Program-made: the position numbers and the translations under genes
NCBI GenBank assembly: GCA_023558315.1
Contig: JAMJVX010000011.1
Span: 1-64,000, forward strand
Direction: 5' to 3'
Source: Flavobacteriaceae bacterium
GTDB lineage: Bacteria; Bacteroidota; Bacteroidia; Flavobacteriales; Flavobacteriaceae
DNA: 64,000 nucleotides
Shown: positions 1 through 64,000 of the stretch, in pieces
Layout: each line of letters begins with the position of its first letter
How positions within the stretch are numbered: position 1 is the stretch's first letter
Notes under the pieces: generated by a model
Told to the model about the DNA's origin: nothing
Seen by the model: only the letters and a program-made list of their open reading frames with translations
Database searches by the model: none

Positions 1-68
1 GCTTTTTTAATTTCGTCTGCGGAAGCACTTTTAGATACTCCTAGAATGTCATAATAATCTTCTTTCAT
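1..68 (-). CDS. dnaJ: DnaJ chaperone, N-terminal fragment (runs off window)
   Basis: Reading the minus strand from the ATG at 66-68 gives about 22 residues beginning MKEDYYDILGVSKSASADEI, which is the start of a J-domain (the YYDILGVS helix I pattern of bacterial DnaJ). The gene is cut by the window edge, so the HPD motif and zinc-finger region cannot be seen. It starts 20 bases after the grpE stop codon on the same strand, so grpE and dnaJ form an operon. DnaJ delivers substrates to DnaK and stimulates its ATPase; GrpE is the exchange factor of the same cycle. Confidence 0.9.
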   Translation of the reverse strand, partial: MKEDYYDILGVSKSASADEIKK

Positions 69-88
69 ATATATAGAATAATAAGAGG

Positions 89-610
89 TTATTTACCTAC
101 GACTACTTTTGGAAAACGAATAATGTTTTCTCCCAATTGATAGCCCTTTTCAGTAATATCAATAATTTTTCCTTTTAATTCTTCGCTTGGTGCAGGGATT
201 TGTGTGATTGCTTCGTGAATTTCTGCATCAAATTCATCTCCAGATTTTGTTTCCACAAGAGAGAGTCCTTTGGAAGATAAAATATCCATGAGTTTATTGT
301 AGATGAGTTTAAATCCTTCATTATCTTGTTCTGATTTTTGTGAAAAGGCTCTTTCAAAATCATCCAACACAGGTAAAATTGCAATCATCACTTCTTTGTT
401 TGCCGTATCAAAAAGGGCAATTCTTTCTTTAGAACTTCTTTTTCTAAAGTTTTCAAATTCAGCAAAAAGACGGATAAATTTGTCTTTTTCAGCGGCGAGA
501 GCTACTTCTAATTCTTTTGTATTCTCCTTTTTGGGAGCGCTCTTTTTTTTGTCTTTAACAGGCGCTTTTTTTGTGGGTGTAGTAGATTTTTTTTGTGTTT
601 CTTTTTTCAC
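89..610 (-). CDS. grpE: GrpE nucleotide exchange factor
   Basis: A 173-residue protein with GrpE layout: a Lys-rich disordered N-terminus (about 1-34), a long charged helix (about 35-100) containing the family pattern AEFENFRKRSSKE, and a C-terminal beta part ending in GYQLGENIIRFPKVVVGK, which matches the GrpE C-terminal signature. GrpE releases ADP from DnaK. The start codon is GTG (608-610): upstream codons in this frame reach a TGA with no ATG, and the Lys-rich opening is normal for flavobacterial GrpE. A Bacteroidota -7 element lies at 647-654, and dnaJ follows in the same transcript. Confidence 0.93.
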   Translation of the reverse strand: MKKETQKKSTTPTKKAPVKDKKKSAPKKENTKELEVALAAEKDKFIRLFAEFENFRKRSSKERIALFDTANKEVMIAILPVLDDFERAFSQKSEQDNEGFKLIYNKLMDILSSKGLSLVETKSGDEFDAEIHEAITQIPAPSEELKGKIIDITEKGYQLGENIIRFPKVVVGK

Positions 611-646
611 AGTATCAATTTTTTTTTTAGAATATTTAATTCAGTG

Positions 647-654
647 CAAATATA
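647..654 (-). promoter_or_regulatory. -7 promoter element for grpE-dnaJ
   Basis: On the minus strand the sequence is TATATTTG, a full match to the Bacteroidota TAnnTTTG -7 consensus, 36 bases before the grpE GTG. No clear -33 element and no inverted repeat of the HrcA operator type were seen. Confidence 0.55.
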
Positions 655-682
655 TTGCCAAATTTACTTTAGGGACACAATG

Positions 683-1594
683 TCATTTTTTTTTAAATGA
701 AAGAATGGCTTCCTCAATTGTAGGATACCGAAATGTATATCCCTTTTGTAGACTCTTTTGTGCAGATACTTTTTGACTATTTAACACGAGTGCGCTTCTT
801 TCTCCTAAGATTACTTTAAATATAAATGAGGGAAAAGAAAGTAGTAAAGAAGGATTTTTTAGTTTTCTAGCGATAGTTTTCATTAGGGTTTTTTGAGTGA
901 CTGGTGTTGGCGAAACGGCATTAAATATTCCTGTCCATTTATTATCAATTGCTTTTGAGAAAAGAGCCACGATATCATCTATATGTATCCACGATTGCCA
1001 TTGTCTCCCATTCCCAAAATATATTGCCAAACGAGTTTGCATAGATTGTAAAAGCGTAGATAAAATACCTCCTTTTGTAGAAAGTACTAATCCAATTCGC
1101 ATGAGACATCCTTGTGGAACCAAGCGAATTAACTTTTTGTTTTCTTCTTCCCATTTAGTAACTAACCGTTCCATAAACGAAACAGGATTTGGATTCCATT
1201 CTTCTGTAAATAAAATAGTACTATGGTTGGGATATATCCCAATAGCAGAGGCACAAAGAATATATTTTACTTGATTCGTTGGATTCTTTTCAATACAATT
1301 ATAAAGAAGTTTTGAGGCTTGTGTTCTACTATTTAAAAGTATTTCTTTATAATTTTTAGTCCAAGGTTTGTTAATTGAAGCCCCAGCCAAATGTACTATG
1401 ACGTCTACACCTTCAATACAGGATTCGTCAATTTCCCCTTTGGTAGGATTCCATAGAAACCCTTTAAAGTTTGTTTTTGTGAGGAGCTTTTCCTTACGAG
1501 TAGTTAAAAAATTTACAGTATGTGCGTTTTTTAAAAGGTTGTCAATTAAAGCACTTCCAATAAGACCTGTGGCACCCGTAATGAGAAATTTCAT
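683..1594 (-). CDS. SDR39U1/YfcH-type NAD(P)-dependent epimerase family protein
   Basis: A 303-residue Rossmann-fold protein with the dinucleotide-binding loop GATGLIG at residues 7-13 and the extended SDR features VDVIVHLAGASI and LCASAIGIYP. The C-terminal half (RIGLVLSTKGGIL, FGNGRQWQSWIHIDDI, FNAVSPTPVTQ) is characteristic of the TIGR01777/SDR39U1 branch. The real substrate of this branch is unknown, so only an oxidoreductase/epimerase call is justified. It is the last gene of a minus-strand run, one base after the ferredoxin gene, and is probably co-transcribed with it from the element at 1934-1941. Confidence 0.85.
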   Translation of the reverse strand: MKFLITGATGLIGSALIDNLLKNAHTVNFLTTRKEKLLTKTNFKGFLWNPTKGEIDESCIEGVDVIVHLAGASINKPWTKNYKEILLNSRTQASKLLYNCIEKNPTNQVKYILCASAIGIYPNHSTILFTEEWNPNPVSFMERLVTKWEEENKKLIRLVPQGCLMRIGLVLSTKGGILSTLLQSMQTRLAIYFGNGRQWQSWIHIDDIVALFSKAIDNKWTGIFNAVSPTPVTQKTLMKTIARKLKNPSLLLSFPSFIFKVILGERSALVLNSQKVSAQKSLQKGYTFRYPTIEEAILSFKKK

Positions 1595-1595
1595 T

Positions 1596-1919
1596 TTAAT
1601 TATCGGGAGCTAATTCTATTTTTAATCCGTCAATATCTTTGGTAATAGGGATTTGACACACTAAACGACTGTTGTCTTTATAATAAAAGGAATCAGCAAG
1701 TAAAGCTTCTTCTATTTCCTCTTTTCCTTTTAAAGAATGATCAGAATGAATATAACAATGACAAGTACAACAAAGTGCCATTCCCCCACAATTTCCTCTT
1801 ATGGGGAAATCATTTTCTTTACATACTTCCATTAGATTGTTTTCAGGGTCCACTTTAGTTTCAATTGTACTACTTACGCCTTCTCTATCTATTACTTCAA
1901 TTTTGATTGAATCTTTCAT
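1596..1919 (-). CDS. 2Fe-2S ferredoxin, adrenodoxin type
   Basis: A 107-residue protein with the plant/adrenodoxin-type cluster pattern C-x5-C-x2-C...C: Cys44 in RGNCGGMALCCTC, Cys50, Cys53 and Cys88 in RLVCQI. Such ferredoxins carry single electrons in the cytoplasm, often for Fe-S cluster assembly or biosynthetic oxidoreductases. The neighbours fit that role: a NifU-domain scaffold and an Mrp ATPase lie directly upstream on the same strand. An extra Cys (Cys51) and Cys55 flank the cluster ligands. The redox partner cannot be identified from the sequence. Confidence 0.9.
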   Translation of the reverse strand: MKDSIKIEVIDREGVSSTIETKVDPENNLMEVCKENDFPIRGNCGGMALCCTCHCYIHSDHSLKGKEEIEEALLADSFYYKDNSRLVCQIPITKDIDGLKIELAPDN

Positions 1920-1933
1920 ATTTTAATTTTTAG

Positions 1934-1941
1934 CAAATGTA
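1934..1941 (-). promoter_or_regulatory. -7 promoter element before the 2Fe-2S ferredoxin
   Basis: TACATTTG on the minus strand, a full match to TAnnTTTG, lies in the 39-base gap between the NifU-domain gene and the ferredoxin gene, with 14 bases between box and ATG. It could start a ferredoxin-epimerase transcript; the short leader makes this tentative. Confidence 0.4.
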
Positions 1942-1958
1942 CTTTTCTTTTTCTTAAT

Positions 1959-2207
1959 TTAAGAGATATTAATTACTTTTTCAATTTGTGGAGCATGCTT
2001 TTTAATGGTGGCTTCAACACCATTAGATAAAGTCATTTGGTTTACAGAGCAATTGACACAATTGCCATGTAGCATTACTTCTACAACACTTTTTTCTTTG
2101 ATTGCTACCAATGAAATATCTCCTCCATCCGATAAAAGGTATGGGCGTATCTCGTCTAAAGCGAGTAATACTTTTTCTTCAAGTTCTTGTTGATTTAAGG
2201 GTTCCAT
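1959..2207 (-). CDS. NifU C-terminal domain protein (Fe-S scaffold/carrier)
   Basis: An 82-residue single-domain protein matching the NifU C-terminal (Nfu) domain. LDEIRPYLLSDGGDI is the conserved N-terminal helix and loop, and HGNCVNCSVNQMTL carries the CxxC pair (Cys50, Cys53) that holds a labile cluster at a dimer interface. The full-length NifU N-terminal domains are absent, as in stand-alone Nfu proteins. It lies 9 bases after the Mrp ATPase gene, another Fe-S carrier family, so the two probably act in cluster maturation. Confidence 0.92.
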   Translation of the reverse strand: MEPLNQQELEEKVLLALDEIRPYLLSDGGDISLVAIKEKSVVEVMLHGNCVNCSVNQMTLSNGVEATIKKHAPQIEKVINIS

Positions 2208-2216
2208 AATTATAAT

Positions 2217-3350
2217 TTATTTAACAGCGCTACACCCTGCCATGGTGGTTATTCTTACAATTTCTGTAGGGGGTAGTGTTTCTTTTCTTTTTATAAATTG
2301 TGTCACTAAATTTTGTGTTACTTCTTTAAAGGCATTTACAATAGGTGTTTTCTTTTGAAGTGAAGCAGGTCTGCCCACATCAGCCGCTTCTCTTACACTT
2401 TGCACGAGAGGAATGGCGCCTAAAAAGGGTACTTTTTTATCTTTGGCTAAATACTCAGCACCTTTTTTCCCAAAGATGTAATATTTATTTTCAGGGAGTT
2501 CTTTGGGAGTAAAATAAGACATATTTTCTATAACTCCTAAAATAGGAACGTTTATGGTCTCTTGTCTAAACATGGCAATGCCTTTTTTGGCATCTGCTAA
2601 TGCCACGTTTTGCGGAGTACTCACAACCACAGCACCATCCAATGGTAAGGATTGTACAATGCTAAGATGAATATCCCCAGTACCGGGCGGGAGGTCAACT
2701 AATAAAAAATCTAACTTTCCCCATGCGCCATCAAAAATCAATTGATTGAGTGCTTTTGTCGCCATAGGACCTCGCCATATCACCGCCTGATTAGGTTGCG
2801 TAAAAAAACCAATGGATAGTACTTTTATCCCATAATTTTCAATAGGTTGCATTTTGGATTTGCCTTCCACCCTCACGGACAAAGGCCTTGCTCCTTCCAT
2901 ATCTAACATTGTTGGAATAGAAGGGCCATAAATATCTGCATCCAAAATACCCACAGAAAATCCCATATTGGATAAGGTTATTGCAATATTGGCGGTCATT
3001 GTAGATTTCCCTACCCCTCCTTTCCCTGAGGAGATAGCAATAATCCCATTAATATTTTTGAGCGTAGTTTCAGGTGTAATAGTAGGTTCTTTTACTGGGG
3101 GAGTAGTTGTTTTAATATTTATTTTCACTTTTGCCTCTTTAGATACATTTTCGTGAATAGACGTTGAAATACTACTTTCTACTTTTTTGCGTGCTTGTAA
3201 TGTAGGGTTTTTTAGAAGTAAATCTATCTCAATCTCATTGCCGAAAATTTGAATATTTTTAATACTTCCACTATCAATAAGACCTGTTTTTTCTCCGGGA
3301 GGAACAATATTTTTTAAAGCGATATAAACAGCTTCTTTTGTTATTTTCAT
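2217..3350 (-). CDS. Mrp/NBP35-family P-loop ATPase (Fe-S carrier)
   Basis: A 377-residue protein: an N-terminal DUF59/MIP18-like domain (about 1-80), a Pro/Thr linker, then the ParA/MinD-like ATPase with Walker A GKGGVGKS at 109-116, LDADIYGPSIP, and LVDLPPGTGDIHLS. Mrp proteins carry Fe-S clusters to apoproteins. At the place where E. coli-type Mrp has its CxxC cluster motif after ENMS, this protein reads MSYFTPKELPENKYYIFG (277-294) with no Cys; the only C-terminal Cys is Cys373 in AGCSAVK. It sits directly upstream of the NifU-domain gene, with a -7 element at 3378-3385. Confidence 0.9.
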   Translation of the reverse strand: MKITKEAVYIALKNIVPPGEKTGLIDSGSIKNIQIFGNEIEIDLLLKNPTLQARKKVESSISTSIHENVSKEAKVKINIKTTTPPVKEPTITPETTLKNINGIIAISSGKGGVGKSTMTANIAITLSNMGFSVGILDADIYGPSIPTMLDMEGARPLSVRVEGKSKMQPIENYGIKVLSIGFFTQPNQAVIWRGPMATKALNQLIFDGAWGKLDFLLVDLPPGTGDIHLSIVQSLPLDGAVVVSTPQNVALADAKKGIAMFRQETINVPILGVIENMSYFTPKELPENKYYIFGKKGAEYLAKDKKVPFLGAIPLVQSVREAADVGRPASLQKKTPIVNAFKEVTQNLVTQFIKRKETLPPTEIVRITTMAGCSAVK

Positions 3351-3377
3351 TAGGGTATCTTAGATAAAGAATTTCTG

Positions 3378-3385
3378 CAAAGATA
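3378..3385 (-). promoter_or_regulatory. -7 promoter element before the Mrp gene
   Basis: TATCTTTG on the minus strand, 27 bases upstream of the Mrp ATG, in the 52-base gap after the alkyltransferase-like gene. Full TAnnTTTG match; probably starts an mrp-nifU transcript. Confidence 0.5.
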
Positions 3386-3402
3386 CTATCTTATTTATTA
3401 TT

Positions 3403-3729
3403 TTACAGGCTTTCATTAGGATCCCAAAAGTGTTTTTTAAAGTGTACAATTTTATTTGCTTCTATGAGCACTCCTTCATTCTCTAAAAGCTGTTGCATGA
3501 GGTTTGTTCCTTGAAAATGATGCTTCCCAGTTAACAATCCCACCCTATTTACCACTCTATGTGCTGGGACTTCAGGTAAGTTATGGGCAGCATTCATCGC
3601 CCACCCCACTACGCGAGCACTTTTGCCAGAGCCGAGATACTGCGCAATTGCGCCATAGGAAGTTACTCTACCTGTAGGTATTTTTTTAACGACTTCATAA
3701 ACTTTATAAAAAAAAGAATTGTTATCCAT
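3403..3729 (-). CDS. Alkyltransferase-like protein (MGMT family, catalytic Cys absent)
   Basis: A 108-residue protein of the O6-alkylguanine-DNA alkyltransferase DNA-binding domain. It has TSYGAIAQYLG (Tyr25) and SARVVGWAMNA with the nucleotide-flipping Arg39, but the active-site PCHRV is PAHRV (Ala56). Alkyltransferase-like proteins bind alkylated guanine without repairing it and can flag lesions for nucleotide excision repair; the known ones mostly have Trp at this position, so Ala is a variant. Its start overlaps the 3' end of trmB by 8 bases, which implies translational coupling. Repair signalling is inferred from the family, not from context. Confidence 0.85.
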   Translation of the reverse strand: MDNNSFFYKVYEVVKKIPTGRVTSYGAIAQYLGSGKSARVVGWAMNAAHNLPEVPAHRVVNRVGLLTGKHHFQGTNLMQQLLENEGVLIEANKIVHFKKHFWDPNESL

Positions 3730-4405
3730 TGCTGGCTAATTGAAATTGGATGTAGGTAATGGGTTTATTTTCAACTAAATACTTTTTTTCATAAAAAGTC
3801 TGTACGGCAGTCGCTTCTTCTGGGGAATAAACATTATTGTAAATATCGTGATGAGCATAGAGTATAGGATAATTTAGCCCTCTTAAAATCCCTAAAGTAT
3901 ATCCAAACAAAAATTCACTATCTGTTTTGAGATGTATTTTTCCTTTTGGTGTTAATACTTTTTTATATAAATCTAAAAAAGCAGGATTAGTCAAACGATG
4001 CTTCGTTCGTTTATATTTTATTTGAGGGTCTGGAAAGGTTATCCAAATTTCGCAAACCTCATTTTTTTTAAAAAGAAAGTTAACAAGTTCAATTTGACTG
4101 CGAATGAACGCAACATTTGTAATCTTTTCAACCGTACTTATTTTTGCGCCTCTCCAAAATCGTGCCCCTTTTATATCTATTCCAATAAAATTAAAATTTG
4201 GATTTTTTTTGGCTAAATGAATAGTGTACTCCCCTTTCCCACATCCTAATTCTAAAACAATGGGGTTTTCATTTTTAAAAAAATGGGTATTCCATTTGCC
4301 TTTATATTCAAAAGAATCTGCTAATAAAGTCTCTCTGGAAGGTTGAATAACATTAGAAAAAGTTTCATTTTCTTGAAAATGTTTCAACTTATTTTTACTC
4401 CCCAT
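3722..4405 (-). CDS. trmB: tRNA (guanine-N7-)-methyltransferase
   Basis: A 227-residue class I methyltransferase. The SAM-binding motif is VLELGCGKGEY (about 50-60) followed by FIGIDIKG, and the family signature FPDPQIKYKRTKHRL lies at 124-138. In E. coli this reads FPDPW; Gln in the fifth position is a substitution I recognise from Bacteroidota. TrmB makes m7G46 in the variable loop of tRNAs. It lies between pepP and the alkyltransferase-like gene on the same strand with a 14-base gap to pepP. Confidence 0.93.
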   Translation of the reverse strand: MGSKNKLKHFQENETFSNVIQPSRETLLADSFEYKGKWNTHFFKNENPIVLELGCGKGEYTIHLAKKNPNFNFIGIDIKGARFWRGAKISTVEKITNVAFIRSQIELVNFLFKKNEVCEIWITFPDPQIKYKRTKHRLTNPAFLDLYKKVLTPKGKIHLKTDSEFLFGYTLGILRGLNYPILYAHHDIYNNVYSPEEATAVQTFYEKKYLVENKPITYIQFQLASNG

Positions 4406-4419
4406 ACTATAAAATAGGT

Positions 4420-5715
4420 TTATTTTTTCTGCATGAGTTCTTCTATCTCTTCAACTTCAATAGGAATATTCGCCATAAGATTTTTAGGACTTCCTTTTTC
4501 TTGAATCACGACATTATCTTCTAATCTAATTCCAAAACCTTCCTCAGGAATATAAATCCCAGGTTCTACCGTAAATACCATCTGCGCTTGCATAGGCTCG
4601 TATAAAAGCCCATAGTCATGAGTGTCTAACCCAATATGATGCGAAGTGCCATGCATAAAATATTTTTTATAGGCAGGATATTTAGGGTTTTCATTTTTTA
4701 CATCTGTCTTATCTAATAGTCCTAAATTTAGTAGTTCATCAGTCATAAGCTTCCCTACTTCAACATGATATTCTTTCCATAATACGCCGGGTTTGAGAAG
4801 CGCAGTAGCTTTATTTTTAACATTCAGCACAGCGTTATACACTTCTTTTTGACGCGCAGAAAATTTTCCAGAAACGGGGATAGTACGTGTCATATCACTG
4901 CTGTAATTTCCATATTCAGCCCCTACATCTAACAATAACAAATCCCCTTCTTTACATTGTTTGTTGTTTTCAATATAGTGTAACACATTACTATTTTTTC
5001 CAGATGCAATAATAGGGGTATACGCAAATCCTTTGGAGCGATGCTTTAAAAATTCATGTATAAATTCTGCTTCTATTTCATATTCCCACACATTAGGATT
5101 TACAAAACGTAAAATTCTACGAAATCCTTTTTCTGTAATGTCACACGCTTTTTGCATTTGAGCGATTTCTTCAATTTGCTTTACAGAGCGAAGTCGTTGA
5201 AGTATAGGATTGCTTTTTGCGACATTGTGTGCAGGAAATTTATTTTTCGTCTTATTTATAAATCTATCTTCTCTGGTTTCGGTCTCTACTGAGGCTCTGT
5301 AGTGTTCATTCGTGTTAAAATAGAACGTGTCACATTGTGCGGCTAATTCATTAAAAATAGCTTCAAAATCATCGAGCCAATATATAGTTTCAATTCCTGA
5401 AAGAGTTGAGGCTTTTTCTTTAGTGAGTTTTGCCCCTTCCCATACAGCTATATGCTCATTAGTCTTTTTTACAAATAATATCTCTCTGTGTCTTTTCTCA
5501 TCTGAATCTGGAAAAAGAAGTAGAATACTTTCTTCTTGGTCTATTCCCGAGAGATAAAAAATATCTCTATGTTGCGCAAAAGGGAGCGTGCTATCTGCAC
5601 TAATTGGATAAATATCATTAGAATTAAAAATTGCCAAACTGCTAGATTGCATTTTAGACATAAACTGATTTCTGTTTTGTATATAAACAGACGAAGGAAG
5701 TGGGTTATATCTCAT
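4420..5715 (-). CDS. pepP: Xaa-Pro aminopeptidase (aminopeptidase P family)
   Basis: About 431 residues from the chosen ATG at 5713-5715 (MRYNPLPSSVYI). The N-terminal AMP_N creatinase-like domain is followed by the pita-bread catalytic domain. Dinuclear metal ligands are visible: two Asp in LLLDVGAEYGNYSSDMTRT, His in HGTSHHIGLDTHDYG, Glu in FTVEPGIYIP and Glu in IRLEDNVVI. It removes an N-terminal residue that precedes proline. A longer reading from a TTG at 5731-5733 is possible but that TTG is the end of a -7 box, so I prefer the ATG. It heads the minus-strand run down to the Mrp group. Confidence 0.93.
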   Translation of the reverse strand: MRYNPLPSSVYIQNRNQFMSKMQSSSLAIFNSNDIYPISADSTLPFAQHRDIFYLSGIDQEESILLLFPDSDEKRHREILFVKKTNEHIAVWEGAKLTKEKASTLSGIETIYWLDDFEAIFNELAAQCDTFYFNTNEHYRASVETETREDRFINKTKNKFPAHNVAKSNPILQRLRSVKQIEEIAQMQKACDITEKGFRRILRFVNPNVWEYEIEAEFIHEFLKHRSKGFAYTPIIASGKNSNVLHYIENNKQCKEGDLLLLDVGAEYGNYSSDMTRTIPVSGKFSARQKEVYNAVLNVKNKATALLKPGVLWKEYHVEVGKLMTDELLNLGLLDKTDVKNENPKYPAYKKYFMHGTSHHIGLDTHDYGLLYEPMQAQMVFTVEPGIYIPEEGFGIRLEDNVVIQEKGSPKNLMANIPIEVEEIEELMQKK

Positions 5716-5730
5716 AGAATAAAAATTTCT

Positions 5731-5738
5731 CAAAAATA
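5731..5738 (-). promoter_or_regulatory. -7 promoter element for pepP
   Basis: TATTTTTG on the minus strand, 15 bases before the pepP ATG at 5715. Full TAnnTTTG match. The terminal TTG is in frame with pepP and can be mistaken for a start codon. Confidence 0.45.
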
Positions 5739-5770
5739 TATTTATTTTTTATAAAATCTCAATATTTATA

Positions 5771-5778
5771 TATATTTG
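5771..5778 (+). promoter_or_regulatory. -7 promoter element for the four-gene exported family
   Basis: TATATTTG, a full match to TAnnTTTG, 16 bases before the ATG of the first tandem paralogue. Gaps between the four genes (15, 42 and 2 bases) contain no further convincing box, so one transcript for all four is likely. Confidence 0.5.
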
Positions 5779-5794
5779 GTAAAAATTAAAAATT

Positions 5795-6361
5795 ATGAAA
5801 AGAAAAATTATAGCAATTATTTTATTATTAAGTTTTTCAATGAGCTTTGCTAAAAATATAGCAGACACAAAAATATTGAAAGACAGTACCACTCCAAAGA
5901 GCGATGTTATCGTGTTAGTCAATGGAGAACACCTTAAAGGGGAAATCGTAAAGATGACAAAAAATGCATTTGTCTTATTAAATGAAAACAATGAAAAAGT
6001 CAAAATAAAAAATGACGATGTTTTATTAGTTGGTTTTGCGCAAGAGATTTCAGCATATGAAAAATACCAGTTGGGTTTATTAGATGGAAAAAGAGCAAAT
6101 AAAAAAAGAGATTTTGGTAATGCGTTAGTAGGTGTTTTATTAGGAATAATAGGAGCAGGTATAGTATATATATCAAGTAATAAAATTCCATTCGAAGCAG
6201 ATGTATTGCCAGAAAACGTAAAGTTGATAAATGATTTCAATTATCAACAAGGATTTAAAAAAGGAGCTAAAAAACAAGCTGGAAATGCGGCGCTAGTTGG
6301 AACACTTGTAGGTATTGTAATATCATATCTTATACCTCCTATAATAATAACTGTTAACTGA
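5795..6361 (+). CDS. Exported small-barrel/two-helix protein, tandem copy A
   Basis: 188 residues, function unknown. A Sec signal peptide (MKRKIIAIILLLSFSMSFA, cleavage near 19) is followed by a beta-rich segment (about 37-83) with LVNGEHLKGEIVKMTKNAFV, whose Gly/charged/hydrophobic alternation resembles a small Sm- or SH3-like barrel. Then come two units of the motif Y-x2-G-x3-G-x-[KR] (YQLGLLDGKRANKK at 91-104; YQQGFKKGAKKQA at 150-162), each leading into a Gly-rich membrane helix (about 108-127 and 163-180), with LPENVKLIND between them. First of four tandem paralogues. An inner-membrane protein with a periplasmic barrel is the simplest topology; this is inference. Confidence 0.75.
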   Translation: MKRKIIAIILLLSFSMSFAKNIADTKILKDSTTPKSDVIVLVNGEHLKGEIVKMTKNAFVLLNENNEKVKIKNDDVLLVGFAQEISAYEKYQLGLLDGKRANKKRDFGNALVGVLLGIIGAGIVYISSNKIPFEADVLPENVKLINDFNYQQGFKKGAKKQAGNAALVGTLVGIVISYLIPPIIITVN

Positions 6362-6376
6362 TTGACACAGTAAATT

Positions 6377-6922
6377 ATGAAAAGAAAAATTATTGCAATT
6401 ATTTTATTGTTTAGTTTTTCAATGAGTTTTGCTAAAAATGTAGCAAATACTAAACTGTTGAAAGACAAAAATGTAACAAAGACAGATGTTATTTTATTAG
6501 AAAATGGGGAGCATCTTAAAGGGGAAATCGTAAAGATGACAAAAAATGCATTTGTTTTATTGAATGAAAACAATGAAAAAGTCAAAATTAAAAATGACGA
6601 TGTTTTATTAGTTGGTTTTGCGCAAGAACTTTCTGAGCAAGAAAAATACCAGTTGGGGTTCTTAGATGGGAAAAGAGCAAATAAAAAAAGAGATATTGGA
6701 AATGCAATAGTAGGTTATTTATTACCATTAACTGGAGAAGCTTTAGTTTATATGTTTAGTTTAAGACTTCCATTTAATTCAGAAGTGTTGCCAGAAAATG
6801 TTAAGCTGATAAATGATTATTATTACAATAATGGTTTTAGAAAAGGGGCAAGAAGTCGGGCATTTAATGCAGCACTTTTTGGGTCAGCAGTTTGGGCGAT
6901 AGTTTATCTTATCAATAATTAA
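6377..6922 (+). CDS. Exported small-barrel/two-helix protein, tandem copy B
   Basis: 181 residues, paralogue of the gene 15 bases upstream, function unknown. The signal peptide and barrel segment (LENGEHLKGEIVKMTKNAFV and KVKIKNDDVLLVGFAQE) are nearly identical to copy A, also at DNA level. The region after the first YQLGFLDGKRANKKR motif diverges: the first helix reads NAIVGYLLPLTGEALVYMFS with polar residues in it, and the protein ends in YNNGFRKGARSRAFNAALFGSAVWAIVYLINN. It is the shortest copy. Confidence 0.72.
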   Translation: MKRKIIAIILLFSFSMSFAKNVANTKLLKDKNVTKTDVILLENGEHLKGEIVKMTKNAFVLLNENNEKVKIKNDDVLLVGFAQELSEQEKYQLGFLDGKRANKKRDIGNAIVGYLLPLTGEALVYMFSLRLPFNSEVLPENVKLINDYYYNNGFRKGARSRAFNAALFGSAVWAIVYLINN

Positions 6923-6964
6923 CAGAATAGTTATGCATATATTTAATTTTTAAAATATAAAATC

Positions 6965-7552
6965 ATGAAAAGAAAAATTATATCCGTTATTTTATTATTA
7001 AGTTTTTCAATGAGTTTTGCTAAAGATATAGCAAATACTAAACTGTTGAAAGAGAAAATTAAAACAAAGACAGATGTTATTTTATTAGAAAATGGGGAGC
7101 ATCTTAAAGGGGAAATCGTAAAGATGACAAAAAATGCATTTGTCTTAAAAAATAAAAATGGTAAGAGGATTAGAGTTAATAACAATGATGTAATATTAGT
7201 AGGGTTTGCTCAGGAACTTACTACACAAGAAAGGTTTAGGTTAGGATTATTAGATGGAAAACGCGCAGGAAACAAAAGAGCGTTCGCAAACGGCGCAATA
7301 GGATTTTTATTAGGTTTAGGAAGTGTTCTTACAATAGGAGTAGTATATTTAACAAGTAATAGAATTCCTAAAGAAAAAAATGTATTGCCAGAGAATATGA
7401 AACTAATAGATGATTACTATTATAGTGAAGGATTCAGAATAGGAGCTAGAAATAAAGCAACTACTCATACGGCAATAGGTGTTGGCACTTTATATGCATC
7501 AGTTATAGCATTAATTGTGTACATTGCAATTAATTACAGACCCCATTATTAA
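6965..7552 (+). CDS. Exported small-barrel/two-helix protein, tandem copy C
   Basis: 195 residues, third paralogue, function unknown. It shares the signal peptide and barrel, but from about residue 60 reads LKNKNGKRIRVNNNDVILVG, a version shared with copy D and not with A and B. The first helical unit is FRLGLLDGKRAGNKRAFANG then a Gly-rich helix; the second is YSEGFRIGARNKAT followed by a helix with several Gly and Ala. Copies C and D therefore form a closer pair. A 42-base AT-rich gap precedes it. Confidence 0.72.
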   Translation: MKRKIISVILLLSFSMSFAKDIANTKLLKEKIKTKTDVILLENGEHLKGEIVKMTKNAFVLKNKNGKRIRVNNNDVILVGFAQELTTQERFRLGLLDGKRAGNKRAFANGAIGFLLGLGSVLTIGVVYLTSNRIPKEKNVLPENMKLIDDYYYSEGFRIGARNKATTHTAIGVGTLYASVIALIVYIAINYRPHY

Positions 7553-7554
7553 TT

Positions 7555-8148
7555 ATGAAAAGAAAAATTATAGCAATTATTTTATTATTTAGTTTCTCAA
7601 TGAGTTTTGCTAAAGATATAGCAAATACTAAACTGTTGAAAGAGAAAATTAAAACAAAGACAGATGTAATTTTATTAGCAAATGGGGAGCATCTTAAAGG
7701 AGAAATCGTAAAGATGACAAAAAATGCATTTGTCCTAAAAAATGAAAATGGTAAGAGGATTAGAGTTAAAAATGACGATGTTTTATTAGTTGGTTTTGCG
7801 CAGGAACTTCCAGCTCAAAAGAGGTACAGATTAGGATTATTAGATGGAAAACGCGCAGGAAACAAAAGAGCGTTCACACACGGTGTATTGGGATTTTTAA
7901 CTAGTGTTATTGCAGGAGGTATTGTTACTGTAGGAGTGGTTTATCTTACAAGTAAAAGAGTTCCCACCGAAAAAGATGTATTGCCAGAGAATGTGAAACT
8001 ATTAGATGATTATTATTATAATGAAGGATTTAGAATAGGAGCTAGAAATAAAGCAGCTGCTCATGCGGGAATCGGTGTAGGAACAGCCTTAGTAACAATT
8101 ATAGCATTATATCTTTATTATAAAAGTAATGAACCTAACGTGTATTAA
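7555..8148 (+). CDS. Exported small-barrel/two-helix protein, tandem copy D
   Basis: 197 residues, fourth and longest paralogue, 2 bases after copy C. Closely similar to copy C through the barrel and the YRLGLLDGKRAGNKRAF motif, with YNEGFRIGARNKAAAHAGIG as the second unit. The tail after the last helix (YYKSNEPNVY) is hydrophilic. No catalytic motif is visible in any copy. The block lies between pepP and a bacilliredoxin gene with its own promoter, so context gives no functional clue. Confidence 0.72.
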   Translation: MKRKIIAIILLFSFSMSFAKDIANTKLLKEKIKTKTDVILLANGEHLKGEIVKMTKNAFVLKNENGKRIRVKNDDVLLVGFAQELPAQKRYRLGLLDGKRAGNKRAFTHGVLGFLTSVIAGGIVTVGVVYLTSKRVPTEKDVLPENVKLLDDYYYNEGFRIGARNKAAAHAGIGVGTALVTIIALYLYYKSNEPNVY

Positions 8149-8174
8149 AATGTTAATTAAATATATTTCTATAT

Positions 8175-8182
8175 TATCTTTG
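8175..8182 (+). promoter_or_regulatory. -7 promoter element for bacilliredoxin gene
   Basis: TATCTTTG, full TAnnTTTG match, about 70 bases before the ATG at 8253. The leader contains no obvious structured element. Confidence 0.45.
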
Positions 8183-8252
8183 CCAGGCTTTTATAAAAAG
8201 AAAACGTATTAAGTTAATTTAACAATAAAGTAAAACTAATAGTAAAATAATT

Positions 8253-8663
8253 ATGTATCCAGAAGAATTAGTACAGCCAATGAAAGAGGAATTAACTTCT
8301 ATAGGCTTTGAACAGTTAGAGACAACAGAATCAGTGGAAACTGCACTCTCAAAAGAAGGCACTACTTTAGTGGTAGTAAATTCCATTTGCGGATGTGCGG
8401 CAGCAAATGCACGCCCCGGAGTAAGAATGTCTTTAGAAAACGATAAAAAACCCACTCAATTAACTACTGTGTTTGCAGGGGTAGATATAGAAGCGACAGA
8501 TGCCGCAAGGGATAAAATGGTGCCTTTTCCTCCTTCTTCGCCTTCAATTGCGTTGTTTAAAGATGGAGAACTCGTACATATGATAGAAAGACATCATATA
8601 GAGGGGAGAGCGGCAGCACAAATCGCGGAAAATCTTAAAGCGGCTTATTCAGAATATTGCTAA
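8253..8663 (+). CDS. Bacilliredoxin, BrxA/BrxB (YphP/YqiW) family
   Basis: A 136-residue thioredoxin-fold protein with the family's CxC active site in NSICGCAAANARPG (Cys46, Cys48). Members of this family start with MYPEE and have the cis-Pro region PPSSPSIALFKDGELV, both present here. In Firmicutes they remove bacillithiol from proteins; some Bacteroidota also make bacillithiol, but no bacillithiol synthesis gene is visible in this window, so the thiol partner is left open. It forms its own unit, followed 27 bases later by a phosphoesterase gene. Confidence 0.92.
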   Translation: MYPEELVQPMKEELTSIGFEQLETTESVETALSKEGTTLVVVNSICGCAAANARPGVRMSLENDKKPTQLTTVFAGVDIEATDAARDKMVPFPPSSPSIALFKDGELVHMIERHHIEGRAAAQIAENLKAAYSEYC

Positions 8664-8690
8664 ATTTAAGCAGCATTTATTTCTATTTTT

Positions 8691-9209
8691 TTGACCAAAA
8701 AAATTTTACTCTTATCAGATACACATAGTTATATTGATGAGCGTATTCTTTATTATGTAAATTCAGTAGATGAAGTCTGGCATGCAGGAGATATCGGGAA
8801 TATTGAAGTGATAGATAAAATTGTTTCTCTAAAGCCCGCTAGAGCGGTGTATGGCAATATTGATAATCACACATTAAGGAGTACTTATAAAGAAAATGAA
8901 TTTTTCTTATGCGAAAAAGTTTCTGTCTTGATGACGCATATCGCAGGAAGCCCTTCTAAATACAATTCAAGAGTAACAGATTTATTAGAAAAATATAAAC
9001 CCCAGCTTTTTATTTGTGGGCATTCTCACATTTTAAAAGTGATGCAAGATAAAAAGTACAATTGCTTATTTATGAACCCTGGCGCAGCGGGCATTCATGG
9101 TTTTCATAAAATGAGAACGATGATACGTTTTGCAATTACTCAAGGAAAAATACACGCATTAGAAGTAATAGAATTAGGAAAAAGAGGCGCTATCTCAAGC
9201 GGTCAATAG
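8691..9209 (+). CDS. YfcE/MJ0936-type metallophosphoesterase
   Basis: 172 residues of the calcineurin-like phosphoesterase fold. Metal-binding motifs are in order: LLSDTHS (Asp10, His12), HAGDIGN (Asp34), YGNIDNH (Asn56, His60), MTHIAG (His83) and CGHSHI (His111, His113). YfcE relatives are small phosphodiesterases with broad in vitro activity and uncertain physiological substrate. The start is TTG at 8691; there is no ATG close enough to keep the first metal motif. Its 3' end overlaps the convergent DUF4293 gene by 20 bases. Confidence 0.88.
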   Translation: MTKKILLLSDTHSYIDERILYYVNSVDEVWHAGDIGNIEVIDKIVSLKPARAVYGNIDNHTLRSTYKENEFFLCEKVSVLMTHIAGSPSKYNSRVTDLLEKYKPQLFICGHSHILKVMQDKKYNCLFMNPGAAGIHGFHKMRTMIRFAITQGKIHALEVIELGKRGAISSGQ

Positions 9210-9582
9210 AACGAACCAGTGCTTCATCTTTTTTTATAGCTCTATTTGCAAGGATTATAAATATAACGGTGCAGATACGTGCGCCAAAATTAATGAGAAC
9301 AAATGTGTCTAATAGATTTATGTCTAAATCTGGACTTACAAAAAAAAATAACCCAAGGATGAATAGGATTAGCATCAGTAATTCTAGTATAAGGATGGTT
9401 TTATTTAAAATCAACTGTACTTTTCTTTTTTTAAATAGAAAAATACTTATTAGTAATAGGATTGAAATAACACCACATTCAATAATATTGGGGAGCCATC
9501 TATTGTTAAAAAATAGGATTAATAAATACCCTTGAATAAGAAATGCCAGAAATAAATATAATGATTGAATCCTCTGTAACAT
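9190..9582 (-). CDS. DUF4293 family membrane protein
   Basis: A 130-residue protein with four predicted membrane helices and the opening MLQRIQSLYLFLAFLI typical of DUF4293, a family I know mainly from Bacteroidota and usually found divergent from rho, as here. Function unknown. It ends inside the 3' end of the phosphoesterase gene. A -7 element sits 18 bases before its ATG. Confidence 0.82.
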   Translation of the reverse strand: MLQRIQSLYLFLAFLIQGYLLILFFNNRWLPNIIECGVISILLLISIFLFKKRKVQLILNKTILILELLMLILFILGLFFFVSPDLDINLLDTFVLINFGARICTVIFIILANRAIKKDEALVRSIDRLR

Positions 9583-9600
9583 GGTTAAAATATTTTAAAA

Positions 9601-9608
9601 CAAAAATA
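9601..9608 (-). promoter_or_regulatory. -7 promoter element for DUF4293 gene
   Basis: TATTTTTG on the minus strand, full TAnnTTTG match, 18 bases before the ATG at 9580-9582. The rho side of this intergenic region has only a near match (TAATATTG, 9649-9656 approximately). Confidence 0.4.
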
Positions 9609-9741
9609 GTTTTTTTTATTGATTTTAAAAATAATATTGTAATATTGCCACGCTTTTCAGCAAATAAAGTAAAGTTATCGTATAATACTTTATTATTAAT
9701 CACAATCTTAAACAGAAAAATCATTTTTTTACCATTAAATT

Positions 9742-11181
9742 ATGTTAGACATAGAATCTTTAAAAGAAAAAGAACTTGAAGAACTACAAGAAATTGCAGC
9801 TCAATTAAAACTAAAAAAAACATCTAGTTTAGATAAAAAGGAACTTATCTATAAGATTATAGATGAACTCTCTACAAATCCAAATGCAGAAATTTCTTTA
9901 TCAACAAAAAAAGGAACCCCTAAGAAAGCGAAGGTTGATTTAACAAAACTAGAAGATGAAAATGTTGAAAAACAGGAAGAGCCAAAAGAAAAGCCAGTTA
10001 AAAAGAGTAAGAAAATAGAAATTAAAAAAGTTAAAACTGAGGAAGAACCCACGTATGATTTTAATGGAACTTTAGAAACAGAAGGCGTTTTAGAATTAAT
10101 CAATTCCGATGGAGGGTATGGTTTTTTAAGATCTGCGGATTTTAATTATTTGCCTTCTCCCGATGATATTTATATATCACAGTCTCAAGTCCGTCTTTTT
10201 GGACTTAAAACAGGAGATACTGTAAATGGGTCTATAAGACCTCCAAAAGAAAATGAAAAATACTTTCCTCTAATTAAGATAAATAAAATAAATGGGTTAG
10301 AGCCAAGCGTTATTAGAGATAGAATAGCCTTTGAACATTTAACTCCCTTGTTTCCACAAGAAAAATTCAAATTAGATAGTGTTAAAAATACTATTTCAAC
10401 AAGAGTTATAGATTTGTTTTCACCCATAGGAAAAGGACAAAGAGGAATGATAGTTTCCCAGCCAAAGACAGGAAAAACAATGCTTTTAAAAGACATTGCT
10501 AATGCGATTGCGGCAAATCATCCAGAAGTATATCAAATAGTGCTTCTTATTGATGAAAGACCAGAAGAGGTCACAGATATGAAAAGAAATGTGAAAGGAG
10601 AAGTTGTTGCTTCTACTTTTGATGCGCCTGCGGAAAGACATGTTAAAGTAGCAAATATTGTTTTAGAAAAAGCAAAAAGACTTGTAGAATGCGGGCATGA
10701 TGTGGTAATATTATTAGATTCTATAACGCGTTTGGCAAGAGCATATAATACAGTTCAGCCAGCATCAGGAAAAATATTGAGCGGAGGGGTAGATGCTAAT
10801 GCATTACATAAACCTAAACGCTTTTTTGGAGCAGCGAGGAATATAGAAAATGGGGGTTCACTTTCTATTATAGCGACAGCTCTTACAGAAACAGGCTCAA
10901 AAATGGATGAAGTTATTTTTGAAGAATTTAAAGGTACAGGAAATATGGAACTTCAGCTTGATAGAAGAATAGCTAATAAAAGAGTATTTCCAGCCATTGA
11001 TATTATTTCATCAAGTACAAGAAGAGATGATTTATTACTTGAAGAAGGAACGATTAAGAGAATGTGGATAATGCGAAAGCATTTAGCAGACATGAACTCT
11101 TTAGAAGCGATGGAGTTTATTGAAGACAGAATCAAAAAGACAAAATCTAATGAAGAGTTTTTGATTTCTATGAACTCATAG
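9742..11181 (+). CDS. rho: Transcription termination factor Rho
   Basis: 479 residues. The N-terminal Rho_N helical domain (about 1-47) is followed by a highly charged Lys/Glu linker (about 48-105), then the cold-shock RNA-binding domain (about 112-185) with GYGFLRS, and the RecA-like hexameric ATPase with Walker A QPKTGKTM (241-248), Walker [17 protein letters not shown], and [21 protein letters not shown]. Rho loads on unstructured nascent RNA and terminates transcription. The charged linker is longer than in E. coli Rho; such insertions are common in Bacteroidota. Confidence 0.96.
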
Positions 11182-11232
11182 TTCATAGAAATAACTTCCT
11201 TTTCATAAAGTTTTATTTAATAGTATAGAAAT

Positions 11233-11254
11233 GTACTATTTATCTATATAGTAC
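11233..11254 (+). terminator. Possible hairpin downstream of rho
   Basis: Perfect 7-base arms (gtactat at 11233-11239 and atagtac at 11248-11254) around an 8-base loop, 51 bases after the rho stop. There is no U-run directly after it, so it may be only a weak terminator or an RNA-stabilising hairpin. A T10+ run occurs later, near 11294-11303, without an adjoining stem. Confidence 0.3.
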
Positions 11255-11351
11255 TTCAAATTTGTATACTAATTTCTAATTAAAATTTGAGAATTTTTTT
11301 TTTAACACATTTCTTTATTAGCAAAGGAATATGTTTTTATAGTTAAAGAAA

Positions 11352-11606
11352 TTAACTTAATGAACTAACGTGCTTAGTTATTTTAGATTTGAGATTAGCC
11401 GATTTATTCTTATGAATAATATTTCGTTTAACTAATTTATCTAATAGAGAAGCTACTTTTGGAAGTAATTTTTCCGCAGCACTTTTGTCTGTAGTAGATT
11501 TTATAGTTTTTATAGCGTTTCTCGTAGTTTTGTGTTGGTAACGATTACGTAAACGTTTTTTTTCGTTAGATCTAATTCTTTTTAAAGCAGATTTATGATT
11601 TGCCAT
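11352..11606 (-). CDS. rpsT: 30S ribosomal protein S20
   Basis: 84 residues, very basic, starting MANHKSALKRIRSNEKKRLRN, the S20 signature; predicted to be all helical. S20 binds the 5' domain of 16S rRNA early in 30S assembly. It lies 24 bases downstream of tRNA-Glu on the same strand with no box between them, so it is probably co-transcribed with the tRNA. Confidence 0.96.
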   Translation of the reverse strand: MANHKSALKRIRSNEKKRLRNRYQHKTTRNAIKTIKSTTDKSAAEKLLPKVASLLDKLVKRNIIHKNKSANLKSKITKHVSSLS

Positions 11607-11630
11607 ATTTTTCTTTTTTAATTTTTTTAG

Positions 11631-11702
11631 TAGCCCGTAGGGGAATCGAACCCCTCTTTCTAGGATGAAAACCTAACGTCCTAGCCGATAGACGAACGGG
11701 CC
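11631..11702 (-). tRNA. tRNA-Glu (anticodon TTC)
   Basis: A 72-base cloverleaf on the minus strand. The acceptor stem pairs GGCCCGT with ACGGGCT (one G-T pair), discriminator A. The anticodon arm is CCTAGGATG-like around the loop with TTC in GGTTTTCATC, and the T arm GAGGGGTTCGATTCCCCT is standard. The CCA end is not encoded. The promoter element is at 11720-11727, and rpsT follows downstream. Confidence 0.93.
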
Positions 11703-11719
11703 TTATTTAAAAATGGGTG

Positions 11720-11727
11720 CAAATGTA
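11720..11727 (-). promoter_or_regulatory. -7 promoter element for tRNA-Glu (and rpsT)
   Basis: TACATTTG on the minus strand, full TAnnTTTG match, 17 bases before the mature tRNA 5' end. Confidence 0.55.
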
Positions 11728-11766
11728 CGAATAAAATAAAAAATCATTAAGTTTTTTTATAAAAAA

Positions 11767-13251
11767 CTAATAGGCTTTTGCAAATAAAACCCTTTGGGTA
11801 GATTTATTCCCACTATATACGCATTTGCCTTGCTCTGATTGTACATCCATAGGGATACAACGGATAGTTGCTTTCGTTAATTTTTTAATAGTTTCTTCAG
11901 TTTCTCTAGTTCCATCCCAATGTGCAGAAATATACCCTCCTTTTGTATTTAATATTTCTTTAAAATCATCAAAATTTTCTACTTGAGTAATATTATTATT
12001 TCTAAAATTAAGAGCTTTTTCAAACACCTTTGTTTGGATGTCATCTAGGGTAGTTTTAATTGTTTCCAATAATGTTTCTTTTGGAACAAACATTTTTTCA
12101 AAAGTATCTCTCCTAGCTATTTCTACACCTTTCTTTTCAATATCTCTTAATCCTATAGAGATTCTTATAGGAACCCCTTTTAATTCATATTCATTAAATT
12201 TATATCCTGGGGTAAAACTATCTCTATCATCATATTCAAATCGAATATTATGTTCTCTGAAAATATCTTTAATCGCCTCAACTTCCTTTTCAATTTTTTC
12301 TATATCCTCTTTTGATTTATAAATGGGGATAATAACTACTTGAAAAGGAGCAATGTTGGGAGGTAAAACAAGTCCGTTGTCATCGCCATGTGCCATAACT
12401 AAAGCTCCCATCAATCGTGTAGAAACACCCCATGAAGTAGCCCATACAAAATCTAACCCTCCTTCTTTTGTTGCATATTTTACATTAAATGCTTTAGAAA
12501 AATTTTGACCTAAAAAATGAGAGGTGCCTGCTTGTAGCGATTTTCCATCTTGCATTAAGGCCTCAATACAATAGGTTTTTTCTGCTCCTGCAAATTGTTC
12601 TGCCTCTGTTTTAATTCCTTGAATGACTGGAATACCCATTACTTGTTCAACAAAATTTGCATAAATAGAATTAATTAACAGTGTTTCTTCCATTGCTTCA
12701 TCCTTAGTAGCATGTGCAGTATGTCCCTCTTGCCATAAAAACTCAGCAGTTCTGAGGAATAAACGAGTTCGCATTTCCCAACGAACAACATTTGCCCATT
12801 GGTTTATTTTCAAAGGTAAATCTCGATATGATTTAATCCAGTTTTGGTATGTTTTCCATATTATGGCTTCACTCGTAGGGCGAACAATCAATTCCTCTTC
12901 TAACTTTGCTTCGGGGTCTACAATTAATTTGTTTTTAGTTGATTCATCTTTTTTTAACCTGTAATGCGTAACCACTGCACATTCTTTTGCAAAACCTTCG
13001 GCATTTTTTTCTTCAGCCTCAAATAAACTTTTTGGTACAAATAACGGGAAGTATGCATTTTTATGCCCCGTGTCTTTAAATTTTTCATCTAAAAGCGATT
13101 GTACTCTTTCCCAAATGGCATATCCATAGGGCTTAATGACCATACACCCTCTCACAGCAGCGTTTTCTGCAAGACTGGCTTTTATTATTAGTTCGTTATA
13201 CCATTTTGAATAATTTTCTTCTCTTTTAGTTAATTTTTTCTCGTTTTTCAT
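11767..13251 (-). CDS. proS: Prolyl-tRNA synthetase (archaeal/eukaryote-like type)
   Basis: 494 residues. Class II aminoacyl-tRNA synthetase motifs are visible: motif 2 region [30 protein letters not shown] and motif 3 region [17 protein letters not shown]. No editing (INS) domain is inserted between motifs 2 and 3, and the protein ends with KAY, the terminal Tyr seen in the ProS type 3 group that includes archaeal and eukaryotic enzymes. It charges tRNA-Pro. The only minus-strand promoter match is at 13284-13291. Confidence 0.95.
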
Positions 13252-13283
13252 GAATTTAGGTATGTTTTTAACAAAATTGTGCG

Positions 13284-13291
13284 CAAAACTA
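13284..13291 (-). promoter_or_regulatory. -7 promoter element for proS
   Basis: TAGTTTTG on the minus strand, full TAnnTTTG match, 32 bases before the proS ATG. Confidence 0.5.
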
Positions 13292-13337
13292 AAAATAATT
13301 TGTATATTGGATCAGTTTAACCAAAAATATTAATAAA

Positions 13338-14345
13338 ATGAAAACAAAAAATTCTATCTTTTATATTTTACTATTGATAGTTGCCTATGGATGTGGTAGT
13401 TTTAATAGTAATTCTACTTATCTCAATGATGGTATTTATAGCAGTAAAAGCTATAATGACACAAGAGATAATTACAAAAATGAATCTTTAGATAAAAATC
13501 AAAGACGATATGACGATTCAGAAGAAAATAATGAAGCTTTCCTAGTACATAATAATAATAGAGATACCATTTATTTTAATCCAAATAATACTAAAATTAA
13601 TTTAAACGATAATTCTTTACCACCTTTAGATTTTAGATTAGCTGATTATTCTTATTCTATGAATAACACAATTTATTGGAGCAATTGGAGATTGACTAGC
13701 CGGGGTTGGAATCCATGGAGATGGAGAAATAGAGCAAGATTTGCATGGGGTGCTCCATTTGCTTGGAACGATCCCTGCTGGGATACTTGGGGTTGGAATT
13801 CTTGGAGTGTTTGGAACAATGGTTGTGGAAGTTGGAATAACAACTGGGGTTGGAATTCTTGGGCTTGGAACGGCTGGGGTCCTAGTCCTAATTGGGGATG
13901 GAACAGTTGGGTACTTGCGGGACATAGATGGAATCCATATTATAACGATTGGGTATATTATAATCAGCCTTGGTATGTAAATAATTTTGAAGACAACAGA
14001 AATAGAAGGAGGTCATATTCTAGAGGAAGAAAAGGAGTTGTTAATACAAATAATAGAAATGTTGCTAATTCGAATAATAATTCTACAAGAACTATAAGAA
14101 GAAGTAATGATAGAAATACCAATACTAGAAGATTAAACAGAAATACTAATAAATATAGGAATGAAACCTCAAATTTTAGAGGAGACAGTAATTCTAATAA
14201 AAGATCCTCAGAACCTAAATCGACGTATAGAAATTCAAATTCTTCAAATAATAACTTTAGGAATTCTTCCTCAAATAGTGCGCCGAGAACAGGTAGCAGT
14301 GGAAGTAGCAGTATAAGAAGCGGTGGACGTAGAGGGAATCAATAA
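13338..14345 (+). CDS. Trp-rich putative lipoprotein with basic Asn/Arg/Ser tail
   Basis: 335 residues, no family recognised. An N-terminal lipoprotein-type signal ends in VAYGC (Cys19). Residues about 20-110 are polar. Residues 114-212 hold 24 tryptophans in irregular WGWNSW-like repeats with a few Cys (147, 163). The tail from about 217 to the end is rich in Arg, Asn and Ser and almost devoid of hydrophobic residues. The Trp repeats suggest a rigid extracellular or cell-wall-binding surface, and the tail looks disordered and positively charged. It is followed 15 bases later by an outer-membrane porin gene, so the two are probably co-expressed. Confidence 0.7.
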   Translation: MKTKNSIFYILLLIVAYGCGSFNSNSTYLNDGIYSSKSYNDTRDNYKNESLDKNQRRYDDSEENNEAFLVHNNNRDTIYFNPNNTKINLNDNSLPPLDFRLADYSYSMNNTIYWSNWRLTSRGWNPWRWRNRARFAWGAPFAWNDPCWDTWGWNSWSVWNNGCGSWNNNWGWNSWAWNGWGPSPNWGWNSWVLAGHRWNPYYNDWVYYNQPWYVNNFEDNRNRRRSYSRGRKGVVNTNNRNVANSNNNSTRTIRRSNDRNTNTRRLNRNTNKYRNETSNFRGDSNSNKRSSEPKSTYRNSNSSNNNFRNSSSNSAPRTGSSGSSSIRSGGRRGNQ

Positions 14346-14360
14346 AACCTTAAAAAAAAA

Positions 14361-15899
14361 ATGAAAAAATTATTTTTTTTCTTTACAATATTTTTTTTAA
14401 CCATTAACACATATAGTCAATCGTTAGAGGATGCGTTGCGGTTTTCTATTTCAAATCCCATAGGTACTGCAAGATATCAAAGTATGGCAGGCGCTTTCGG
14501 TGCCTTGGGAGGGGATTTGTCATCTATTGTGAGTAATCCTGCAGGTTCATCAGTATTTACACATGCTGAAATTGTAGGTACTTTGTCTATTCAAAACAAT
14601 CAAAATAAAGCTACGTATTTTGGAAATACTAAAGAAAACGAAGAATCAAATCTAAGCATTCACCAGATTGGAATTGTAATTCCCTTTAGAAATAATAGTA
14701 ATGATTGGACTAAAACAACATTCGCCTTCAACGGACAAACACAATCATTTTTCGAGAATGATTATAGGGTGGTTGGAGAATCTAAAAATGGTTTAGATAA
14801 ATATTTTTTAGGGTACGCAAATGGTATTGGGGCAGATATATTAAATATTAGAGATGGTGAATCATTACAAGGGGTGTATCAATATTTAGGAGAAAATTTT
14901 TCAAATGGTTATAATATGCAACAAGCTTTACTAGGGTATCAGGGATATTTAATCAATCCAGATGGAGAGGAAACCTATTCTCGTAATGCAAGTTATACAA
15001 ATGTAAATCATTCCTATTTTTCTATGGATACAGGAAGAATATCTAAATATACTTTTAATTTAAGTAGTTTATATAATGATTATTTACATGTAGGAGTAAA
15101 CATAAATGCCTATGATATCCAATATAGGAAAAGCAATAGATTAATAGAATCAGGGTATAACGCTAATTCAAATGTTCAAGAAGTTGATTTTGAAAATACG
15201 CTGGATATTAAGGGAGGTGGATTTTCTGTTCAAGTAGGAGCAATTGCTAAGATTGCAGAAAATATTAGAGTAGGATTTTCCTATCATAGTCCTGTTGCCT
15301 TTACTGAAATGGAAGAGGAATTCCAACAAAAAATTAAAATAGGATTAAATGATAGTTTTGTGCAGTCAATTACAGGAGCCCAAGCTGTAATTAATTTAGA
15401 TCCAGAAACGAACCTTGTATTTCCAAAATATAATTTCCAGAGTCCTTCTACTACTGCACTTAGTTTTGCGTATTTATTTGGGCAGAGAGGTTTGATAAGC
15501 ATTGAATACGATACCAGAGACTATTCTAATATAAAATATGTTGTAGATAATAGTAGTTACTTAGAACAATTAAATGAAGAAGCATCTTCAGCATTTCAAA
15601 GAGTTCAAAATATTAGAGCAGGAGGGGAATTCCGATTTGATGAAAGGATAAGTATAAGAGGAGGATACGCAAGGATACAGAATCCCTATAAAGGATTAAA
15701 TGATAATCAAATCGTATCTTTGGGATTAGGATATAATAATCTCAATAGTTATTTAGGGTTTTCTATCCAAAATATCATTACGTATAGTCAAGAAAACTTT
15801 TATAATGGTTTACCAACCACAAACGCTTTTTCTGCAAATAATTATAATTTAATAAACACCCAATTGAGATTATCAGCTTCCTATCATTTAATCTTTTAG
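14361..15899 (+). CDS. OmpP1/FadL/TodX-type outer-membrane transporter
   Basis: 512 residues with a Sec signal (MKKLFFFFTIFFLTINTYSQ) and the opening of the FadL-like beta-barrel family: ARYQSMAGAFGALGGDLSSIVSNPAG, where the NPAG segment corresponds to the N-terminal plug of FadL. The rest alternates amphipathic strands and ends with SASYHLIF, an aromatic C-terminus as in barrels inserted by BamA. FadL relatives carry hydrophobic compounds across the outer membrane; in Bacteroidota such proteins are often labelled hemin receptors on weak grounds. Substrate unknown. Second gene after the Trp-rich lipoprotein. Confidence 0.83.
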   Translation: MKKLFFFFTIFFLTINTYSQSLEDALRFSISNPIGTARYQSMAGAFGALGGDLSSIVSNPAGSSVFTHAEIVGTLSIQNNQNKATYFGNTKENEESNLSIHQIGIVIPFRNNSNDWTKTTFAFNGQTQSFFENDYRVVGESKNGLDKYFLGYANGIGADILNIRDGESLQGVYQYLGENFSNGYNMQQALLGYQGYLINPDGEETYSRNASYTNVNHSYFSMDTGRISKYTFNLSSLYNDYLHVGVNINAYDIQYRKSNRLIESGYNANSNVQEVDFENTLDIKGGGFSVQVGAIAKIAENIRVGFSYHSPVAFTEMEEEFQQKIKIGLNDSFVQSITGAQAVINLDPETNLVFPKYNFQSPSTTALSFAYLFGQRGLISIEYDTRDYSNIKYVVDNSSYLEQLNEEASSAFQRVQNIRAGGEFRFDERISIRGGYARIQNPYKGLNDNQIVSLGLGYNNLNSYLGFSIQNIITYSQENFYNGLPTTNAFSANNYNLINTQLRLSASYHLIF

Positions 15900-15928
15900 A
15901 AAGAGTAATTATTATTTATTAAAATTAT

Positions 15929-15936
15929 TATATTTG
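15929..15936 (+). promoter_or_regulatory. -7 promoter element for the 163-residue secreted protein
   Basis: TATATTTG, full TAnnTTTG match, 29 bases before the ATG at 15966. Confidence 0.5.
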
Positions 15937-15965
15937 CCCGAATTAATCAAAAAAAATATTTATTT

Positions 15966-16457
15966 ATGAAAAAAATTTTATTCTTATCATTAGTGCTAGG
16001 TATTTTATATACAAGTCAAGCACAGGCTCAAGTTTATGAGTACAAAGTAATTACAACAGTAGAATCTATTATTCCTAATGGAATTGGTCGATCAAGATTG
16101 ATAGAATCGTCTGTGGAAAGAGATTATGAGCAATTTACTACTCAACGAACAGAAAATCAACAAGGACGTAATAAATCTAAAAGAAGAGATATTAGAGTGA
16201 AAGATTTTGAAGAAACAAAACTTTTAAACTTTTTTAATATTGGAGGAATACGTTTTCAAAATATTGCAGCAAATGACGCATTGGTATCTTCTAAGCTATC
16301 TAAGATGTCTGAAGAAGGTTGGGAATTAGCATTTGTTAATACGGGTGTTGAATCTCATGCGGGTACTTATGATAATGGAAGTGATGATACAGGTATTTTT
16401 ATCACACGTTTTACTTTTAGAAGATTAAAACAAGCAGCAGAAACTGCTAGTAACTAA
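15966..16457 (+). CDS. Small secreted protein, DUF4177-like
   Basis: 163 residues. A signal peptide (MKKILFLSLVLGILYTSQAQA) precedes a single domain that starts YEYKVITTVESI and ends with LSKMSEEGWELAFV and a final strand FITRFTFRRLK. The pattern of an opening YEYK strand, a helix with EGWEL, and a closing strand resembles DUF4177-type domains. About 45 central residues (SVERDYEQFTTQRTENQQG region) are polar and look like a loop insertion. Function unknown. Confidence 0.65.
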   Translation: MKKILFLSLVLGILYTSQAQAQVYEYKVITTVESIIPNGIGRSRLIESSVERDYEQFTTQRTENQQGRNKSKRRDIRVKDFEETKLLNFFNIGGIRFQNIAANDALVSSKLSKMSEEGWELAFVNTGVESHAGTYDNGSDDTGIFITRFTFRRLKQAAETASN

Positions 16458-16467
16458 ATTATCTAGT

Positions 16468-17325
16468 TTGAAAAGACGTAAGGCTATACAATTTTTAAGT
16501 TCAGGAATTGTGTGGCCTTTTTTATTGCCTAAAATTAATCTTGGACAAGCACAAAAAACGTTAAAAGGGAATATTAACCATTCAGTTTGTCGTTGGTGTT
16601 ATGAAACAATTCCCTTAGATAATTTAGCCATAGAGGTTAAAAAGATGGGTTTTATGGGAATAGATTTAGTAGGTCCAAATGAATGGAATGTTTTAAAGAA
16701 ATATGGTTTAGAATCCACCATGTGTAATGGAGCTGAGATTAGCCTTACTGAAGGATGGAATAATACTGAGTACCATCAAAGACTCATTAAGAATTACACA
16801 AAACATATAAATTTAGTAGCAGATGCTGGATACAAAAACTTAATTTGTTTTAGCGGAAATAGAAATGATTTGAATGATGAAGAAGGGTTACAAAATTGTA
16901 TAAATGGATTGAAAAAAATCCTTCCACTTGCAGAAGAAAAAGGGGTTATTATCCAAATGGAGTTATTTAATTCCAAAATAAACCATCCTGATTATATGTG
17001 TGACAACACAAAATGGGGCATAGATTTATGTAAAAAATTAGGAAGTCCTAATTTTAAATTACTTTATGATATCTATCATATGCAGATAAATGAAGGGGAT
17101 ATTATTCGAACGATAAGAGATAATCACGAATATTTTGGACACTACCATACTGCAGGTGTTCCAGGGCGCCATGAAATAGACAAAACACAAGAGTTGTATT
17201 ATCCAGCAATAATGAAAGCAATTGTAAGCTCAGGATTTAAAGGAGTTGTGGCACAAGAATTTATTCCAACAAAAGAAGCAGATTTAGATGTTCTTGAGAA
17301 GGCTTTATATATATGTGATGTATAA
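16468..17325 (+). CDS. Hydroxypyruvate isomerase-like TIM-barrel protein with Tat-like leader
   Basis: 285 residues of the xylose isomerase-like TIM-barrel (AP endonuclease 2) superfamily. Putative metal/substrate residues occur in the expected order: Glu in VIIQMELFN, Asp and His in LLYDIYHMQINEGD, His in GHYHTAGVPGRHEID, and Glu in VVAQEF. This matches hydroxypyruvate isomerase homologues. The N-terminus (KRRKAIQFLSSGIVWPFLL, then AQA) looks like a twin-arginine leader, so export as a folded protein is plausible. The start is TTG at 16468; no upstream ATG exists in frame near it. Substrate is not certain. Confidence 0.78.
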   Translation: MKRRKAIQFLSSGIVWPFLLPKINLGQAQKTLKGNINHSVCRWCYETIPLDNLAIEVKKMGFMGIDLVGPNEWNVLKKYGLESTMCNGAEISLTEGWNNTEYHQRLIKNYTKHINLVADAGYKNLICFSGNRNDLNDEEGLQNCINGLKKILPLAEEKGVIIQMELFNSKINHPDYMCDNTKWGIDLCKKLGSPNFKLLYDIYHMQINEGDIIRTIRDNHEYFGHYHTAGVPGRHEIDKTQELYYPAIMKAIVSSGFKGVVAQEFIPTKEADLDVLEKALYICDV

Positions 17326-17335
17326 ATAAAAATTA

Positions 17336-18634
17336 ATGAAATCAAATAAAATACAAAATTTGTTTTTTTCAAATAAATTGAATTTTCGACAAAGACTATT
17401 TTTTATTATTTGTGCTGGAGTTATAATAATACAGTCTTTGTTAAATGTATATCCAAAGCCTCAATATTTTGATATTTTTTCTGAGAATTTTGCGTTACCA
17501 ACAATATGGGCATATGCAAATGATATAGACTTTAATTATACTCCTTTTTGCTCTAGTGTTATTACCTACGCACATAAATCAAATAGAATTTTATTTGACC
17601 CTAATAAAAAAGGGGAAGAAGTTGAAAAAATAATTCAAGAAGAAAAAAATAAAATACATTTTTGGCATTACGAATCTCAATACAGATTTGAAACTCATTT
17701 AGCTGCAGCCGTTATTAAATTTATACGTATTAAAAAATTAGAAGATATAAAAAAGGTTGTTTACTCTTTATTTTTAGGATTTTCACTTATAACGATATTG
17801 TTATTATTACTTTATTTTTACAATCAAAATGGCTCTATTATACCCTTAATAATTGCTGTAGTAATTTGGCCCTTTTTAAAAACTGATTTCAATTTATGGT
17901 GGAATTTTGGGTTTAATGTGATGCCCCTTGTTTTGTATGCAATTTATTTAGATAATTTACTAAAACATCAACAACTCTATAATCTAAATTCTGGAATTGG
18001 AGCCCTATTAGCTTTTATGCTGATATCTCTTCATGGGTATGATCATATGTTTATTCATGCAGTAACAATAATAGGAATTTATTTAGTTTTTGTCTCACAA
18101 CAATATAAAAGAATTACTTGGCAGATTTTATTAAAAAAAATATTGCCAAAGACTTCTTTAATTGGTGTTTTTGTTTTGTTAGGGCTTTTATCAACAGTTC
18201 TTATCCATTTACAAGTTGTACGGGTTGAGAGTTTTATTGGAAATGCGACTAAACGTTCATTTAATTTTACAGGAGAACAAGCAAGTACTTTTTTAAATGA
18301 TTATTTAAAAAATAACAAATTACCAACGACAATTCAAGTGCTAAATTATGCGATAAAACCAATCCTATTACTTTTTATATTGCCTTGTCTTTTGATATTG
18401 ATTTTTATTAAAAATACTCAAAAATGGATATTTATTTTTATTCTATTTACTCCACTATTAGGAGGTCTCTTATGGTTAGTATTATTGCCAAAACACAGAA
18501 TGCATGTGCCTCATTTTGAACAATCCCTTTATCAGGGAATGCTCCCTATGTTATTAATTATGTTAAGTCACCCTGTTATTTTAGAATTTTTAAAAAAACA
18601 AGGTTTACTATTTTGGAAATTTTTCCGTAAATAA
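17336..18634 (+). CDS. Multi-pass membrane protein of unknown function
   Basis: 432 residues; no family recognised. One helix near 20-38 is followed by a soluble stretch of about 100 residues that contains several Trp, Tyr and His (AYANDIDFNYTPFCSSVITYAHK, HFWHYESQYRFETH), then about eight to nine hydrophobic helices, with SLHGYDHMFIHAVT in a loop and a His-rich KHRMHVPHFEQ loop near the C-terminus. The large first external loop plus many helices resembles the layout of GT-C glycosyltransferases, but I see no convincing catalytic Asp motif. It begins 10 bases after the isomerase gene. Confidence 0.65.
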   Translation: MKSNKIQNLFFSNKLNFRQRLFFIICAGVIIIQSLLNVYPKPQYFDIFSENFALPTIWAYANDIDFNYTPFCSSVITYAHKSNRILFDPNKKGEEVEKIIQEEKNKIHFWHYESQYRFETHLAAAVIKFIRIKKLEDIKKVVYSLFLGFSLITILLLLLYFYNQNGSIIPLIIAVVIWPFLKTDFNLWWNFGFNVMPLVLYAIYLDNLLKHQQLYNLNSGIGALLAFMLISLHGYDHMFIHAVTIIGIYLVFVSQQYKRITWQILLKKILPKTSLIGVFVLLGLLSTVLIHLQVVRVESFIGNATKRSFNFTGEQASTFLNDYLKNNKLPTTIQVLNYAIKPILLLFILPCLLILIFIKNTQKWIFIFILFTPLLGGLLWLVLLPKHRMHVPHFEQSLYQGMLPMLLIMLSHPVILEFLKKQGLLFWKFFRK

Positions 18635-18676
18635 AGACCTTATAGAAAAAAATATTAAAACAAAAGAATTTATATA

Positions 18677-18684
18677 TATATTTG
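18677..18684 (+). promoter_or_regulatory. -7 promoter element for the 217-residue protein/DUF3822/rsmD run
   Basis: TATATTTG, full TAnnTTTG match, 14 bases before the ATG at 18699. Confidence 0.5.
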
Positions 18685-18698
18685 CACAAAAAATAAAA

Positions 18699-19352
18699 AT
18701 GAAATTAAAATCAATTCTAATACCTTTTTTATGGATAGTTGCAGCCTTTTTTGCATATAAAATTTATCATTCCATAAATGCTCCAATTCGTTTTAATAAA
18801 ATAAAAAATGAACGATATAAAAAAGTCATAAACAATTTAAAAGATATAAAAAAAGCACAAATAGCGTATAGAGACGTGAGAGGTGTTTTTTCAAATAACT
18901 TTGATTCTTTAATTAGTTTTATCGAAAAAGATCAATTTATACTGGTTGAAAAAAGAGATTCTTCTTATATGAAGTATAACAAGGTCTATAGAATAGATAT
19001 GTTAGAAGAAGTAATTGTAGTAGATACACTAGGGTTTATATCTGTAAAAGATTCTTTATTTAAAAATACAGAGAGATATAAGTCAATGCAATATGTTCCA
19101 GTAGAAGGAATGGAAGATTCCACATTTCAAATAAAAGCGAATGTCATCGTGAAAAATGGATATAGAGTTCCAGTATTTGAAGTAAAGGTTTCTAAAGATA
19201 TTGTTCTTTTTGACCAAGATAAAGATTTATTAAAGCAAGAAAAAGGATTAGTATCTGTAGATGGCATAAATGGTCCTGAAATTATTTTAGGGTCACTTTC
19301 GGATGTTAGTACGAACGGAAATTGGCCTACTATTTTTGATGCTGTTCAATAA
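18699..19352 (+). CDS. Conserved single-TM protein upstream of DUF3822-rsmD
   Basis: 217 residues. An N-terminal membrane anchor (SILIPFLWIVAAFFAYKIYHSI) precedes a charged helix (YKKVINNLKDIKKAQIAYRDV) and a mostly beta periplasmic part with repeated Val/Asp strands. The anchor followed by a helix that reads KKAQIAYRDVRGVFSNNFDSL recalls type II secretion pseudopilins, but the N-terminal cleavage site of pilins is missing. This gene commonly precedes DUF3822 and rsmD in Bacteroidota; its role is unknown. Confidence 0.72.
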   Translation: MKLKSILIPFLWIVAAFFAYKIYHSINAPIRFNKIKNERYKKVINNLKDIKKAQIAYRDVRGVFSNNFDSLISFIEKDQFILVEKRDSSYMKYNKVYRIDMLEEVIVVDTLGFISVKDSLFKNTERYKSMQYVPVEGMEDSTFQIKANVIVKNGYRVPVFEVKVSKDIVLFDQDKDLLKQEKGLVSVDGINGPEIILGSLSDVSTNGNWPTIFDAVQ

Positions 19353-20091
19353 TAAAAACATTACTGAAAACGGTTTATCGATACAAGTTCATGCACATGG
19401 ATATTATGTGTGTGCGGAAGAATTTCAAAAATTTTACTCTTTTAAGAATACTCAAGCAATTCAAAGTATTCCTATAGATTTTCCAAGTTCTAAATATTCA
19501 AATTTTAGCTGTATTTTATTTGATAATGTGGCGCATTTTGCTCCGAAAGAATTAGTAGATGAAAGTAAGCTAGAGTTATACATCAATAAGAATGTTAGAG
19601 TACAGAAGCAATTAGGAATACGTTGCGATAATAGTAATGCGTCCTCTATTTGTAACATACATCAGTTTAACAAAGGCGCAGAAAATATTTTAACTAGTTT
19701 TTATTCAAATATTAAAACAAAACATTTTGCCTCAATTCTCTTAGATTCAATTATTAAATCACAGATAGATAAGGAAGGAGAATATTTTTTTATTCACATA
19801 AGAGAATCTTATTTTGATGTTTTTTATACTAAGGGAAATAACATACAATTATATAACACTTTTGCTATAGAAAATGAAGAAGCATTTATGTATTTCTTTT
19901 TGTCCATTATTAAAAGTAATGAATTACAGGATTTTAAAATTTTCTTTTTAGGAGATTTTCCAAAGTATAAAAATTACTACCTATCTGTTGCTAAATATTA
20001 TAAAAATATAGGATTCATCGCAGCGCCAAATAAGCAATACGATATAAACAATTATCCTCCTGCTCCATTTTTTAATCATATTTTTGAGTAA
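19339..20091 (+). CDS. DUF3822 family protein
   Basis: About 250 residues from the ATG at 19339. I prefer this start over the longer reading from 19303 because it limits overlap with the upstream gene to 14 bases and puts the conserved LSIQVHAHGYYVC strand close to the N-terminus. DUF3822 proteins resemble an actin/ASKHA-like pseudo-ATPase fold and are usually linked to rsmD, as here, where the stop codon overlaps the rsmD start by one base. Function unknown. Confidence 0.8.
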   Translation: MLFNNKNITENGLSIQVHAHGYYVCAEEFQKFYSFKNTQAIQSIPIDFPSSKYSNFSCILFDNVAHFAPKELVDESKLELYINKNVRVQKQLGIRCDNSNASSICNIHQFNKGAENILTSFYSNIKTKHFASILLDSIIKSQIDKEGEYFFIHIRESYFDVFYTKGNNIQLYNTFAIENEEAFMYFFLSIIKSNELQDFKIFFLGDFPKYKNYYLSVAKYYKNIGFIAAPNKQYDINNYPPAPFFNHIFE

Positions 20092-20633
20092 TGCGAATTA
20101 TAGGTGGTGCAAATAAAGGATATAGATTTAAGCCTTTAAAAAACCTTCCTGTAAGACCTACCACAGATAAAGTCAAAGAGTCATTATTTAATATTCTCAA
20201 CCATAAAATTGACTTTGAATCTATCACATTGTTGGATTTATTTGCGGGAACAGGAAACATTTCTTTTGAGTTTGCAAGCAGAGGGACGAAGAAGATTACT
20301 TTAGTGGATAGCCATAGGTCATGTATAAAATCTATTTATCAGAATTCTAAGGAATTAAGCTTTGATGTTCAAATACTCCATAAAAATGTATTTCAATTTT
20401 TAAAAAATACAGCAACTTCTTATGATGTGATATTTGCTGACCCTCCATATGACTTTAGTCAAAAAGAATACGAGGAATTACATTCATTAGTTTTTGAAAA
20501 TAATATGTTAAACAAAGAGGGAATATTCATTTTAGAACATAGTTCTAAATTCAATTTTGAGTCTTTTTCTTATTTTGAAAATAGTAGGAAATACGGAGAT
20601 ATAACATTAAGTTTTTTCTATACAAAAGAGTAG
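20091..20633 (+). CDS. rsmD: 16S rRNA (guanine966-N2)-methyltransferase
   Basis: 180 residues: MRIIGGANKGYRFKP opening, RPTTDKVKESLFNIL, SAM motif LLDLFAGTGNISFE, and catalytic FADPPYDF. These are the RsmD signatures. The enzyme makes m2G966 near the P site of 16S rRNA. Its start overlaps the DUF3822 stop, and its last codons overlap the 3' end of the convergent rnpB gene, whose P1 strand begins at about 20628. Confidence 0.95.
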   Translation: MRIIGGANKGYRFKPLKNLPVRPTTDKVKESLFNILNHKIDFESITLLDLFAGTGNISFEFASRGTKKITLVDSHRSCIKSIYQNSKELSFDVQILHKNVFQFLKNTATSYDVIFADPPYDFSQKEYEELHSLVFENNMLNKEGIFILEHSSKFNFESFSYFENSRKYGDITLSFFYTKE

Positions 20634-20928
20634 GCTATAAGCCGGATTCTGTCAATGCCTTATCATTTATCTAGGTGATGAATTACTCCATCACTCAAGC
20701 CGCTTACCCTTTCACATCAGACGAGCCGCCCTCAAGCGTGAATATACTTAGCGTTGCACCGTATAGAGTTTACCTGGTTTCACTACAGCTTTCCTGTACA
20801 TACTTTCTGTTGCACTGGTCCTATTTGCTAAAATAACAAACGACGGGTGTTACCCGCTATACTTGCCCTGTGGTGTCCGGACTTTCCTCTCTCTATTAAA
20901 TTATAGACAGCGATAAGGACGCCTACTC
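20628..20928 (-). ncRNA. rnpB: RNase P RNA, bacterial class A
   Basis: About 301 bases on the minus strand. The P1 stem is visible as GAGTAGGC at the 5' end (20921-20928) and GCCTACTC at the 3' end (20628-20635). Conserved core elements occur in order: GAGGAAAGTCCGGAC and CACAGGGCA (P4 region), GGGTAACACCCG, GGTGCAACGC-type J elements, and the 3' signature GACAGAATCCGGCTTAT. RNase P RNA cleaves the 5' leaders of pre-tRNAs. Ends are set by the P1 pairing and may be off by a few bases. Confidence 0.93.
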
Positions 20929-20934
20929 TATTTG

Positions 20935-20942
20935 CAAAAGTA
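20935..20942 (-). promoter_or_regulatory. -7 promoter element for rnpB
   Basis: TACTTTTG on the minus strand, full TAnnTTTG match, 6 bases upstream of the first base of the P1 stem, the spacing expected if the mature 5' end is the transcription start. Confidence 0.65.
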
Positions 20943-21006
20943 CTAATATTTATTTTCACTTTTAAATACCGCTCTTTATTTGATAGAAAAATGTCGCTTC
21001 ATAATC

Positions 21007-21699
21007 TCACTCCAAAATAACCACTTTTTGTATCATCACATTTTCTAAAGGAGCTTCTGTGTTATCTGTGGGGACATTTGCGATTTTATCTACGACATCC
21101 ATTCCCTTAATCACTTTTCCAAAGGCGGTGTAGTTTCCATCTAAATGATATGCCCCGGGGGTTTGTTGAACGATAAAAAACTCATACGGCGAAGCGAGTT
21201 TGTGTGGGTTGTCAATATCACTACTCGGCATAGAGACAATGCCTCTGTGGTGTTTAAATCCTTTTTTAGTGTCTGGAGGTAGCAGGTAGCGTCCAATTTT
21301 GGTGCGTCTTTTTATCACGTTATGCCTATCGGAATTTCCACCTTGAATGACAAAATTTTTCACGACTCTATGGAAGATAGTCCCCTCAAAATAGTTTTGT
21401 TTTGTCAAAAAAATGAAATTCGCTCTATGGTAGGGCGTTTCTTCAAACAATTGAATATCAATATTTCCAAACCGCGTAATGACGCGTACTTTATTTTCTT
21501 TATTTTTCTTCTCGTAGTCAAAGAAAAAGGGAATAGCATTATTCTCATCTAACTCCAAAGGTTTTTCTTTTTTTACAACCTTCTTTTTTTGTGTAGTTGT
21601 TTTAGCGATGTTTTTTTTTGGCTTATTTTTTTTACTATTTTCTTGACAGCTTACTGCAATGAAAAAAATTACACATATATAGAAAACTTTTTTATTCAT
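21007..21699 (-). CDS. Cyclophilin-type peptidyl-prolyl isomerase, lipoprotein
   Basis: 230 residues. A lipoprotein signal ends in IAVSC (Cys18) and is followed by a Lys-rich spacer (about 20-50), then a cyclophilin domain: FGNIDIQLFEETPYHRANF, GTIFHRVVKNFVIQGG, FFIVQQTPGAYHLDGNYTAFGKVIKGMDVV. The catalytic Arg lies in FHRVV. It should catalyse proline isomerisation in the periplasm or at the outer membrane. The Lys-rich stretch right after the Cys is unusual for an inner-leaflet lipoprotein and could be a surface-sorting signal; that is inference. Confidence 0.9.
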   Translation of the reverse strand: MNKKVFYICVIFFIAVSCQENSKKNKPKKNIAKTTTQKKKVVKKEKPLELDENNAIPFFFDYEKKNKENKVRVITRFGNIDIQLFEETPYHRANFIFLTKQNYFEGTIFHRVVKNFVIQGGNSDRHNVIKRRTKIGRYLLPPDTKKGFKHHRGIVSMPSSDIDNPHKLASPYEFFIVQQTPGAYHLDGNYTAFGKVIKGMDVVDKIANVPTDNTEAPLENVMIQKVVILE

Positions 21700-21724
21700 T
21701 TTGAAAATTGAAATTTAGAGAGTA

Positions 21725-21732
21725 CAAATATA
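21725..21732 (-). promoter_or_regulatory. -7 promoter element for the cyclophilin gene
   Basis: TATATTTG on the minus strand, full TAnnTTTG match, 25 bases before the ATG. Confidence 0.5.
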
Positions 21733-21765
21733 TTATAATTAAATTGGCTATATTTAGTAATTTAT

Positions 21766-21773
21766 TAACTTTG
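21766..21773 (+). promoter_or_regulatory. -7 promoter element for folE
   Basis: TAACTTTG, full TAnnTTTG match, 11 bases before the folE ATG. A TTGG at 21744-21747 lies 18 bases upstream, a reasonable -33 element. Confidence 0.55.
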
Positions 21774-21784
21774 CAATAAAAAAA

Positions 21785-22453
21785 ATGAACAACAATTTTG
21801 AAGAAGATGTGGTAGGAGATAACCATCTAAATCTCTCAAAAAGAACCCCTTTTAAAAAAAATCCTTTTGCCCTTTCTTCTGAACAGAAACAAAATTTAAT
21901 AGAAGAAAAAGTAAGAGATATTCTAGATATTTTGGGGTTAGATATTAATGACGCGAGTATCAAAGGCACTCCAAAACGCGTAGCGAAAATGTATGTTAAT
22001 GAGCTTTTTGGTGGATTAGACCCTAAAAATAAACCAAAGGCTTCTGTTTTCCCAAATACTTATCAATATAACGAAATGCTAGTAGAAAAAAATATAACCT
22101 TATATTCTACTTGCGAACATCATTTATTACCTATCATAGGGAAAGCACATGTAGCTTATATATCTAACGGAAATGTTATAGGTCTATCTAAAATCAATCG
22201 CATCGTAGAATATTATGCAAATCGCCCTCAAGTACAAGAACGATTGACACTACAGATAGTTGAAGAATTACAGAAAGCAATGAATACAGAAAATGTTGCC
22301 TGTGTGATAGATGCCAAACATCTTTGTATTAATTCCAGAGGAATTAGAGACATTACAAGCAGTACGGTTACTTCCAGTTTTCAAGGGGAATTTCAGAAAA
22401 AAGAGACGAGAGAGGCATTTATGAGTTATATCCAAATGGAGGTTAATTTTTGA
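21785..22453 (+). CDS. folE: GTP cyclohydrolase I
   Basis: 222 residues with the zinc ligands Cys110 and His113 in STCEHHLLP and Cys181 in [13 protein letters not shown], plus [23 protein letters not shown], all diagnostic for FolE. It converts GTP to dihydroneopterin triphosphate, the first step of folate (and pterin) synthesis. The first 35 residues are polar and variable. cysS follows one base after the stop codon, so the two are co-transcribed. Confidence 0.96.
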
Positions 22454-22454
22454 T

Positions 22455-23939
22455 ATGCAAAATCAACTTTATATTTATAATTCACTATCCAAAAAAAAGG
22501 AATTATTCAAATCTATAGTCCCATATTATGTTGGGATGTACGTGTGTGGACCTACGGTCTATAGCAATGTGCATTTAGGAAATTGTAGAACCTTTATTTC
22601 TTTTGATGTAATTTTTAGGTATTTAAAATATTTGGGCTATAAAGTCCGCTATGTAAGAAATATTACGGATGTGGGTCACCTAGAAAATGATGCAGATGAA
22701 GGAGAAGATAGAATTTCAAAAAAGGCGCGATTAGAAAAAATAGAACCGATGGAGGTTGCACAAAAATACACCTCTGATTTTCACACTATATTAAATAAAT
22801 TTAATTGTCTCCCTCCAAGTATAGAGCCTACAGCTACGGGTCATATCATAGAACAAATTGAGACTATTCAACAAATTCTGAAACAAGGATTTGCCTATGA
22901 AGTGAATGGATCTGTGTATTTTGACGTGTTAAAATTCAATAAAGAAAAAGGATATGGAAAATTGAGTGGCAGAAATATTGAAGATTTAATTCACAACACT
23001 AGAACCTTAGGTGGGCAAGATGATAAGAAAAACCCTCAAGATTTTGCTTTATGGAAAAAAGCAGAACCCAATCATATAATGAGATGGGATTCCCCTTGGA
23101 GTGAAGGATTTCCTGGGTGGCATCTTGAATGTACCGCGATGAGCACTAAATATTTGGGGACAGAATTTGATATCCATGGCGGAGGAATGGATTTAAAATT
23201 TCCACATCATGAATGTGAAATAGCCCAAGCAGAATCTATAAATAAAAAATCGCCAGTTAACTATTGGATACATACTAATATGCTAACTCTCAATGGGCAA
23301 AAAATGGCAAAATCTACAGGAAATAATATTCTACCAAATGATATTTTCATGGGAGATACTACATTATTATCAAAAAACTATGTTCCAACAGTGGTTAGAT
23401 TTTTCATGCTTCAGGCGCACTATAGAAGTATTTTAGATATTAGTGATGATGCTTTATTAAGTGCGGAAAAGGGGTATAAGAGGTTAATGGAAGCTCTTCA
23501 AAAGTTAGAGAATATATCTACATCAGCCTCTACAAATGGATTTGATGTACAAAAATGGCTTATAGAATGTTATTCATTTATGAATGACGATTTTAATACG
23601 CCTATGCTTATTGCAAATCTTTTTGAAGCGGTAAAATTTATTAAAAAAGTAAAAGCAAATCAATTAACTATTTCTGAGGAAGATAAGTTGGAATTGATAA
23701 AACACTTGAGAGCTTTTATTTTTGAAGTATTGGGATTAGAAAAAATGGAAGAGAGTAGTAGCGGAGCAGATTCTAATAATTTAAGTCAAAAATTAATAGA
23801 GTGTTTAATTGACATAAGAAATGAGGCAAGGGCACAAAAGAATTTTGAGACTTCTGATAAGATTAGAGATAGGTTACTAGAGGCGGGAGTAGAATTAAAA
23901 GATGAAAAAAATCAAACGAAGTATAGTATTTTAGAATGA
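22455..23939 (+). CDS. cysS: Cysteinyl-tRNA synthetase
   Basis: 494 residues. The class I HIGH motif is in [12 protein letters not shown] with the zinc ligand Cys in VCGPTVY; the remaining zinc ligands are in WHLECTAMS and [18 protein letters not shown]. The KMSKS loop reads KMAKSTGN. The C-terminal DALR/anticodon region follows. It charges tRNA-Cys. The start is 2 bases after folE, and the stop overlaps the yidD start by 4 bases. Confidence 0.96.
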
Positions 23940-24160
23940 AAAAATATGTAATATTGCCGTTTATAATTTTAATAAAATTATATAGAATGATACTTTCTCC
24001 TTTATTAATGCCAAGTTGTCGTTTTCAACCTACTTGCTCTCAATATGCTTTAGATGCCTTAAATAAATACGGTCTTTTAAAAGGAGGAATACTTTCAGTA
24101 AAAAGAATAGTAAAATGCAATCCTTGGGGAAAGAATAAAGGGTACGATCCAGTACCGTAG
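23936..24160 (+). CDS. yidD: Membrane protein insertion efficiency factor YidD
   Basis: 74 residues; family signature [15 protein letters not shown] followed by KRIVKCNPW and the C-terminal YDPVP. YidD is a small membrane-associated protein that assists YidC-dependent insertion. It overlaps cysS by 4 bases and precedes lgt by 23, so it belongs to the folE-cysS-yidD-lgt run. Confidence 0.95.
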
Positions 24161-24183
24161 TAAAATACTAAAACTAAATAAAA

Positions 24184-25044
24184 ATGATATTATTAAAAAT
24201 AAATTGGTCACCTAGCGAAACGCTTGTAACATTTGGAAATATAGGAATACACTACTATAGTTTAATGTTTGTTATCGCTTTTATATTAGGGCTAAACATT
24301 ATGAAAAGAATATATAAAAAGGAAGGTGTTCCAGAAAAATATTTAGATCCTCTTTTTATATATGTTGTAGTAGCTACCTTATTAGGAGCACGTTTAGGCG
24401 AGGTGTTTTTCTATAACTGGGATTATTTTCAAAATAATTTAGTAGAAATATTAATTCCCATAACAAAAAGCGCAGGAGATAGTACTTTCTTTGGCTTGAT
24501 TAAAAATTATAAATTTATAGGATATAGAGGCTTAGCGAGTCATGGAGCAGCAATAGCCATAATTATTTGCTTGTACTTGTATTATAAAAAATATAAACTT
24601 CAATCATTTGTATGGTTACTAGATAGAGTTGTTATTCCTGTAAGTTTAGGAGGTGTATTTATCCGATTAGGAAACTTTTTCAACTCTGAGATTGTAGGAA
24701 AATATACGGGCTCTAACTTTGGAGTAGTATTTCTAAATAGAAATGAAATGTTGCCTCGTCATCCTGCTCAAGTATATGAATCGTTAGGATGTGTAGTATT
24801 ATTCTTATTGTTGGTGTATTTATATAGAAAAGGAAAAGGCAAACAAGAAGGGTTTTTATTTGGAACGTTCTTAACAGTTTTGTTTACCATTAGATTTTTC
24901 ATAGAATTTGTAAAAGTAAGTCAAGGGGGTTGGTTTGAAGAGTTAATGCCAGTATTTACTACAGGTCAATGGCTGAGTATTCCTTTTGTAATAGCAGGAA
25001 TAGTAATTTTATATAAAGTGATTAACAAGAAAAATATCGCTTAA
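24184..25044 (+). CDS. lgt: Prolipoprotein diacylglyceryl transferase
   Basis: 286 residues with about seven membrane helices. The Lgt signature appears as GGVFIRLGNFFNSEIVG, with YRGLASHGAAIA upstream (His is part of the active site) and RHPAQVYESL downstream. Lgt attaches diacylglycerol to the lipobox Cys at the inner membrane, which is required for the several putative lipoproteins in this window. It ends convergently with DUF6787, overlapping by 4 bases. Confidence 0.94.
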   Translation: MILLKINWSPSETLVTFGNIGIHYYSLMFVIAFILGLNIMKRIYKKEGVPEKYLDPLFIYVVVATLLGARLGEVFFYNWDYFQNNLVEILIPITKSAGDSTFFGLIKNYKFIGYRGLASHGAAIAIIICLYLYYKKYKLQSFVWLLDRVVIPVSLGGVFIRLGNFFNSEIVGKYTGSNFGVVFLNRNEMLPRHPAQVYESLGCVVLFLLLVYLYRKGKGKQEGFLFGTFLTVLFTIRFFIEFVKVSQGGWFEELMPVFTTGQWLSIPFVIAGIVILYKVINKKNIA

Positions 25045-25364
25045 ATTTTTTTTCCAAAAAGACGACTAAATAATTTCTTTTCAAAATTCCAAAAAAAACG
25101 AAATTGAAAGAAAATCGTCGCAATGATAAGCTGTATAATTTGATACAAAGGGAAAATAATTAAAATTCTAAGTATCCAATATAGAAGAACTCCACAGGAT
25201 AATACTTCAAAAGTTGTTTTAGTAATTCCTAGAAACTCTAAAATGGGTTTTGCGATGGCTACAGTTACTGAACCAGTGACAGAAAATACTATAAGTATAA
25301 CAACTAGCTGAAAATTAGATTTTATCTCCCACTTTTTCTTAAATCTCTTAAAATAATGTATCAT
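25041..25364 (-). CDS. DUF6787-like membrane protein
   Basis: 107 residues with two hydrophobic helices (about 22-40 and 55-85) between basic, aromatic ends (FKRFKKKWEI at the start, FQFRFFWNFEKKLFSRLF at the end). It resembles the small Bacteroidota family DUF6787, which neighbours lgt and the serine-pathway genes. Function unknown. Its ATG overlaps the stop codon of the dehydrogenase gene by one base, so it is translated with that operon. Confidence 0.68.
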   Translation of the reverse strand: MIHYFKRFKKKWEIKSNFQLVVILIVFSVTGSVTVAIAKPILEFLGITKTTFEVLSCGVLLYWILRILIIFPLYQIIQLIIATIFFQFRFFWNFEKKLFSRLFGKKI

Positions 25365-26323
25365 TAATTAAAATGATTTATAATTTTATCAGCGAGTTCT
25401 AATCCAATATTTTCTTGTGCTTCGTTAGTACTAGCACCAATATGTGGCGACAATGAAATTTTAGGGTGCATTAATACTTTCATATCTGGAGTGGGCTCGT
25501 TTTCAAAAGTATCTAAGGCGGCAAATGAAATTTTATTGTTATCTAAGGCTTTAATCAACGCTTCTTCGTCAATAAGCCCTCCACGAGAGGTATTAATGAT
25601 TGCCGCTCCTTTCTTCATTTTATTTAACTCATTTTCGCTAATAACATATCCTTTTTGAGAAGGAATATGTAAAGTTATAAAATCAGATTTCTCTAGTACC
25701 TTTTCAAAAGGTTGTGTTTTAATGTCAACATCTATAGATTGACCATTAAATAATGAAATACTAATCGTTATATCATGAATGAATTTGTCATAAATAAATA
25801 TCTCCATTCCAATTCCTAATGCAATTCTCGCTACCTGTTGTCCAATTCTTCCAAAACCAATAATACCCATGGTTTTGCCTTTTAACTCTTGTCCATTACT
25901 ATAATTTTTTTTCAGCCCCTTGAAATTGGAATCTCCAGTCAAGGGCATATTTCTATTTGCATCATATAAAAAACGTGCACCCCCGTATAAATGTGCAAAG
26001 ACAAGTTCAGCAACTGAATTAGTAGAGGAAGCAGGAGTATTGATTACATTGATTCCTTTTTCTTTAGCATATTCAACATCTATGTTGTCCATTCCTACCC
26101 CTCCGCGTCCAATTATTTTTAGTGATGGACAACTATCAATAAGATTTTTACGAACCGTTGTTGCACTTCTAACTAATAATACAGCAATATTTTCTGAATT
26201 AATATAATCGATTAAATCCTCTTGTTTAACTGGGGTTGTACATACTTTAAACCCTTTTTCAATTAATAAATTTTCTCCTGCTTTAGAGATGCCATCATTT
26301 GCTAATATTTGTATCATACTCAT
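25364..26323 (-). CDS. D-2-hydroxyacid dehydrogenase (3-phosphoglycerate dehydrogenase-like)
   Basis: 319 residues: NAD-binding motif GIIGFGRIGQQVARIA, active-site Arg in NTSRGGLIDEE, Glu in FENEP and His in LSPHIGAST. It is the short form without the C-terminal ACT or ASB regulatory domains. Because serC lies directly upstream with a shared boundary base, it most likely oxidises 3-phosphoglycerate in serine synthesis (serA function), and feedback control by serine through an ACT domain is not available. Confidence 0.88.
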   Translation of the reverse strand: MSMIQILANDGISKAGENLLIEKGFKVCTTPVKQEDLIDYINSENIAVLLVRSATTVRKNLIDSCPSLKIIGRGGVGMDNIDVEYAKEKGINVINTPASSTNSVAELVFAHLYGGARFLYDANRNMPLTGDSNFKGLKKNYSNGQELKGKTMGIIGFGRIGQQVARIALGIGMEIFIYDKFIHDITISISLFNGQSIDVDIKTQPFEKVLEKSDFITLHIPSQKGYVISENELNKMKKGAAIINTSRGGLIDEEALIKALDNNKISFAALDTFENEPTPDMKVLMHPKISLSPHIGASTNEAQENIGLELADKIINHFN

Positions 26324-27387
26324 TAGATAGATTGTTTTAATTTTTGCATACAGTCTACAAGTGTTTCTACACTTTCTATAGATAAAGCATTATAGATAGA
26401 GGCTCTGTAACCACCTACAGATCTATGCCCTTTGACTCCATTGATATTATATTCATCACAAAGCGATTGAAACTTTTGTTCGTGTTTTTCATCAGCAAGG
26501 GTAAATGTAACATTCATCAGACTTCTGTCTTTTTCATTTGCAAAACCATTAAATAAGGGGTTAGTATCAATTTCATTATATAACAACTCCGCTTTTTCCC
26601 TATTTCTTTTCTCAATTTCTTTTACTCCTCCTTGCTCTTTTATCCATTGTAGCGTTAATAAACTAACATAAATAGGAAATACAGGAGGCGTATTTAATAA
26701 ACTGTCTTTTTCAACATGATCTTTATAACTTAATATACTAGGAATAGCGGTATTTATTTTTTCTAATAATTCGTTTTTTATAATTACCAGTGTTGTTCCA
26801 GCGATACCTAAATTTTTTTGTGCACCCGCATATACTAAATCAAATTTTGAATAGTCTAACTCTCTACATAATATATCAGAACTCATATCTGCAAAAAGTG
26901 GAATAGTAGTCGCAGGAAATTTATTATACTGTGTGCCGAAAATAGTATTATTACTGGTAAGATGCAGATAGTCTAATGAGGAATCTATAGTAGGTGTTTC
27001 TGGAATGTATGAGAAATTCTTATCTTTTGAAGAACTAATTTCTTCAATAGTCCCTATGTTTTTTGCTTCTTTAATCGCCTTTTCAGACCAAGACCCTGTA
27101 TTTATATATCCAGCCTTAGTTTTTAAAAAATTAATGGCAGTCATTAAAAACTGCGTACTTGCTCCCCCTTGTAAAAATAAAGCGCTATAGTTTTTATTAT
27201 CTAGCCCAGTGAGTGCTAAACTTAACTCTTTTGCTTGTTCAATAATATTTAAAAAGGCGCTACTTCTATGTGAAATTTCTAATACAGAAAGTCCAGAGTT
27301 ATTATAATTTTTAATTCCTTCAATAGATTTTTCTATTACAAATTTAGAAATATAAGAAGGTCCAGGGTTAAAATTATGTATTTGCAT
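26323..27387 (-). CDS. serC: Phosphoserine aminotransferase
   Basis: 354 residues of the class V PLP aminotransferase SerC group: opening HNFNPGPSYI, HRSSAFLNIIEQAKEL, FLQGGASTQF, the PLP lysine in YAGAQKNLGIAGTTLVII, and C-terminal GHRSVGGYRASIYNALS. It makes 3-phosphoserine from 3-phosphohydroxypyruvate. The operon order serC, dehydrogenase, DUF6787 is read from the -7 element at 27418-27425. Confidence 0.95.
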   Translation of the reverse strand: MQIHNFNPGPSYISKFVIEKSIEGIKNYNNSGLSVLEISHRSSAFLNIIEQAKELSLALTGLDNKNYSALFLQGGASTQFLMTAINFLKTKAGYINTGSWSEKAIKEAKNIGTIEEISSSKDKNFSYIPETPTIDSSLDYLHLTSNNTIFGTQYNKFPATTIPLFADMSSDILCRELDYSKFDLVYAGAQKNLGIAGTTLVIIKNELLEKINTAIPSILSYKDHVEKDSLLNTPPVFPIYVSLLTLQWIKEQGGVKEIEKRNREKAELLYNEIDTNPLFNGFANEKDRSLMNVTFTLADEKHEQKFQSLCDEYNINGVKGHRSVGGYRASIYNALSIESVETLVDCMQKLKQSI

Positions 27388-27417
27388 AAAAAATAAGTAC
27401 TAGTTTTTTTAAGCACG

Positions 27418-27425
27418 CAAAGATA
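27418..27425 (-). promoter_or_regulatory. -7 promoter element for the serC operon
   Basis: TATCTTTG on the minus strand, full TAnnTTTG match, 30 bases before the serC ATG. Confidence 0.55.
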
Positions 27426-27492
27426 AGGAAAAGTGTAAGATATAAATTTCCATTTAAAATATTTTATATTATATTTTCTTAAATTAATAGAG

Positions 27493-27527
27493 TATTTAAA
27501 AGCACCCAGTTTTTATACTTTTAAATA
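27493..27527 (-). terminator. AT-rich hairpin downstream of the large surface-protein gene
   Basis: Perfect 10-base arms (tatttaaaag at 27493-27502, cttttaaata at 27518-27527) around a 15-base loop, about 40 bases after the stop codon of the 1336-residue gene. Stem is weak (one G-C pair) and there is no clean U-run; it could be a terminator or just AT-rich sequence. Confidence 0.3.
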
Positions 27528-27567
27528 AAAAGCTACTATTCTTTAAATGTAAATTACTTACTAGAGT

Positions 27568-30500
27568 CTAATTAAAAGTAATATTAAATTTCTCGGTAAA
27601 ACTTTCGTTTCCTTTAGAAATAACTGCTTCTAAATTTAAACTATCTCCAGAAACTGGATTACTTCCGCTACTAGAGCGTACCACGTTACAACTTGTGCCA
27701 CTGGCCTTGCTCCATGCATTTGTGCTAGTCGTTCCTGCAGCAAATCTAAGTGTAACGCTAGTGCCATTTACTGAACTTGTTGTTAGAATTGTATTTCCTG
27801 TTCCTGCTGTACAATCCCAAAAATCTACTCTACTGCTATCATTGGAAGCCCCAGCATTTACATCTAAAACAAAAAGTGTTAATCCAGAACTTGATACAGC
27901 ATTTGCACTAGCATTGATTTCATTTTGGACATTAGAACCTCCAAAAAACTCACTGGTATCATTATTAGATAATTGTAGAAGACCTAAAGCTTGGTGTACT
28001 GCTTGCCTATCATAAGGGGATATGTGGTTTGCTAATACAGGATAGCTAGATGCTGGAAAACTCCATTGGCTTCCAAATCCAGAAAAGTTACTATTCCCAT
28101 TAACCATCTGTGTAGATGTCCTACTTGTTCCTTTATCAGAAGTATTACTATTACTAGTTTCAGTATTCCAATAAATTGAAGTATTAGTGCTAGATGCAGA
28201 GGCAGTTCCAATAGCTCCTTTCGCCCCCTCTATTACCCTGCCTAATGAATATACATTATTTATTGTTCCATTATTGTTTCCTGCAAGTCCTCCAGCAAAA
28301 TCATTTGATTTAATAGAGCTTACAGAATAACAATTTGAAACATTAGATGCATAACTTCTATTCCAACTAATGACTCCTCCTAATCCAACAGAACCACTAG
28401 CTTGATAGATGTTTATAGTGGAATAACTATTTGTTATATAGTTATAATTTTCACCTACTATTCCACCTCCATTGTTATTATTAATTATAATACTTCCTCC
28501 AGCAACATAACTATTTGATATTGGACCTCTATTCTCTCCTACTATTCCACCAATTTTATTCCCACCGGAAATTCTAATATTTTCAACTGATACATTTCTT
28601 ATACTACTATTGTTATAACCAACCAATCCTCCTTTATCATCACCTGATGCTCCGAATATTTCTATATTTTTTATTGTGATATTTCTTATAGTACCATGAT
28701 TTGCCCCTACTAAACCTCCTACGAAACTATTTGCAGTAATTTTTACATCTTCAAGGTGCATATTTTCTAAAGTACCATTGACCGCACCAAACATACCTAC
28801 ATCATTTTGTGTTGAATTAATAGTGAGGTTAGTTATTTTAAACCCATTTCCATTATAAGTTCCAGTAAATCTATTACTATTACTACCAATAGGTATGAAA
28901 TTAGATATACTACTAAGGTCAATATCTGCAGTTTGAATATATTTAGCATTTAGACTATCTTTTATAGCTTGTAATTGTTCAGCAGTTGATATTTCTATTG
29001 TTTGATTTGATGCATCACTGTTCGGGATAAAACTTCGTTGAACACCATAACTAGTGCCTTCACCGTTAGAAGCATATGCTTTTACATAATGAGTATCGTC
29101 CCCAGTTAATGTAGAAAGAGTATGTTCAAAAAATCCTAAATTGTTTTTTACACCTAAAGGAACTGCAGTAACACCCGTTCCACTTATAACCAATGCATCT
29201 TCCTTAACAGTTCCATAAATAAATCCATGCTGAGTTACTTGAATATACCCCTCTAAACTTGTTAAATTCCCTTTAAATACAATACCAGTACCTGAAATAT
29301 TACTAACACTTGTAGTATTTACTTTTGGAAGTGAGTTTTTAGTAGTAAAATTGTTTTTGATGCTATAAGCTGTTCCTGAATCATTTGTCGCATAAACTAC
29401 TACATAATATGTGGTATTTGCTGACAGTCCTGTAAGTTTATAACTAAAATTACCCAAATCATTTTTATTGTTTAAAGTTATCACAGTTCCTGTTCCTGTA
29501 ATCGTAAATGCAGCATTAATATCTGAACTATATATAAACCCATTTCCATTAATAGAATTATGATAGCCTAAATTTGTAATTTCACCATTAATGGTTGCAT
29601 TATTTTGTTCAATAGAAACAGCAGCTAATGTATTTACAGAAGGAACAGTATATGATTTTGTAGTAAATTCAATAAGATTTGTATTTGTATTTTCACCTGC
29701 ATCATTTCTAGCAAATGCACTTACAGAATACATCGTATTTGGATTTAATCCAGTAATTTCTGATGAAAAATTACTTGAAACTCTATTATTGCTATATACT
29801 GTAATAGGATTTCCTGGATTTGAAGATACATAATATCTAAAACCATAACCACTCAAAGGGCTCACGCCATAACTTGTAAATTTTCCACGTAAAATAGCTG
29901 TAGTTGGTGTTAAATCTATGCTTTCTGGCGTCAAAGATTTTACAGTTGGGGCAGTAGCTGGAGTATTAGATAATGAAAGAGTGTACTCTTTGGTAATTCC
30001 GTTACTTGCAGAAACTGTAATTGTATGACTTCCCACGTTTATCATACTACCACTTGTAAAACTATTGCTTCCAATTGTAGCAGAAGCTTGGTCAGAAAGG
30101 GTAACTGAACTAAAGGTAACTTGTGTTGTGCCATAAGGCAATCCTGAAAATGAAATAGTAGGACCAGTAACACTTCTTGCTAATATATACGCACCTGCTT
30201 TAATAGTAAGAGAAAGGATATCAGCTTCATCGTTTAAAGTTTTGTAACTTTGAACTTTGCTGTATGCTGTTCCAAAACTATTAGTGGCATAAGCAGAAAA
30301 GTAGATTGTGCTATTTTCGCTTAGCCCAGTTACTACAGTCCCAAAACTTGTTGTTTGAGAGGAACTTCCGAATTCGGTTTTGGTGCTGAGTGCGGTAGTG
30401 AGATTTCCACTAGTAGAACTCCATATATGTCCGTATTGTGAAATTGTAGACGCTTCACCTCCTAAATTTGTGATGTTCCCAGAAATAGAAATTTGATTTA

Positions 30501-31578
30501 AAGTAGATTTTACATTTCCAAGACTAACAGTTGGAGCACCTTCAGGGGTCATAAAGCTACTTTGTTGTCCATAAATTACGTTTCCATTAGTGATGATGTA
30601 AGGTCGGATATAATAGGTAGAAAAAGCGTTAAGGTTTTCTATCTCAGATGTAAAATCACCTATCGTATTTTTTGTGCCTAGCTCAGAATAAAATGCATTT
30701 TCAGCACCGATGATTAAATTGTTATTTTGTAAAGTAGTACTATAAACGTGTCCGTGTTGTGTAATACTTCCAGAACCTAAACTTGAAACTGTAGAAGAAA
30801 CAATTACAGTGGTATTCGTTCCACTTCCGCTGATAGTTATATTTACTTGAGAAGACCCAGAGATTGTACCTAAAGAACCATTTTGCAAGGTTTTAAAGTT
30901 TTTGATAACTCCATAACCAGTTCCTACACTGTTAGTAGCAAAGGCTCGTACAAAATAGGTAGTGTTTTCACTAAGTCCATTAATAGAAGTAGAAAAAGTA
31001 ACACCACTAGTAGTAACATTTCCTAAATCATTTTTAATTACTCCATTTCCAGTAATAGTTGGATTATTTCCAGTACTCCAAACATGACCATGTGAAGTGA
31101 CGCTACTAGTTCCTATATCTATTATAGTTCCAGAAATAGTAGATCCGCTGACTGTAATATTTGTTGCATTATCAGTACTTACACTTGGTTTTCTAGTTTC
31201 TACAGGAGGGATTACAGGATTTGCAGCATTAATAGTTACTGTATAATTAGCAGTAGTTCCATCTTCAGCGGTAACGGTTATAGAATTTGATGTTCCGACG
31301 TTTAATTTGTCTCCAGCGCTTTTAGATGCATTTGCCTTTTCAGATATAGTAATAGTTTTAATAGAAACCTCGGTTGTTCCACTAGGGACTTTATCAGCAA
31401 AAGTGATATTCGTTTGTGAGATAGTAGCAGAATAATCTGTTGATCCTACACTGACAACTAAAGCAGTAATGGATTTTTCTTTTGATTTTTCTACGGGTTT
31501 TTCACATTGATAAATAGTAAAGGCAGTGCCAATAACTAAAATAGTTGATATTATAAGCGTTTTGAAATGTAGTTTCAT
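27568..31578 (-). CDS. Large modular surface protein (cadherin-like, FN3-like, GLUG beta-helix)
   Basis: 1336 residues. A signal with a Cys at 25 (TIYQC, an imperfect lipobox) precedes: a DUF5018/cadherin-like beta domain (about 35-117); three FN3-like repeats (130-231, 235-344, 349-447) of the type STYYIRPYIITNG and TTYFVRAFATNSVGTGYG; a second cadherin-like domain (453-537); three more FN3-like repeats (544-641, 645-746, 750-852); a GLUG-motif beta-helix (about 861-1190: VGGLVGANHGTI, IGGIVGENRGPI and similar); and a C-terminal domain (about 1193-1336) shared with the 871-residue protein at 41310-43925, with DFWDCTAGTG and a second Cys. No type A or B T9SS sorting domain is seen. Adhesion or surface display is likely; the ligand is unknown. 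Confidence 0.82.
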   Translation of the reverse strand: MKLHFKTLIISTILVIGTAFTIYQCEKPVEKSKEKSITALVVSVGSTDYSATISQTNITFADKVPSGTTEVSIKTITISEKANASKSAGDKLNVGTSNSITVTAEDGTTANYTVTINAANPVIPPVETRKPSVSTDNATNITVSGSTISGTIIDIGTSSVTSHGHVWSTGNNPTITGNGVIKNDLGNVTTSGVTFSTSINGLSENTTYFVRAFATNSVGTGYGVIKNFKTLQNGSLGTISGSSQVNITISGSGTNTTVIVSSTVSSLGSGSITQHGHVYSTTLQNNNLIIGAENAFYSELGTKNTIGDFTSEIENLNAFSTYYIRPYIITNGNVIYGQQSSFMTPEGAPTVSLGNVKSTLNQISISGNITNLGGEASTISQYGHIWSSTSGNLTTALSTKTEFGSSSQTTSFGTVVTGLSENSTIYFSAYATNSFGTAYSKVQSYKTLNDEADILSLTIKAGAYILARSVTGPTISFSGLPYGTTQVTFSSVTLSDQASATIGSNSFTSGSMINVGSHTITVSASNGITKEYTLSLSNTPATAPTVKSLTPESIDLTPTTAILRGKFTSYGVSPLSGYGFRYYVSSNPGNPITVYSNNRVSSNFSSEITGLNPNTMYSVSAFARNDAGENTNTNLIEFTTKSYTVPSVNTLAAVSIEQNNATINGEITNLGYHNSINGNGFIYSSDINAAFTITGTGTVITLNNKNDLGNFSYKLTGLSANTTYYVVVYATNDSGTAYSIKNNFTTKNSLPKVNTTSVSNISGTGIVFKGNLTSLEGYIQVTQHGFIYGTVKEDALVISGTGVTAVPLGVKNNLGFFEHTLSTLTGDDTHYVKAYASNGEGTSYGVQRSFIPNSDASNQTIEISTAEQLQAIKDSLNAKYIQTADIDLSSISNFIPIGSNSNRFTGTYNGNGFKITNLTINSTQNDVGMFGAVNGTLENMHLEDVKITANSFVGGLVGANHGTIRNITIKNIEIFGASGDDKGGLVGYNNSSIRNVSVENIRISGGNKIGGIVGENRGPISNSYVAGGSIIINNNNGGGIVGENYNYITNSYSTINIYQASGSVGLGGVISWNRSYASNVSNCYSVSSIKSNDFAGGLAGNNNGTINNVYSLGRVIEGAKGAIGTASASSTNTSIYWNTETSNSNTSDKGTSRTSTQMVNGNSNFSGFGSQWSFPASSYPVLANHISPYDRQAVHQALGLLQLSNNDTSEFFGGSNVQNEINASANAVSSSGLTLFVLDVNAGASNDSSRVDFWDCTAGTGNTILTTSSVNGTSVTLRFAAGTTSTNAWSKASGTSCNVVRSSSGSNPVSGDSLNLEAVISKGNESFTEKFNITFN

Positions 31579-31606
31579 AATAATGGTTTGGTTAATAATA
31601 AATTAA

Positions 31607-32632
31607 TTAAGGAGCAAATATAAGAAATTTTAGTGTATCAATAGTATCTGCATAGTCTGCTAATTCAGGGTGTTGTGTTTTACCAAAAGGAATGTGATTT
31701 TCTTGCTTAGAAACGACACACTGTATATTGTTTTTTTGCTCTTGAATTTGTTTTTGTAAAATCTCTAGCGTTTCATATTCTTCATAGAATAGAGTAGCGA
31801 TAGGAGGGAAGAGCGTGTTTTCTTTTTTTAACAACATAAATCCATTGTCTAAAAATTTTTCTTTGTTTAATAGATAGATAGTTCTATTATATTCATAATT
31901 ATTTCTAAACTTATTATGCGCGCTTATTTCTTTGTATAGATAAAGTTCATTAAATATAAGATTAAAATCGTATCCTTTTGGGACGAATAGTTTTGAGACA
32001 TTCCTACATCCTAATCCAAAATATCTCGTAATATCTTCACATAGATTTTGTAACTCTTCTTTTGACTCTTTTCCGTTAAGTATCGCTATGCTTGTTCTAT
32101 TTTTTCTAATGATATTTGGATATTTGCCAAAATAATAGTCAAAATATCTTCCTGTATTATCACTTCCTGTAGCTATTACGCAATCAATGTCTCTAAAGTT
32201 TTCTTTTTCAATATCAATCTGTTGGGTATATCTTTTATCAATGTTACATAGAATTTTGACGATAAAGGCAGTTAAATAGGAATCTTCTTTAGAGGTTTTA
32301 AGTATCGCTTTATGATTCGTGATAAGTACACATAATAAGTCATGTAGTCCTACTAATGGAATATTACTAGGTATTATAATTCCAATTTTCTTTGATTTTT
32401 GATTGGATAAATTATATGACGATACCCATTCTTTAATTTTTTCATTGGTAAGAGTTTCTCCCCAAACTTTCATCGAATAGAGAATATTTTCTTTTGTAAA
32501 CCATGGGTTTTGAATTTCCGTTTGTTCTATACATTGTTTCAAGGATTGATATTTTTTATTTAGTAAATTAATATTCCTAAAAAAATCTCCAAGAGCGACT
32601 AAATTTTTTATATGTGAAGAAGTGTCTAACAT
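31607..32632 (-). CDS. LuxC-like acyl-CoA reductase
   Basis: 341 residues of the LuxC/acyl-CoA reductase branch of the aldehyde dehydrogenase superfamily: KKIGIIIPSNIPLVGLHDLL, CVIATGSDNT, and the catalytic Cys209 in YFGLGCRNVSKLFVP. LuxC homologues reduce acyl-CoA or acyl-ACP to aldehyde; no luciferase genes are present, so this is a general metabolic or lipid role. It is divergent from a 4Fe-4S ferredoxin gene, with overlapping promoter boxes. Its last codons contain the -7 box of the next surface-protein gene. Confidence 0.83.
   Translation of the reverse strand: MLDTSSHIKNLVALGDFFRNINLLNKKYQSLKQCIEQTEIQNPWFTKENILYSMKVWGETLTNEKIKEWVSSYNLSNQKSKKIGIIIPSNIPLVGLHDLLCVLITNHKAILKTSKEDSYLTAFIVKILCNIDKRYTQQIDIEKENFRDIDCVIATGSDNTGRYFDYYFGKYPNIIRKNRTSIAILNGKESKEELQNLCEDITRYFGLGCRNVSKLFVPKGYDFNLIFNELYLYKEISAHNKFRNNYEYNRTIYLLNKEKFLDNGFMLLKKENTLFPPIATLFYEEYETLEILQKQIQEQKNNIQCVVSKQENHIPFGKTQHPELADYADTIDTLKFLIFAP
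31615..31622 (-). promoter_or_regulatory. -7 promoter element for the 1336-residue surface protein
   Basis: TATATTTG on the minus strand, inside the last codons of the acyl-CoA reductase gene, 36 bases before the surface-protein ATG. A TTG about 16 bases upstream could serve as -33. Confidence 0.5.
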
Positions 32633-32644
32633 TCTAAATTAGAT

Positions 32645-32652
32645 TAATTTTG
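32645..32652 (+). promoter_or_regulatory. -7 promoter element for ferredoxin-ychF
   Basis: TAATTTTG, full TAnnTTTG match, 26 bases before the ferredoxin ATG at 32679. One base separates it from the minus-strand box at 32654-32661. Confidence 0.55.
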
Positions 32653-32653
32653 C

Positions 32654-32661
32654 CAAAAATA
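32654..32661 (-). promoter_or_regulatory. -7 promoter element for the acyl-CoA reductase gene
   Basis: TATTTTTG on the minus strand, 21 bases before the reductase ATG (32632). Overlaps the transcribed region of the opposite promoter. Confidence 0.5.
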
Positions 32662-32678
32662 CTAAAGATTATTTTACT

Positions 32679-33026
32679 ATGGCTATTATCATTACCGATG
32701 AATGTATTAATTGCGGGGCATGTGAACCAGAATGTCCAAATACAGCAATTTATGAAGGCGCAGAAGCGTGGAAATACAAAGATGGGACAACTCTAAGAGG
32801 AGAAGTCACTTTGGCAGATGGAAAAAAAGTCTTATCTGAAGAGGTACACCCTGCAATTTCAGATGAGTATTATTATATTGTCCCTGATAAATGTACAGAA
32901 TGCAAAGGGTTTCATGATGAGCCACAATGTGCAGCCGTTTGTCCAGTCGATTGTTGTGTACCCGATGATAATAATGTAGAAACAGAAGAGAAACTGCTGC
33001 AAAAGCAAAATATTTTACACTCTTAA
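32679..33026 (+). CDS. 4Fe-4S dicluster ferredoxin
   Basis: 115 residues with two cluster motifs: [16 protein letters not shown] and [22 protein letters not shown]. The longer Cys spacing in the second motif (CxxC-x8-CxxxC) is typical of the Allochromatium/YfhL type. Cytoplasmic electron carrier. In Bacteroidota this ferredoxin is usually divergent from the LuxC-like reductase, so it may be the electron donor, though the reductase family itself uses NADPH. ychF follows 3 bases after the stop. Confidence 0.93.
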
Positions 33027-33029
33027 TTA

Positions 33030-34121
33030 ATGAAAGCAGGCATCGTAGGGCTTCCAAATGTTGGAAAATCCACTTTATTTAATTGTTTATCTAATGTAAA
33101 AGCACAAAGTGCAAATTTTCCTTTTTGTACTATAGAACCTAATGTAGGGTTTATTCATGTGCCAGATGAACGTCTTGAAGCACTTTCAAATATTGTAAAT
33201 CCAGAAAAAATTATCCCAACTAAAATTGAAATTGTAGATATTGCAGGACTAGTAAAAGGGGCGAGCAAGGGGGAAGGTTTAGGAAATAAATTTTTAGCAA
33301 ATATTAGAGAGACAGATGCTATTTTACATGTGCTTCGTTGTTTTGATGATGGGAATATTACGCATGTAGAGAATTCAGTGAATCCAATAAGAGATAAAGA
33401 AATCATAGATATTGAATTGCAATTTAAGGATTTAGAAACGGTAGAAAAAAGAATAGAAAAAGTAACTAAAATTGCAAAGACTGGAGATAAAGATGCGGTT
33501 AAAGAAAACGAAGTATTATTATCTATAAAAAAAACCTTAGAAGCGTCAAAAAATGTAAGAAGCCTTACATTTTCTTTAGAAGACACGACTAAATATATTA
33601 AACCCTTACAATTAATCACTTACAAACCTGTTTTATATGTGTGTAATGTCGCAGAAAATATCAATGAGTCTAAAAAATACGTAGATGAAGTCACTAAATT
33701 AGCAAAAGATGAAAATGCGGAAGTTCTGATTATCTCTGCAAAGATAGAATCCGATATAAACGAATTAGAAAGTGATGAGGATAAACAATTATTTTTAGAG
33801 GAATTAAATTTAACAGAAACAGGTTCAAGTAGACTTATAAAAGCGGCCTATAAATTATTAAATCTACATACTTTTTTTACAGCAGGTAAACAAGAAGTAA
33901 GAGCGTGGACAATTCCCATAGGGGCGTTAGCACCTGAAGCAGCAGGAGTTATACATAGCGACTTTGAAAAAGGATTTATTCGCGCAGAAGTTATCTCTTA
34001 TGAGGATTATATAAAATATAAATCAGAAGTCAAAATTAAAGAAGAAGGGAAGCTAAAAATAGAAGGAAAAAACTATATCTTAAAGGATGGTGATATAGTA
34101 CATTTTAGATTTAATGTTTAG
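33030..34121 (+). CDS. ychF: YchF/Ola1-family ATPase
   Basis: 363 residues. G1 motif GLPNVGKSTLFN, G2 region FPFCTIEPNVG, G3 DIAGLVKGASKGEGLGNKFL, and NVAE in place of the GTPase NKxD motif, which gives the ATP preference known for YchF. A coiled region and a C-terminal TGS-like domain (VRAWTIPIGALAPEAAGVIHSDFEKGFIRAEV) follow. YchF binds ribosomes and is linked to stress response and translation. Directly downstream of the ferredoxin gene in the same transcript. Confidence 0.95.
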   Translation: MKAGIVGLPNVGKSTLFNCLSNVKAQSANFPFCTIEPNVGFIHVPDERLEALSNIVNPEKIIPTKIEIVDIAGLVKGASKGEGLGNKFLANIRETDAILHVLRCFDDGNITHVENSVNPIRDKEIIDIELQFKDLETVEKRIEKVTKIAKTGDKDAVKENEVLLSIKKTLEASKNVRSLTFSLEDTTKYIKPLQLITYKPVLYVCNVAENINESKKYVDEVTKLAKDENAEVLIISAKIESDINELESDEDKQLFLEELNLTETGSSRLIKAAYKLLNLHTFFTAGKQEVRAWTIPIGALAPEAAGVIHSDFEKGFIRAEVISYEDYIKYKSEVKIKEEGKLKIEGKNYILKDGDIVHFRFNV

Positions 34122-34130
34122 ATAAAAATT

Positions 34131-34505
34131 CTAAATATCATCAAATTCTACGTCTGTAAATTTATTTTTATCGGTAGAATCTTCTTTTTTATCTTCTTTT
34201 GATGCGGGGGTGTAGTCTTTTTTATGGGTATCACTAATTACTTCCTCTCCTTTTTCATCAATGATAAACTTTGTCGTTTCACTTAAAACGTCTTTGAATT
34301 CATTAAAATCTTCTTTATATAAAAAGATTTTGTGTTTTTTATAGGATGGAGGACTGTTTTCGTCTTCAAAAACTCGTTTACTTTCAGTGATAGTTAAATA
34401 ATAATCGCCTGCTTTGGTTTCTTTAACATCAAAAAAATATGTTCTTCGACCTGCCTTTACTATTTTTGAATAAATATTTTTCTTTTCAAAATTATTGTCT
34501 TCCAT
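34131..34505 (-). CDS. DUF3276 (PUR-alpha-like nucleic-acid-binding) protein
   Basis: 124 residues with one PUR-like repeat: IYSKIVKAGRRTYFFDVKETKAGDYYLTITESKR followed by HKIFLYKEDFNEFKDVL, and a disordered acidic/Lys tail. The DUF3276 family is related to eukaryotic Pur-alpha and a Borrelia member binds DNA and RNA. It stands alone with its own promoter at 34525-34532 and is convergent with ychF. Confidence 0.9.
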   Translation of the reverse strand: MEDNNFEKKNIYSKIVKAGRRTYFFDVKETKAGDYYLTITESKRVFEDENSPPSYKKHKIFLYKEDFNEFKDVLSETTKFIIDEKGEEVISDTHKKDYTPASKEDKKEDSTDKNKFTDVEFDDI

Positions 34506-34524
34506 AATTATAAATTTATAAGAG

Positions 34525-34532
34525 CAAAAATA
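34525..34532 (-). promoter_or_regulatory. -7 promoter element for DUF3276 gene
   Basis: TATTTTTG on the minus strand, 19 bases before the ATG. Full TAnnTTTG match. Confidence 0.45.
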
Positions 34533-34597
34533 AATAAATAATTTAAACTGAATAGAAAAAAAATATTTTATTATAATTTAACCCATTCTTTACGCGA

Positions 34598-36346
34598 CTA
34601 TTTTTTTTGTTGTTTTAAGAATAGATTTTTATAATATCCCTCTTTTTTTAATAGCATTTTATGGTCCCCTTGTTCTTCTATTTCCCCATCTTTTAATACG
34701 ATAATATGGTCAGCATGTTTGATGGATGATATGCGATGGCTAATTATAATTGAGGTTTGTTGACTGTAATATTTTTTAATATTTTGAAGAATTTTCTCTT
34801 CGGTTTTACTATCTACTGCAGATAAACAATCGTCAAGAAGTAAAATATTTGATTTTTTAATAAATGCTCTAGCAATAGATAATCTTTGTACTTGCCCCCC
34901 AGATAGAGTAACCCCTCGTTCTCCTAATACCGTTTGATATTTGTTTTTAAATTTTTCTATGTTTTGATCTATATCAGCGTGTTTGGCTACAGATTTGATA
35001 GTTTCAAAACTCGCATTTTCATCTCCAAAACGAATGTTTCTTTCTATGGTGTCTGAAAATAGAAAAGGGTTTTGTGGCACATATCCAATAGCGCTTCGTA
35101 GGGTATATAAATCATAATCAATAATTGGACAATTATCTATTTTTATAGAGCCCGTATCATTATCGTATAATCTACAAATAAGGTCTAATATTGTTGTTTT
35201 TCCAGAACCTGTTTTTCCTATTATCCCTAATGTTTTGCCGGCTTCAATTTCAAAAGAAATATTTTTTAAAGCATTAATTTTACTTTCAGGATAAGTATAA
35301 CCAACATTATCAAAGCAAATAGCCCCTGTTATTTTTTGTTTTTTCCCTTTGTTCTTTTTTAAGATGGGTTTTTGTAGTAAAAACTCATTTATTCTTTTTT
35401 GTGAAGCCTCAGCTTGTTGGACAATTGAGGTAACCCATCCTAATACTGCAACGGGCCAAGTAAGCATATTGATGTATATAATAAACTGTGCTAATACTCC
35501 AATTTCTATTTTTCCATTGATATATAAACTTCCACCAATAAAAATAACTAGCAAATTACTAATTCCAATTAGGAGTATCATTAATGGAAAAAACCACGCT
35601 TGAATTTTCGTAAAATCTACATTTCTTTGAAAACTTTCCCCAGATAATTTGAAAAAAAATTTATTTATTCGGTGTTCAATAGCGTGAGATTTTATGATTG
35701 AAATCCCACTAAATTTGTCTTGACAAAAGGTAGATAATTTTGATAAAGTTTCTTGAATGAGAGTTGTTTTGTGGTGCATTTTTTTGCTAATAAAAAAAAT
35801 AAGAACAGAGAGAATAGGGAGAGGGATAATAGCATATAAAGTTAGTTCTCTGTGTATGCTTAGCATGTATGAAATTACAATTATAAACAGAGTTACAGTG
35901 TTGATTGTATACATAAATCCAGGACCAAAATACATACGTACTTTACTAACATCTTCGTTAATTCTATTCATCAAATCTCCAGTGCTATTTTTCTTATAAA
36001 AGTCCAAATCTAATTTTTGGTAATGGGCATAGATTTCATTTTTTAAATCATATTCAATATGACGTGATACATTTATTATTGTTTGCCTTACCAAAAAAGT
36101 AAAAAACCCAGAGGCAAGCGCCGCTCCCACAATAATTAAAATATTAGTTAGTAATTGTTTTTTGGCAATAATGGCAGTTAAAGTACTGTCTTCGTTTAAA
36201 AATTCTTCTACTACATTTAGTGATTCGCCTATAAATCGAGGCATAAATAGGGAGAGAATACGAGAAATTACAGCAATACATAACCCAAGAAAAAGCAAGT
36301 ATTTATATTTAACAAAATATTTATTAAGATGTCTTAGCTCTTTCAT
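34598..36346 (-). CDS. ABC exporter half-transporter (MsbA/BmrA type)
   Basis: 582 residues with the type I exporter layout: a six-helix membrane domain (about 1-310) with the coupling region STGDLMNRINEDVSKVR, then an ATPase domain with Walker A GKTGSGKTT, Q-loop IGYVPQNPFLFSD, signature LSGGQVQRLSIARA, Walker B ILLLDDCLSAVD and switch His in ISHR. It must dimerise to work. Substrate cannot be deduced; lipid or drug export is usual for the family. It follows the TPR gene on the same strand. Confidence 0.93.
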   Translation of the reverse strand: MKELRHLNKYFVKYKYLLFLGLCIAVISRILSLFMPRFIGESLNVVEEFLNEDSTLTAIIAKKQLLTNILIIVGAALASGFFTFLVRQTIINVSRHIEYDLKNEIYAHYQKLDLDFYKKNSTGDLMNRINEDVSKVRMYFGPGFMYTINTVTLFIIVISYMLSIHRELTLYAIIPLPILSVLIFFISKKMHHKTTLIQETLSKLSTFCQDKFSGISIIKSHAIEHRINKFFFKLSGESFQRNVDFTKIQAWFFPLMILLIGISNLLVIFIGGSLYINGKIEIGVLAQFIIYINMLTWPVAVLGWVTSIVQQAEASQKRINEFLLQKPILKKNKGKKQKITGAICFDNVGYTYPESKINALKNISFEIEAGKTLGIIGKTGSGKTTILDLICRLYDNDTGSIKIDNCPIIDYDLYTLRSAIGYVPQNPFLFSDTIERNIRFGDENASFETIKSVAKHADIDQNIEKFKNKYQTVLGERGVTLSGGQVQRLSIARAFIKKSNILLLDDCLSAVDSKTEEKILQNIKKYYSQQTSIIISHRISSIKHADHIIVLKDGEIEEQGDHKMLLKKEGYYKNLFLKQQKK

Positions 36347-36422
36347 TGAGTGTTATTTTATGGTAGATATTTAAAAAGGAATATAATATAAGTTACCCCT
36401 ATCTTTAATTAGATTCGGATTG

Positions 36423-36938
36423 TTAAATCCTTTTCATTTGTTGTTGCATTAATCTAATTTGATCTTTCAACATGCCATATTTGTCTAACTTTTTGGCTTC
36501 AGAAAGTAACGCAGTCGCTTCTCTTTTCCTTCTTTTTTGAAGAAGAATGCCCGCTAAACTCATTTTCGCCATCGCTTTATCATGTGCCATAGAAAGCCCT
36601 AATTTTAATGCGGTTCTAAAAAATTTTTCTGCTTGAGTAAGGTTTGTTTGGGAAGCGATAAGTCCGTTTAAATAGTTATAATATCCTTGTTGTTTTTTTA
36701 CAAGTGCACTTTTTGGATTTTTGATTTTATTCAGCCAGCGTTTTGTCCCTTCAAAATCTTCTTTTCTTAATCTTAAAAATGCGAAGAATATAAATTCATT
36801 TTTAAAATAGATGAGTATGACAAAACCTGCTATCAAAGTATAAAAAATACCATTTCCGATATTTTCATCATAAAATTGATAACCTGCATATCCAAGGATT
36901 AAGACACATAATATTAGTTTAATAATTTTTGGGACCAT
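36423..36938 (-). CDS. Membrane-anchored TPR protein
   Basis: 171 residues. Two N-terminal helices (about 5-22 and 30-50, VPKIIKLILCVLILGYAG and IFYTLIAGFVILIYF) precede a helical repeat region (about 60-171) with TPR-like spacing: AEKFFRTALKLGLSMAHDKAMAKMSLAGILLQKRRKREATALLSEAKKLD. A conserved Bacteroidota protein of unknown role. Divergent from rpmH and upstream of the ABC exporter gene. Confidence 0.75.
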   Translation of the reverse strand: MVPKIIKLILCVLILGYAGYQFYDENIGNGIFYTLIAGFVILIYFKNEFIFFAFLRLRKEDFEGTKRWLNKIKNPKSALVKKQQGYYNYLNGLIASQTNLTQAEKFFRTALKLGLSMAHDKAMAKMSLAGILLQKRRKREATALLSEAKKLDKYGMLKDQIRLMQQQMKRI

Positions 36939-36956
36939 AATTTAAGTAATTTTTTG

Positions 36957-36964
36957 CAAAGTTA
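36957..36964 (-). promoter_or_regulatory. -7 promoter element for the TPR gene
   Basis: TAACTTTG on the minus strand, full TAnnTTTG match, 18 bases before the ATG. Confidence 0.5.
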
Positions 36965-37009
36965 AAAAAATAGGATTATTTACGAGGGCTTAATTTAAAA
37001 GAAAAACTA

Positions 37010-37017
37010 TATCTTTG
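37010..37017 (+). promoter_or_regulatory. -7 promoter element for rpmH
   Basis: TATCTTTG, full TAnnTTTG match, 17 bases before the rpmH ATG. Confidence 0.6.
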
Positions 37018-37034
37018 CAATCCAATTTTTTATT

Positions 37035-37193
37035 ATGAAAAGAACATATCAGCCATCAAAGCGCAAACGAAGAAATAAACATGGTTTTAGAGAGCGTATG
37101 AGTACTGTAGGAGGACGTAAGGTAATCTCAGCAAGACGTGCAAAAGGCCGCAAAAAATTGTCAGTATCTTCAGAGCCAAGACATAAGAAATAA
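37035..37193 (+). CDS. rpmH: 50S ribosomal protein L34
   Basis: A 52-residue ORF read directly from the sequence: [20 protein letters not shown], then [20 protein letters not shown], then [13 protein letters not shown]. The L34 signature is unmistakable. The usual bacterial length is 44-53 residues; here the C-terminal extension is about 6 residues. rnpA does not follow; the downstream gene is carB. Confidence 0.97.
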
Positions 37194-37200
37194 TATACTA

Positions 37201-37245
37201 TGTATAATGAAACTCGATTTTTAAAAAAGTTTCAATTATTATACA
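37201..37245 (+). terminator. Imperfect hairpin between rpmH and carB
   Basis: Outer arms tgtataat (37201-37208) and attataca (37238-37245) and inner arms gaaact (37209-37214) and agtttc (37228-37233) pair perfectly, with a 4-base bulge on one side. It is 8 bases after the rpmH stop. There is no U-run, so it may stop rpmH transcripts weakly or protect their 3' ends. Confidence 0.35.
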
Positions 37246-37326
37246 AAAAGTATATTCGATATAGTGTTTGTAAGCCACTAAATTATAATTTCTTACATTT
37301 ATTTGAAATTAATTCCTACATAAGAT

Positions 37327-40176
37327 ATGCCTAAACGAAAAGAATTAAATACTATTTTAATTATTGGTTCAGGACCTATCATTATAGGTCAAGCTTGCGA
37401 ATTTGATTATTCTGGAAGTCAAGCTATACGCTCCTTAAAAGAAGAAGGGATAGAAACAATACTTATAAACTCTAACCCTGCAACGATTATGACAGATCCT
37501 TCATTAGCGGATCATGTCTATTTAAAACCACTTACTACAAAATCTATTGTAGATATTTTAAATACTCATAAAATAGATGCAGTTTTACCTACTATGGGAG
37601 GACAAACAGCCTTAAATCTATGTATTGAAGCAGAAGAAAAAGGTATTTGGAAAGATTTTGATATTGAAATTTTAGGAGTAGATATAGAGGCAATTCAATT
37701 AACAGAAGATAGAGAGAAATTTAAAAATTTTTTAAAAACGATTGATATTGATGCAGCGCCAGCCAAAACAGCCACATCCTTTTTAAAAGGAAAAGAAATA
37801 GCTCAAGAATTTGGATTCCCTTTAGTAATTCGCCCTTCGTTTACGTTAGGCGGCACGGGTGCTTCTTTTGTAAATGAAGAAAAAGATTTTGATAAACTCC
37901 TAACTAGAGGATTAGAAGCGTCTCCAATTCATGAAGTTCTTATAGACAAAGCCCTTTTAGGATGGAAAGAGTTTGAGTTAGAATTACTTAGAGATAAAAA
38001 CAACAATGTAGTTATTATCTGTGTTGTAGAAAATATGGATCCAATGGGGATACATACTGGAGATTCTATAACTGTTGCTCCAGCAATGACATTATCAGAC
38101 ACTACCTATCAAAAAATGCGTAGTATGGCAATTAAAATGATGCGCAGTATAGGTAATTTTGCAGGAGGATGTAATGTACAGTTTGCAGTCAGTCCAGATG
38201 AAAAAGAAGAAATCATTGCCATTGAGATTAACCCTAGAGTATCTAGATCATCCGCTTTAGCTTCAAAAGCGACAGGTTATCCTATAGCAAAAATTGCAGC
38301 TAAATTAGCCATTGGATATAATTTAGAAGAATTAAAGAATCAAATTACTCAGTCCACTTCTGCTTTTTTTGAACCCACATTAGATTATGTAATCGTAAAA
38401 ATACCAAGATGGAATTTTGATAAATTTGATGGGTCAGAAAGAACTCTAGGATTGCAAATGAAATCTGTGGGGGAAGTTATGGGAATAGGAAGGTCCTTTC
38501 AAGAAGCGTTACATAAAGCAACCCAATCATTAGAGATTAAAAGAAACGGATTAGGAGCTGATGGGAAAGGATATACTGATTATAATCAAGTAGTAGAAAA
38601 ATTAACAAATCCAAGTTGGGATAGAGTTTTTGTAATTTACGATGCAATACAAATGGGTATTCCTATTAGCCGAATTCATGAAATCACTAAAATTGATATG
38701 TGGTTTTTGAAGCAATACGAGGAATTGTATCATTTAGAAAAAGAAATCGGTAATCATACGATAGACACATTAGAAAAAGACCTTTTACTTGAAGCGAAAC
38801 AAAAAGGGTTTGCGGATAGACAGATAGCTTATATGTTAAATAGTCTAGAAAGTGAGGTTTACAATAAAAGAAAAGAATTTAGTATAGATAGAGTATATAA
38901 GTTAGTAGACACCTGTGCGGCAGAATTTGCAGCACAAACTCCCTATTACTACTCTACATTTGAAGAGTCTATTCAAACAAAAAATGGAGAGGTTTTCGTC
39001 GAAAATGAAAGCATTAGTTCTGATAAAAAGAAAATAGTTGTTTTAGGGTCTGGACCAAATAGAATTGGGCAAGGAATAGAGTTTGATTATTGTTGTGTGC
39101 ATGGTGTTTTGGCAGCTTCAGAATGTGGGTATGAAACAATAATGATTAATTGTAATCCAGAAACAGTATCTACAGATTTTGACATTGCAGACAAATTATA
39201 TTTTGAGCCTGTTTTTTGGGAACACATATATGATATTATCCAGCATGAAAAACCTGAAGGAGTTATTGTGCAACTAGGGGGCCAAACCGCTTTAAAGCTC
39301 GCAGAAAAATTAGATAGGTATAACATTAAAATAATAGGGACTTCATATAAAAATTTAGACCTTGCTGAAGATAGGGGTAGTTTTTCTACGCTTTTAAAAG
39401 AGAATAATATCCCTTATCCAAAGTTTGGAGTAGCAGAGAATGCAGAACAAGCACTGAAATTAGCTAAAAATCTAAACTTCCCTATTTTAGTTCGTCCTTC
39501 ATATGTACTAGGAGGACAGGGAATGAAAATAGTCATTAATAAAGAAGACTTGGAAAGCCATGTGGTTGATTTATTAAATAAAATACCCAATAATAAACTT
39601 TTATTAGACCATTATTTAGATGGCGCAATAGAAGCAGAAGCAGACGCTATATGTGATGGGAATGATATATATATTATAGGTATTATGGAACACATAGAGC
39701 CATGCGGAATTCATTCTGGGGATTCTAACGCATGCCTTCCTGCTTTTAATTTAGGAGAATTCGTTCTACAACAAATAAAAGACCATACTCACACCATCGC
39801 AAAGGCGTTAAATGTAATTGGACTTATTAATATTCAATTCGCCATAAAAGATGATAAAGTGTATGTCATAGAAGCAAATCCAAGAGCCTCAAGAACAGTG
39901 CCTTTTATAGCAAAAGCATATAAAGAACCATATGTAAATTATGCTACTAAAATAATGTTAGGCAATAAAAAGGTTAAGGATTTTGATTTTAAACCTCAGT
40001 TAAAAGGGTATGCAATTAAAAAACCTATATTTTCTTTTAATAAATTTCCAAACGTTGATAAACAATTAGGCCCAGAAATGAAAAGTACAGGGGAAGAAAT
40101 TTTATTTATTGAAAGTTTGAAAGAGGATAATTTTTATGACTTATATGCTCGTAGAAAAATGTATTTAACTAAGTAA
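37327..40176 (+). CDS. carB: Carbamoyl-phosphate synthase large subunit, form without C-terminal allosteric domain
   Basis: 949 residues with the two homologous synthetase halves, each with an ATP-grasp unit: first half GSGPIIIGQACEFDYSGSQA, second half GSGPNRIGQGIEFDYCCVHG and ATP-grasp segments RPSFTLGGTGASFVN and RPSYVLGGQGMKIV. It stops near 949 where E. coli CarB (1073 residues) continues with the MGS-like domain that binds UMP and ornithine. Flavobacterial CarB proteins are commonly this short. It makes carbamoyl phosphate for pyrimidines and arginine. carA is not in the window. Confidence 0.95.
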   Translation: MPKRKELNTILIIGSGPIIIGQACEFDYSGSQAIRSLKEEGIETILINSNPATIMTDPSLADHVYLKPLTTKSIVDILNTHKIDAVLPTMGGQTALNLCIEAEEKGIWKDFDIEILGVDIEAIQLTEDREKFKNFLKTIDIDAAPAKTATSFLKGKEIAQEFGFPLVIRPSFTLGGTGASFVNEEKDFDKLLTRGLEASPIHEVLIDKALLGWKEFELELLRDKNNNVVIICVVENMDPMGIHTGDSITVAPAMTLSDTTYQKMRSMAIKMMRSIGNFAGGCNVQFAVSPDEKEEIIAIEINPRVSRSSALASKATGYPIAKIAAKLAIGYNLEELKNQITQSTSAFFEPTLDYVIVKIPRWNFDKFDGSERTLGLQMKSVGEVMGIGRSFQEALHKATQSLEIKRNGLGADGKGYTDYNQVVEKLTNPSWDRVFVIYDAIQMGIPISRIHEITKIDMWFLKQYEELYHLEKEIGNHTIDTLEKDLLLEAKQKGFADRQIAYMLNSLESEVYNKRKEFSIDRVYKLVDTCAAEFAAQTPYYYSTFEESIQTKNGEVFVENESISSDKKKIVVLGSGPNRIGQGIEFDYCCVHGVLAASECGYETIMINCNPETVSTDFDIADKLYFEPVFWEHIYDIIQHEKPEGVIVQLGGQTALKLAEKLDRYNIKIIGTSYKNLDLAEDRGSFSTLLKENNIPYPKFGVAENAEQALKLAKNLNFPILVRPSYVLGGQGMKIVINKEDLESHVVDLLNKIPNNKLLLDHYLDGAIEAEADAICDGNDIYIIGIMEHIEPCGIHSGDSNACLPAFNLGEFVLQQIKDHTHTIAKALNVIGLINIQFAIKDDKVYVIEANPRASRTVPFIAKAYKEPYVNYATKIMLGNKKVKDFDFKPQLKGYAIKKPIFSFNKFPNVDKQLGPEMKSTGEEILFIESLKEDNFYDLYARRKMYLTK

Positions 40177-40178
40177 TA

Positions 40179-41189
40179 ATGATAAAAACTGATATTATTA
40201 TTATTGGAGCAGGACCAGTAGGTCTTTTCACTATTTTTGAAGCAGGTTTGATGAATTTACGTTGTCATGTCGTTGATGCAGCACCTCAAGTGGGAGGACA
40301 ACTTACAGAAATTTACCCCAAGAAACCTATTTATGATATACCTGGATTTCCAAGTGTTTTGGCGAAGGATTTAGTAGATAATTTAATGGAGCAAGCGGCA
40401 CCTTTTAAACCTGGATTTACGCTAGCAGAAACGGCGATAAAATTTGAAAAAAAAGATTCTCTGTTTGAAGTAACTACAGCAGAAGGGACTGTACATCAAG
40501 CACCAGTAATAATTATCGCTGGGGGGCTGGGTAGTTTTGAGCCGAGAAAACCGTTACATATTAGTAATTTATCAAATTACGAAAACAAAGGAATCCTCTA
40601 TGCTATTAAAGAGCCAGATGTCTATCTTGAAAAACAAATTGTGATTTCAGGGGGGGGTGATTCGGCATTAGATTGGGCTATTTATTTTGCTCAAAATCAA
40701 AAAAGAAAAATAAGTGTCGTACATAGGAGTTCTCTTTTTAGAGCGCATAAAGATTCAGTTTCCAAATTATACGAATTAGAGAAAGAAGGAAAAATTGATA
40801 TATACACAGATTCAGAAGTGGTAGATTTAAAAGGGGAGGATAAATTAGAAACTGTTGTCATTAAACGAAAAGATGGAAAAGAGATTGAAGTAGACGTTGA
40901 TTTTTGGTTTCCTCTATTTGGACTTGTGCCAAGTCTTAAATTTCTTAGTGACTGGGGATTGGACATTGAAAAAAATAGTATAAAAGTAGATAATACATTA
41001 GATTATCAAACTAATGTTTCGGGAGTTTTTGCGGTTGGAGATATCAATACCTATGAAGGAAAATTAAAATTGATTTTATGTGGCTTTCACGAAGCTACTT
41101 TAGCAGTACAATCTGCCTATAAAATCGTATATCCAGATAAGAAAAAATCTATGAGATATACTACTGTCCAAGGGATACAGGGATTTTAG
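40179..41189 (+). CDS. Ferredoxin-NADP+ reductase, thioredoxin-reductase-like type
   Basis: 336 residues: FAD-binding IIIGAGPVGLFTIFEAG, QVGGQLTEIYPKKPIYDIPGFP, NADPH-binding IVISGGGDSALDWAIYFA, and FAVGDINTYEGKLKLILCGFHEATLA. No CxxC redox pair is present, which separates it from thioredoxin reductase and places it with the TrxR-like FNR group. It transfers electrons between NADPH and ferredoxin; the window holds several ferredoxins. It starts 3 bases after the carB stop codon. Confidence 0.92.
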   Translation: MIKTDIIIIGAGPVGLFTIFEAGLMNLRCHVVDAAPQVGGQLTEIYPKKPIYDIPGFPSVLAKDLVDNLMEQAAPFKPGFTLAETAIKFEKKDSLFEVTTAEGTVHQAPVIIIAGGLGSFEPRKPLHISNLSNYENKGILYAIKEPDVYLEKQIVISGGGDSALDWAIYFAQNQKRKISVVHRSSLFRAHKDSVSKLYELEKEGKIDIYTDSEVVDLKGEDKLETVVIKRKDGKEIEVDVDFWFPLFGLVPSLKFLSDWGLDIEKNSIKVDNTLDYQTNVSGVFAVGDINTYEGKLKLILCGFHEATLAVQSAYKIVYPDKKKSMRYTTVQGIQGF

Positions 41190-41254
41190 ACGTATAAATC
41201 CCACTTACTTAAACTTTACAAAAGTATCATTTATTTTTTAGTATTAAAAAACAA

Positions 41255-41283
41255 AAAACCCCCACCTTTTTGGTGAGGGTTTT
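41255..41283. terminator. Bidirectional rho-independent terminator
   Basis: A 12-pair stem with one mismatch (AAAACCCCCACC with GGTGAGGGTTTT) and a five-T loop. On the minus strand the stem is followed by a T-rich tract (GGTTTTTTGTTTTTTAA), so it is a strong terminator for the 871-residue surface protein; on the plus strand it can terminate carB-reductase transcription. It lies between the two convergent genes. Confidence 0.82.
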
Positions 41284-41309
41284 ACTATTATAAAAACAAC
41301 TTTACTTAT

Positions 41310-43925
41310 CTATTCAAACGTAATTTTAAAACGTCTGGTGTAACTTTCTCCGCCTTTAGATAGGACGGCTTCTAAATCTAATACATTTCCAGATATTGGA
41401 TTACTACCCGTAGCGGAACGTACCATTGTACAATTCCCACTCATCGCCCAAGCCGTTTTGTCGCCTGTAGTTCCTGAACCGTACTGTAATGTAACACTAG
41501 TTCCATTTATCGCACTCGTTGTAAGAATGGTATCTCCTGTTCCTTCTGTACAATCCCAAAAATCTATACGGCTTGTATCATTTGCCGCAAAAGCATTGAC
41601 GTCAAAAATGTATAATTCACTTCCTTCAGTGTTAAAAGAACTCGCTTCTACATAGGTATCTCTTTGACTATTATTAGTCCTACCAATATAAAAATTTGCT
41701 CCTGTTGAAGATTCCATGGTTAATTGAATTGCTCCCCCTGCTTGGTATAGTGATTGTGTATTGGCTGGAATTGTACTATTATTCAACGTTGGATACGAAG
41801 ACGTTGGAAAATCCCAATTAGAGGAATTTAAACCACTATAATTTGAGCTACCCGCAAGCATTTCCGCAGAGGTTCTTCCTGTAGTTCCGCTACTACCACC
41901 AATACCACCAGCTCCTGTAGATCTGCTACTTGTCTCTGTATTCCAATATAGATTAGAAATAGAAAGGTTATTATACCTAAATCCAATTACTCCGCCTACA
42001 TTACTAGATGCTCTTGCTATAAGTGCATTACTATAACTATTTTCTATAGTCAAATTAGCCCCATCTCCAATTAAACCTCCTACATGAAACCCCCCAGCTA
42101 TTATTCCCCCCACTACATAAGAATTTGAAATTCGGTTATTTGTAGTAGTAAAATGATAAAAAGATCCAACTAATCCCCCAGCATAACTATGTGCATCAAC
42201 ATCTACACCTATAACTAAACTATTATTTATAGTAATCCCGCTGCTATAACTTGCATAGCCAATTAATCCCCCTGCATTGCCTTCATCTGCTTTAATGTTT
42301 CCTTCAACAACGGAACAGTTATTTAAAGTCGTACCTCCATTACTATAACCTAATAATCCTCCAACATTCCTATTTCCACGAATATCAATATTTTCCAACC
42401 AAACATTGTTTAAAGTTGCATTTTGTGTTGAACCAAATAATCCTACCCTATTTTCACTTATTCTATCAATGGTTAAGTTTTTAATTACATACCCATTTCC
42501 ATCGTATGAGCCCGTGAAATTAGAGGAACTACTTCCAATAGGGTCAAAATTAGTAATACTACTAAGGTCAATGTCTGTCAACTGAAAATAGTCGCCATCT
42601 AAATTATCATTAATCGCTTGTAATTCTGCCGCTGTTGATATTCCAATAAATTTATTAGTAGAGGGGTTAAAACTTAGAATGGTACTACCATAGGTAGTCC
42701 CTGCACTTGTAGTGGCGTAGGCTCTAACTTTGTAGCTTCCTGATAAACTTGTTGTAATAGTGTGATTAAAGTTTCCTAAAGTGCTCTTTGTTCCTAAGGG
42801 AATATTTATCACTCCTGTCTCCCCAATTCTTAGTAAATTTCCTGAAATACTAGAGTTACCATAGACAAATCCATGTTGTGAAACTTGTGAATATCCCGTT
42901 CCAAAATCACTTATGTTCCCAACTAAGAATATCCCAGACCCTGACACATTAATAGCACTGGTCGTATTTACAGTAGTTGGCGTTGGCGTTAATGTCGTGA
43001 AACTAACCACAGACCCATAGCTAGTTCTTGCACCATTGGTTGCATACGCCACCGTATAGTATAGCGTACTAGCAGTTAATCCCGTTAAATTGTTTGTAAA
43101 ACTAGCTACTTCTATACTACTCCCTACCGCTACCTTTGTACCACTACCTGTAAGCGTGAGTGCTCCACCAGAGGTGGTACTATAAATAAATCCATAGCCA
43201 CTAATGGGTGTATTTCCAGTATTGGTTACTTCTCCATTTAATGTTACCGAGGTATGACTCACATTTGTAGCATTTGTGGTACTTACTGCTGGAGGGGTTG
43301 GAGAGGAAGTATTTATAGAGATACTATAAATTTGCGTACTGTCATCTTGTGCAGTAACCGTAATTGTCCCTCCACTAAAGGCGACAACGTCACCTACATT
43401 TTTGTTAGCAGTTGCATATTCAGATAGCGAGATAGAATAAATCGTTGCTTGTGTAGCATTATTTGTAACTACATTCGCAGTAATATTTGTTCCAGAAATA
43501 GTTCCTTTATATTTAGCGCTGTTACCATCAACAGAAAATGTAATCGCAGTAATCGCTTTTTCAGTAGAAGCAGAAACAGCGTTTATAATGACAGTATAAG
43601 TTTGCGTACTCCCATCCTCAGCAGTTACTGTTATTGTATTTGAAGCAACGTTAAGTTTGTCCCCTACCTTTTTAGTGGCAGAAGCTTTATCTGAAATTGT
43701 AAATGTTTTTATGGTAACCTCAGTTGTACCATAGGGAACACCATTAGCAAAGGTTATATTTGTACCTGCAATAGTCCCAGAATAATCTGTACTTCCTACA
43801 GACACAACCAACGCAGTAATTGCATTAGCTTTTGATTTTTCAGGTTCTGGTTTTTCACATTGATAAATAGTCAAGGCAGTAGCCAAAACAATAAGCGTTG
43901 AAAAAATAAAAGTTTTAAGTTTCAT
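41310..43925 (-). CDS. Second modular surface protein (cadherin-like, FN3-like, GLUG beta-helix)
   Basis: 871 residues, related to the 1336-residue protein at 27568-31578 over both ends. Signal with Cys23 (TIYQC), two DUF5018/cadherin-like domains (34-115 and 123-205), two FN3-like repeats (about 210-312 and 316-420), a GLUG-type beta-helix (about 427-722: VGGLLGYSNGGTTL, AGGLIGYASYSS, VGGLIGDGANLT), and the C-terminal domain shared with the first protein (about 725-871, IDFWDCTEGTG, CTMVRSATGSNPISG). It has fewer FN3-like repeats. Inserted between the FNR gene and the S41 peptidase gene. Surface display or adhesion is inferred. Confidence 0.82.
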   Translation of the reverse strand: MKLKTFIFSTLIVLATALTIYQCEKPEPEKSKANAITALVVSVGSTDYSGTIAGTNITFANGVPYGTTEVTIKTFTISDKASATKKVGDKLNVASNTITVTAEDGSTQTYTVIINAVSASTEKAITAITFSVDGNSAKYKGTISGTNITANVVTNNATQATIYSISLSEYATANKNVGDVVAFSGGTITVTAQDDSTQIYSISINTSSPTPPAVSTTNATNVSHTSVTLNGEVTNTGNTPISGYGFIYSTTSGGALTLTGSGTKVAVGSSIEVASFTNNLTGLTASTLYYTVAYATNGARTSYGSVVSFTTLTPTPTTVNTTSAINVSGSGIFLVGNISDFGTGYSQVSQHGFVYGNSSISGNLLRIGETGVINIPLGTKSTLGNFNHTITTSLSGSYKVRAYATTSAGTTYGSTILSFNPSTNKFIGISTAAELQAINDNLDGDYFQLTDIDLSSITNFDPIGSSSSNFTGSYDGNGYVIKNLTIDRISENRVGLFGSTQNATLNNVWLENIDIRGNRNVGGLLGYSNGGTTLNNCSVVEGNIKADEGNAGGLIGYASYSSGITINNSLVIGVDVDAHSYAGGLVGSFYHFTTTNNRISNSYVVGGIIAGGFHVGGLIGDGANLTIENSYSNALIARASSNVGGVIGFRYNNLSISNLYWNTETSSRSTGAGGIGGSSGTTGRTSAEMLAGSSNYSGLNSSNWDFPTSSYPTLNNSTIPANTQSLYQAGGAIQLTMESSTGANFYIGRTNNSQRDTYVEASSFNTEGSELYIFDVNAFAANDTSRIDFWDCTEGTGDTILTTSAINGTSVTLQYGSGTTGDKTAWAMSGNCTMVRSATGSNPISGNVLDLEAVLSKGGESYTRRFKITFE

Positions 43926-43962
43926 AAATATTTAGATTTTAGTTTAATAATTAAATAAGTAA

Positions 43963-43970
43963 CAAATATA
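43963..43970 (-). promoter_or_regulatory. -7 promoter element for the 871-residue surface protein
   Basis: TATATTTG on the minus strand, full TAnnTTTG match, 37 bases before the ATG (43925); the first surface-protein gene has the same box at 36 bases. Confidence 0.5.
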
Positions 43971-43980
43971 TTGATAGTTT

Positions 43981-45567
43981 TTAAATTGGTATATGTATCT
44001 GTTCTAATGCTTTTAAGACAAAAGGATCTGATTTATTCAAAAATTTATAATAGATATTCTCGCCAAATAATTGCAATCCAAGGGTTGCTTTTACATGGTT
44101 ATAAAAAAATGTTTCATCAGTTATTTGAATAGGAATACTATTATTTTCACAAAATTTATGAAATTTATTTAAAATAAGTTTTTTATTTTTTAAAGGCGAT
44201 TCTATAAAATCAGATTCGTCATCAAATAAATAATTCTCTCTATCTTCATCTACTAATTGAAAGACAAAGTAGTTCATCAGAGGGGATTGAATTATGGTAG
44301 ATTGCCATTGCTCCTTAGCTATAATTTTATGTGGAATGTAAACATCTGGGATAATGCCTCCACCCCCATAGACCGTTCTTCCTTTGGGTGTGATATATTT
44401 TAATGAATCAATAACTGGGATGCTATCCTCAGAAATCATTTCACCACTATCATATCTACTTTGAATATCTTGAAAATACTTGTCTTTGGTATCTTTATAA
44501 TCTCTTTGAATCGATCTTCCCGTTGGGGTATAATACCTTGCAGTTGTTAATCTAATAGCATCTCCACCCCCTAATGGCATTTGTTGTTGCACAAGACCTT
44601 TTCCAAAGGTTCTTCTCCCAATGATATACCCTCGGTCGTTATCTTGAATAGCACCTGCAATCACCTCACTCGCAGATGCAGACTCTTCATTTACCAGAAT
44701 GACTAATGGTGTTTTTGTAAAATCCCCCGTATCTGTAGAATAGGTTTTAGTCATTTTGCCTCTTTTTTCTTTTACTTGAATAATAATTTTCCCTTTTACT
44801 AAAAATTCATCTGCTATTTTTTCTGCCACATCTAAGAACCCTCCAGGGTTATCTCTTAAATCAAATATAATTTTATCAGCCCCTTTGTTTTTTAATTTAG
44901 TTAATGCCTTTTTGAGTTCATCATAAGATGTTTTGGAAAACCTGTTTAATTTTATATAACCCACATCTTCCTTTATCATATAGTCAGATTCTATGCTTTT
45001 TATAGGTACTTCGGCTCTTTTGAGAGTAAAATTTAAAATGCTATCTTTACTTTTTCTATAGATTGTAAGATATACTTCAGTGTTTGCTTTTCCTTTTAGT
45101 TTTTGCGTAATTGATTGGCTTTCTAAATTTTTATTATATAAAGTATCTTTGTTAGCAATTAAAATCCTATCTCCAGCGAGTATCCCTACTTTTTTGCTGG
45201 GGCCTCCATCTAATAAACGAGCCACAATTACAGTATCTCTTTCCATATAAAAACTGACCCCAATTCCCACAAAACTGCCTTGCATTTCTTCATATATCTG
45301 CTGACTTATTCTTTTTGGGATATACACTGTATGCGGGTCTAAATTTTCTATGATTTTTTCAATAGTAGATTCTACAAGACTGTCTGTATTTATTTCATCT
45401 ACATAGTTTGTGTTAATATAGTCTATTAAACGAGAAAGCCTTTTGGAAGGATTGGTCTTATTCGAAGGAGGAAATAAAATGTCCTTATTTTCAAATATTT
45501 TTAGCCCTAAAATAATATAAAGTAATACAATGGGTATTAAAATAATAAGTTGCGTTTTTTTATTCAT
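43981..45567 (-). CDS. S41-family C-terminal processing peptidase
   Basis: 528 residues. An N-terminal membrane helix (LIILIPIVLLYIILGLKIF) is followed by a PDZ domain (MQGSFVGIGVSFY, RILIANKDTLYN) and the S41 catalytic core with the Ser in NEESASASEVIAGAIQDNDRG and the Lys in GRRTFGKGLVQQ. A C-terminal extension of about 130 residues follows. Tail-specific proteases of this family cleave periplasmic proteins from the C-terminus. It is the last gene of the TerB-HupE-deaminase-peptidase run. Confidence 0.92.
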   Translation of the reverse strand: MNKKTQLIILIPIVLLYIILGLKIFENKDILFPPSNKTNPSKRLSRLIDYINTNYVDEINTDSLVESTIEKIIENLDPHTVYIPKRISQQIYEEMQGSFVGIGVSFYMERDTVIVARLLDGGPSKKVGILAGDRILIANKDTLYNKNLESQSITQKLKGKANTEVYLTIYRKSKDSILNFTLKRAEVPIKSIESDYMIKEDVGYIKLNRFSKTSYDELKKALTKLKNKGADKIIFDLRDNPGGFLDVAEKIADEFLVKGKIIIQVKEKRGKMTKTYSTDTGDFTKTPLVILVNEESASASEVIAGAIQDNDRGYIIGRRTFGKGLVQQQMPLGGGDAIRLTTARYYTPTGRSIQRDYKDTKDKYFQDIQSRYDSGEMISEDSIPVIDSLKYITPKGRTVYGGGGIIPDVYIPHKIIAKEQWQSTIIQSPLMNYFVFQLVDEDRENYLFDDESDFIESPLKNKKLILNKFHKFCENNSIPIQITDETFFYNHVKATLGLQLFGENIYYKFLNKSDPFVLKALEQIHIPI

Positions 45568-45576
45568 ATTAAAAAA

Positions 45577-46002
45577 CTATAAGGTAATTTTTTCAACCAA
45601 TACATTTGCTTTTTTTAAAAAGTCTAACCCAGTGGTATCTTTATAAGTGGTAGCGTATACTACTCTTTTTATTCCCGCTTGGTGAATGAGCTTTGCACAA
45701 TCCTTACATGGAGATAATGTGACGTAAAGCGTCGCTCCTTTACATGAGTTTGTAGAAGAAGCTACTTTAGTAATAGCATTGGCTTCGGCATGTAAAACAT
45801 ACCATTTGGTTTCTCCTTTATCGTCCTCGCAAATGTTTTCAAATCCCGTAGGTGTACCATTATAACCATCTGAAATAATAGTTTTATCTTTGACAATTAT
45901 GGCACCCACTTTTCGTCTTTCACAATAGGATAATTCTCCCCATACCGTCGCCATTTTTAGATAGGCTTTGTCATATTCTAACTGTTTTTTTGAGGGATTC
46001 AT
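45577..46002 (-). CDS. dCMP deaminase family zinc enzyme
   Basis: 141 residues of the cytidine/deoxycytidylate deaminase fold: zinc ligands in HAEANAI and SPCKDCAKLIHQAG, with catalytic Glu in HAE. An extra zinc-like Cys/His pattern (GELSYCERRKVGAI) near the N-terminus matches dCMP deaminases of the ComEB type. It makes dUMP from dCMP. The start abuts the stop of the HupE gene without a gap. Confidence 0.88.
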   Translation of the reverse strand: MNPSKKQLEYDKAYLKMATVWGELSYCERRKVGAIIVKDKTIISDGYNGTPTGFENICEDDKGETKWYVLHAEANAITKVASSTNSCKGATLYVTLSPCKDCAKLIHQAGIKRVVYATTYKDTTGLDFLKKANVLVEKITL

Positions 46003-46575
46003 CTATAATAATTCTAAAAATGTGTTTTTAATAAGGACACAGACTTTATAAAAGATAAAAAGCAACGCCAAGGTTATCCAAACATTTTTTCTCAATCTTA
46101 TGACAGATACTACAAAGGCACTACATAAGAGCACTCCTAATACAATGAGAATTTGTGCAAATTCTATTCCCAGCGCAAATTGTAAAAGGGTAGCTGTAGC
46201 ATTTTCTTCAAAAGTTATTTTTTTAAAATATTTAGCAAAACCTAATCCGTGAATTATCCCAAATAAAAGTATCAAAGAGGGACTTATTTTCTTTTCTCCT
46301 TTTCTTAAAAAAGCGAGAAGACATGTGAATAAAATTGTTAAGGCAATTAAAAACTCAATCCAGTTAGAGGGGAGAATTTGTGTTTGAAAATAATGAGAAA
46401 AAAACAAAGAGATTGTATGCCCTATACTAAACAAACTTACCCAAAAAAGGAGTTTTTTCCAACGTTTAAATCCAAAAGGAATAGCCAAAATAAACAGAAA
46501 ATAGAAATGGTCTAACCCATTGATATCTAAAACGTGATTAAACCCTTGTGTAACAGAAAACCAAAATGTATTCAT
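46003..46575 (-). CDS. HupE/UreJ-like membrane protein
   Basis: 190 residues with about five to six membrane helices and the HupE/UreJ_2 pattern GFNHVLDINGLDHFYFLFILAIP, HTISLFFSHYF and IHGLGFAKYF. HupE and UreJ relatives are nickel or cobalt permeases, but this Bacteroidota branch is not tied to hydrogenase or urease genes here, so transport of nickel is uncertain. Placed between a TerB-DnaJ protein gene and a deaminase gene, the order often seen in Flavobacteriia. Confidence 0.78.
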   Translation of the reverse strand: MNTFWFSVTQGFNHVLDINGLDHFYFLFILAIPFGFKRWKKLLFWVSLFSIGHTISLFFSHYFQTQILPSNWIEFLIALTILFTCLLAFLRKGEKKISPSLILLFGIIHGLGFAKYFKKITFEENATATLLQFALGIEFAQILIVLGVLLCSAFVVSVIRLRKNVWITLALLFIFYKVCVLIKNTFLELL

Positions 46576-46595
46576 TTTATATTTGTCTTAAAATA

Positions 46596-47315
46596 TTATA
46601 ATCCTCTTTCTTTTTGTATTTTTTCATACGCTTTTTGCACCTCTCTAAATTTTTCTATAGCCCCTTTTTTGAGTGCCTCATCTACATTTATTAACTTATC
46701 AGGATGGTATTTTTTTACCATGTTTCTATAGGCTTTTTTTACTTCTTCATCTGAAGCAGTACGCTCAATTTCTAATATTTTATAGGCATTTCCTGCTTGT
46801 TCTACAAACATTGCTTTAATGCTTTCAAAATCCAACGAGCTAATTCTTAATAAATGCGCAATTTGGGAGAGTTTTTGACTTTCAGTAGAAGAAACATGGC
46901 CATCTGCCTTAGCAACTCCAGCTAAAAAATAGACAATTTGGAGGCGCGTAGCATAAGGGGTTGCCATGGTAAACAATCCACATATTTTTTCTAAGCTTTG
47001 ATTGTTGTTTTTTATTTGTGTATTGAAGACAGAAAAAATAGTGTCCGCTTTTTCTTTTCCATAATTACTAATGAAATAGTTTCGCACATAAGTGAGCTCG
47101 TTTTCCGTTATTTTACCATCTGCTTTTATCAAAATAGCACATAGAGACAAGAGATTTAATTCAAAATCTATCGCATTAATACGCTGACGCGAGGTAAATT
47201 GTTGGGCGTTTGTTTTCTTAAAAAAAAATTCTAGTATAGAGCCCACAAAAAAACCAAGAATAGCCCCTGGAAACCTATAGAAAGAATAACCTACAATTGC
47301 AAAAATCCACTTCAT
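46596..47315 (-). CDS. TerB domain plus J-domain membrane-anchored protein (DjlA-like)
   Basis: About 239 residues from the ATG at 47313-47315 ([17 protein letters not shown]). One N-terminal membrane segment, a TerB-like helical domain (about 45-165) with [20 protein letters not shown] and [15 protein letters not shown], then a C-terminal J-domain (about 170-239) with [20 protein letters not shown] and the HPD motif in YHPDKL. The layout is that of DjlA. An alternative TTG at 47328-47330 gives five more residues but lies in a TAnnTTTG box. Confidence 0.88.
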
Positions 47316-47416
47316 AAGAAAAGTTTTCAAAAATAGTATTTTTTGATTGTTAATTAATACAATAATTAGTGAAATTAAATAAATTATAAAAGTAACTTCA
47401 AAAGCCTTTTTTACCT

Positions 47417-47424
47417 TAATTTTG
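47417..47424 (+). promoter_or_regulatory. -7 promoter element for lepA
   Basis: TAATTTTG, full TAnnTTTG match, 17 bases before the lepA ATG at 47442. Confidence 0.55.
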
Positions 47425-47441
47425 CCGTTTCTCTTTATTTA

Positions 47442-49238
47442 ATGAAAAATATTAGAAATTTTTGCATTATTGCGCATATTGATCACGGGAAAAGTACCTT
47501 GGCAGATAGTCTTTTAGATATTACAGGTACTGTGACTAGTAGAGAAAAACAAAATCAACTTTTAGACGATATGGATTTGGAGAGAGAGCGTGGGATTACT
47601 ATCAAGTCTCATGCCATTCAAATGGAATATACACATGAAGGAGAACCCTATATTTTAAATTTGATAGACACCCCAGGACACGTAGATTTTTCTTACGAAG
47701 TGTCTCGTTCTATTGCAGCATGCGAAGGGGCACTGCTTTTAATTGATGCTTCACAGAGTATACAAGCGCAAACAATTTCTAACTTATATTTGGCATTGGA
47801 AAATGACCTTACGATTATTCCTATAGTTACAAAAATAGATTTGCCAGCGGCTAATATTGAGGAAGTAATAGATGATATCGTAAACTTATTAGGATGTAAA
47901 GCCGATGAAGTAATCCCATGCTCAGCAAAAGATAATATTGGAATCCCTACTATTTTAGAGTCTATCATTACAAAAATACCTTCTCCAAAAGGAGACCCAA
48001 ATGCACCCCTTCAAGCGTTAATTTTTGACTCTGTGTACAATCCATTTAGAGGCGTAGAAACCTATTTTAAAATTCAAAATGGCACTTTGAAAAAAGGGGA
48101 ACAAATTAAGTTCATGGCGACTGGAAAAAGTTATTTTTCAGAGGAAGTGGGGACTTTAAAATTAAAAAATAAGCCAAAAGAAATTATAGAAACAGGAGAT
48201 GTAGGGTATTTAATTACAGGAATTAAAAATGCAAAAGAAGTTAAAGTAGGGGATACAATTACTTCATTTAAAAATCCTACAGAAAATAATATAGAGGGTT
48301 TTCAAGAAGTAAAACCTATGGTTTTTTCTGGAATATATCCTGTTGATACAGAAGATTACGAAGATTTAAGGGCATCTATGGAAAAGCTTCAACTCAATGA
48401 CGCTTCTTTGGTGTTTGCTCCTGAGAGTTCAGCCGCATTAGGGTTTGGTTTTCGTTGTGGTTTCTTAGGTATGTTACATCTTGAAATTATTCAAGAGAGG
48501 TTGGAAAGAGAGTTTGGGATGACAGTAATTACGACTGTGCCTAACGTTTCTTATCACGCCTATACTAAGAAAAATCCAGAAGACATAGTTTTAGTAAATA
48601 ACCCTACGGATTTACCAGATGCTTCTGTTTTAGATAAAGTAGAAGAGCCCTACATTAAAGCGACGATTATTACCAAAGCAGATTTTATCGGAGGAATAAT
48701 GACGTTGTGCGTTGAAAAAAGAGGGATTATCATTAATCAAACCTATTTGACACCTGATAGGGTAGAATTGTTATTTGAAATACCTTTGGCAGAAATTGTG
48801 TTTGATTTTTATGATAGATTAAAATCTATTTCTAAAGGGTATGCTTCGTTTGACTATTCACCAATCGGGATGCGCGCTTCTAAGTTAGCTAAAGTTGATA
48901 TTTTATTAAACGGAAAAGTAGTGGACGCCCTTTCAGCGTTAATATATCACGATAATGCCTATTCTATTGGAAAGAAAATATGTGAAAAATTAAAAGAGCT
49001 TATTCCAAGACAACAATTTGATATTCCTATTCAAGCAGCAATTGGAGCTAAAATTATAGCAAGAGAAACCATAAAAGCATTAAGAAAAGATGTAACAGCA
49101 AAGTGTTATGGGGGTGATATTACTAGAAAGAGAAAACTTTTAGAAAAGCAAAAAAAGGGGAAGAAAAAGATGAGACAAATAGGGAATGTGGAAATCCCTC
49201 AGCAAGCTTTTATGGCAGTACTAAAAATTAACGATTAA
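47442..49238 (+). CDS. lepA: Elongation factor 4 (LepA), back-translocating GTPase
   Basis: 598 residues: G1 [12 protein letters not shown], switch region [16 protein letters not shown]3 [15 protein letters not shown]4 TKIDLPAA, and the LepA-specific C-terminal domain with [44 protein letters not shown]-type lysine-rich motif that contacts the tRNA. EF4 rescues stalled ribosomes and affects translation initiation. A glycosyltransferase gene follows after 8 bases. Confidence 0.96.
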
Positions 49239-49246
49239 GTAATACG

Positions 49247-50134
49247 ATGAAAATCACAGGAGTTTCTATAATTAAAGACGCAATTATTTATGACTATCCA
49301 GTAGTGGAATCTATCCAATCTATCCTTCCAATTTGTGATGAAGTAATTGTAGCTGTGGGAAAATCAAATGACGAAACCTTAGAGTTAGTAAAGAAAATTA
49401 AGGATAAAAAAATAAAAATCATTGAGACCACGTGGGATGAGGAAAATAGAACAGGGGGCACGATTTTATCTAATGAAACGAACAAAGCTCTGTCCTATGT
49501 ATCAAAAGACACAGACTGGATATTTTATATTCAAGCTGATGAAGTCATCCATGAAAAATATTTGGAGGTTGTTCGAAGAGGAATGAAAGAATGTAAAGAC
49601 GATGATAAAATTGATGGATTGCTTTTCAATTATTTACATTTTTACGGTTCTTATGATTATGTCGCTGTTTCATCTGGTTGGTATCAAGAAGAAATTAGAG
49701 TTGTAAAAAACAATAGACAAGTCTATTCATATGGCGATGCGCAGGGATTTAGAAAGCAATACAACAAAAAACTTAATGTCTGTGCGATAGATGCTTACAT
49801 CAATCATTACGGTTGGGTAAGAGCTCCAAAATCTATGCAAAAGAAACAGATAAAATTTAATTCCTTTTGGCATGATGATGAGTGGTTAGATAAAAATATT
49901 CCCAAAGTTGAAAGGTATGATTACAACAGTAGCGTTCATAAATTAATCCGATTTGAAGAGACACATCCGCAAGTAATTCAAAAAAGAATAAAAACTATTA
50001 ATTGGGAATTTAAGTATGATATTTCCTACAGTAAATTTTCGTTGAAAGACAAAGTAAAACGTTTTTTACTTAAATATTTAGGAATAAATTTTTATTATAC
50101 TAATTATAAATTGAAGAAAAAGTTGAATAGTTAA
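49247..50134 (+). CDS. Family 2 glycosyltransferase
   Basis: 295 residues. GT-A fold opening MKITGVSIIKDAIIYDYPVVESIQSI, then DEVIVAVGKSNDET and a DxD-like metal site in FYIQADEVIHEKYL. A helical C-terminal part follows (FNSFWHDDEWLDKNIPK). Similar to the WaaE/KdtX-like GT2 group that acts on lipopolysaccharide or exopolysaccharide sugars. It starts 8 bases after lepA and ends 4 bases into the convergent GT4 gene. Confidence 0.82.
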   Translation: MKITGVSIIKDAIIYDYPVVESIQSILPICDEVIVAVGKSNDETLELVKKIKDKKIKIIETTWDEENRTGGTILSNETNKALSYVSKDTDWIFYIQADEVIHEKYLEVVRRGMKECKDDDKIDGLLFNYLHFYGSYDYVAVSSGWYQEEIRVVKNNRQVYSYGDAQGFRKQYNKKLNVCAIDAYINHYGWVRAPKSMQKKQIKFNSFWHDDEWLDKNIPKVERYDYNSSVHKLIRFEETHPQVIQKRIKTINWEFKYDISYSKFSLKDKVKRFLLKYLGINFYYTNYKLKKKLNS

Positions 50135-51243
50135 TCTTCCAACTTTGCTACTTTTTTATAGACTTCGAAATACTTTTTAGCAATCGTTTTTTCATCAAAC
50201 TTTGTAAGGTGCTCGTTTCCTTTTTCTATGAGTTTTTCCCTATATGTAGTTTCCTCATAAAGTAGAATAATTTTTTCTTTGAGAGTTTTTGAGTCTTTTG
50301 GGTCAATATAAATAATTGCATCACCCCCTACTTCAACTAAGCTACTACCCTTACTTGCTATAACAGGTATTTTTGAAAATAATGCTTCAATAATTGGGAT
50401 TCCAAAGCCTTCAAAAATGGAGGGATAACAAAATACTGTCGCTAATTGATAGATTCCTGCAAGCTCCTCAGGGGTTAGATTTTCTAAAAAATGCACTTGA
50501 GATGTAAGATTTTGTGTAGCGATATACTCAAGTAATATTTTCTTATAGTCCGTAGGTCTTCCTACCAACACTAAGTGGTAATTTGTATTATTTATGGCTT
50601 TTAGAATAAGTAATGCGTTTTTACGCTCTTCAATAGTCCCTACATTTAATATAAATTGAGGAGGCAAAGCGTATTTTTTTTGAACCTCTTTGAGAAATGA
50701 TTTAGTAAATGATTTTTTAAAAATAGGGTTACACCCTTGCATAATCACAGTTATTTTAGTAGGACTTATTTTAAAAAAATCAATGATGTCCTTTTTAGTT
50801 TGTTCACTTATTGCAATAATATGATCGGCATTTTCAACGGCATATTTTGCTTTTCTTGTATAAATCCATCTATCTATTTTTGTATATAGTTTTGGAAATC
50901 TCATAAAGATTAAATCGTGAATAGTTACTATAGATGGAATTGTCAATCCAGTGGGAATTTCTCCTGTCAAACCATGATACAAAGAGATATTTTCTTTTTT
51001 AATTTGATTAGAAATTCCAGATTGTCTCCAAAATTTAGAAAAAAACCGCCACTTCTTTGAGGGATATGATATACTAATTCCTTGAGAAGTAAAATTTGGA
51101 TTTATTTTGCCTTTCTTAGGATTATATAAAACATATTTTTCATTTGGGTAATGTGAGGATAATATACGTATTAAGTCTCTGCCATAATTTCCTAACCCTG
51201 TATTGTTATGAAATATTCTTTTCGCATCAAAACCAAAAATCAT
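50131..51243 (-). CDS. Family 4 glycosyltransferase
   Basis: 370 residues of the GT-B, family 4 type. The C-terminal half has LNVGTIEERKNALLILKAI, HFLENLTPEELAGIYQLA and FEGFGIPIIEALFSKIPVIAS, the E-x7-E sugar-nucleotide site. N-terminal domain opens GFDAKRIFHNNTGLGNYGRDL. Probable envelope-glycan mannosyltransferase or glucosyltransferase; donor unknown. Follows dapD (5 bases apart) and lies in the minus-strand run with the tandem membrane proteins at 52-55.6 kb. Confidence 0.86.
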   Translation of the reverse strand: MIFGFDAKRIFHNNTGLGNYGRDLIRILSSHYPNEKYVLYNPKKGKINPNFTSQGISISYPSKKWRFFSKFWRQSGISNQIKKENISLYHGLTGEIPTGLTIPSIVTIHDLIFMRFPKLYTKIDRWIYTRKAKYAVENADHIIAISEQTKKDIIDFFKISPTKITVIMQGCNPIFKKSFTKSFLKEVQKKYALPPQFILNVGTIEERKNALLILKAINNTNYHLVLVGRPTDYKKILLEYIATQNLTSQVHFLENLTPEELAGIYQLATVFCYPSIFEGFGIPIIEALFSKIPVIASKGSSLVEVGGDAIIYIDPKDSKTLKEKIILLYEETTYREKLIEKGNEHLTKFDEKTIAKKYFEVYKKVAKLED

Positions 51244-51248
51244 ATTGT

Positions 51249-52064
51249 CTATACTGCAATATTATGTGTTCTTAAAACCTCATTTAAAGACGTTTTTTTG
51301 TTAGTACTTTTCTTTCGCTCACCTATGATAAGGGCACAAGGGACATTAAATGTTCCCGCTGGAAAAGTTTTGCTATAGCTTCCTGGAATTACTACTGACC
51401 TTTCAGGAATTCGACCTTTTAGTTCTATGGGTTTATCTTTAGAAACATCTATAATTTTAGTAGAGGCCGTTATGACTACATTTGCTCCTAACACAGCTTC
51501 TTTTTCTACGTGAACTCCTTCAACGACAATACATCTAGAACCTACAAACACATCATCTTCTATAATAACAGGAGCCGCTTGAACAGGCTCTAAAACACCC
51601 CCAATTCCCACACCTCCACTCAGATGTACATTCGCTCCGATTTGCGCACAACTTCCAACGGTCGCCCATGTATCAACCATTGTGTTCTCTCCCACATATG
51701 CACCAATATTTACATAACTTGGCATCATGATAACTCCTTGGGATAAATAAGCCCCATAGCGAGCAATAGCATGTGGAACAACTCTAACTCCTTGTGACGC
51801 ATAATCCTTTTTTAAGGGAATTTTATCGTGAAATTCTAACATTCCTATTTCGTGAGTTTTCATTTTTTGAATAGGAAAATACAATAAAACCGCTTTTTTA
51901 ATCCATTCATTAACTTGCCATGATTCCTTAGTTTTAGTAGCAACTCGTATGCTTCCTTTGTCTAATAATTCTATGACTTCTTGTATAGCCTTTTTTACCT
52001 CTTCGTTATCTAATAACTTTCTATTTTCCCAAGCTTGTTCAATCGTTTTTTTAAGTGTTTCCAT
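51249..52064 (-). CDS. dapD: Tetrahydrodipicolinate N-succinyltransferase
   Basis: 271 residues with left-handed beta-helix hexapeptides (GAYVGENTMVDTWATVGS, GANVHLSGGVGIGGVLEP) and the DapD motif RVVPHAIARYGAYLSQGVIMMPSYVNIGAYV. N-terminal helical domain about 1-90. It succinylates tetrahydrodipicolinate in lysine and meso-diaminopimelate synthesis. It is sandwiched between a glycosyltransferase and two membrane protein genes, so cell-wall precursor supply and surface glycan genes share this stretch. Confidence 0.95.
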   Translation of the reverse strand: METLKKTIEQAWENRKLLDNEEVKKAIQEVIELLDKGSIRVATKTKESWQVNEWIKKAVLLYFPIQKMKTHEIGMLEFHDKIPLKKDYASQGVRVVPHAIARYGAYLSQGVIMMPSYVNIGAYVGENTMVDTWATVGSCAQIGANVHLSGGVGIGGVLEPVQAAPVIIEDDVFVGSRCIVVEGVHVEKEAVLGANVVITASTKIIDVSKDKPIELKGRIPERSVVIPGSYSKTFPAGTFNVPCALIIGERKKSTNKKTSLNEVLRTHNIAV

Positions 52065-52078
52065 TTTTGATATTTATT

Positions 52079-53866
52079 TTATAATAGTTCGTATAAAAAG
52101 AGTTTATAAAAGGAGTTTTCTGTTTCAAAGGTTCTGTGAAATTTTACCTCTGGATGATTGTGATAATTTTCAATTGGCACATATGAAACCAAGTATTTTC
52201 CTCCCATTTTTTTTGCTTGTTCTAAGTTTAGGTCTAATTTTTCTATTTTGTTTTCATTTGTTTTTTTAAGAATTTCAGATCGTTTTTTCTCTATCAGATA
52301 GGGGATAAAGCAGGTATGTCCATAATCCTCAAACACATGAGTGAAATAGGGGTTTTTGTCTAATTCTGGCTGTATGATTTTTTTATACTCTTTTTTGTAA
52401 GAAAGTAAATAATTATTTTGATAAGCTCCTAAAGTTTTTATCCCGTTGTAATGCGCTACATTTGGAAAAAGCCCAACCACTAAAAAATTATATTTTTTTA
52501 TCTCATCATCACCTACATATTCTTTGACTTTATCATATAAATGAGTGCTGTAGTATTGTTTAAAAGTAGGCAAATTACTATCTGAATTTTTTCGAATAGT
52601 TTTTTTGATATTAGTTACTAACTCCCCTCCATTTTTCCCATTGTCAAATACGATGAAAAAGAAAATAAAACTAATAATCACAATACTAAAATTTTTATTA
52701 AATGCATTTTTCCAGCTAAGCTCTTTTAGAATCATCACTAATAAAAGAATCCATAGAAATGAAAGCAAGAACGAAGCTCTATTCACTCTAAAAGAGAAGT
52801 CATTAATTACTCCAATGGCTTTTAAAGTAGAAGCTCCTAAAAAATCCCATAATACTATACCTACGATTAACACAACTAAGGGCAATGTTTTACGCAAAAA
52901 TTTTTTATTGTATAATAGCGACAGAAAGGCAATAAGAATAAATTTAATTTGGATGTTTCCAAGATGTTGCATCCCTTTTGTACTTTCAAAAGTACCAAAT
53001 AAGTATATCCTTCTTATCGTTTCATAAATAATACCAAAAATAGATTTTTTTGTTATGTCAATTTCAAAATACCGTAACGTATTTATAGTTCTATGAGAGA
53101 CTAAGTCACTAAAGAATTTTTGGTACACAAGTGGAAATTCTATGGCAAGATTTATACAAAAAATACTAATAATACCAATGATAAATGGATAAGAGATTCT
53201 TTTATCAACATAAATGTAATGTCTAACTGCAATGAGGACAAGAATTGGAATAAAGAATGGTAAAGTAAAAGGCATAAAGGAACAGAATGGGAAGAGGCAA
53301 ATAATTACCCAATTATACCATTTTGAATCTCTGTGCAGTAAGTTTAAAAAAGCAAATAATAATATAGGTTGCCCAGATATTGAAATCCCATATTGAATAT
53401 GATGATAATCTAAAAACCCCCAACAAATCGCAATAAGAAATATTAATAAATTATTATCTTTAATAAAATATCTTTTCATTAAAAAGAACATTCCAACAAA
53501 GCCTATTAGATGTACTATGTAATGTTGGATAATATACGCGTAAATATCTGGGAAAACAGAAAATAGTACAAAAGTAAAACTCAATCCAGTTCGATAGAAT
53601 GCTCTAGGAATTCCGTTCATAGAACCAATGATATTTTCATCTAATCTAAAACCTAATACATTTCCAGATTCAATGAGTTGTTTAATAAAAATAAACTCAT
53701 GGTCTAGATTGTCAAATACCACTACATAAGAATTTTCACCTAAATATATCCAAAAAAGATATGGGAAAGTTAAAATTACTAATCCTAAATAGAAATAGTG
53801 TTTAGGATTATTTGCATTAAATTTTGCTAAAATATTTTTTAAAAAGGATTTAATTTGATTTATCAT
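52079..53866 (-). CDS. Multi-pass membrane protein, DUF6044-like, copy 1
   Basis: 595 residues with about 11 to 12 hydrophobic segments and a C-terminal soluble part (about 420-595). The first external loop has LGENSYVVVFDNLDHEFIFIK, conserved in its neighbour. A YkoS/DUF6044-type envelope glycosyltransferase is the nearest match I can recall, at moderate certainty. The tail contains YGHTCFIPYLIEKKRSEILKK and ends FRTFETENSFYKLFLYELL, almost the same as in the paralogue. Its start overlaps the stop of the copy upstream (53863) by 4 bases. dapD follows 14 bases later. Confidence 0.65.
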   Translation of the reverse strand: MINQIKSFLKNILAKFNANNPKHYFYLGLVILTFPYLFWIYLGENSYVVVFDNLDHEFIFIKQLIESGNVLGFRLDENIIGSMNGIPRAFYRTGLSFTFVLFSVFPDIYAYIIQHYIVHLIGFVGMFFLMKRYFIKDNNLLIFLIAICWGFLDYHHIQYGISISGQPILLFAFLNLLHRDSKWYNWVIICLFPFCSFMPFTLPFFIPILVLIAVRHYIYVDKRISYPFIIGIISIFCINLAIEFPLVYQKFFSDLVSHRTINTLRYFEIDITKKSIFGIIYETIRRIYLFGTFESTKGMQHLGNIQIKFILIAFLSLLYNKKFLRKTLPLVVLIVGIVLWDFLGASTLKAIGVINDFSFRVNRASFLLSFLWILLLVMILKELSWKNAFNKNFSIVIISFIFFFIVFDNGKNGGELVTNIKKTIRKNSDSNLPTFKQYYSTHLYDKVKEYVGDDEIKKYNFLVVGLFPNVAHYNGIKTLGAYQNNYLLSYKKEYKKIIQPELDKNPYFTHVFEDYGHTCFIPYLIEKKRSEILKKTNENKIEKLDLNLEQAKKMGGKYLVSYVPIENYHNHPEVKFHRTFETENSFYKLFLYELL

Positions 53867-55641
53867 AATAGTTCGTATAAATAGAGTTTATAAAAAGATT
53901 CTTTATTTTCAAAAGTTCTATGGAATTTAATATTTGATAGGGTGTGATAATTTTTAATTGGTAAATATGAAATTACAAATTTACCACCCATTTTCTTAGT
54001 TTGTTCTAGATTGAGGTCTAAATTTTCTATCGCAATTAAATTATTTTTTTTTAGAATTTCAGATCTTCTTTCTTCAACTAGAAACGGAATCATACAATTA
54101 TGTCCAAAATTTTTAAATACGTAGGCATTATATTTATTCTTTTCTAATTCTGGTTGAATGATTTTTTTAAATTCCCTTTTATATGAGAGTAAATAGTTAT
54201 TTTGAAAAGAACCTAAGGTTTTTATGCCGTTGTAATGAGCCACATTTGGGTATAGACCTACAATTAAAAAATTATATTTTTTGATTTCATTTTCACCTAT
54301 ATATTTTTTTACATCATTGTATAAATCAGTACTGTAATATTGTTTAAAGGTAGGTAAATGCTGATTTGATTTTTTATTGAAAAATTTTGTAGAATTAATA
54401 ATTAATTCTGAGGGTTCTTTATTGTTATTATCAAATAGAATATAATAAAATAGAGCGCCAATAAGTATAAAACTTAGACTTCTATGTACGATATTTTTCC
54501 AGTTAATTTCATTTAAAATAATTACTAATAAAAGAAACCATAAAAAAGGGAGGAGCAAAGAACTTCTATACGCTTTAAAGGAATAATCAGAAATAAGGGT
54601 AAGTGATTTAATGATAGAAGTTCCTAAGAAATTCCAAATAATTATTCCAATTAAAAGCCCTACAATTGGTAACGTTTTTTTTATAATTTTTTTTCTGTAT
54701 ATAAAAATTGAAAGCACATAAGTTATAATTACAAGAATCGCTTTAATGCTTCCCGCATGTTGCATCCCTTTTGTGCTGTCAAAATATCCTAATGTAATAC
54801 TTCTTCGAATGGTCTGATAAATAATTACACCTATTGGGTTTTTTATAATATCTATTTCGAAAGATCGTAAGGAATTTATTGTTCTGTGGGAGACTAAATC
54901 ACTAAATGTTTTTTGATATACAAGTGGAAATTCTACAATAACATTTATGAAACATATACTAATCAATCCAATGAAAAAAGCAAAAGGGATTTTCCTTTCA
55001 ACGTATATATAATGTCTTAAGCCAATAATAACAAGTATAGGAATATAGAAGGGCAGCGTGAGTGGGATAAATGAAAAAAATGGAAAGAGGCAAATAATAG
55101 CCCAATTGTACCATTTTATATTTCTATGAAGTAAGTTTAAAAACGCAAACAATAAAATAGGTTGACCAGCAATTGAAATGCCTGCCACTATATGAAAATA
55201 ATTTAAGTATCCCCAACAAAGAGAAAGAAGTAATATTAATAGATTATTGTCTTTTAAGAAATATTTTTTTAATAAAAAAAACATGCCTGCAAAGCCTATG
55301 ATATGTACAAGAAAATGTTGAATAATATAGGCGTAAATATCTGAAAAAATATAAAACAAAAGAATTGTCAAATTAAATCCAGAGCGATAAAAAGCTCTAG
55401 GAATACCATTCATTGCACCGATAACTTTTTCTTCTAGCCTAAATCCAAATACATTTCCAGATTCAAGAAGTTGTTTAATAAAAACGAACTCATGATCTAA
55501 ATTATCAAAAACAGTTACATAAGAATTTTCTCCTAAATAGAACCAAAATAGATATGGAAAGGATAAAAATATTAATCCTAAATAGAAATAATTTTTTGGA
55601 TTGGTTGAGTCAAATTTTGCTAAAAAGGATTTTATTAACAT
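53863..55641 (-). CDS. Multi-pass membrane protein, DUF6044-like, copy 2
   Basis: 592 residues, a paralogue of the next gene over its whole length: the loop LGENSYVTVFDNLDHEFVFIK, the middle block EFPLVYQKTFSDLVSHRTINSLR, and the soluble tail (KKYNFLIVGLYPNVAHYNGIKTLGSFQNN) are close to identical. The duplication is full length, and similarity is spread along the gene. First gene of the operon that continues through copy 1, dapD and the GT4 gene. Function unknown; membrane glycosyltransferase or glycan-handling protein inferred. Confidence 0.65.
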   Translation of the reverse strand: MLIKSFLAKFDSTNPKNYFYLGLIFLSFPYLFWFYLGENSYVTVFDNLDHEFVFIKQLLESGNVFGFRLEEKVIGAMNGIPRAFYRSGFNLTILLFYIFSDIYAYIIQHFLVHIIGFAGMFFLLKKYFLKDNNLLILLLSLCWGYLNYFHIVAGISIAGQPILLFAFLNLLHRNIKWYNWAIICLFPFFSFIPLTLPFYIPILVIIGLRHYIYVERKIPFAFFIGLISICFINVIVEFPLVYQKTFSDLVSHRTINSLRSFEIDIIKNPIGVIIYQTIRRSITLGYFDSTKGMQHAGSIKAILVIITYVLSIFIYRKKIIKKTLPIVGLLIGIIIWNFLGTSIIKSLTLISDYSFKAYRSSLLLPFLWFLLLVIILNEINWKNIVHRSLSFILIGALFYYILFDNNNKEPSELIINSTKFFNKKSNQHLPTFKQYYSTDLYNDVKKYIGENEIKKYNFLIVGLYPNVAHYNGIKTLGSFQNNYLLSYKREFKKIIQPELEKNKYNAYVFKNFGHNCMIPFLVEERRSEILKKNNLIAIENLDLNLEQTKKMGGKFVISYLPIKNYHTLSNIKFHRTFENKESFYKLYLYELL

Positions 55642-55664
55642 CTATGAAATAAAATTTCAGTGGA

Positions 55665-55672
55665 CAAAGATA
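55665..55672 (-). promoter_or_regulatory. -7 promoter element for the DUF6044-like/dapD/GT4 operon
   Basis: TATCTTTG on the minus strand, full TAnnTTTG match, 23 bases before the ATG at 55641. Confidence 0.5.
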
Positions 55673-55764
55673 TATTTTTATATAATTATATCTTTAATTA
55701 TTTTCTTCTATGTACTATTAAAATAGTAAAAGTCTTGAGATAAATTGTTTGTTTTCAAATACTT

Positions 55765-57813
55765 TTAAGGCATTCTAGAGATAAAAACACCTTTTAGTTT
55801 TGCTTCTTTTACAACCTTTCCATATTGCTCCCAAAAACAAGAATCATCATTTCTAAGTAGTAAATAATCACATTTATTGAGATAGTTTTTAAACACATCT
55901 GGACTTAAAATTGCTCGTTCCCAAAGATTATGGGACTGAATATTTTCTTTTGTAATAACAGTGGTCAATTCAAAAGGAGCATCTAATATTCTAAGAGGGA
56001 ATCCATAGTATAAATACTCTTTTTTTTGATGCCCTGTTCCTCCATTATTATATATATATACAATCGCCTTTTTATCTATTTTTTTAACAGCGTTCATCAT
56101 TTTTTTTATTTCTGAATTTGTATTTGTCCCATTTGATGTATATAGAATATTAAGACTAGGGGCTACATCTAATAAATTGACTGTTGAATTTGAAGTTTCT
56201 ATGTTCTTATTATTTATGATTTCATATGATTCAGGAACAATGTATATATAACCTATTATTTTTTTTATAATTTTAGTATTAAAAGTAAAAAGGGGGAATA
56301 AAATAAGTATATGTAATAATAGTAACCGTTTCTTTTCTATAAGGGTAAGTAAAAAAATAATTATTAGAAGTCCGCCTATTATTAGAGTCCCTAAATATCT
56401 TCTAAATGATATAAGGTGCACTATCTCCCATCTAGTAAAACTAGTATTTAAATAGAGGAATATTTGTATAAAAAAATAACTTATCAAAATGATTACAAGA
56501 GAAAAACAGAAATATAGGTATTGCTTTTTGCCATGATAAAAAATAGATTTTTCTATATAATTAAATCTGTAGAAATAGAGTATTAAAAGATAACATACTA
56601 TAAGTATTATAAAATAGAGTGGTCCTATTATTAAATTTTTTTCTTTATGAAGGATATGATAGAGATTAGAATCTTTTTTTGAAAAAAATCTAAGGACTTC
56701 AGCTAATTTTCTATATCGCAATTTAAAACAGATACAAAAGGGAGTAGTATTATTATAATTATCTATTAAACTAAAGGAGGTTATCGAATTATAATAATTG
56801 TCTTTAAATTTATTTATATCCTCTTGTGAATGGACTATCCTATTTTTACCAATTTCAAAGGAATTAACTTCAACTCCTTTATATTGTATATATATAAACC
56901 AAGTCAACTTTGATAATATTACAATCCCTATTAAAAACCCTATTATTTTAAGTTTAGTTAAGAATTTTATTTTATTAAAAAACAATTCATTTATAGTAAT
57001 AATTAATAAAGTGAAACAGCAATATAGAAGTCCAATTTCTTTAATTTGAGGCAAACAAAAAAGTACTCCTCCTACAATCCAGATTTTGTTTTTTGTATTG
57101 CATAGATAAAGAATAATTGAAAGTGCCCAGAATAGAGCTAAAGTAGCATCATTATAAATGGAACTAATTGATATATATTTGATGAGCCCAAATAAAGGGT
57201 AGAACCCTACGAAAATTAATATATAAAAAATGAATTTTTGTTTTTTATGAAAGATAAAAAAACACGATGCCGAGATAAAAAAAAGTGTCTGTGAAAAAAT
57301 AACAATGCCCTCATTAAAAACTCCTTTATTTAAGAATGAAATAATGTAATAATGTAGAAGTGAAGACATTCTTGGATAATCCGCTTTATTAATCATTATG
57401 TATTGATCAATAAAATCATGATACGTGGTCAATATTTTTGTAAAAACCCCCCAATGCGCCATAGAGTCATAACCAATAATATGAAAATCTTTATAGAGAA
57501 ATAGATTTATAAAAAACAGGAAAGCAAAGAAATAGAGGGGATAAAAAGAGCATTGTAAAAAATATTTTATTGTTATGTTTTTTTCTTTGATTTTTGAATA
57601 AGTATAATAGAAGAAACTACCAAAACCAATACAGTATAAAAACCATGCTCCTCCTAAAAGGAGTCCAAAAATACCGAGTAGATAAAGTGTAATGAGAATA
57701 CAGACGATAGTTAAAAAAGGGGTTAATGCAAATGAGATATTTGCTTTTTTATTGAGCAAAAAATTTAACCCAAAAAAACTAATTAGAAAAAGAAAAGTAT
57801 AGATTATAAGCAT
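55765..57813 (-). CDS. GT-C-like membrane protein, tandem copy 1
   Basis: 682 residues; about 12 to 13 hydrophobic segments followed by a soluble C-terminal domain (about 530-682). Putative catalytic loop after the third or fourth helix: IGYDSMAHWGVFTK (Asp116, Ser117, His120), where copies 2 and 3 have Asp-Glu. The tail contains YLLLRNDDSCFWEQYG and ends ISRMP. GT-C enzymes use an acidic residue in the first external loop and a polyprenyl-phosphate donor; Asp-Ser variants of this loop also occur in GT39-like proteins. N-terminal DNA is almost identical to copy 2. Last gene of the trpS-headed run. Confidence 0.7.
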   Translation of the reverse strand: MLIIYTFLFLISFFGLNFLLNKKANISFALTPFLTIVCILITLYLLGIFGLLLGGAWFLYCIGFGSFFYYTYSKIKEKNITIKYFLQCSFYPLYFFAFLFFINLFLYKDFHIIGYDSMAHWGVFTKILTTYHDFIDQYIMINKADYPRMSSLLHYYIISFLNKGVFNEGIVIFSQTLFFISASCFFIFHKKQKFIFYILIFVGFYPLFGLIKYISISSIYNDATLALFWALSIILYLCNTKNKIWIVGGVLFCLPQIKEIGLLYCCFTLLIITINELFFNKIKFLTKLKIIGFLIGIVILSKLTWFIYIQYKGVEVNSFEIGKNRIVHSQEDINKFKDNYYNSITSFSLIDNYNNTTPFCICFKLRYRKLAEVLRFFSKKDSNLYHILHKEKNLIIGPLYFIILIVCYLLILYFYRFNYIEKSIFYHGKKQYLYFCFSLVIILISYFFIQIFLYLNTSFTRWEIVHLISFRRYLGTLIIGGLLIIIFLLTLIEKKRLLLLHILILFPLFTFNTKIIKKIIGYIYIVPESYEIINNKNIETSNSTVNLLDVAPSLNILYTSNGTNTNSEIKKMMNAVKKIDKKAIVYIYNNGGTGHQKKEYLYYGFPLRILDAPFELTTVITKENIQSHNLWERAILSPDVFKNYLNKCDYLLLRNDDSCFWEQYGKVVKEAKLKGVFISRMP

Positions 57814-57819
57814 TTTAAT

Positions 57820-59901
57820 TTATGGTATTCTAGAGATAAAAATTCCCTTTAATTTAGTTTCTTTAATTACTTCTCCATATTGTTCCCAAAAAGAACAATC
57901 GTCATTTCGTATAATTAAATAGTCAGATTTTTTAAGAAATACTTTAAATTCTTTTGCACTTAATATAGACTCGCCCCAATGATTATTTATAAAATTTCTT
58001 GTTTTTCTTTTTTCTGTAGTTATATGAAAAGGAGCATATAAAATTCTTAAAGGAAATCCATGAAATGTAAAAAAAGCTTTTTGTTCGTATGTTCCTTCCA
58101 AATTTATAACATAAACAATTGCTTTGTCATCTATTTTTTTTATGCTATCCATCATATTTGCAATTTCGTTATTTATATTTTCTCCAGTTGTTTCGTCTAT
58201 GATATTTAAAGAGGAATATAATTTCTCATAGGATATGCACTGACATGTAGAAAGTGAATTATTAAAAGTATTTTTATCAGTATTGGGCGTAGGAGTATTA
58301 AGAGATATAGAAGAATGAGGAACTATAAATTTCTTAATCTTATCTTTTATCTCAGGTCTGATTTTATAAAAGGGAAATAATATTAGTATTAAAAATACTA
58401 ATAAGTTTTTTTTTTGAATGGTAGAAATTAGATATATTAAAATTAACAATCCTCCAACTACAATAGTACCTAAATAACGGTTAAAAGATGACAGAATTCT
58501 TATTTCCCAAGTATTAAAACTAGTATTTAAATAAAGAAATCGTTGAATAAAATTATAACTTATAATGATAATGCACAGGGAACTACTAAAATATATATAT
58601 TGTTTTTTTTCAGAAGGCAAAACAGATCTTTTCAAATAAGACTTTTTGTAGTAATAGATTAAAAATAGATAAATAATAATGAGGATTATAAAATAAGCGG
58701 GTCCAATAATTAAATTATTCATTTTATTATTTAAAAAATGATATAATGAAGATTCTTTTCCAGTAATTTTCTTTAATATATTTGCAATTCTATTGGGATA
58801 AGTAGAAGGGAAAACCATCCTCTTAACATCTGATTCATATCCTAAAGAATAATTATACTGTCCAACATAAATCAAAGACTTAAAATATCGTTCTTCAAAT
58901 TTATTTATATCGTCTTGTTTTAATACTAATTTAGTGTCCCCTAATTTAAAGGAATTAATTTCAACTCCTTTATATTGTATATACAGAAACCATGACAGCT
59001 TTGATAAAATGACAATCCCTATAAGAATTCCTATTTTTTTGAGTTTAAATTGGAATAATTCTTTGCTGAAGAATAATTCATTAACAGCGACAATTAAAAG
59101 ACTAAAAGAACAAAATAAAATTCCAGTTTCTTTAATTTGTGGCAAGCAAAATAGTATCACCCCCACAATCCAAAGATATTTTTTATTTGTAATGTAAACT
59201 ACAATAGAGAGCCCCCAAAATAGAGCTAATAGAGCATCATTATATAAGTGACTAATTGATAAATAGTTAATTATTCCAAATAAAAGATAGAACCCTACGA
59301 AAATTAAAATATAAAAAATGAATTTTTGTTTTTTATGAAAGATAAAAAAACACGATGCTGAGATAAAAAAAAGTGTCTGTGAAAAAATAACAATGCCCTC
59401 ATTAAAAACTCCTTTATTTAAGAATGAAATAATGTAATAATGTAGAAGTGAAGATATTCTTGGATAATCCGCTTTATTAATCATTGTGTATTGATCAATT
59501 AAATCATGATACGTGGTTAATATTTTTGTAAAAACCCCCCAATGCGCCAATTCATCAAATCCAGTAATATGAATATCTTTATAGAGAAATAGATTTATAA
59601 AAAACAGGAAAGCAAAGAAATAGAGGGGATAAAAAGAGTATTGTAATAAATATTTTATTGTAATTTTTTTTTCTTTGATTTTTGAATAAGTATAATAGAA
59701 GAAACTACCAAAACCAATACAGTACAATAGCCATGCTCCTCCTAAAAGGAGTCCAAAAATACCGAGTAGATAAAGTGTAATGAGAATACAGACTATAGTT
59801 AAAAAAGGGGTTAAAGCAAATGGAATATTTGCTTTTTTATTAAGCAAAAAATTTAACCCAAAAAAGCTAATTAGAAAAAGGACAGAAAAGATAAAAAGCA
59901 T
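57820..59901 (-). CDS. GT-C-like membrane protein, tandem copy 2 (mosaic)
   Basis: 693 residues. Residues 1-210 match copy 1 (only scattered changes), including TIVCILITLYLLGIFGLLLG and FDELAHWGVFTKILTTYHD. The second half, from about residue 340 (ERYFKSLIYVGQY, TGKESSLYHFLNNK, TGENINNEIANMMDSIKK, ETKLKGIFISR), matches copy 3 instead. Catalytic loop Asp116-Glu117. The loop region near 560-590 has STCQCISYEKL. Six bases separate it from copy 1 and 5 from copy 3. Envelope-glycan transfer is inferred. Confidence 0.72.
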   Translation of the reverse strand: MLFIFSVLFLISFFGLNFLLNKKANIPFALTPFLTIVCILITLYLLGIFGLLLGGAWLLYCIGFGSFFYYTYSKIKEKKITIKYLLQYSFYPLYFFAFLFFINLFLYKDIHITGFDELAHWGVFTKILTTYHDLIDQYTMINKADYPRISSLLHYYIISFLNKGVFNEGIVIFSQTLFFISASCFFIFHKKQKFIFYILIFVGFYLLFGIINYLSISHLYNDALLALFWGLSIVVYITNKKYLWIVGVILFCLPQIKETGILFCSFSLLIVAVNELFFSKELFQFKLKKIGILIGIVILSKLSWFLYIQYKGVEINSFKLGDTKLVLKQDDINKFEERYFKSLIYVGQYNYSLGYESDVKRMVFPSTYPNRIANILKKITGKESSLYHFLNNKMNNLIIGPAYFIILIIIYLFLIYYYKKSYLKRSVLPSEKKQYIYFSSSLCIIIISYNFIQRFLYLNTSFNTWEIRILSSFNRYLGTIVVGGLLILIYLISTIQKKNLLVFLILILFPFYKIRPEIKDKIKKFIVPHSSISLNTPTPNTDKNTFNNSLSTCQCISYEKLYSSLNIIDETTGENINNEIANMMDSIKKIDDKAIVYVINLEGTYEQKAFFTFHGFPLRILYAPFHITTEKRKTRNFINNHWGESILSAKEFKVFLKKSDYLIIRNDDCSFWEQYGEVIKETKLKGIFISRIP

Positions 59902-59906
59902 TTTAT

Positions 59907-61997
59907 TTAGGGCATTCTAGAGATAAAAATTCCCTTTAATTTAGTTTCTTTAATTACTTCTCCATATTGTTCCCATAAAGAGCATTTATCATTTCTGATA
60001 ATTAAATAATCACATTTTTCAAGACGATTCTTAAAGGATTCAGGACTTATAATTGCTTTCCCCCATCTGTCATGAACAAACTTATTTTCTTTGGTAACTT
60101 CAGTAGTAATTTGGTAAGGTGCATATATTATTCTTAAAGGTATGCTATTGTATAAAAAAGTGGCTTTTTGATAATCTGTTCCCTCCATATTTATAATATA
60201 AACAATTGCTTTATCATCTATTTTTTTTATGCTATCCATCATATTTGCAATTTCATTATTTATATTTTCTCCAGTTCTTTCATAAATAATGTTCAAATTT
60301 GAACGCAATTCTTCATAGATTAAGCAGGGAGTTGAAAATATAGCTTTGCTACTTTTATTAGTATTTTGTATTTGGGTATTAGTAGAATTTTCAATAGGTA
60401 AGATAGATAAACTTTTTATTTTTGTTTCTATTTCAGGTCTCATTTTATAAAATAAAAAAAGAATTACTATTAAAATTAAAAACAAGCGTTTTTTGCGAAT
60501 GATTGAAATGAGGTAAAGTACAATTAAAATCCCTCCAATAATAAGTGACCCAAAATAGCGCTCAAAAGAGGTTAAAATGACTATTTCCCTAGGTATAAAA
60601 CTTGTATTTAAAAAGAGAAAAAATTGTATAAAAACATAACTTATAAGTATAAAAGAAAGAGAAACACTAAAGGAAATGAAGTGTTTTTTTCCATGAGGAA
60701 AAATAGTTGTTTCTAAATAAGAAGTTTTGTAATAGTAAACAAAAAACAAGTAAATTATAATAAGTAAAATGAAGTATATTGGCCCAATGATAAGTTGTTC
60801 AACTTTATTATTTAGAAAATGATATAATGAAGATTCTTTTCCTGTAATTGTTTTTAATATTTTAGCTATTCTACTTGGTTGATTAGAAGGAAAGACAAAA
60901 TTTTTAATATTATAATTGCTATCATTTTCAAACCAAAATCCTGGGTATTTATATTGCCCTACGTGTACTAGAGATTTAAAATAACGCTCTTTAGATTTAT
61001 CTATATCTACTTGTTCATATTCAACTTTATTTCCTAATTGAAAAGAATTTACGTCAACTCCTTTGTATTGTATGTAGAGAAACCAAGAAAGCTTTGATAT
61101 AATCACAAGTCCTATTAAAATTCCTATTTTTTTGAGTTTATGTAGTAAAAGTTCTTTTTTAAAGAATAATTCATTAACCCCTATTATAAAAAGTGTAAAA
61201 CAGCAATAGAGAATGCCAATTTCTTTAATTTGAGGTATACAAAATAGTACGAGCCCTACTATCCAAAAATGTTTTTTAGTATTTGATAGATAAAGAATAA
61301 TAGAAAGCGCCCAAAAAAGCGCTAAAGGAGCGTCATTATATATATGGCTTATAGATACATGTAAGATTATTCCAAATAATAAATAAAACGTAATTAAAAT
61401 TAAAATAGAGAAAAGAAGATTTTGTTTTTTATGAAAAATAAAAAAGCATAATGCGGAGATAAAGAAATTAGTATGTGCAAAAATGGTTATCCCTTCATTA
61501 TAAGTTCCTTTATTTAAAAATAAAATAAAATAATAATGCAATAATGAAGAGATTCTAGGATAATCCGCTTTTGCTATGATGTTGTATTGGTCTATAAGAT
61601 TATGATATGAGGTAATAATTTTAGTGAAAATACCCCAGTGCGCCATTTCATCTAATTCTGTGAGTTTTAATTCTCTATATAGAAAGAGGTTTGCTAAGAA
61701 TAGAATTGCGAAAAAATAGAGTGGAAAAAAGGAGGACTGAAATAAATAGGTGGGTGTAATTTTATTTGTCTGAATTTTTATATAAATAAAATAGAAAAAA
61801 CTTCCAATTCCAATAAGGTATAATGCCCATGCTGCTATCAGAGGAATGCCAAATATTCCAAAGACGTAAAGTGTTGTAATAATACAAACAATGGTTAAAA
61901 AAGGGGTTAACGAAAACGAGACATTTCCTTTTTTATTAAGGATAAAATTCAACCCAAAAAAGCTAATTAGAAAAAGAAAAGAGTAAAATAATATCAT
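59907..61997 (-). CDS. GT-C-like membrane protein, tandem copy 3
   Basis: 696 residues, first of the triplet in reading order. N-terminal half is the most divergent of the three (TPFLTIVCIITTLYVFGIFG, LTELDEMAHWGIFTK, with Asp116-Glu117). The soluble C-terminal domain contains YLIIRNDKCSLWEQYGEVIKE and ends ISRMP. It starts 12 bases after the trpS stop, so it is co-transcribed with trpS. About 13 hydrophobic segments. Function inferred as a GT-C glycosyltransferase or other polyprenyl-sugar enzyme, not proven. Confidence 0.7.
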   Translation of the reverse strand: MILFYSFLFLISFFGLNFILNKKGNVSFSLTPFLTIVCIITTLYVFGIFGIPLIAAWALYLIGIGSFFYFIYIKIQTNKITPTYLFQSSFFPLYFFAILFLANLFLYRELKLTELDEMAHWGIFTKIITSYHNLIDQYNIIAKADYPRISSLLHYYFILFLNKGTYNEGITIFAHTNFFISALCFFIFHKKQNLLFSILILITFYLLFGIILHVSISHIYNDAPLALFWALSIILYLSNTKKHFWIVGLVLFCIPQIKEIGILYCCFTLFIIGVNELFFKKELLLHKLKKIGILIGLVIISKLSWFLYIQYKGVDVNSFQLGNKVEYEQVDIDKSKERYFKSLVHVGQYKYPGFWFENDSNYNIKNFVFPSNQPSRIAKILKTITGKESSLYHFLNNKVEQLIIGPIYFILLIIIYLFFVYYYKTSYLETTIFPHGKKHFISFSVSLSFILISYVFIQFFLFLNTSFIPREIVILTSFERYFGSLIIGGILIVLYLISIIRKKRLFLILIVILFLFYKMRPEIETKIKSLSILPIENSTNTQIQNTNKSSKAIFSTPCLIYEELRSNLNIIYERTGENINNEIANMMDSIKKIDDKAIVYIINMEGTDYQKATFLYNSIPLRIIYAPYQITTEVTKENKFVHDRWGKAIISPESFKNRLEKCDYLIIRNDKCSLWEQYGEVIKETKLKGIFISRMP

Positions 61998-62009
61998 TAT
62001 TTTATTTTT

Positions 62010-62981
62010 TTAATATCCTAATTTGTCACGTACTCTTTTTAATACTTTTAGTGCAGTTTCACGTGCCTTTACAGCACCCTCATCTAATGCTTTTTCTACC
62101 AATTGAGGATTATTTATAAAGTAATTAAATTGCGTTCTTTCTTTTTCAAAATACGTTAGAATTTTTTCAAAAAGCATTTGTTTTGCAGTTCCAAATCCCA
62201 TTCCACCTGCAGTGTATTTTTGTCTTAATGTTTCAATTTCTTCTTTGGAGGCAATGAGTGTATATAATTCAAATACCGTACATTCTTCTGGATTTTTTGG
62301 GTCTTCTAGTGGCGTACTTGAGGTTTGTATCCCCATTATTTGTTTTCTCATCACTTTTTCTTCTGCAAAAATATTAATGGTATTATTTTTTGATTTACTC
62401 ATTTTTTCTCCATTGGTGCCAGGAATGTACTGAGTATTTTCTTGTAATTCAGAATCTGGAATTACAAAAGTCTCTCCCATTATGTTATTGAATCGAGTAG
62501 CAACATCTCTTGTCATCTCAATATGTTGTAATTGATCTTTCCCAACTGGGATTATCTCTGCATCGTATAATAATATATCAGCTGCCATAAGCATCGGGTA
62601 ATTAAATAACCCAGCGTTAATATTTCCTTGAGCTTGATTTGATTTGTCCTTAAACGAGTGCGCTAATGTTAACCGCTGATACGAAAAAAAACAAGAGAGA
62701 TACCATGTTAACTCTGTAGTTTCTGGAATATCACTTTGCTTATAAAACGTAGTTTTATTAGGATTTAGACCACAGGCAAGCCAAACGGCTGCTGTATAAA
62801 AAGTATTTTTTCGTAATAACTGAGCATCTTTGATATGTGTAAGCGAGTGAAAATCAGCAATAAACAAAAAAGATTCGTTGGAAGGAATATTTGATTTTTG
62901 TATGGCTGGAATTATAGCGCCTAAAACGTTTCCTAAGTGAGGAATCCCAGTACTTTGAACACCTGTTAATATTTTAGCCAT
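62010..62981 (-). CDS. trpS: Tryptophanyl-tRNA synthetase
   Basis: 323 residues; class I synthetase with HIGH-type motif TGIPHLGNVLGAI and KMSKS in GEKMSKSKNNTIN; the Trp-specific segments VGKDQLQHIEMTRDVATRFN and MLMAADILLYDAEIIPVG are present. It charges tRNA-Trp. First gene of the operon with the three GT-C-like genes; -7 element at 63003-63010. Confidence 0.96.
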   Translation of the reverse strand: MAKILTGVQSTGIPHLGNVLGAIIPAIQKSNIPSNESFLFIADFHSLTHIKDAQLLRKNTFYTAAVWLACGLNPNKTTFYKQSDIPETTELTWYLSCFFSYQRLTLAHSFKDKSNQAQGNINAGLFNYPMLMAADILLYDAEIIPVGKDQLQHIEMTRDVATRFNNIMGETFVIPDSELQENTQYIPGTNGEKMSKSKNNTINIFAEEKVMRKQIMGIQTSSTPLEDPKNPEECTVFELYTLIASKEEIETLRQKYTAGGMGFGTAKQMLFEKILTYFEKERTQFNYFINNPQLVEKALDEGAVKARETALKVLKRVRDKLGY

Positions 62982-63002
62982 TAAATTTAATGATTAGTGG
63001 TG

Positions 63003-63010
63003 CAAATATA
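63003..63010 (-). promoter_or_regulatory. -7 promoter element for trpS and the GT-C-like genes
   Basis: TATATTTG on the minus strand, full TAnnTTTG match, 21 bases before the trpS ATG. The divergent acyltransferase gene has only a near match in the same 52-base gap. Confidence 0.5.
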
Positions 63011-63033
63011 GTTTATTTGTAAAAAAGATATCA

Positions 63034-63804
63034 ATGATACGAAAAATTAGTTCTTATCTATTCCGAATATGGTTTTATTTAATTTCAGGTACTGTTCTCT
63101 TACTCCTCACACCCTTATTTCTACTATTTACATCAAATAAAAATTGGTTCCCTAAGACTTATATTTTGATGAAAATATGGGCGTTTTCCTTGATGTATGG
63201 ATGTGGTTATTTTCCAAAACGCAAAGGAGAATTAAAGTTTGATAAAAACAAGCAATATATTATAGTAGCAAACCATATGAGCGAGTTTGATATAATTCTT
63301 TTGTTAGCTACTTGTAAATACCCTTTTTTATTTGTAGGAAAAGCGTCATTAGCAAAAATTCCCCTTTTTGGAATGTTATATAAGAGAACATCCATATTAG
63401 TTGATAGAGCAAGTATTCGAAGTAAATTTGGAGTGTATGAGCAAGTGGCAGATCAAATAAAAAGAAATTATAGTGTGTGTATTTTTCCAGAACAAAGGAC
63501 AAGTGATGAGGATGTAGTGCTTTATAATTTTAAAACAGGACCTTTTAAAATGGCAATTAGGCATAATATTAGTGTATTGCCAGTGGTTATTTATGATTGT
63601 AAAAGAAAATATCCTTGGGAAGTTAAGCATGGCATAGGGATTGGGGCACTTCGATATAAGGTGTTACCATCTATAAACGCAAAAGATTATGCAATCACTG
63701 AAGGGATAAAAATGAAAGAATTAGCGCATAAAATGATTGAAAAAGAATTGATGGAGGATAAAACGTTTATGAAATCAATGGCCGAATTTAAAAAAAGAAA
63801 TTAA
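63034..63804 (+). CDS. 1-acyl-sn-glycerol-3-phosphate acyltransferase (PlsC family)
   Basis: 256 residues. N-terminal membrane segment, then acyltransferase block I NHMSEFD (H-x4-D) and block III FPEQRTSDED, where most PlsC have FPEGTRS. Block II lies around LAKIPLFGMLYKRTSILVDR. It acylates lysophosphatidate (phospholipid synthesis) or a related lipid. Start ATG at 63034 chosen because it precedes the membrane segment. The next gene overlaps its stop codon. Confidence 0.86.
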   Translation: MIRKISSYLFRIWFYLISGTVLLLLTPLFLLFTSNKNWFPKTYILMKIWAFSLMYGCGYFPKRKGELKFDKNKQYIIVANHMSEFDIILLLATCKYPFLFVGKASLAKIPLFGMLYKRTSILVDRASIRSKFGVYEQVADQIKRNYSVCIFPEQRTSDEDVVLYNFKTGPFKMAIRHNISVLPVVIYDCKRKYPWEVKHGIGIGALRYKVLPSINAKDYAITEGIKMKELAHKMIEKELMEDKTFMKSMAEFKKRN

Positions 63805-64000
63805 TGGAATCTTTAATGTTAGAGCAAATAGAAGAAAAAGCAAATACTATAGATCCGATAGGAGGAAGTTTAAAAATTTTGATTGATGATAAGTGTATTC
63901 ATATTGATGGGAAAGGAGATAGAAATATTGTTTCCTCAGAAGATAAAGATGCAGATTGTACTATTCAGTCTACTATGGAAGTTTTGGATAAATTAAAAAA
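63804..64000 (+). CDS. SCP2-domain protein, N-terminal fragment (runs off window)
   Basis: Reading from the ATG at 63804-63806 gives MESLMLEQIEEKANTIDPIG and then GSLKILIDDKCIHIDGKGD, with DADCTIQSTMEVLDKLKK before the edge. The pattern of a beta strand, a CTI strand and a helix matches the sterol carrier protein 2 family, which binds lipid-like ligands. The ATG overlaps the acyltransferase stop by one base (TAATG), so the two are translationally coupled, consistent with lipid metabolism. The C-terminal part is not in the window. Confidence 0.75.
   Translation, partial: MESLMLEQIEEKANTIDPIGGSLKILIDDKCIHIDGKGDRNIVSSEDKDADCTIQSTMEVLDKLK

Follow-up and report, generated by a model that had tools for sequence, protein, structure and literature searches.

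A domain of about 150 residues behind GLUG modules in a putative surface lipoprotein family of a Flavobacteriaceae bacterium

GLUG modules form a described family found in many bacteria, and are represented among surface proteins by the GLUG-motif and Peptidase_M26_N types (PF07581, PF05342). Large surface proteins of Bacteroidota may end in a type A, B or C sorting domain of the T9SS (TIGR04183, TIGR04131, cl41395), and type A CTDs are Ig-like (PMC10202324). In surface-exposed lipoproteins of Bacteroidota, Lys and acidic residues come after a Cys close to the N-terminus; a motif for surface export, C-X-K-(D/E)2, has been described for Capnocytophaga, and the lipoprotein export motif varies between species (PMC5080379).

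In a stretch of 64,000 nucleotides from a Flavobacteriaceae bacterium, hereafter the window, two ORFs, 27568-31578(-) (1336 aa, protein 1) and 41310-43925(-) (871 aa, protein 2), end in a domain that recalls these systems. Like T9SS sorting domains it is C-terminal in large Bacteroidota surface proteins and possibly Ig-like, but it lacks a family match, is tied to GLUG only and can be internal, and its host proteins, unlike those with sorting domains, have an N-terminal lipoprotein-like signal. The module before it is a normal GLUG, whereas the domain itself lies outside PF07581 and PF05342. The two genes contain the following features.

27571-28023, minus strand: terminal domain of protein 1, residues 1186-1336, homologous to 12 further places in the genome
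27811-27813 and 27688-27690, minus strand: Cys codons of the protein 1 domain, read from the sequence
28033-28998, minus strand: GLUG module of protein 1, beta-solenoid type, adjoining the terminal domain upstream (PF07581, 8.2e-11; own-genome GLUG search)
29026-31188, minus strand: stalk of protein 1, six FN3-like repeats and, between them, one cadherin-like domain (PF00041, 5e-8; iterated HMMs)
31231-31470, minus strand: first cadherin-like (CAD) domain of protein 1, the stalk domain of the family (124 own-genome matches)
31504-31578, minus strand: N-terminal signal of protein 1 with lipoprotein-like Cys (...TIYQ, then CEKP from the Cys on); a similar QC[KEQ][KRP]-type pattern is found in most full-length paralogues
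41255-41283, minus strand: terminator-like hairpin 3' of the protein 2 gene; similar sequence follows the other clade-B copies C8, C17 and C34
41313-41774, minus strand: terminal domain of protein 2, residues 718-871 (homology search and alignment)
41550-41552 and 41430-41432, minus strand: Cys codons of the protein 2 domain, read from the sequence
41784-42647, minus strand: GLUG module of protein 2 (iterated HMMs; own-genome GLUG search)
42666-43292, minus strand: two FN3-like repeats of protein 2 (iterated HMMs)
43314-43820, minus strand: two cadherin-like domains of protein 2 (CAD search of own genome; iterated HMMs)
43857-43925, minus strand: N-terminal signal of protein 2 with lipoprotein-like Cys (...TIYQ, then CEKP from the Cys on; sequence and family pattern)

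The tails of proteins 1 and 2 are about 51% identical over 150/154 residues, and their BLOSUM62 local score of 377 compares with a mean of 40 (s.d. 7.5, maximum 77; z about 45) in 1000 shuffles, confirming the shared C-terminal domain that a first-pass annotation had proposed. Each tail contains the motif DFWDCT.GTG.TILTTS..NGTSVTL and both Cys, and the codon positions bear out the DFWDCT motif and second Cys reported there. The GLUG end motif SSYP[VT]L directly precedes the domain, which in the window proteins ends at the stop codon; segments placed at 27571-28002 and 41313-41753 were correctly located, but their upstream edge lies slightly further out, at 28023 and 41774. The two had been taken for proteins of unrelated loci that merely share a tail. 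By sequence they are instead paralogues that share their architecture (signal, cadherin-like, FN3-like, GLUG, terminal domain) and differ in repeat numbers. The idea of a conserved C-terminal module on otherwise reshuffled proteins holds, and both Cys of the module are invariant.

In 15/15 relatives of the same bacterial family checked at this locus, the genes for acyl-CoA reductase and serC are direct neighbours with the same orientation and a short gap between them. In the window (26323-32632) the 4 kb protein 1 gene lies exactly between them and starts 28 bp past the stop of the acyl-CoA reductase gene. It is a single-gene insertion into this conserved pair, which suggests that single genes of the protein family can enter between housekeeping genes.

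Copies of the domain were surveyed in the assembly (1.56 Mb, 83 contigs, 92% complete) by searches and by fetching stretches of the matching loci. The tail search identified 13 places: ten complete or nearly complete domains (two on contig C11, one each on C77, C48, C57, C6, C25, C8, C17 and C54), one domain truncated where its contig stops (C34) and two decayed remnants (C45 and C1). With C54 standing apart, they form two sequence groups, an HQA.GLLQLS type that includes the copy at 27571 and a YQAGG.IQLT type that includes the copy at 41313 and those on C8, C17 and C34. As the window holds one copy of each group, its two genes are not a recent tandem pair. Clade-B copies have a common terminator-like hairpin 3' of the stop codon (ACCCTCACC ... 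GGTGGGGGTTTT), indicating that duplication took in the 3' flank. The remnants L018 (G000:C45:82537-83017) and L019 (G000:C1:15502-15720) have kept no more than the final 50-65 codons of the domain, and their breakpoints lie near each other; the former is fused out of frame to a family N-terminus and the latter adjoins the tmRNA gene.

Both Cys are invariant in 10/10 full domains and are usually the only ones besides that of the signal and, in most copies, one or two within GLUG; a disulfide between the two is plausible. Close copies show dN/dS values of 0.11-0.20 at pS 0.25-0.67, and the protein sequence is thus under selection and not merely copied. More distant pairs are near synonymous saturation, with the protein still 45-60% identical. 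Wherever the contig permits the check, every intact domain has GLUG directly upstream, and all GLUG modules found in the genome are followed by the domain within a few residues. In the C54 protein (3290 aa), GLUG and domain occupy residues 2334-2757, the domain itself residues 2609-2757, and FN3-like and leucine-rich repeats follow for about 530 residues; a C-terminal position is therefore not required.

The host family was delineated with iterated HMMs and fetched loci, and its architecture runs from an N-terminal signal with a QC[KEQ][KRP]-type motif through CAD, FN3-like and GLUG parts to the domain. This genome yields 124 matches to the CAD domain; a search of 250 other genomes of the same bacterial family (E<=1e-5, at most 22 candidates scored per genome) found a maximum of 3 copies per genome. 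The protein family amounts to 54 ORFs or fragments and about 7.7% of the assembly, which is probably an underestimate because 25 of the 54 are cut by contig ends. For the same reason the family has likely led to breaks in the assembly, and the gene number is uncertain; a count of at least 45 genes or fragments takes pieces on separate contigs as separate genes. Family loci are spread over many contigs (for example C7, C58, C13, C14 and C25; loci L072-L103). At L089 (G000:C8:33447-34197) the reading frame of a family N-terminus changes and the sequence carries on in an overlapping ORF, so that the copy may be frameshifted or the assembly wrong at this point. Siblings that share the putative anchor and the stalk have LRR, kelch (PF24681, 2.2e-30), SMP-30/propeller-like or DM13-like modules at their ends, and the C-terminal part thus behaves as an exchangeable head; these siblings are the chief ground for using that term.

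At the N-terminus, a hydrophobic stretch precedes the QC[KEQ][KRP]-type pattern in most of the family, with a Gln at -1 that is atypical for a lipobox. The window proteins, like many family copies, have C-X-K-P followed by acidic residues and do not match C-X-K-(D/E)2 exactly. The family thus resembles the described surface-exposed lipoproteins (PMC5080379) in having Lys and acidic residues behind a Cys close to the N-terminus, and differs from them by Pro at +4 and Gln at -1; its surface exposure is predicted here. We interpret this N-terminus as a lipoprotein-like signal and putative anchor.

The domain was sought in overlapping sets of about 60 to 400 genomes, taken at the level of relatives, family, order, phylum and class, none of which included another species of the same genus. 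No convincing relative emerged, with at most nine candidates scored per genome in the larger samples. GTDB contigs (two pattern scans), viral contigs (one pattern scan) and phages and plasmids (tblastn) likewise yielded no relative; these collections may omit records of the window's own or very near genomes. The first-pass annotation had suggested checking whether HMM hits all lie at C-termini; nearly all copies do, the C54 copy is internal, and sampled Bacteroidota genomes held no convincing relatives. Weak outside hits of the wide HMM searches, to a Ser/Thr-rich repeat protein (G727), a PLP-dependent sulfur-amino-acid enzyme (G747) and a repeat protein (G1349), were rejected, the matches being partial, compositional or motif-only. 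A reading frame with a stop in G1259 matched a wide HMM weakly (E 0.003), and PHROGs gave a best E of 0.0012, in 1/10 members, to families of unknown function. The sole match of a PDB sequence search, Wzc kinase (E 0.84), was judged to be due to chance, and homology to the family's own CAD or FN3 domains was rejected at an hhalign probability of about 1% or less. Within the sampled collections and as far as tested, the domain appears lineage-restricted, and an origin inside this lineage is likely.

Structure prediction, also proposed initially, was informative for part of the domain. The full-domain model from the two window sequences was too poor for a fold search (pLDDT 40), whereas the last 100 residues were modelled as all beta (pLDDT 64), with the final hairpin at pLDDT 77-87. 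Foldseek returned no match to this model at E<=0.001; the weak PDB matches (E>=0.15) were largely Ig-like. In motif order, the last 75 residues resemble aBig_2, the atrophied bacterial Ig domain (PF20578): LTTS..NGTSVTL ... SG..L.LEAVISKG.ES.T..F.ITF in the domain corresponds to LPTSGANGTTITW ... TVTLTATITKG..S.TKTFTVTV in aBig_2. Unlike aBig_2, the domain has about 75 extra residues at the front, two Cys and a longer middle insert. The most divergent copy scored 14.1 bits against PF20578 (E 0.041, model positions 27-85 of 89; cut-off 27 bits), and no copy tested reached the curated cut-off. In a profile-profile comparison with aBig the score was 26.6, while the best of 60 column shuffles reached 18.3; the alignment was confident only in the last 23 columns, over the final hairpin. 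The aBig profile comprised domains from plasmid records and one PDB chain, gathered with a consensus-like seed whose identity as PF20578 was confirmed at 9.5e-37 and which did not itself enter the profile. A PF20578 search in relatives yielded nothing above cut-off, rendering this family unusable as a bridge. The last 75 residues thus weakly resemble the Ig-like (aBig) fold and membership in aBig_2 is not established; from model and motifs, the last 75-100 residues probably adopt an Ig-like fold.

The domain is shared, stands strictly behind GLUG, is under purifying selection and keeps its Cys invariant, and it belongs to proteins with a common N-terminus whose siblings have alternative heads. 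On balance we lean towards a model in which it is the outermost module of a GLUG-type head in a modular surface lipoprotein family, where it caps the solenoid and contributes to binding. The protein would leave the cytoplasm through Sec, receive a lipid on the Cys close to its N-terminus and be anchored in the outer membrane. Cadherin-like and FN3-like repeats would form a stalk of variable length, with the GLUG solenoid and the disulfide-containing, all-beta, probably Ig-like domain of about 150 residues as distal head. There the domain may cap the solenoid and help to bind a partner, for example a glycan or another cell surface.

The main rival of this model is a pure folding cap: the domain would seal off the GLUG solenoid at its end and guard against aggregation without taking part in binding itself. 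A folding cap, one of the functions considered initially, is conceivable since GLUG precedes the domain wherever a copy allows the check, and the one-to-one pairing and constant spacing after SSYP[VT]L, internal copy included, favour it. However, GLUG is widespread while the domain lacks relatives in the sampled genomes and GTDB pattern scans, so GLUG does not generally need it, and a module of about 150 residues, with its two Cys and long invariant motif, is large for a simple cap; we therefore consider a cap and nothing else rather unlikely.

That the domain acts in sorting, attachment or cleavage, as a novel kind of T9SS-like C-terminal signal, is very improbable, even though nearly all copies are C-terminal, type A T9SS CTDs are Ig-like too (PMC10202324) and at least one TIGR04183 protein in the genome indicates that a T9SS probably exists. 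Neither window protein matches a Pfam or NCBIfam sorting-domain model at E<=1, in line with the initial view that this is no type A or B sorting domain; a match of this kind had been named there as one of the findings that would refute the proposal. Sorting tags are found after many different modules, the domain after GLUG alone. Attachment would already be explained by the N-terminal lipoprotein-like Cys, common to siblings that have the same putative anchor and stalk but no domain, and the sorting or cleavage reading is at odds with the missing family match and with the internal copy, which about 530 residues follow. We give hardly any credence to an effect at the DNA level, with the 3' end serving as a recombination or gene-conversion platform for head shuffling. 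The common downstream flank of clade-B copies, the neighbouring breakpoints of the two remnants that hold the last 50-65 codons alone and the 25/54 family ORFs cut by contig ends would fit it, but pS is 0.5-0.7 in most pairs while the protein is conserved, arguing against recent homogenisation, and shared blocks of >=150 bp at >=88% identity numbered only nine. On this synonymous divergence, gene conversion was rejected as the origin of the conservation.

None of the family libraries searched has an entry for the domain, which would make a small new family and help to annotate surface proteins listed as 'hypothetical'. A tentative extension is that a scaffold expanded to at least 45 genes with exchangeable heads serves as a recognition repertoire towards other cells, in which the domain would be a new disulfide-bonded binding module. 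With about 7.7% of the assembly of a 1.56 Mb genome devoted to one modular lipoprotein-like family, head exchange and its targets are testable in a simple system. Should other strains have different head sets at the same sites, the family would represent a repertoire for contact with hosts or neighbours.
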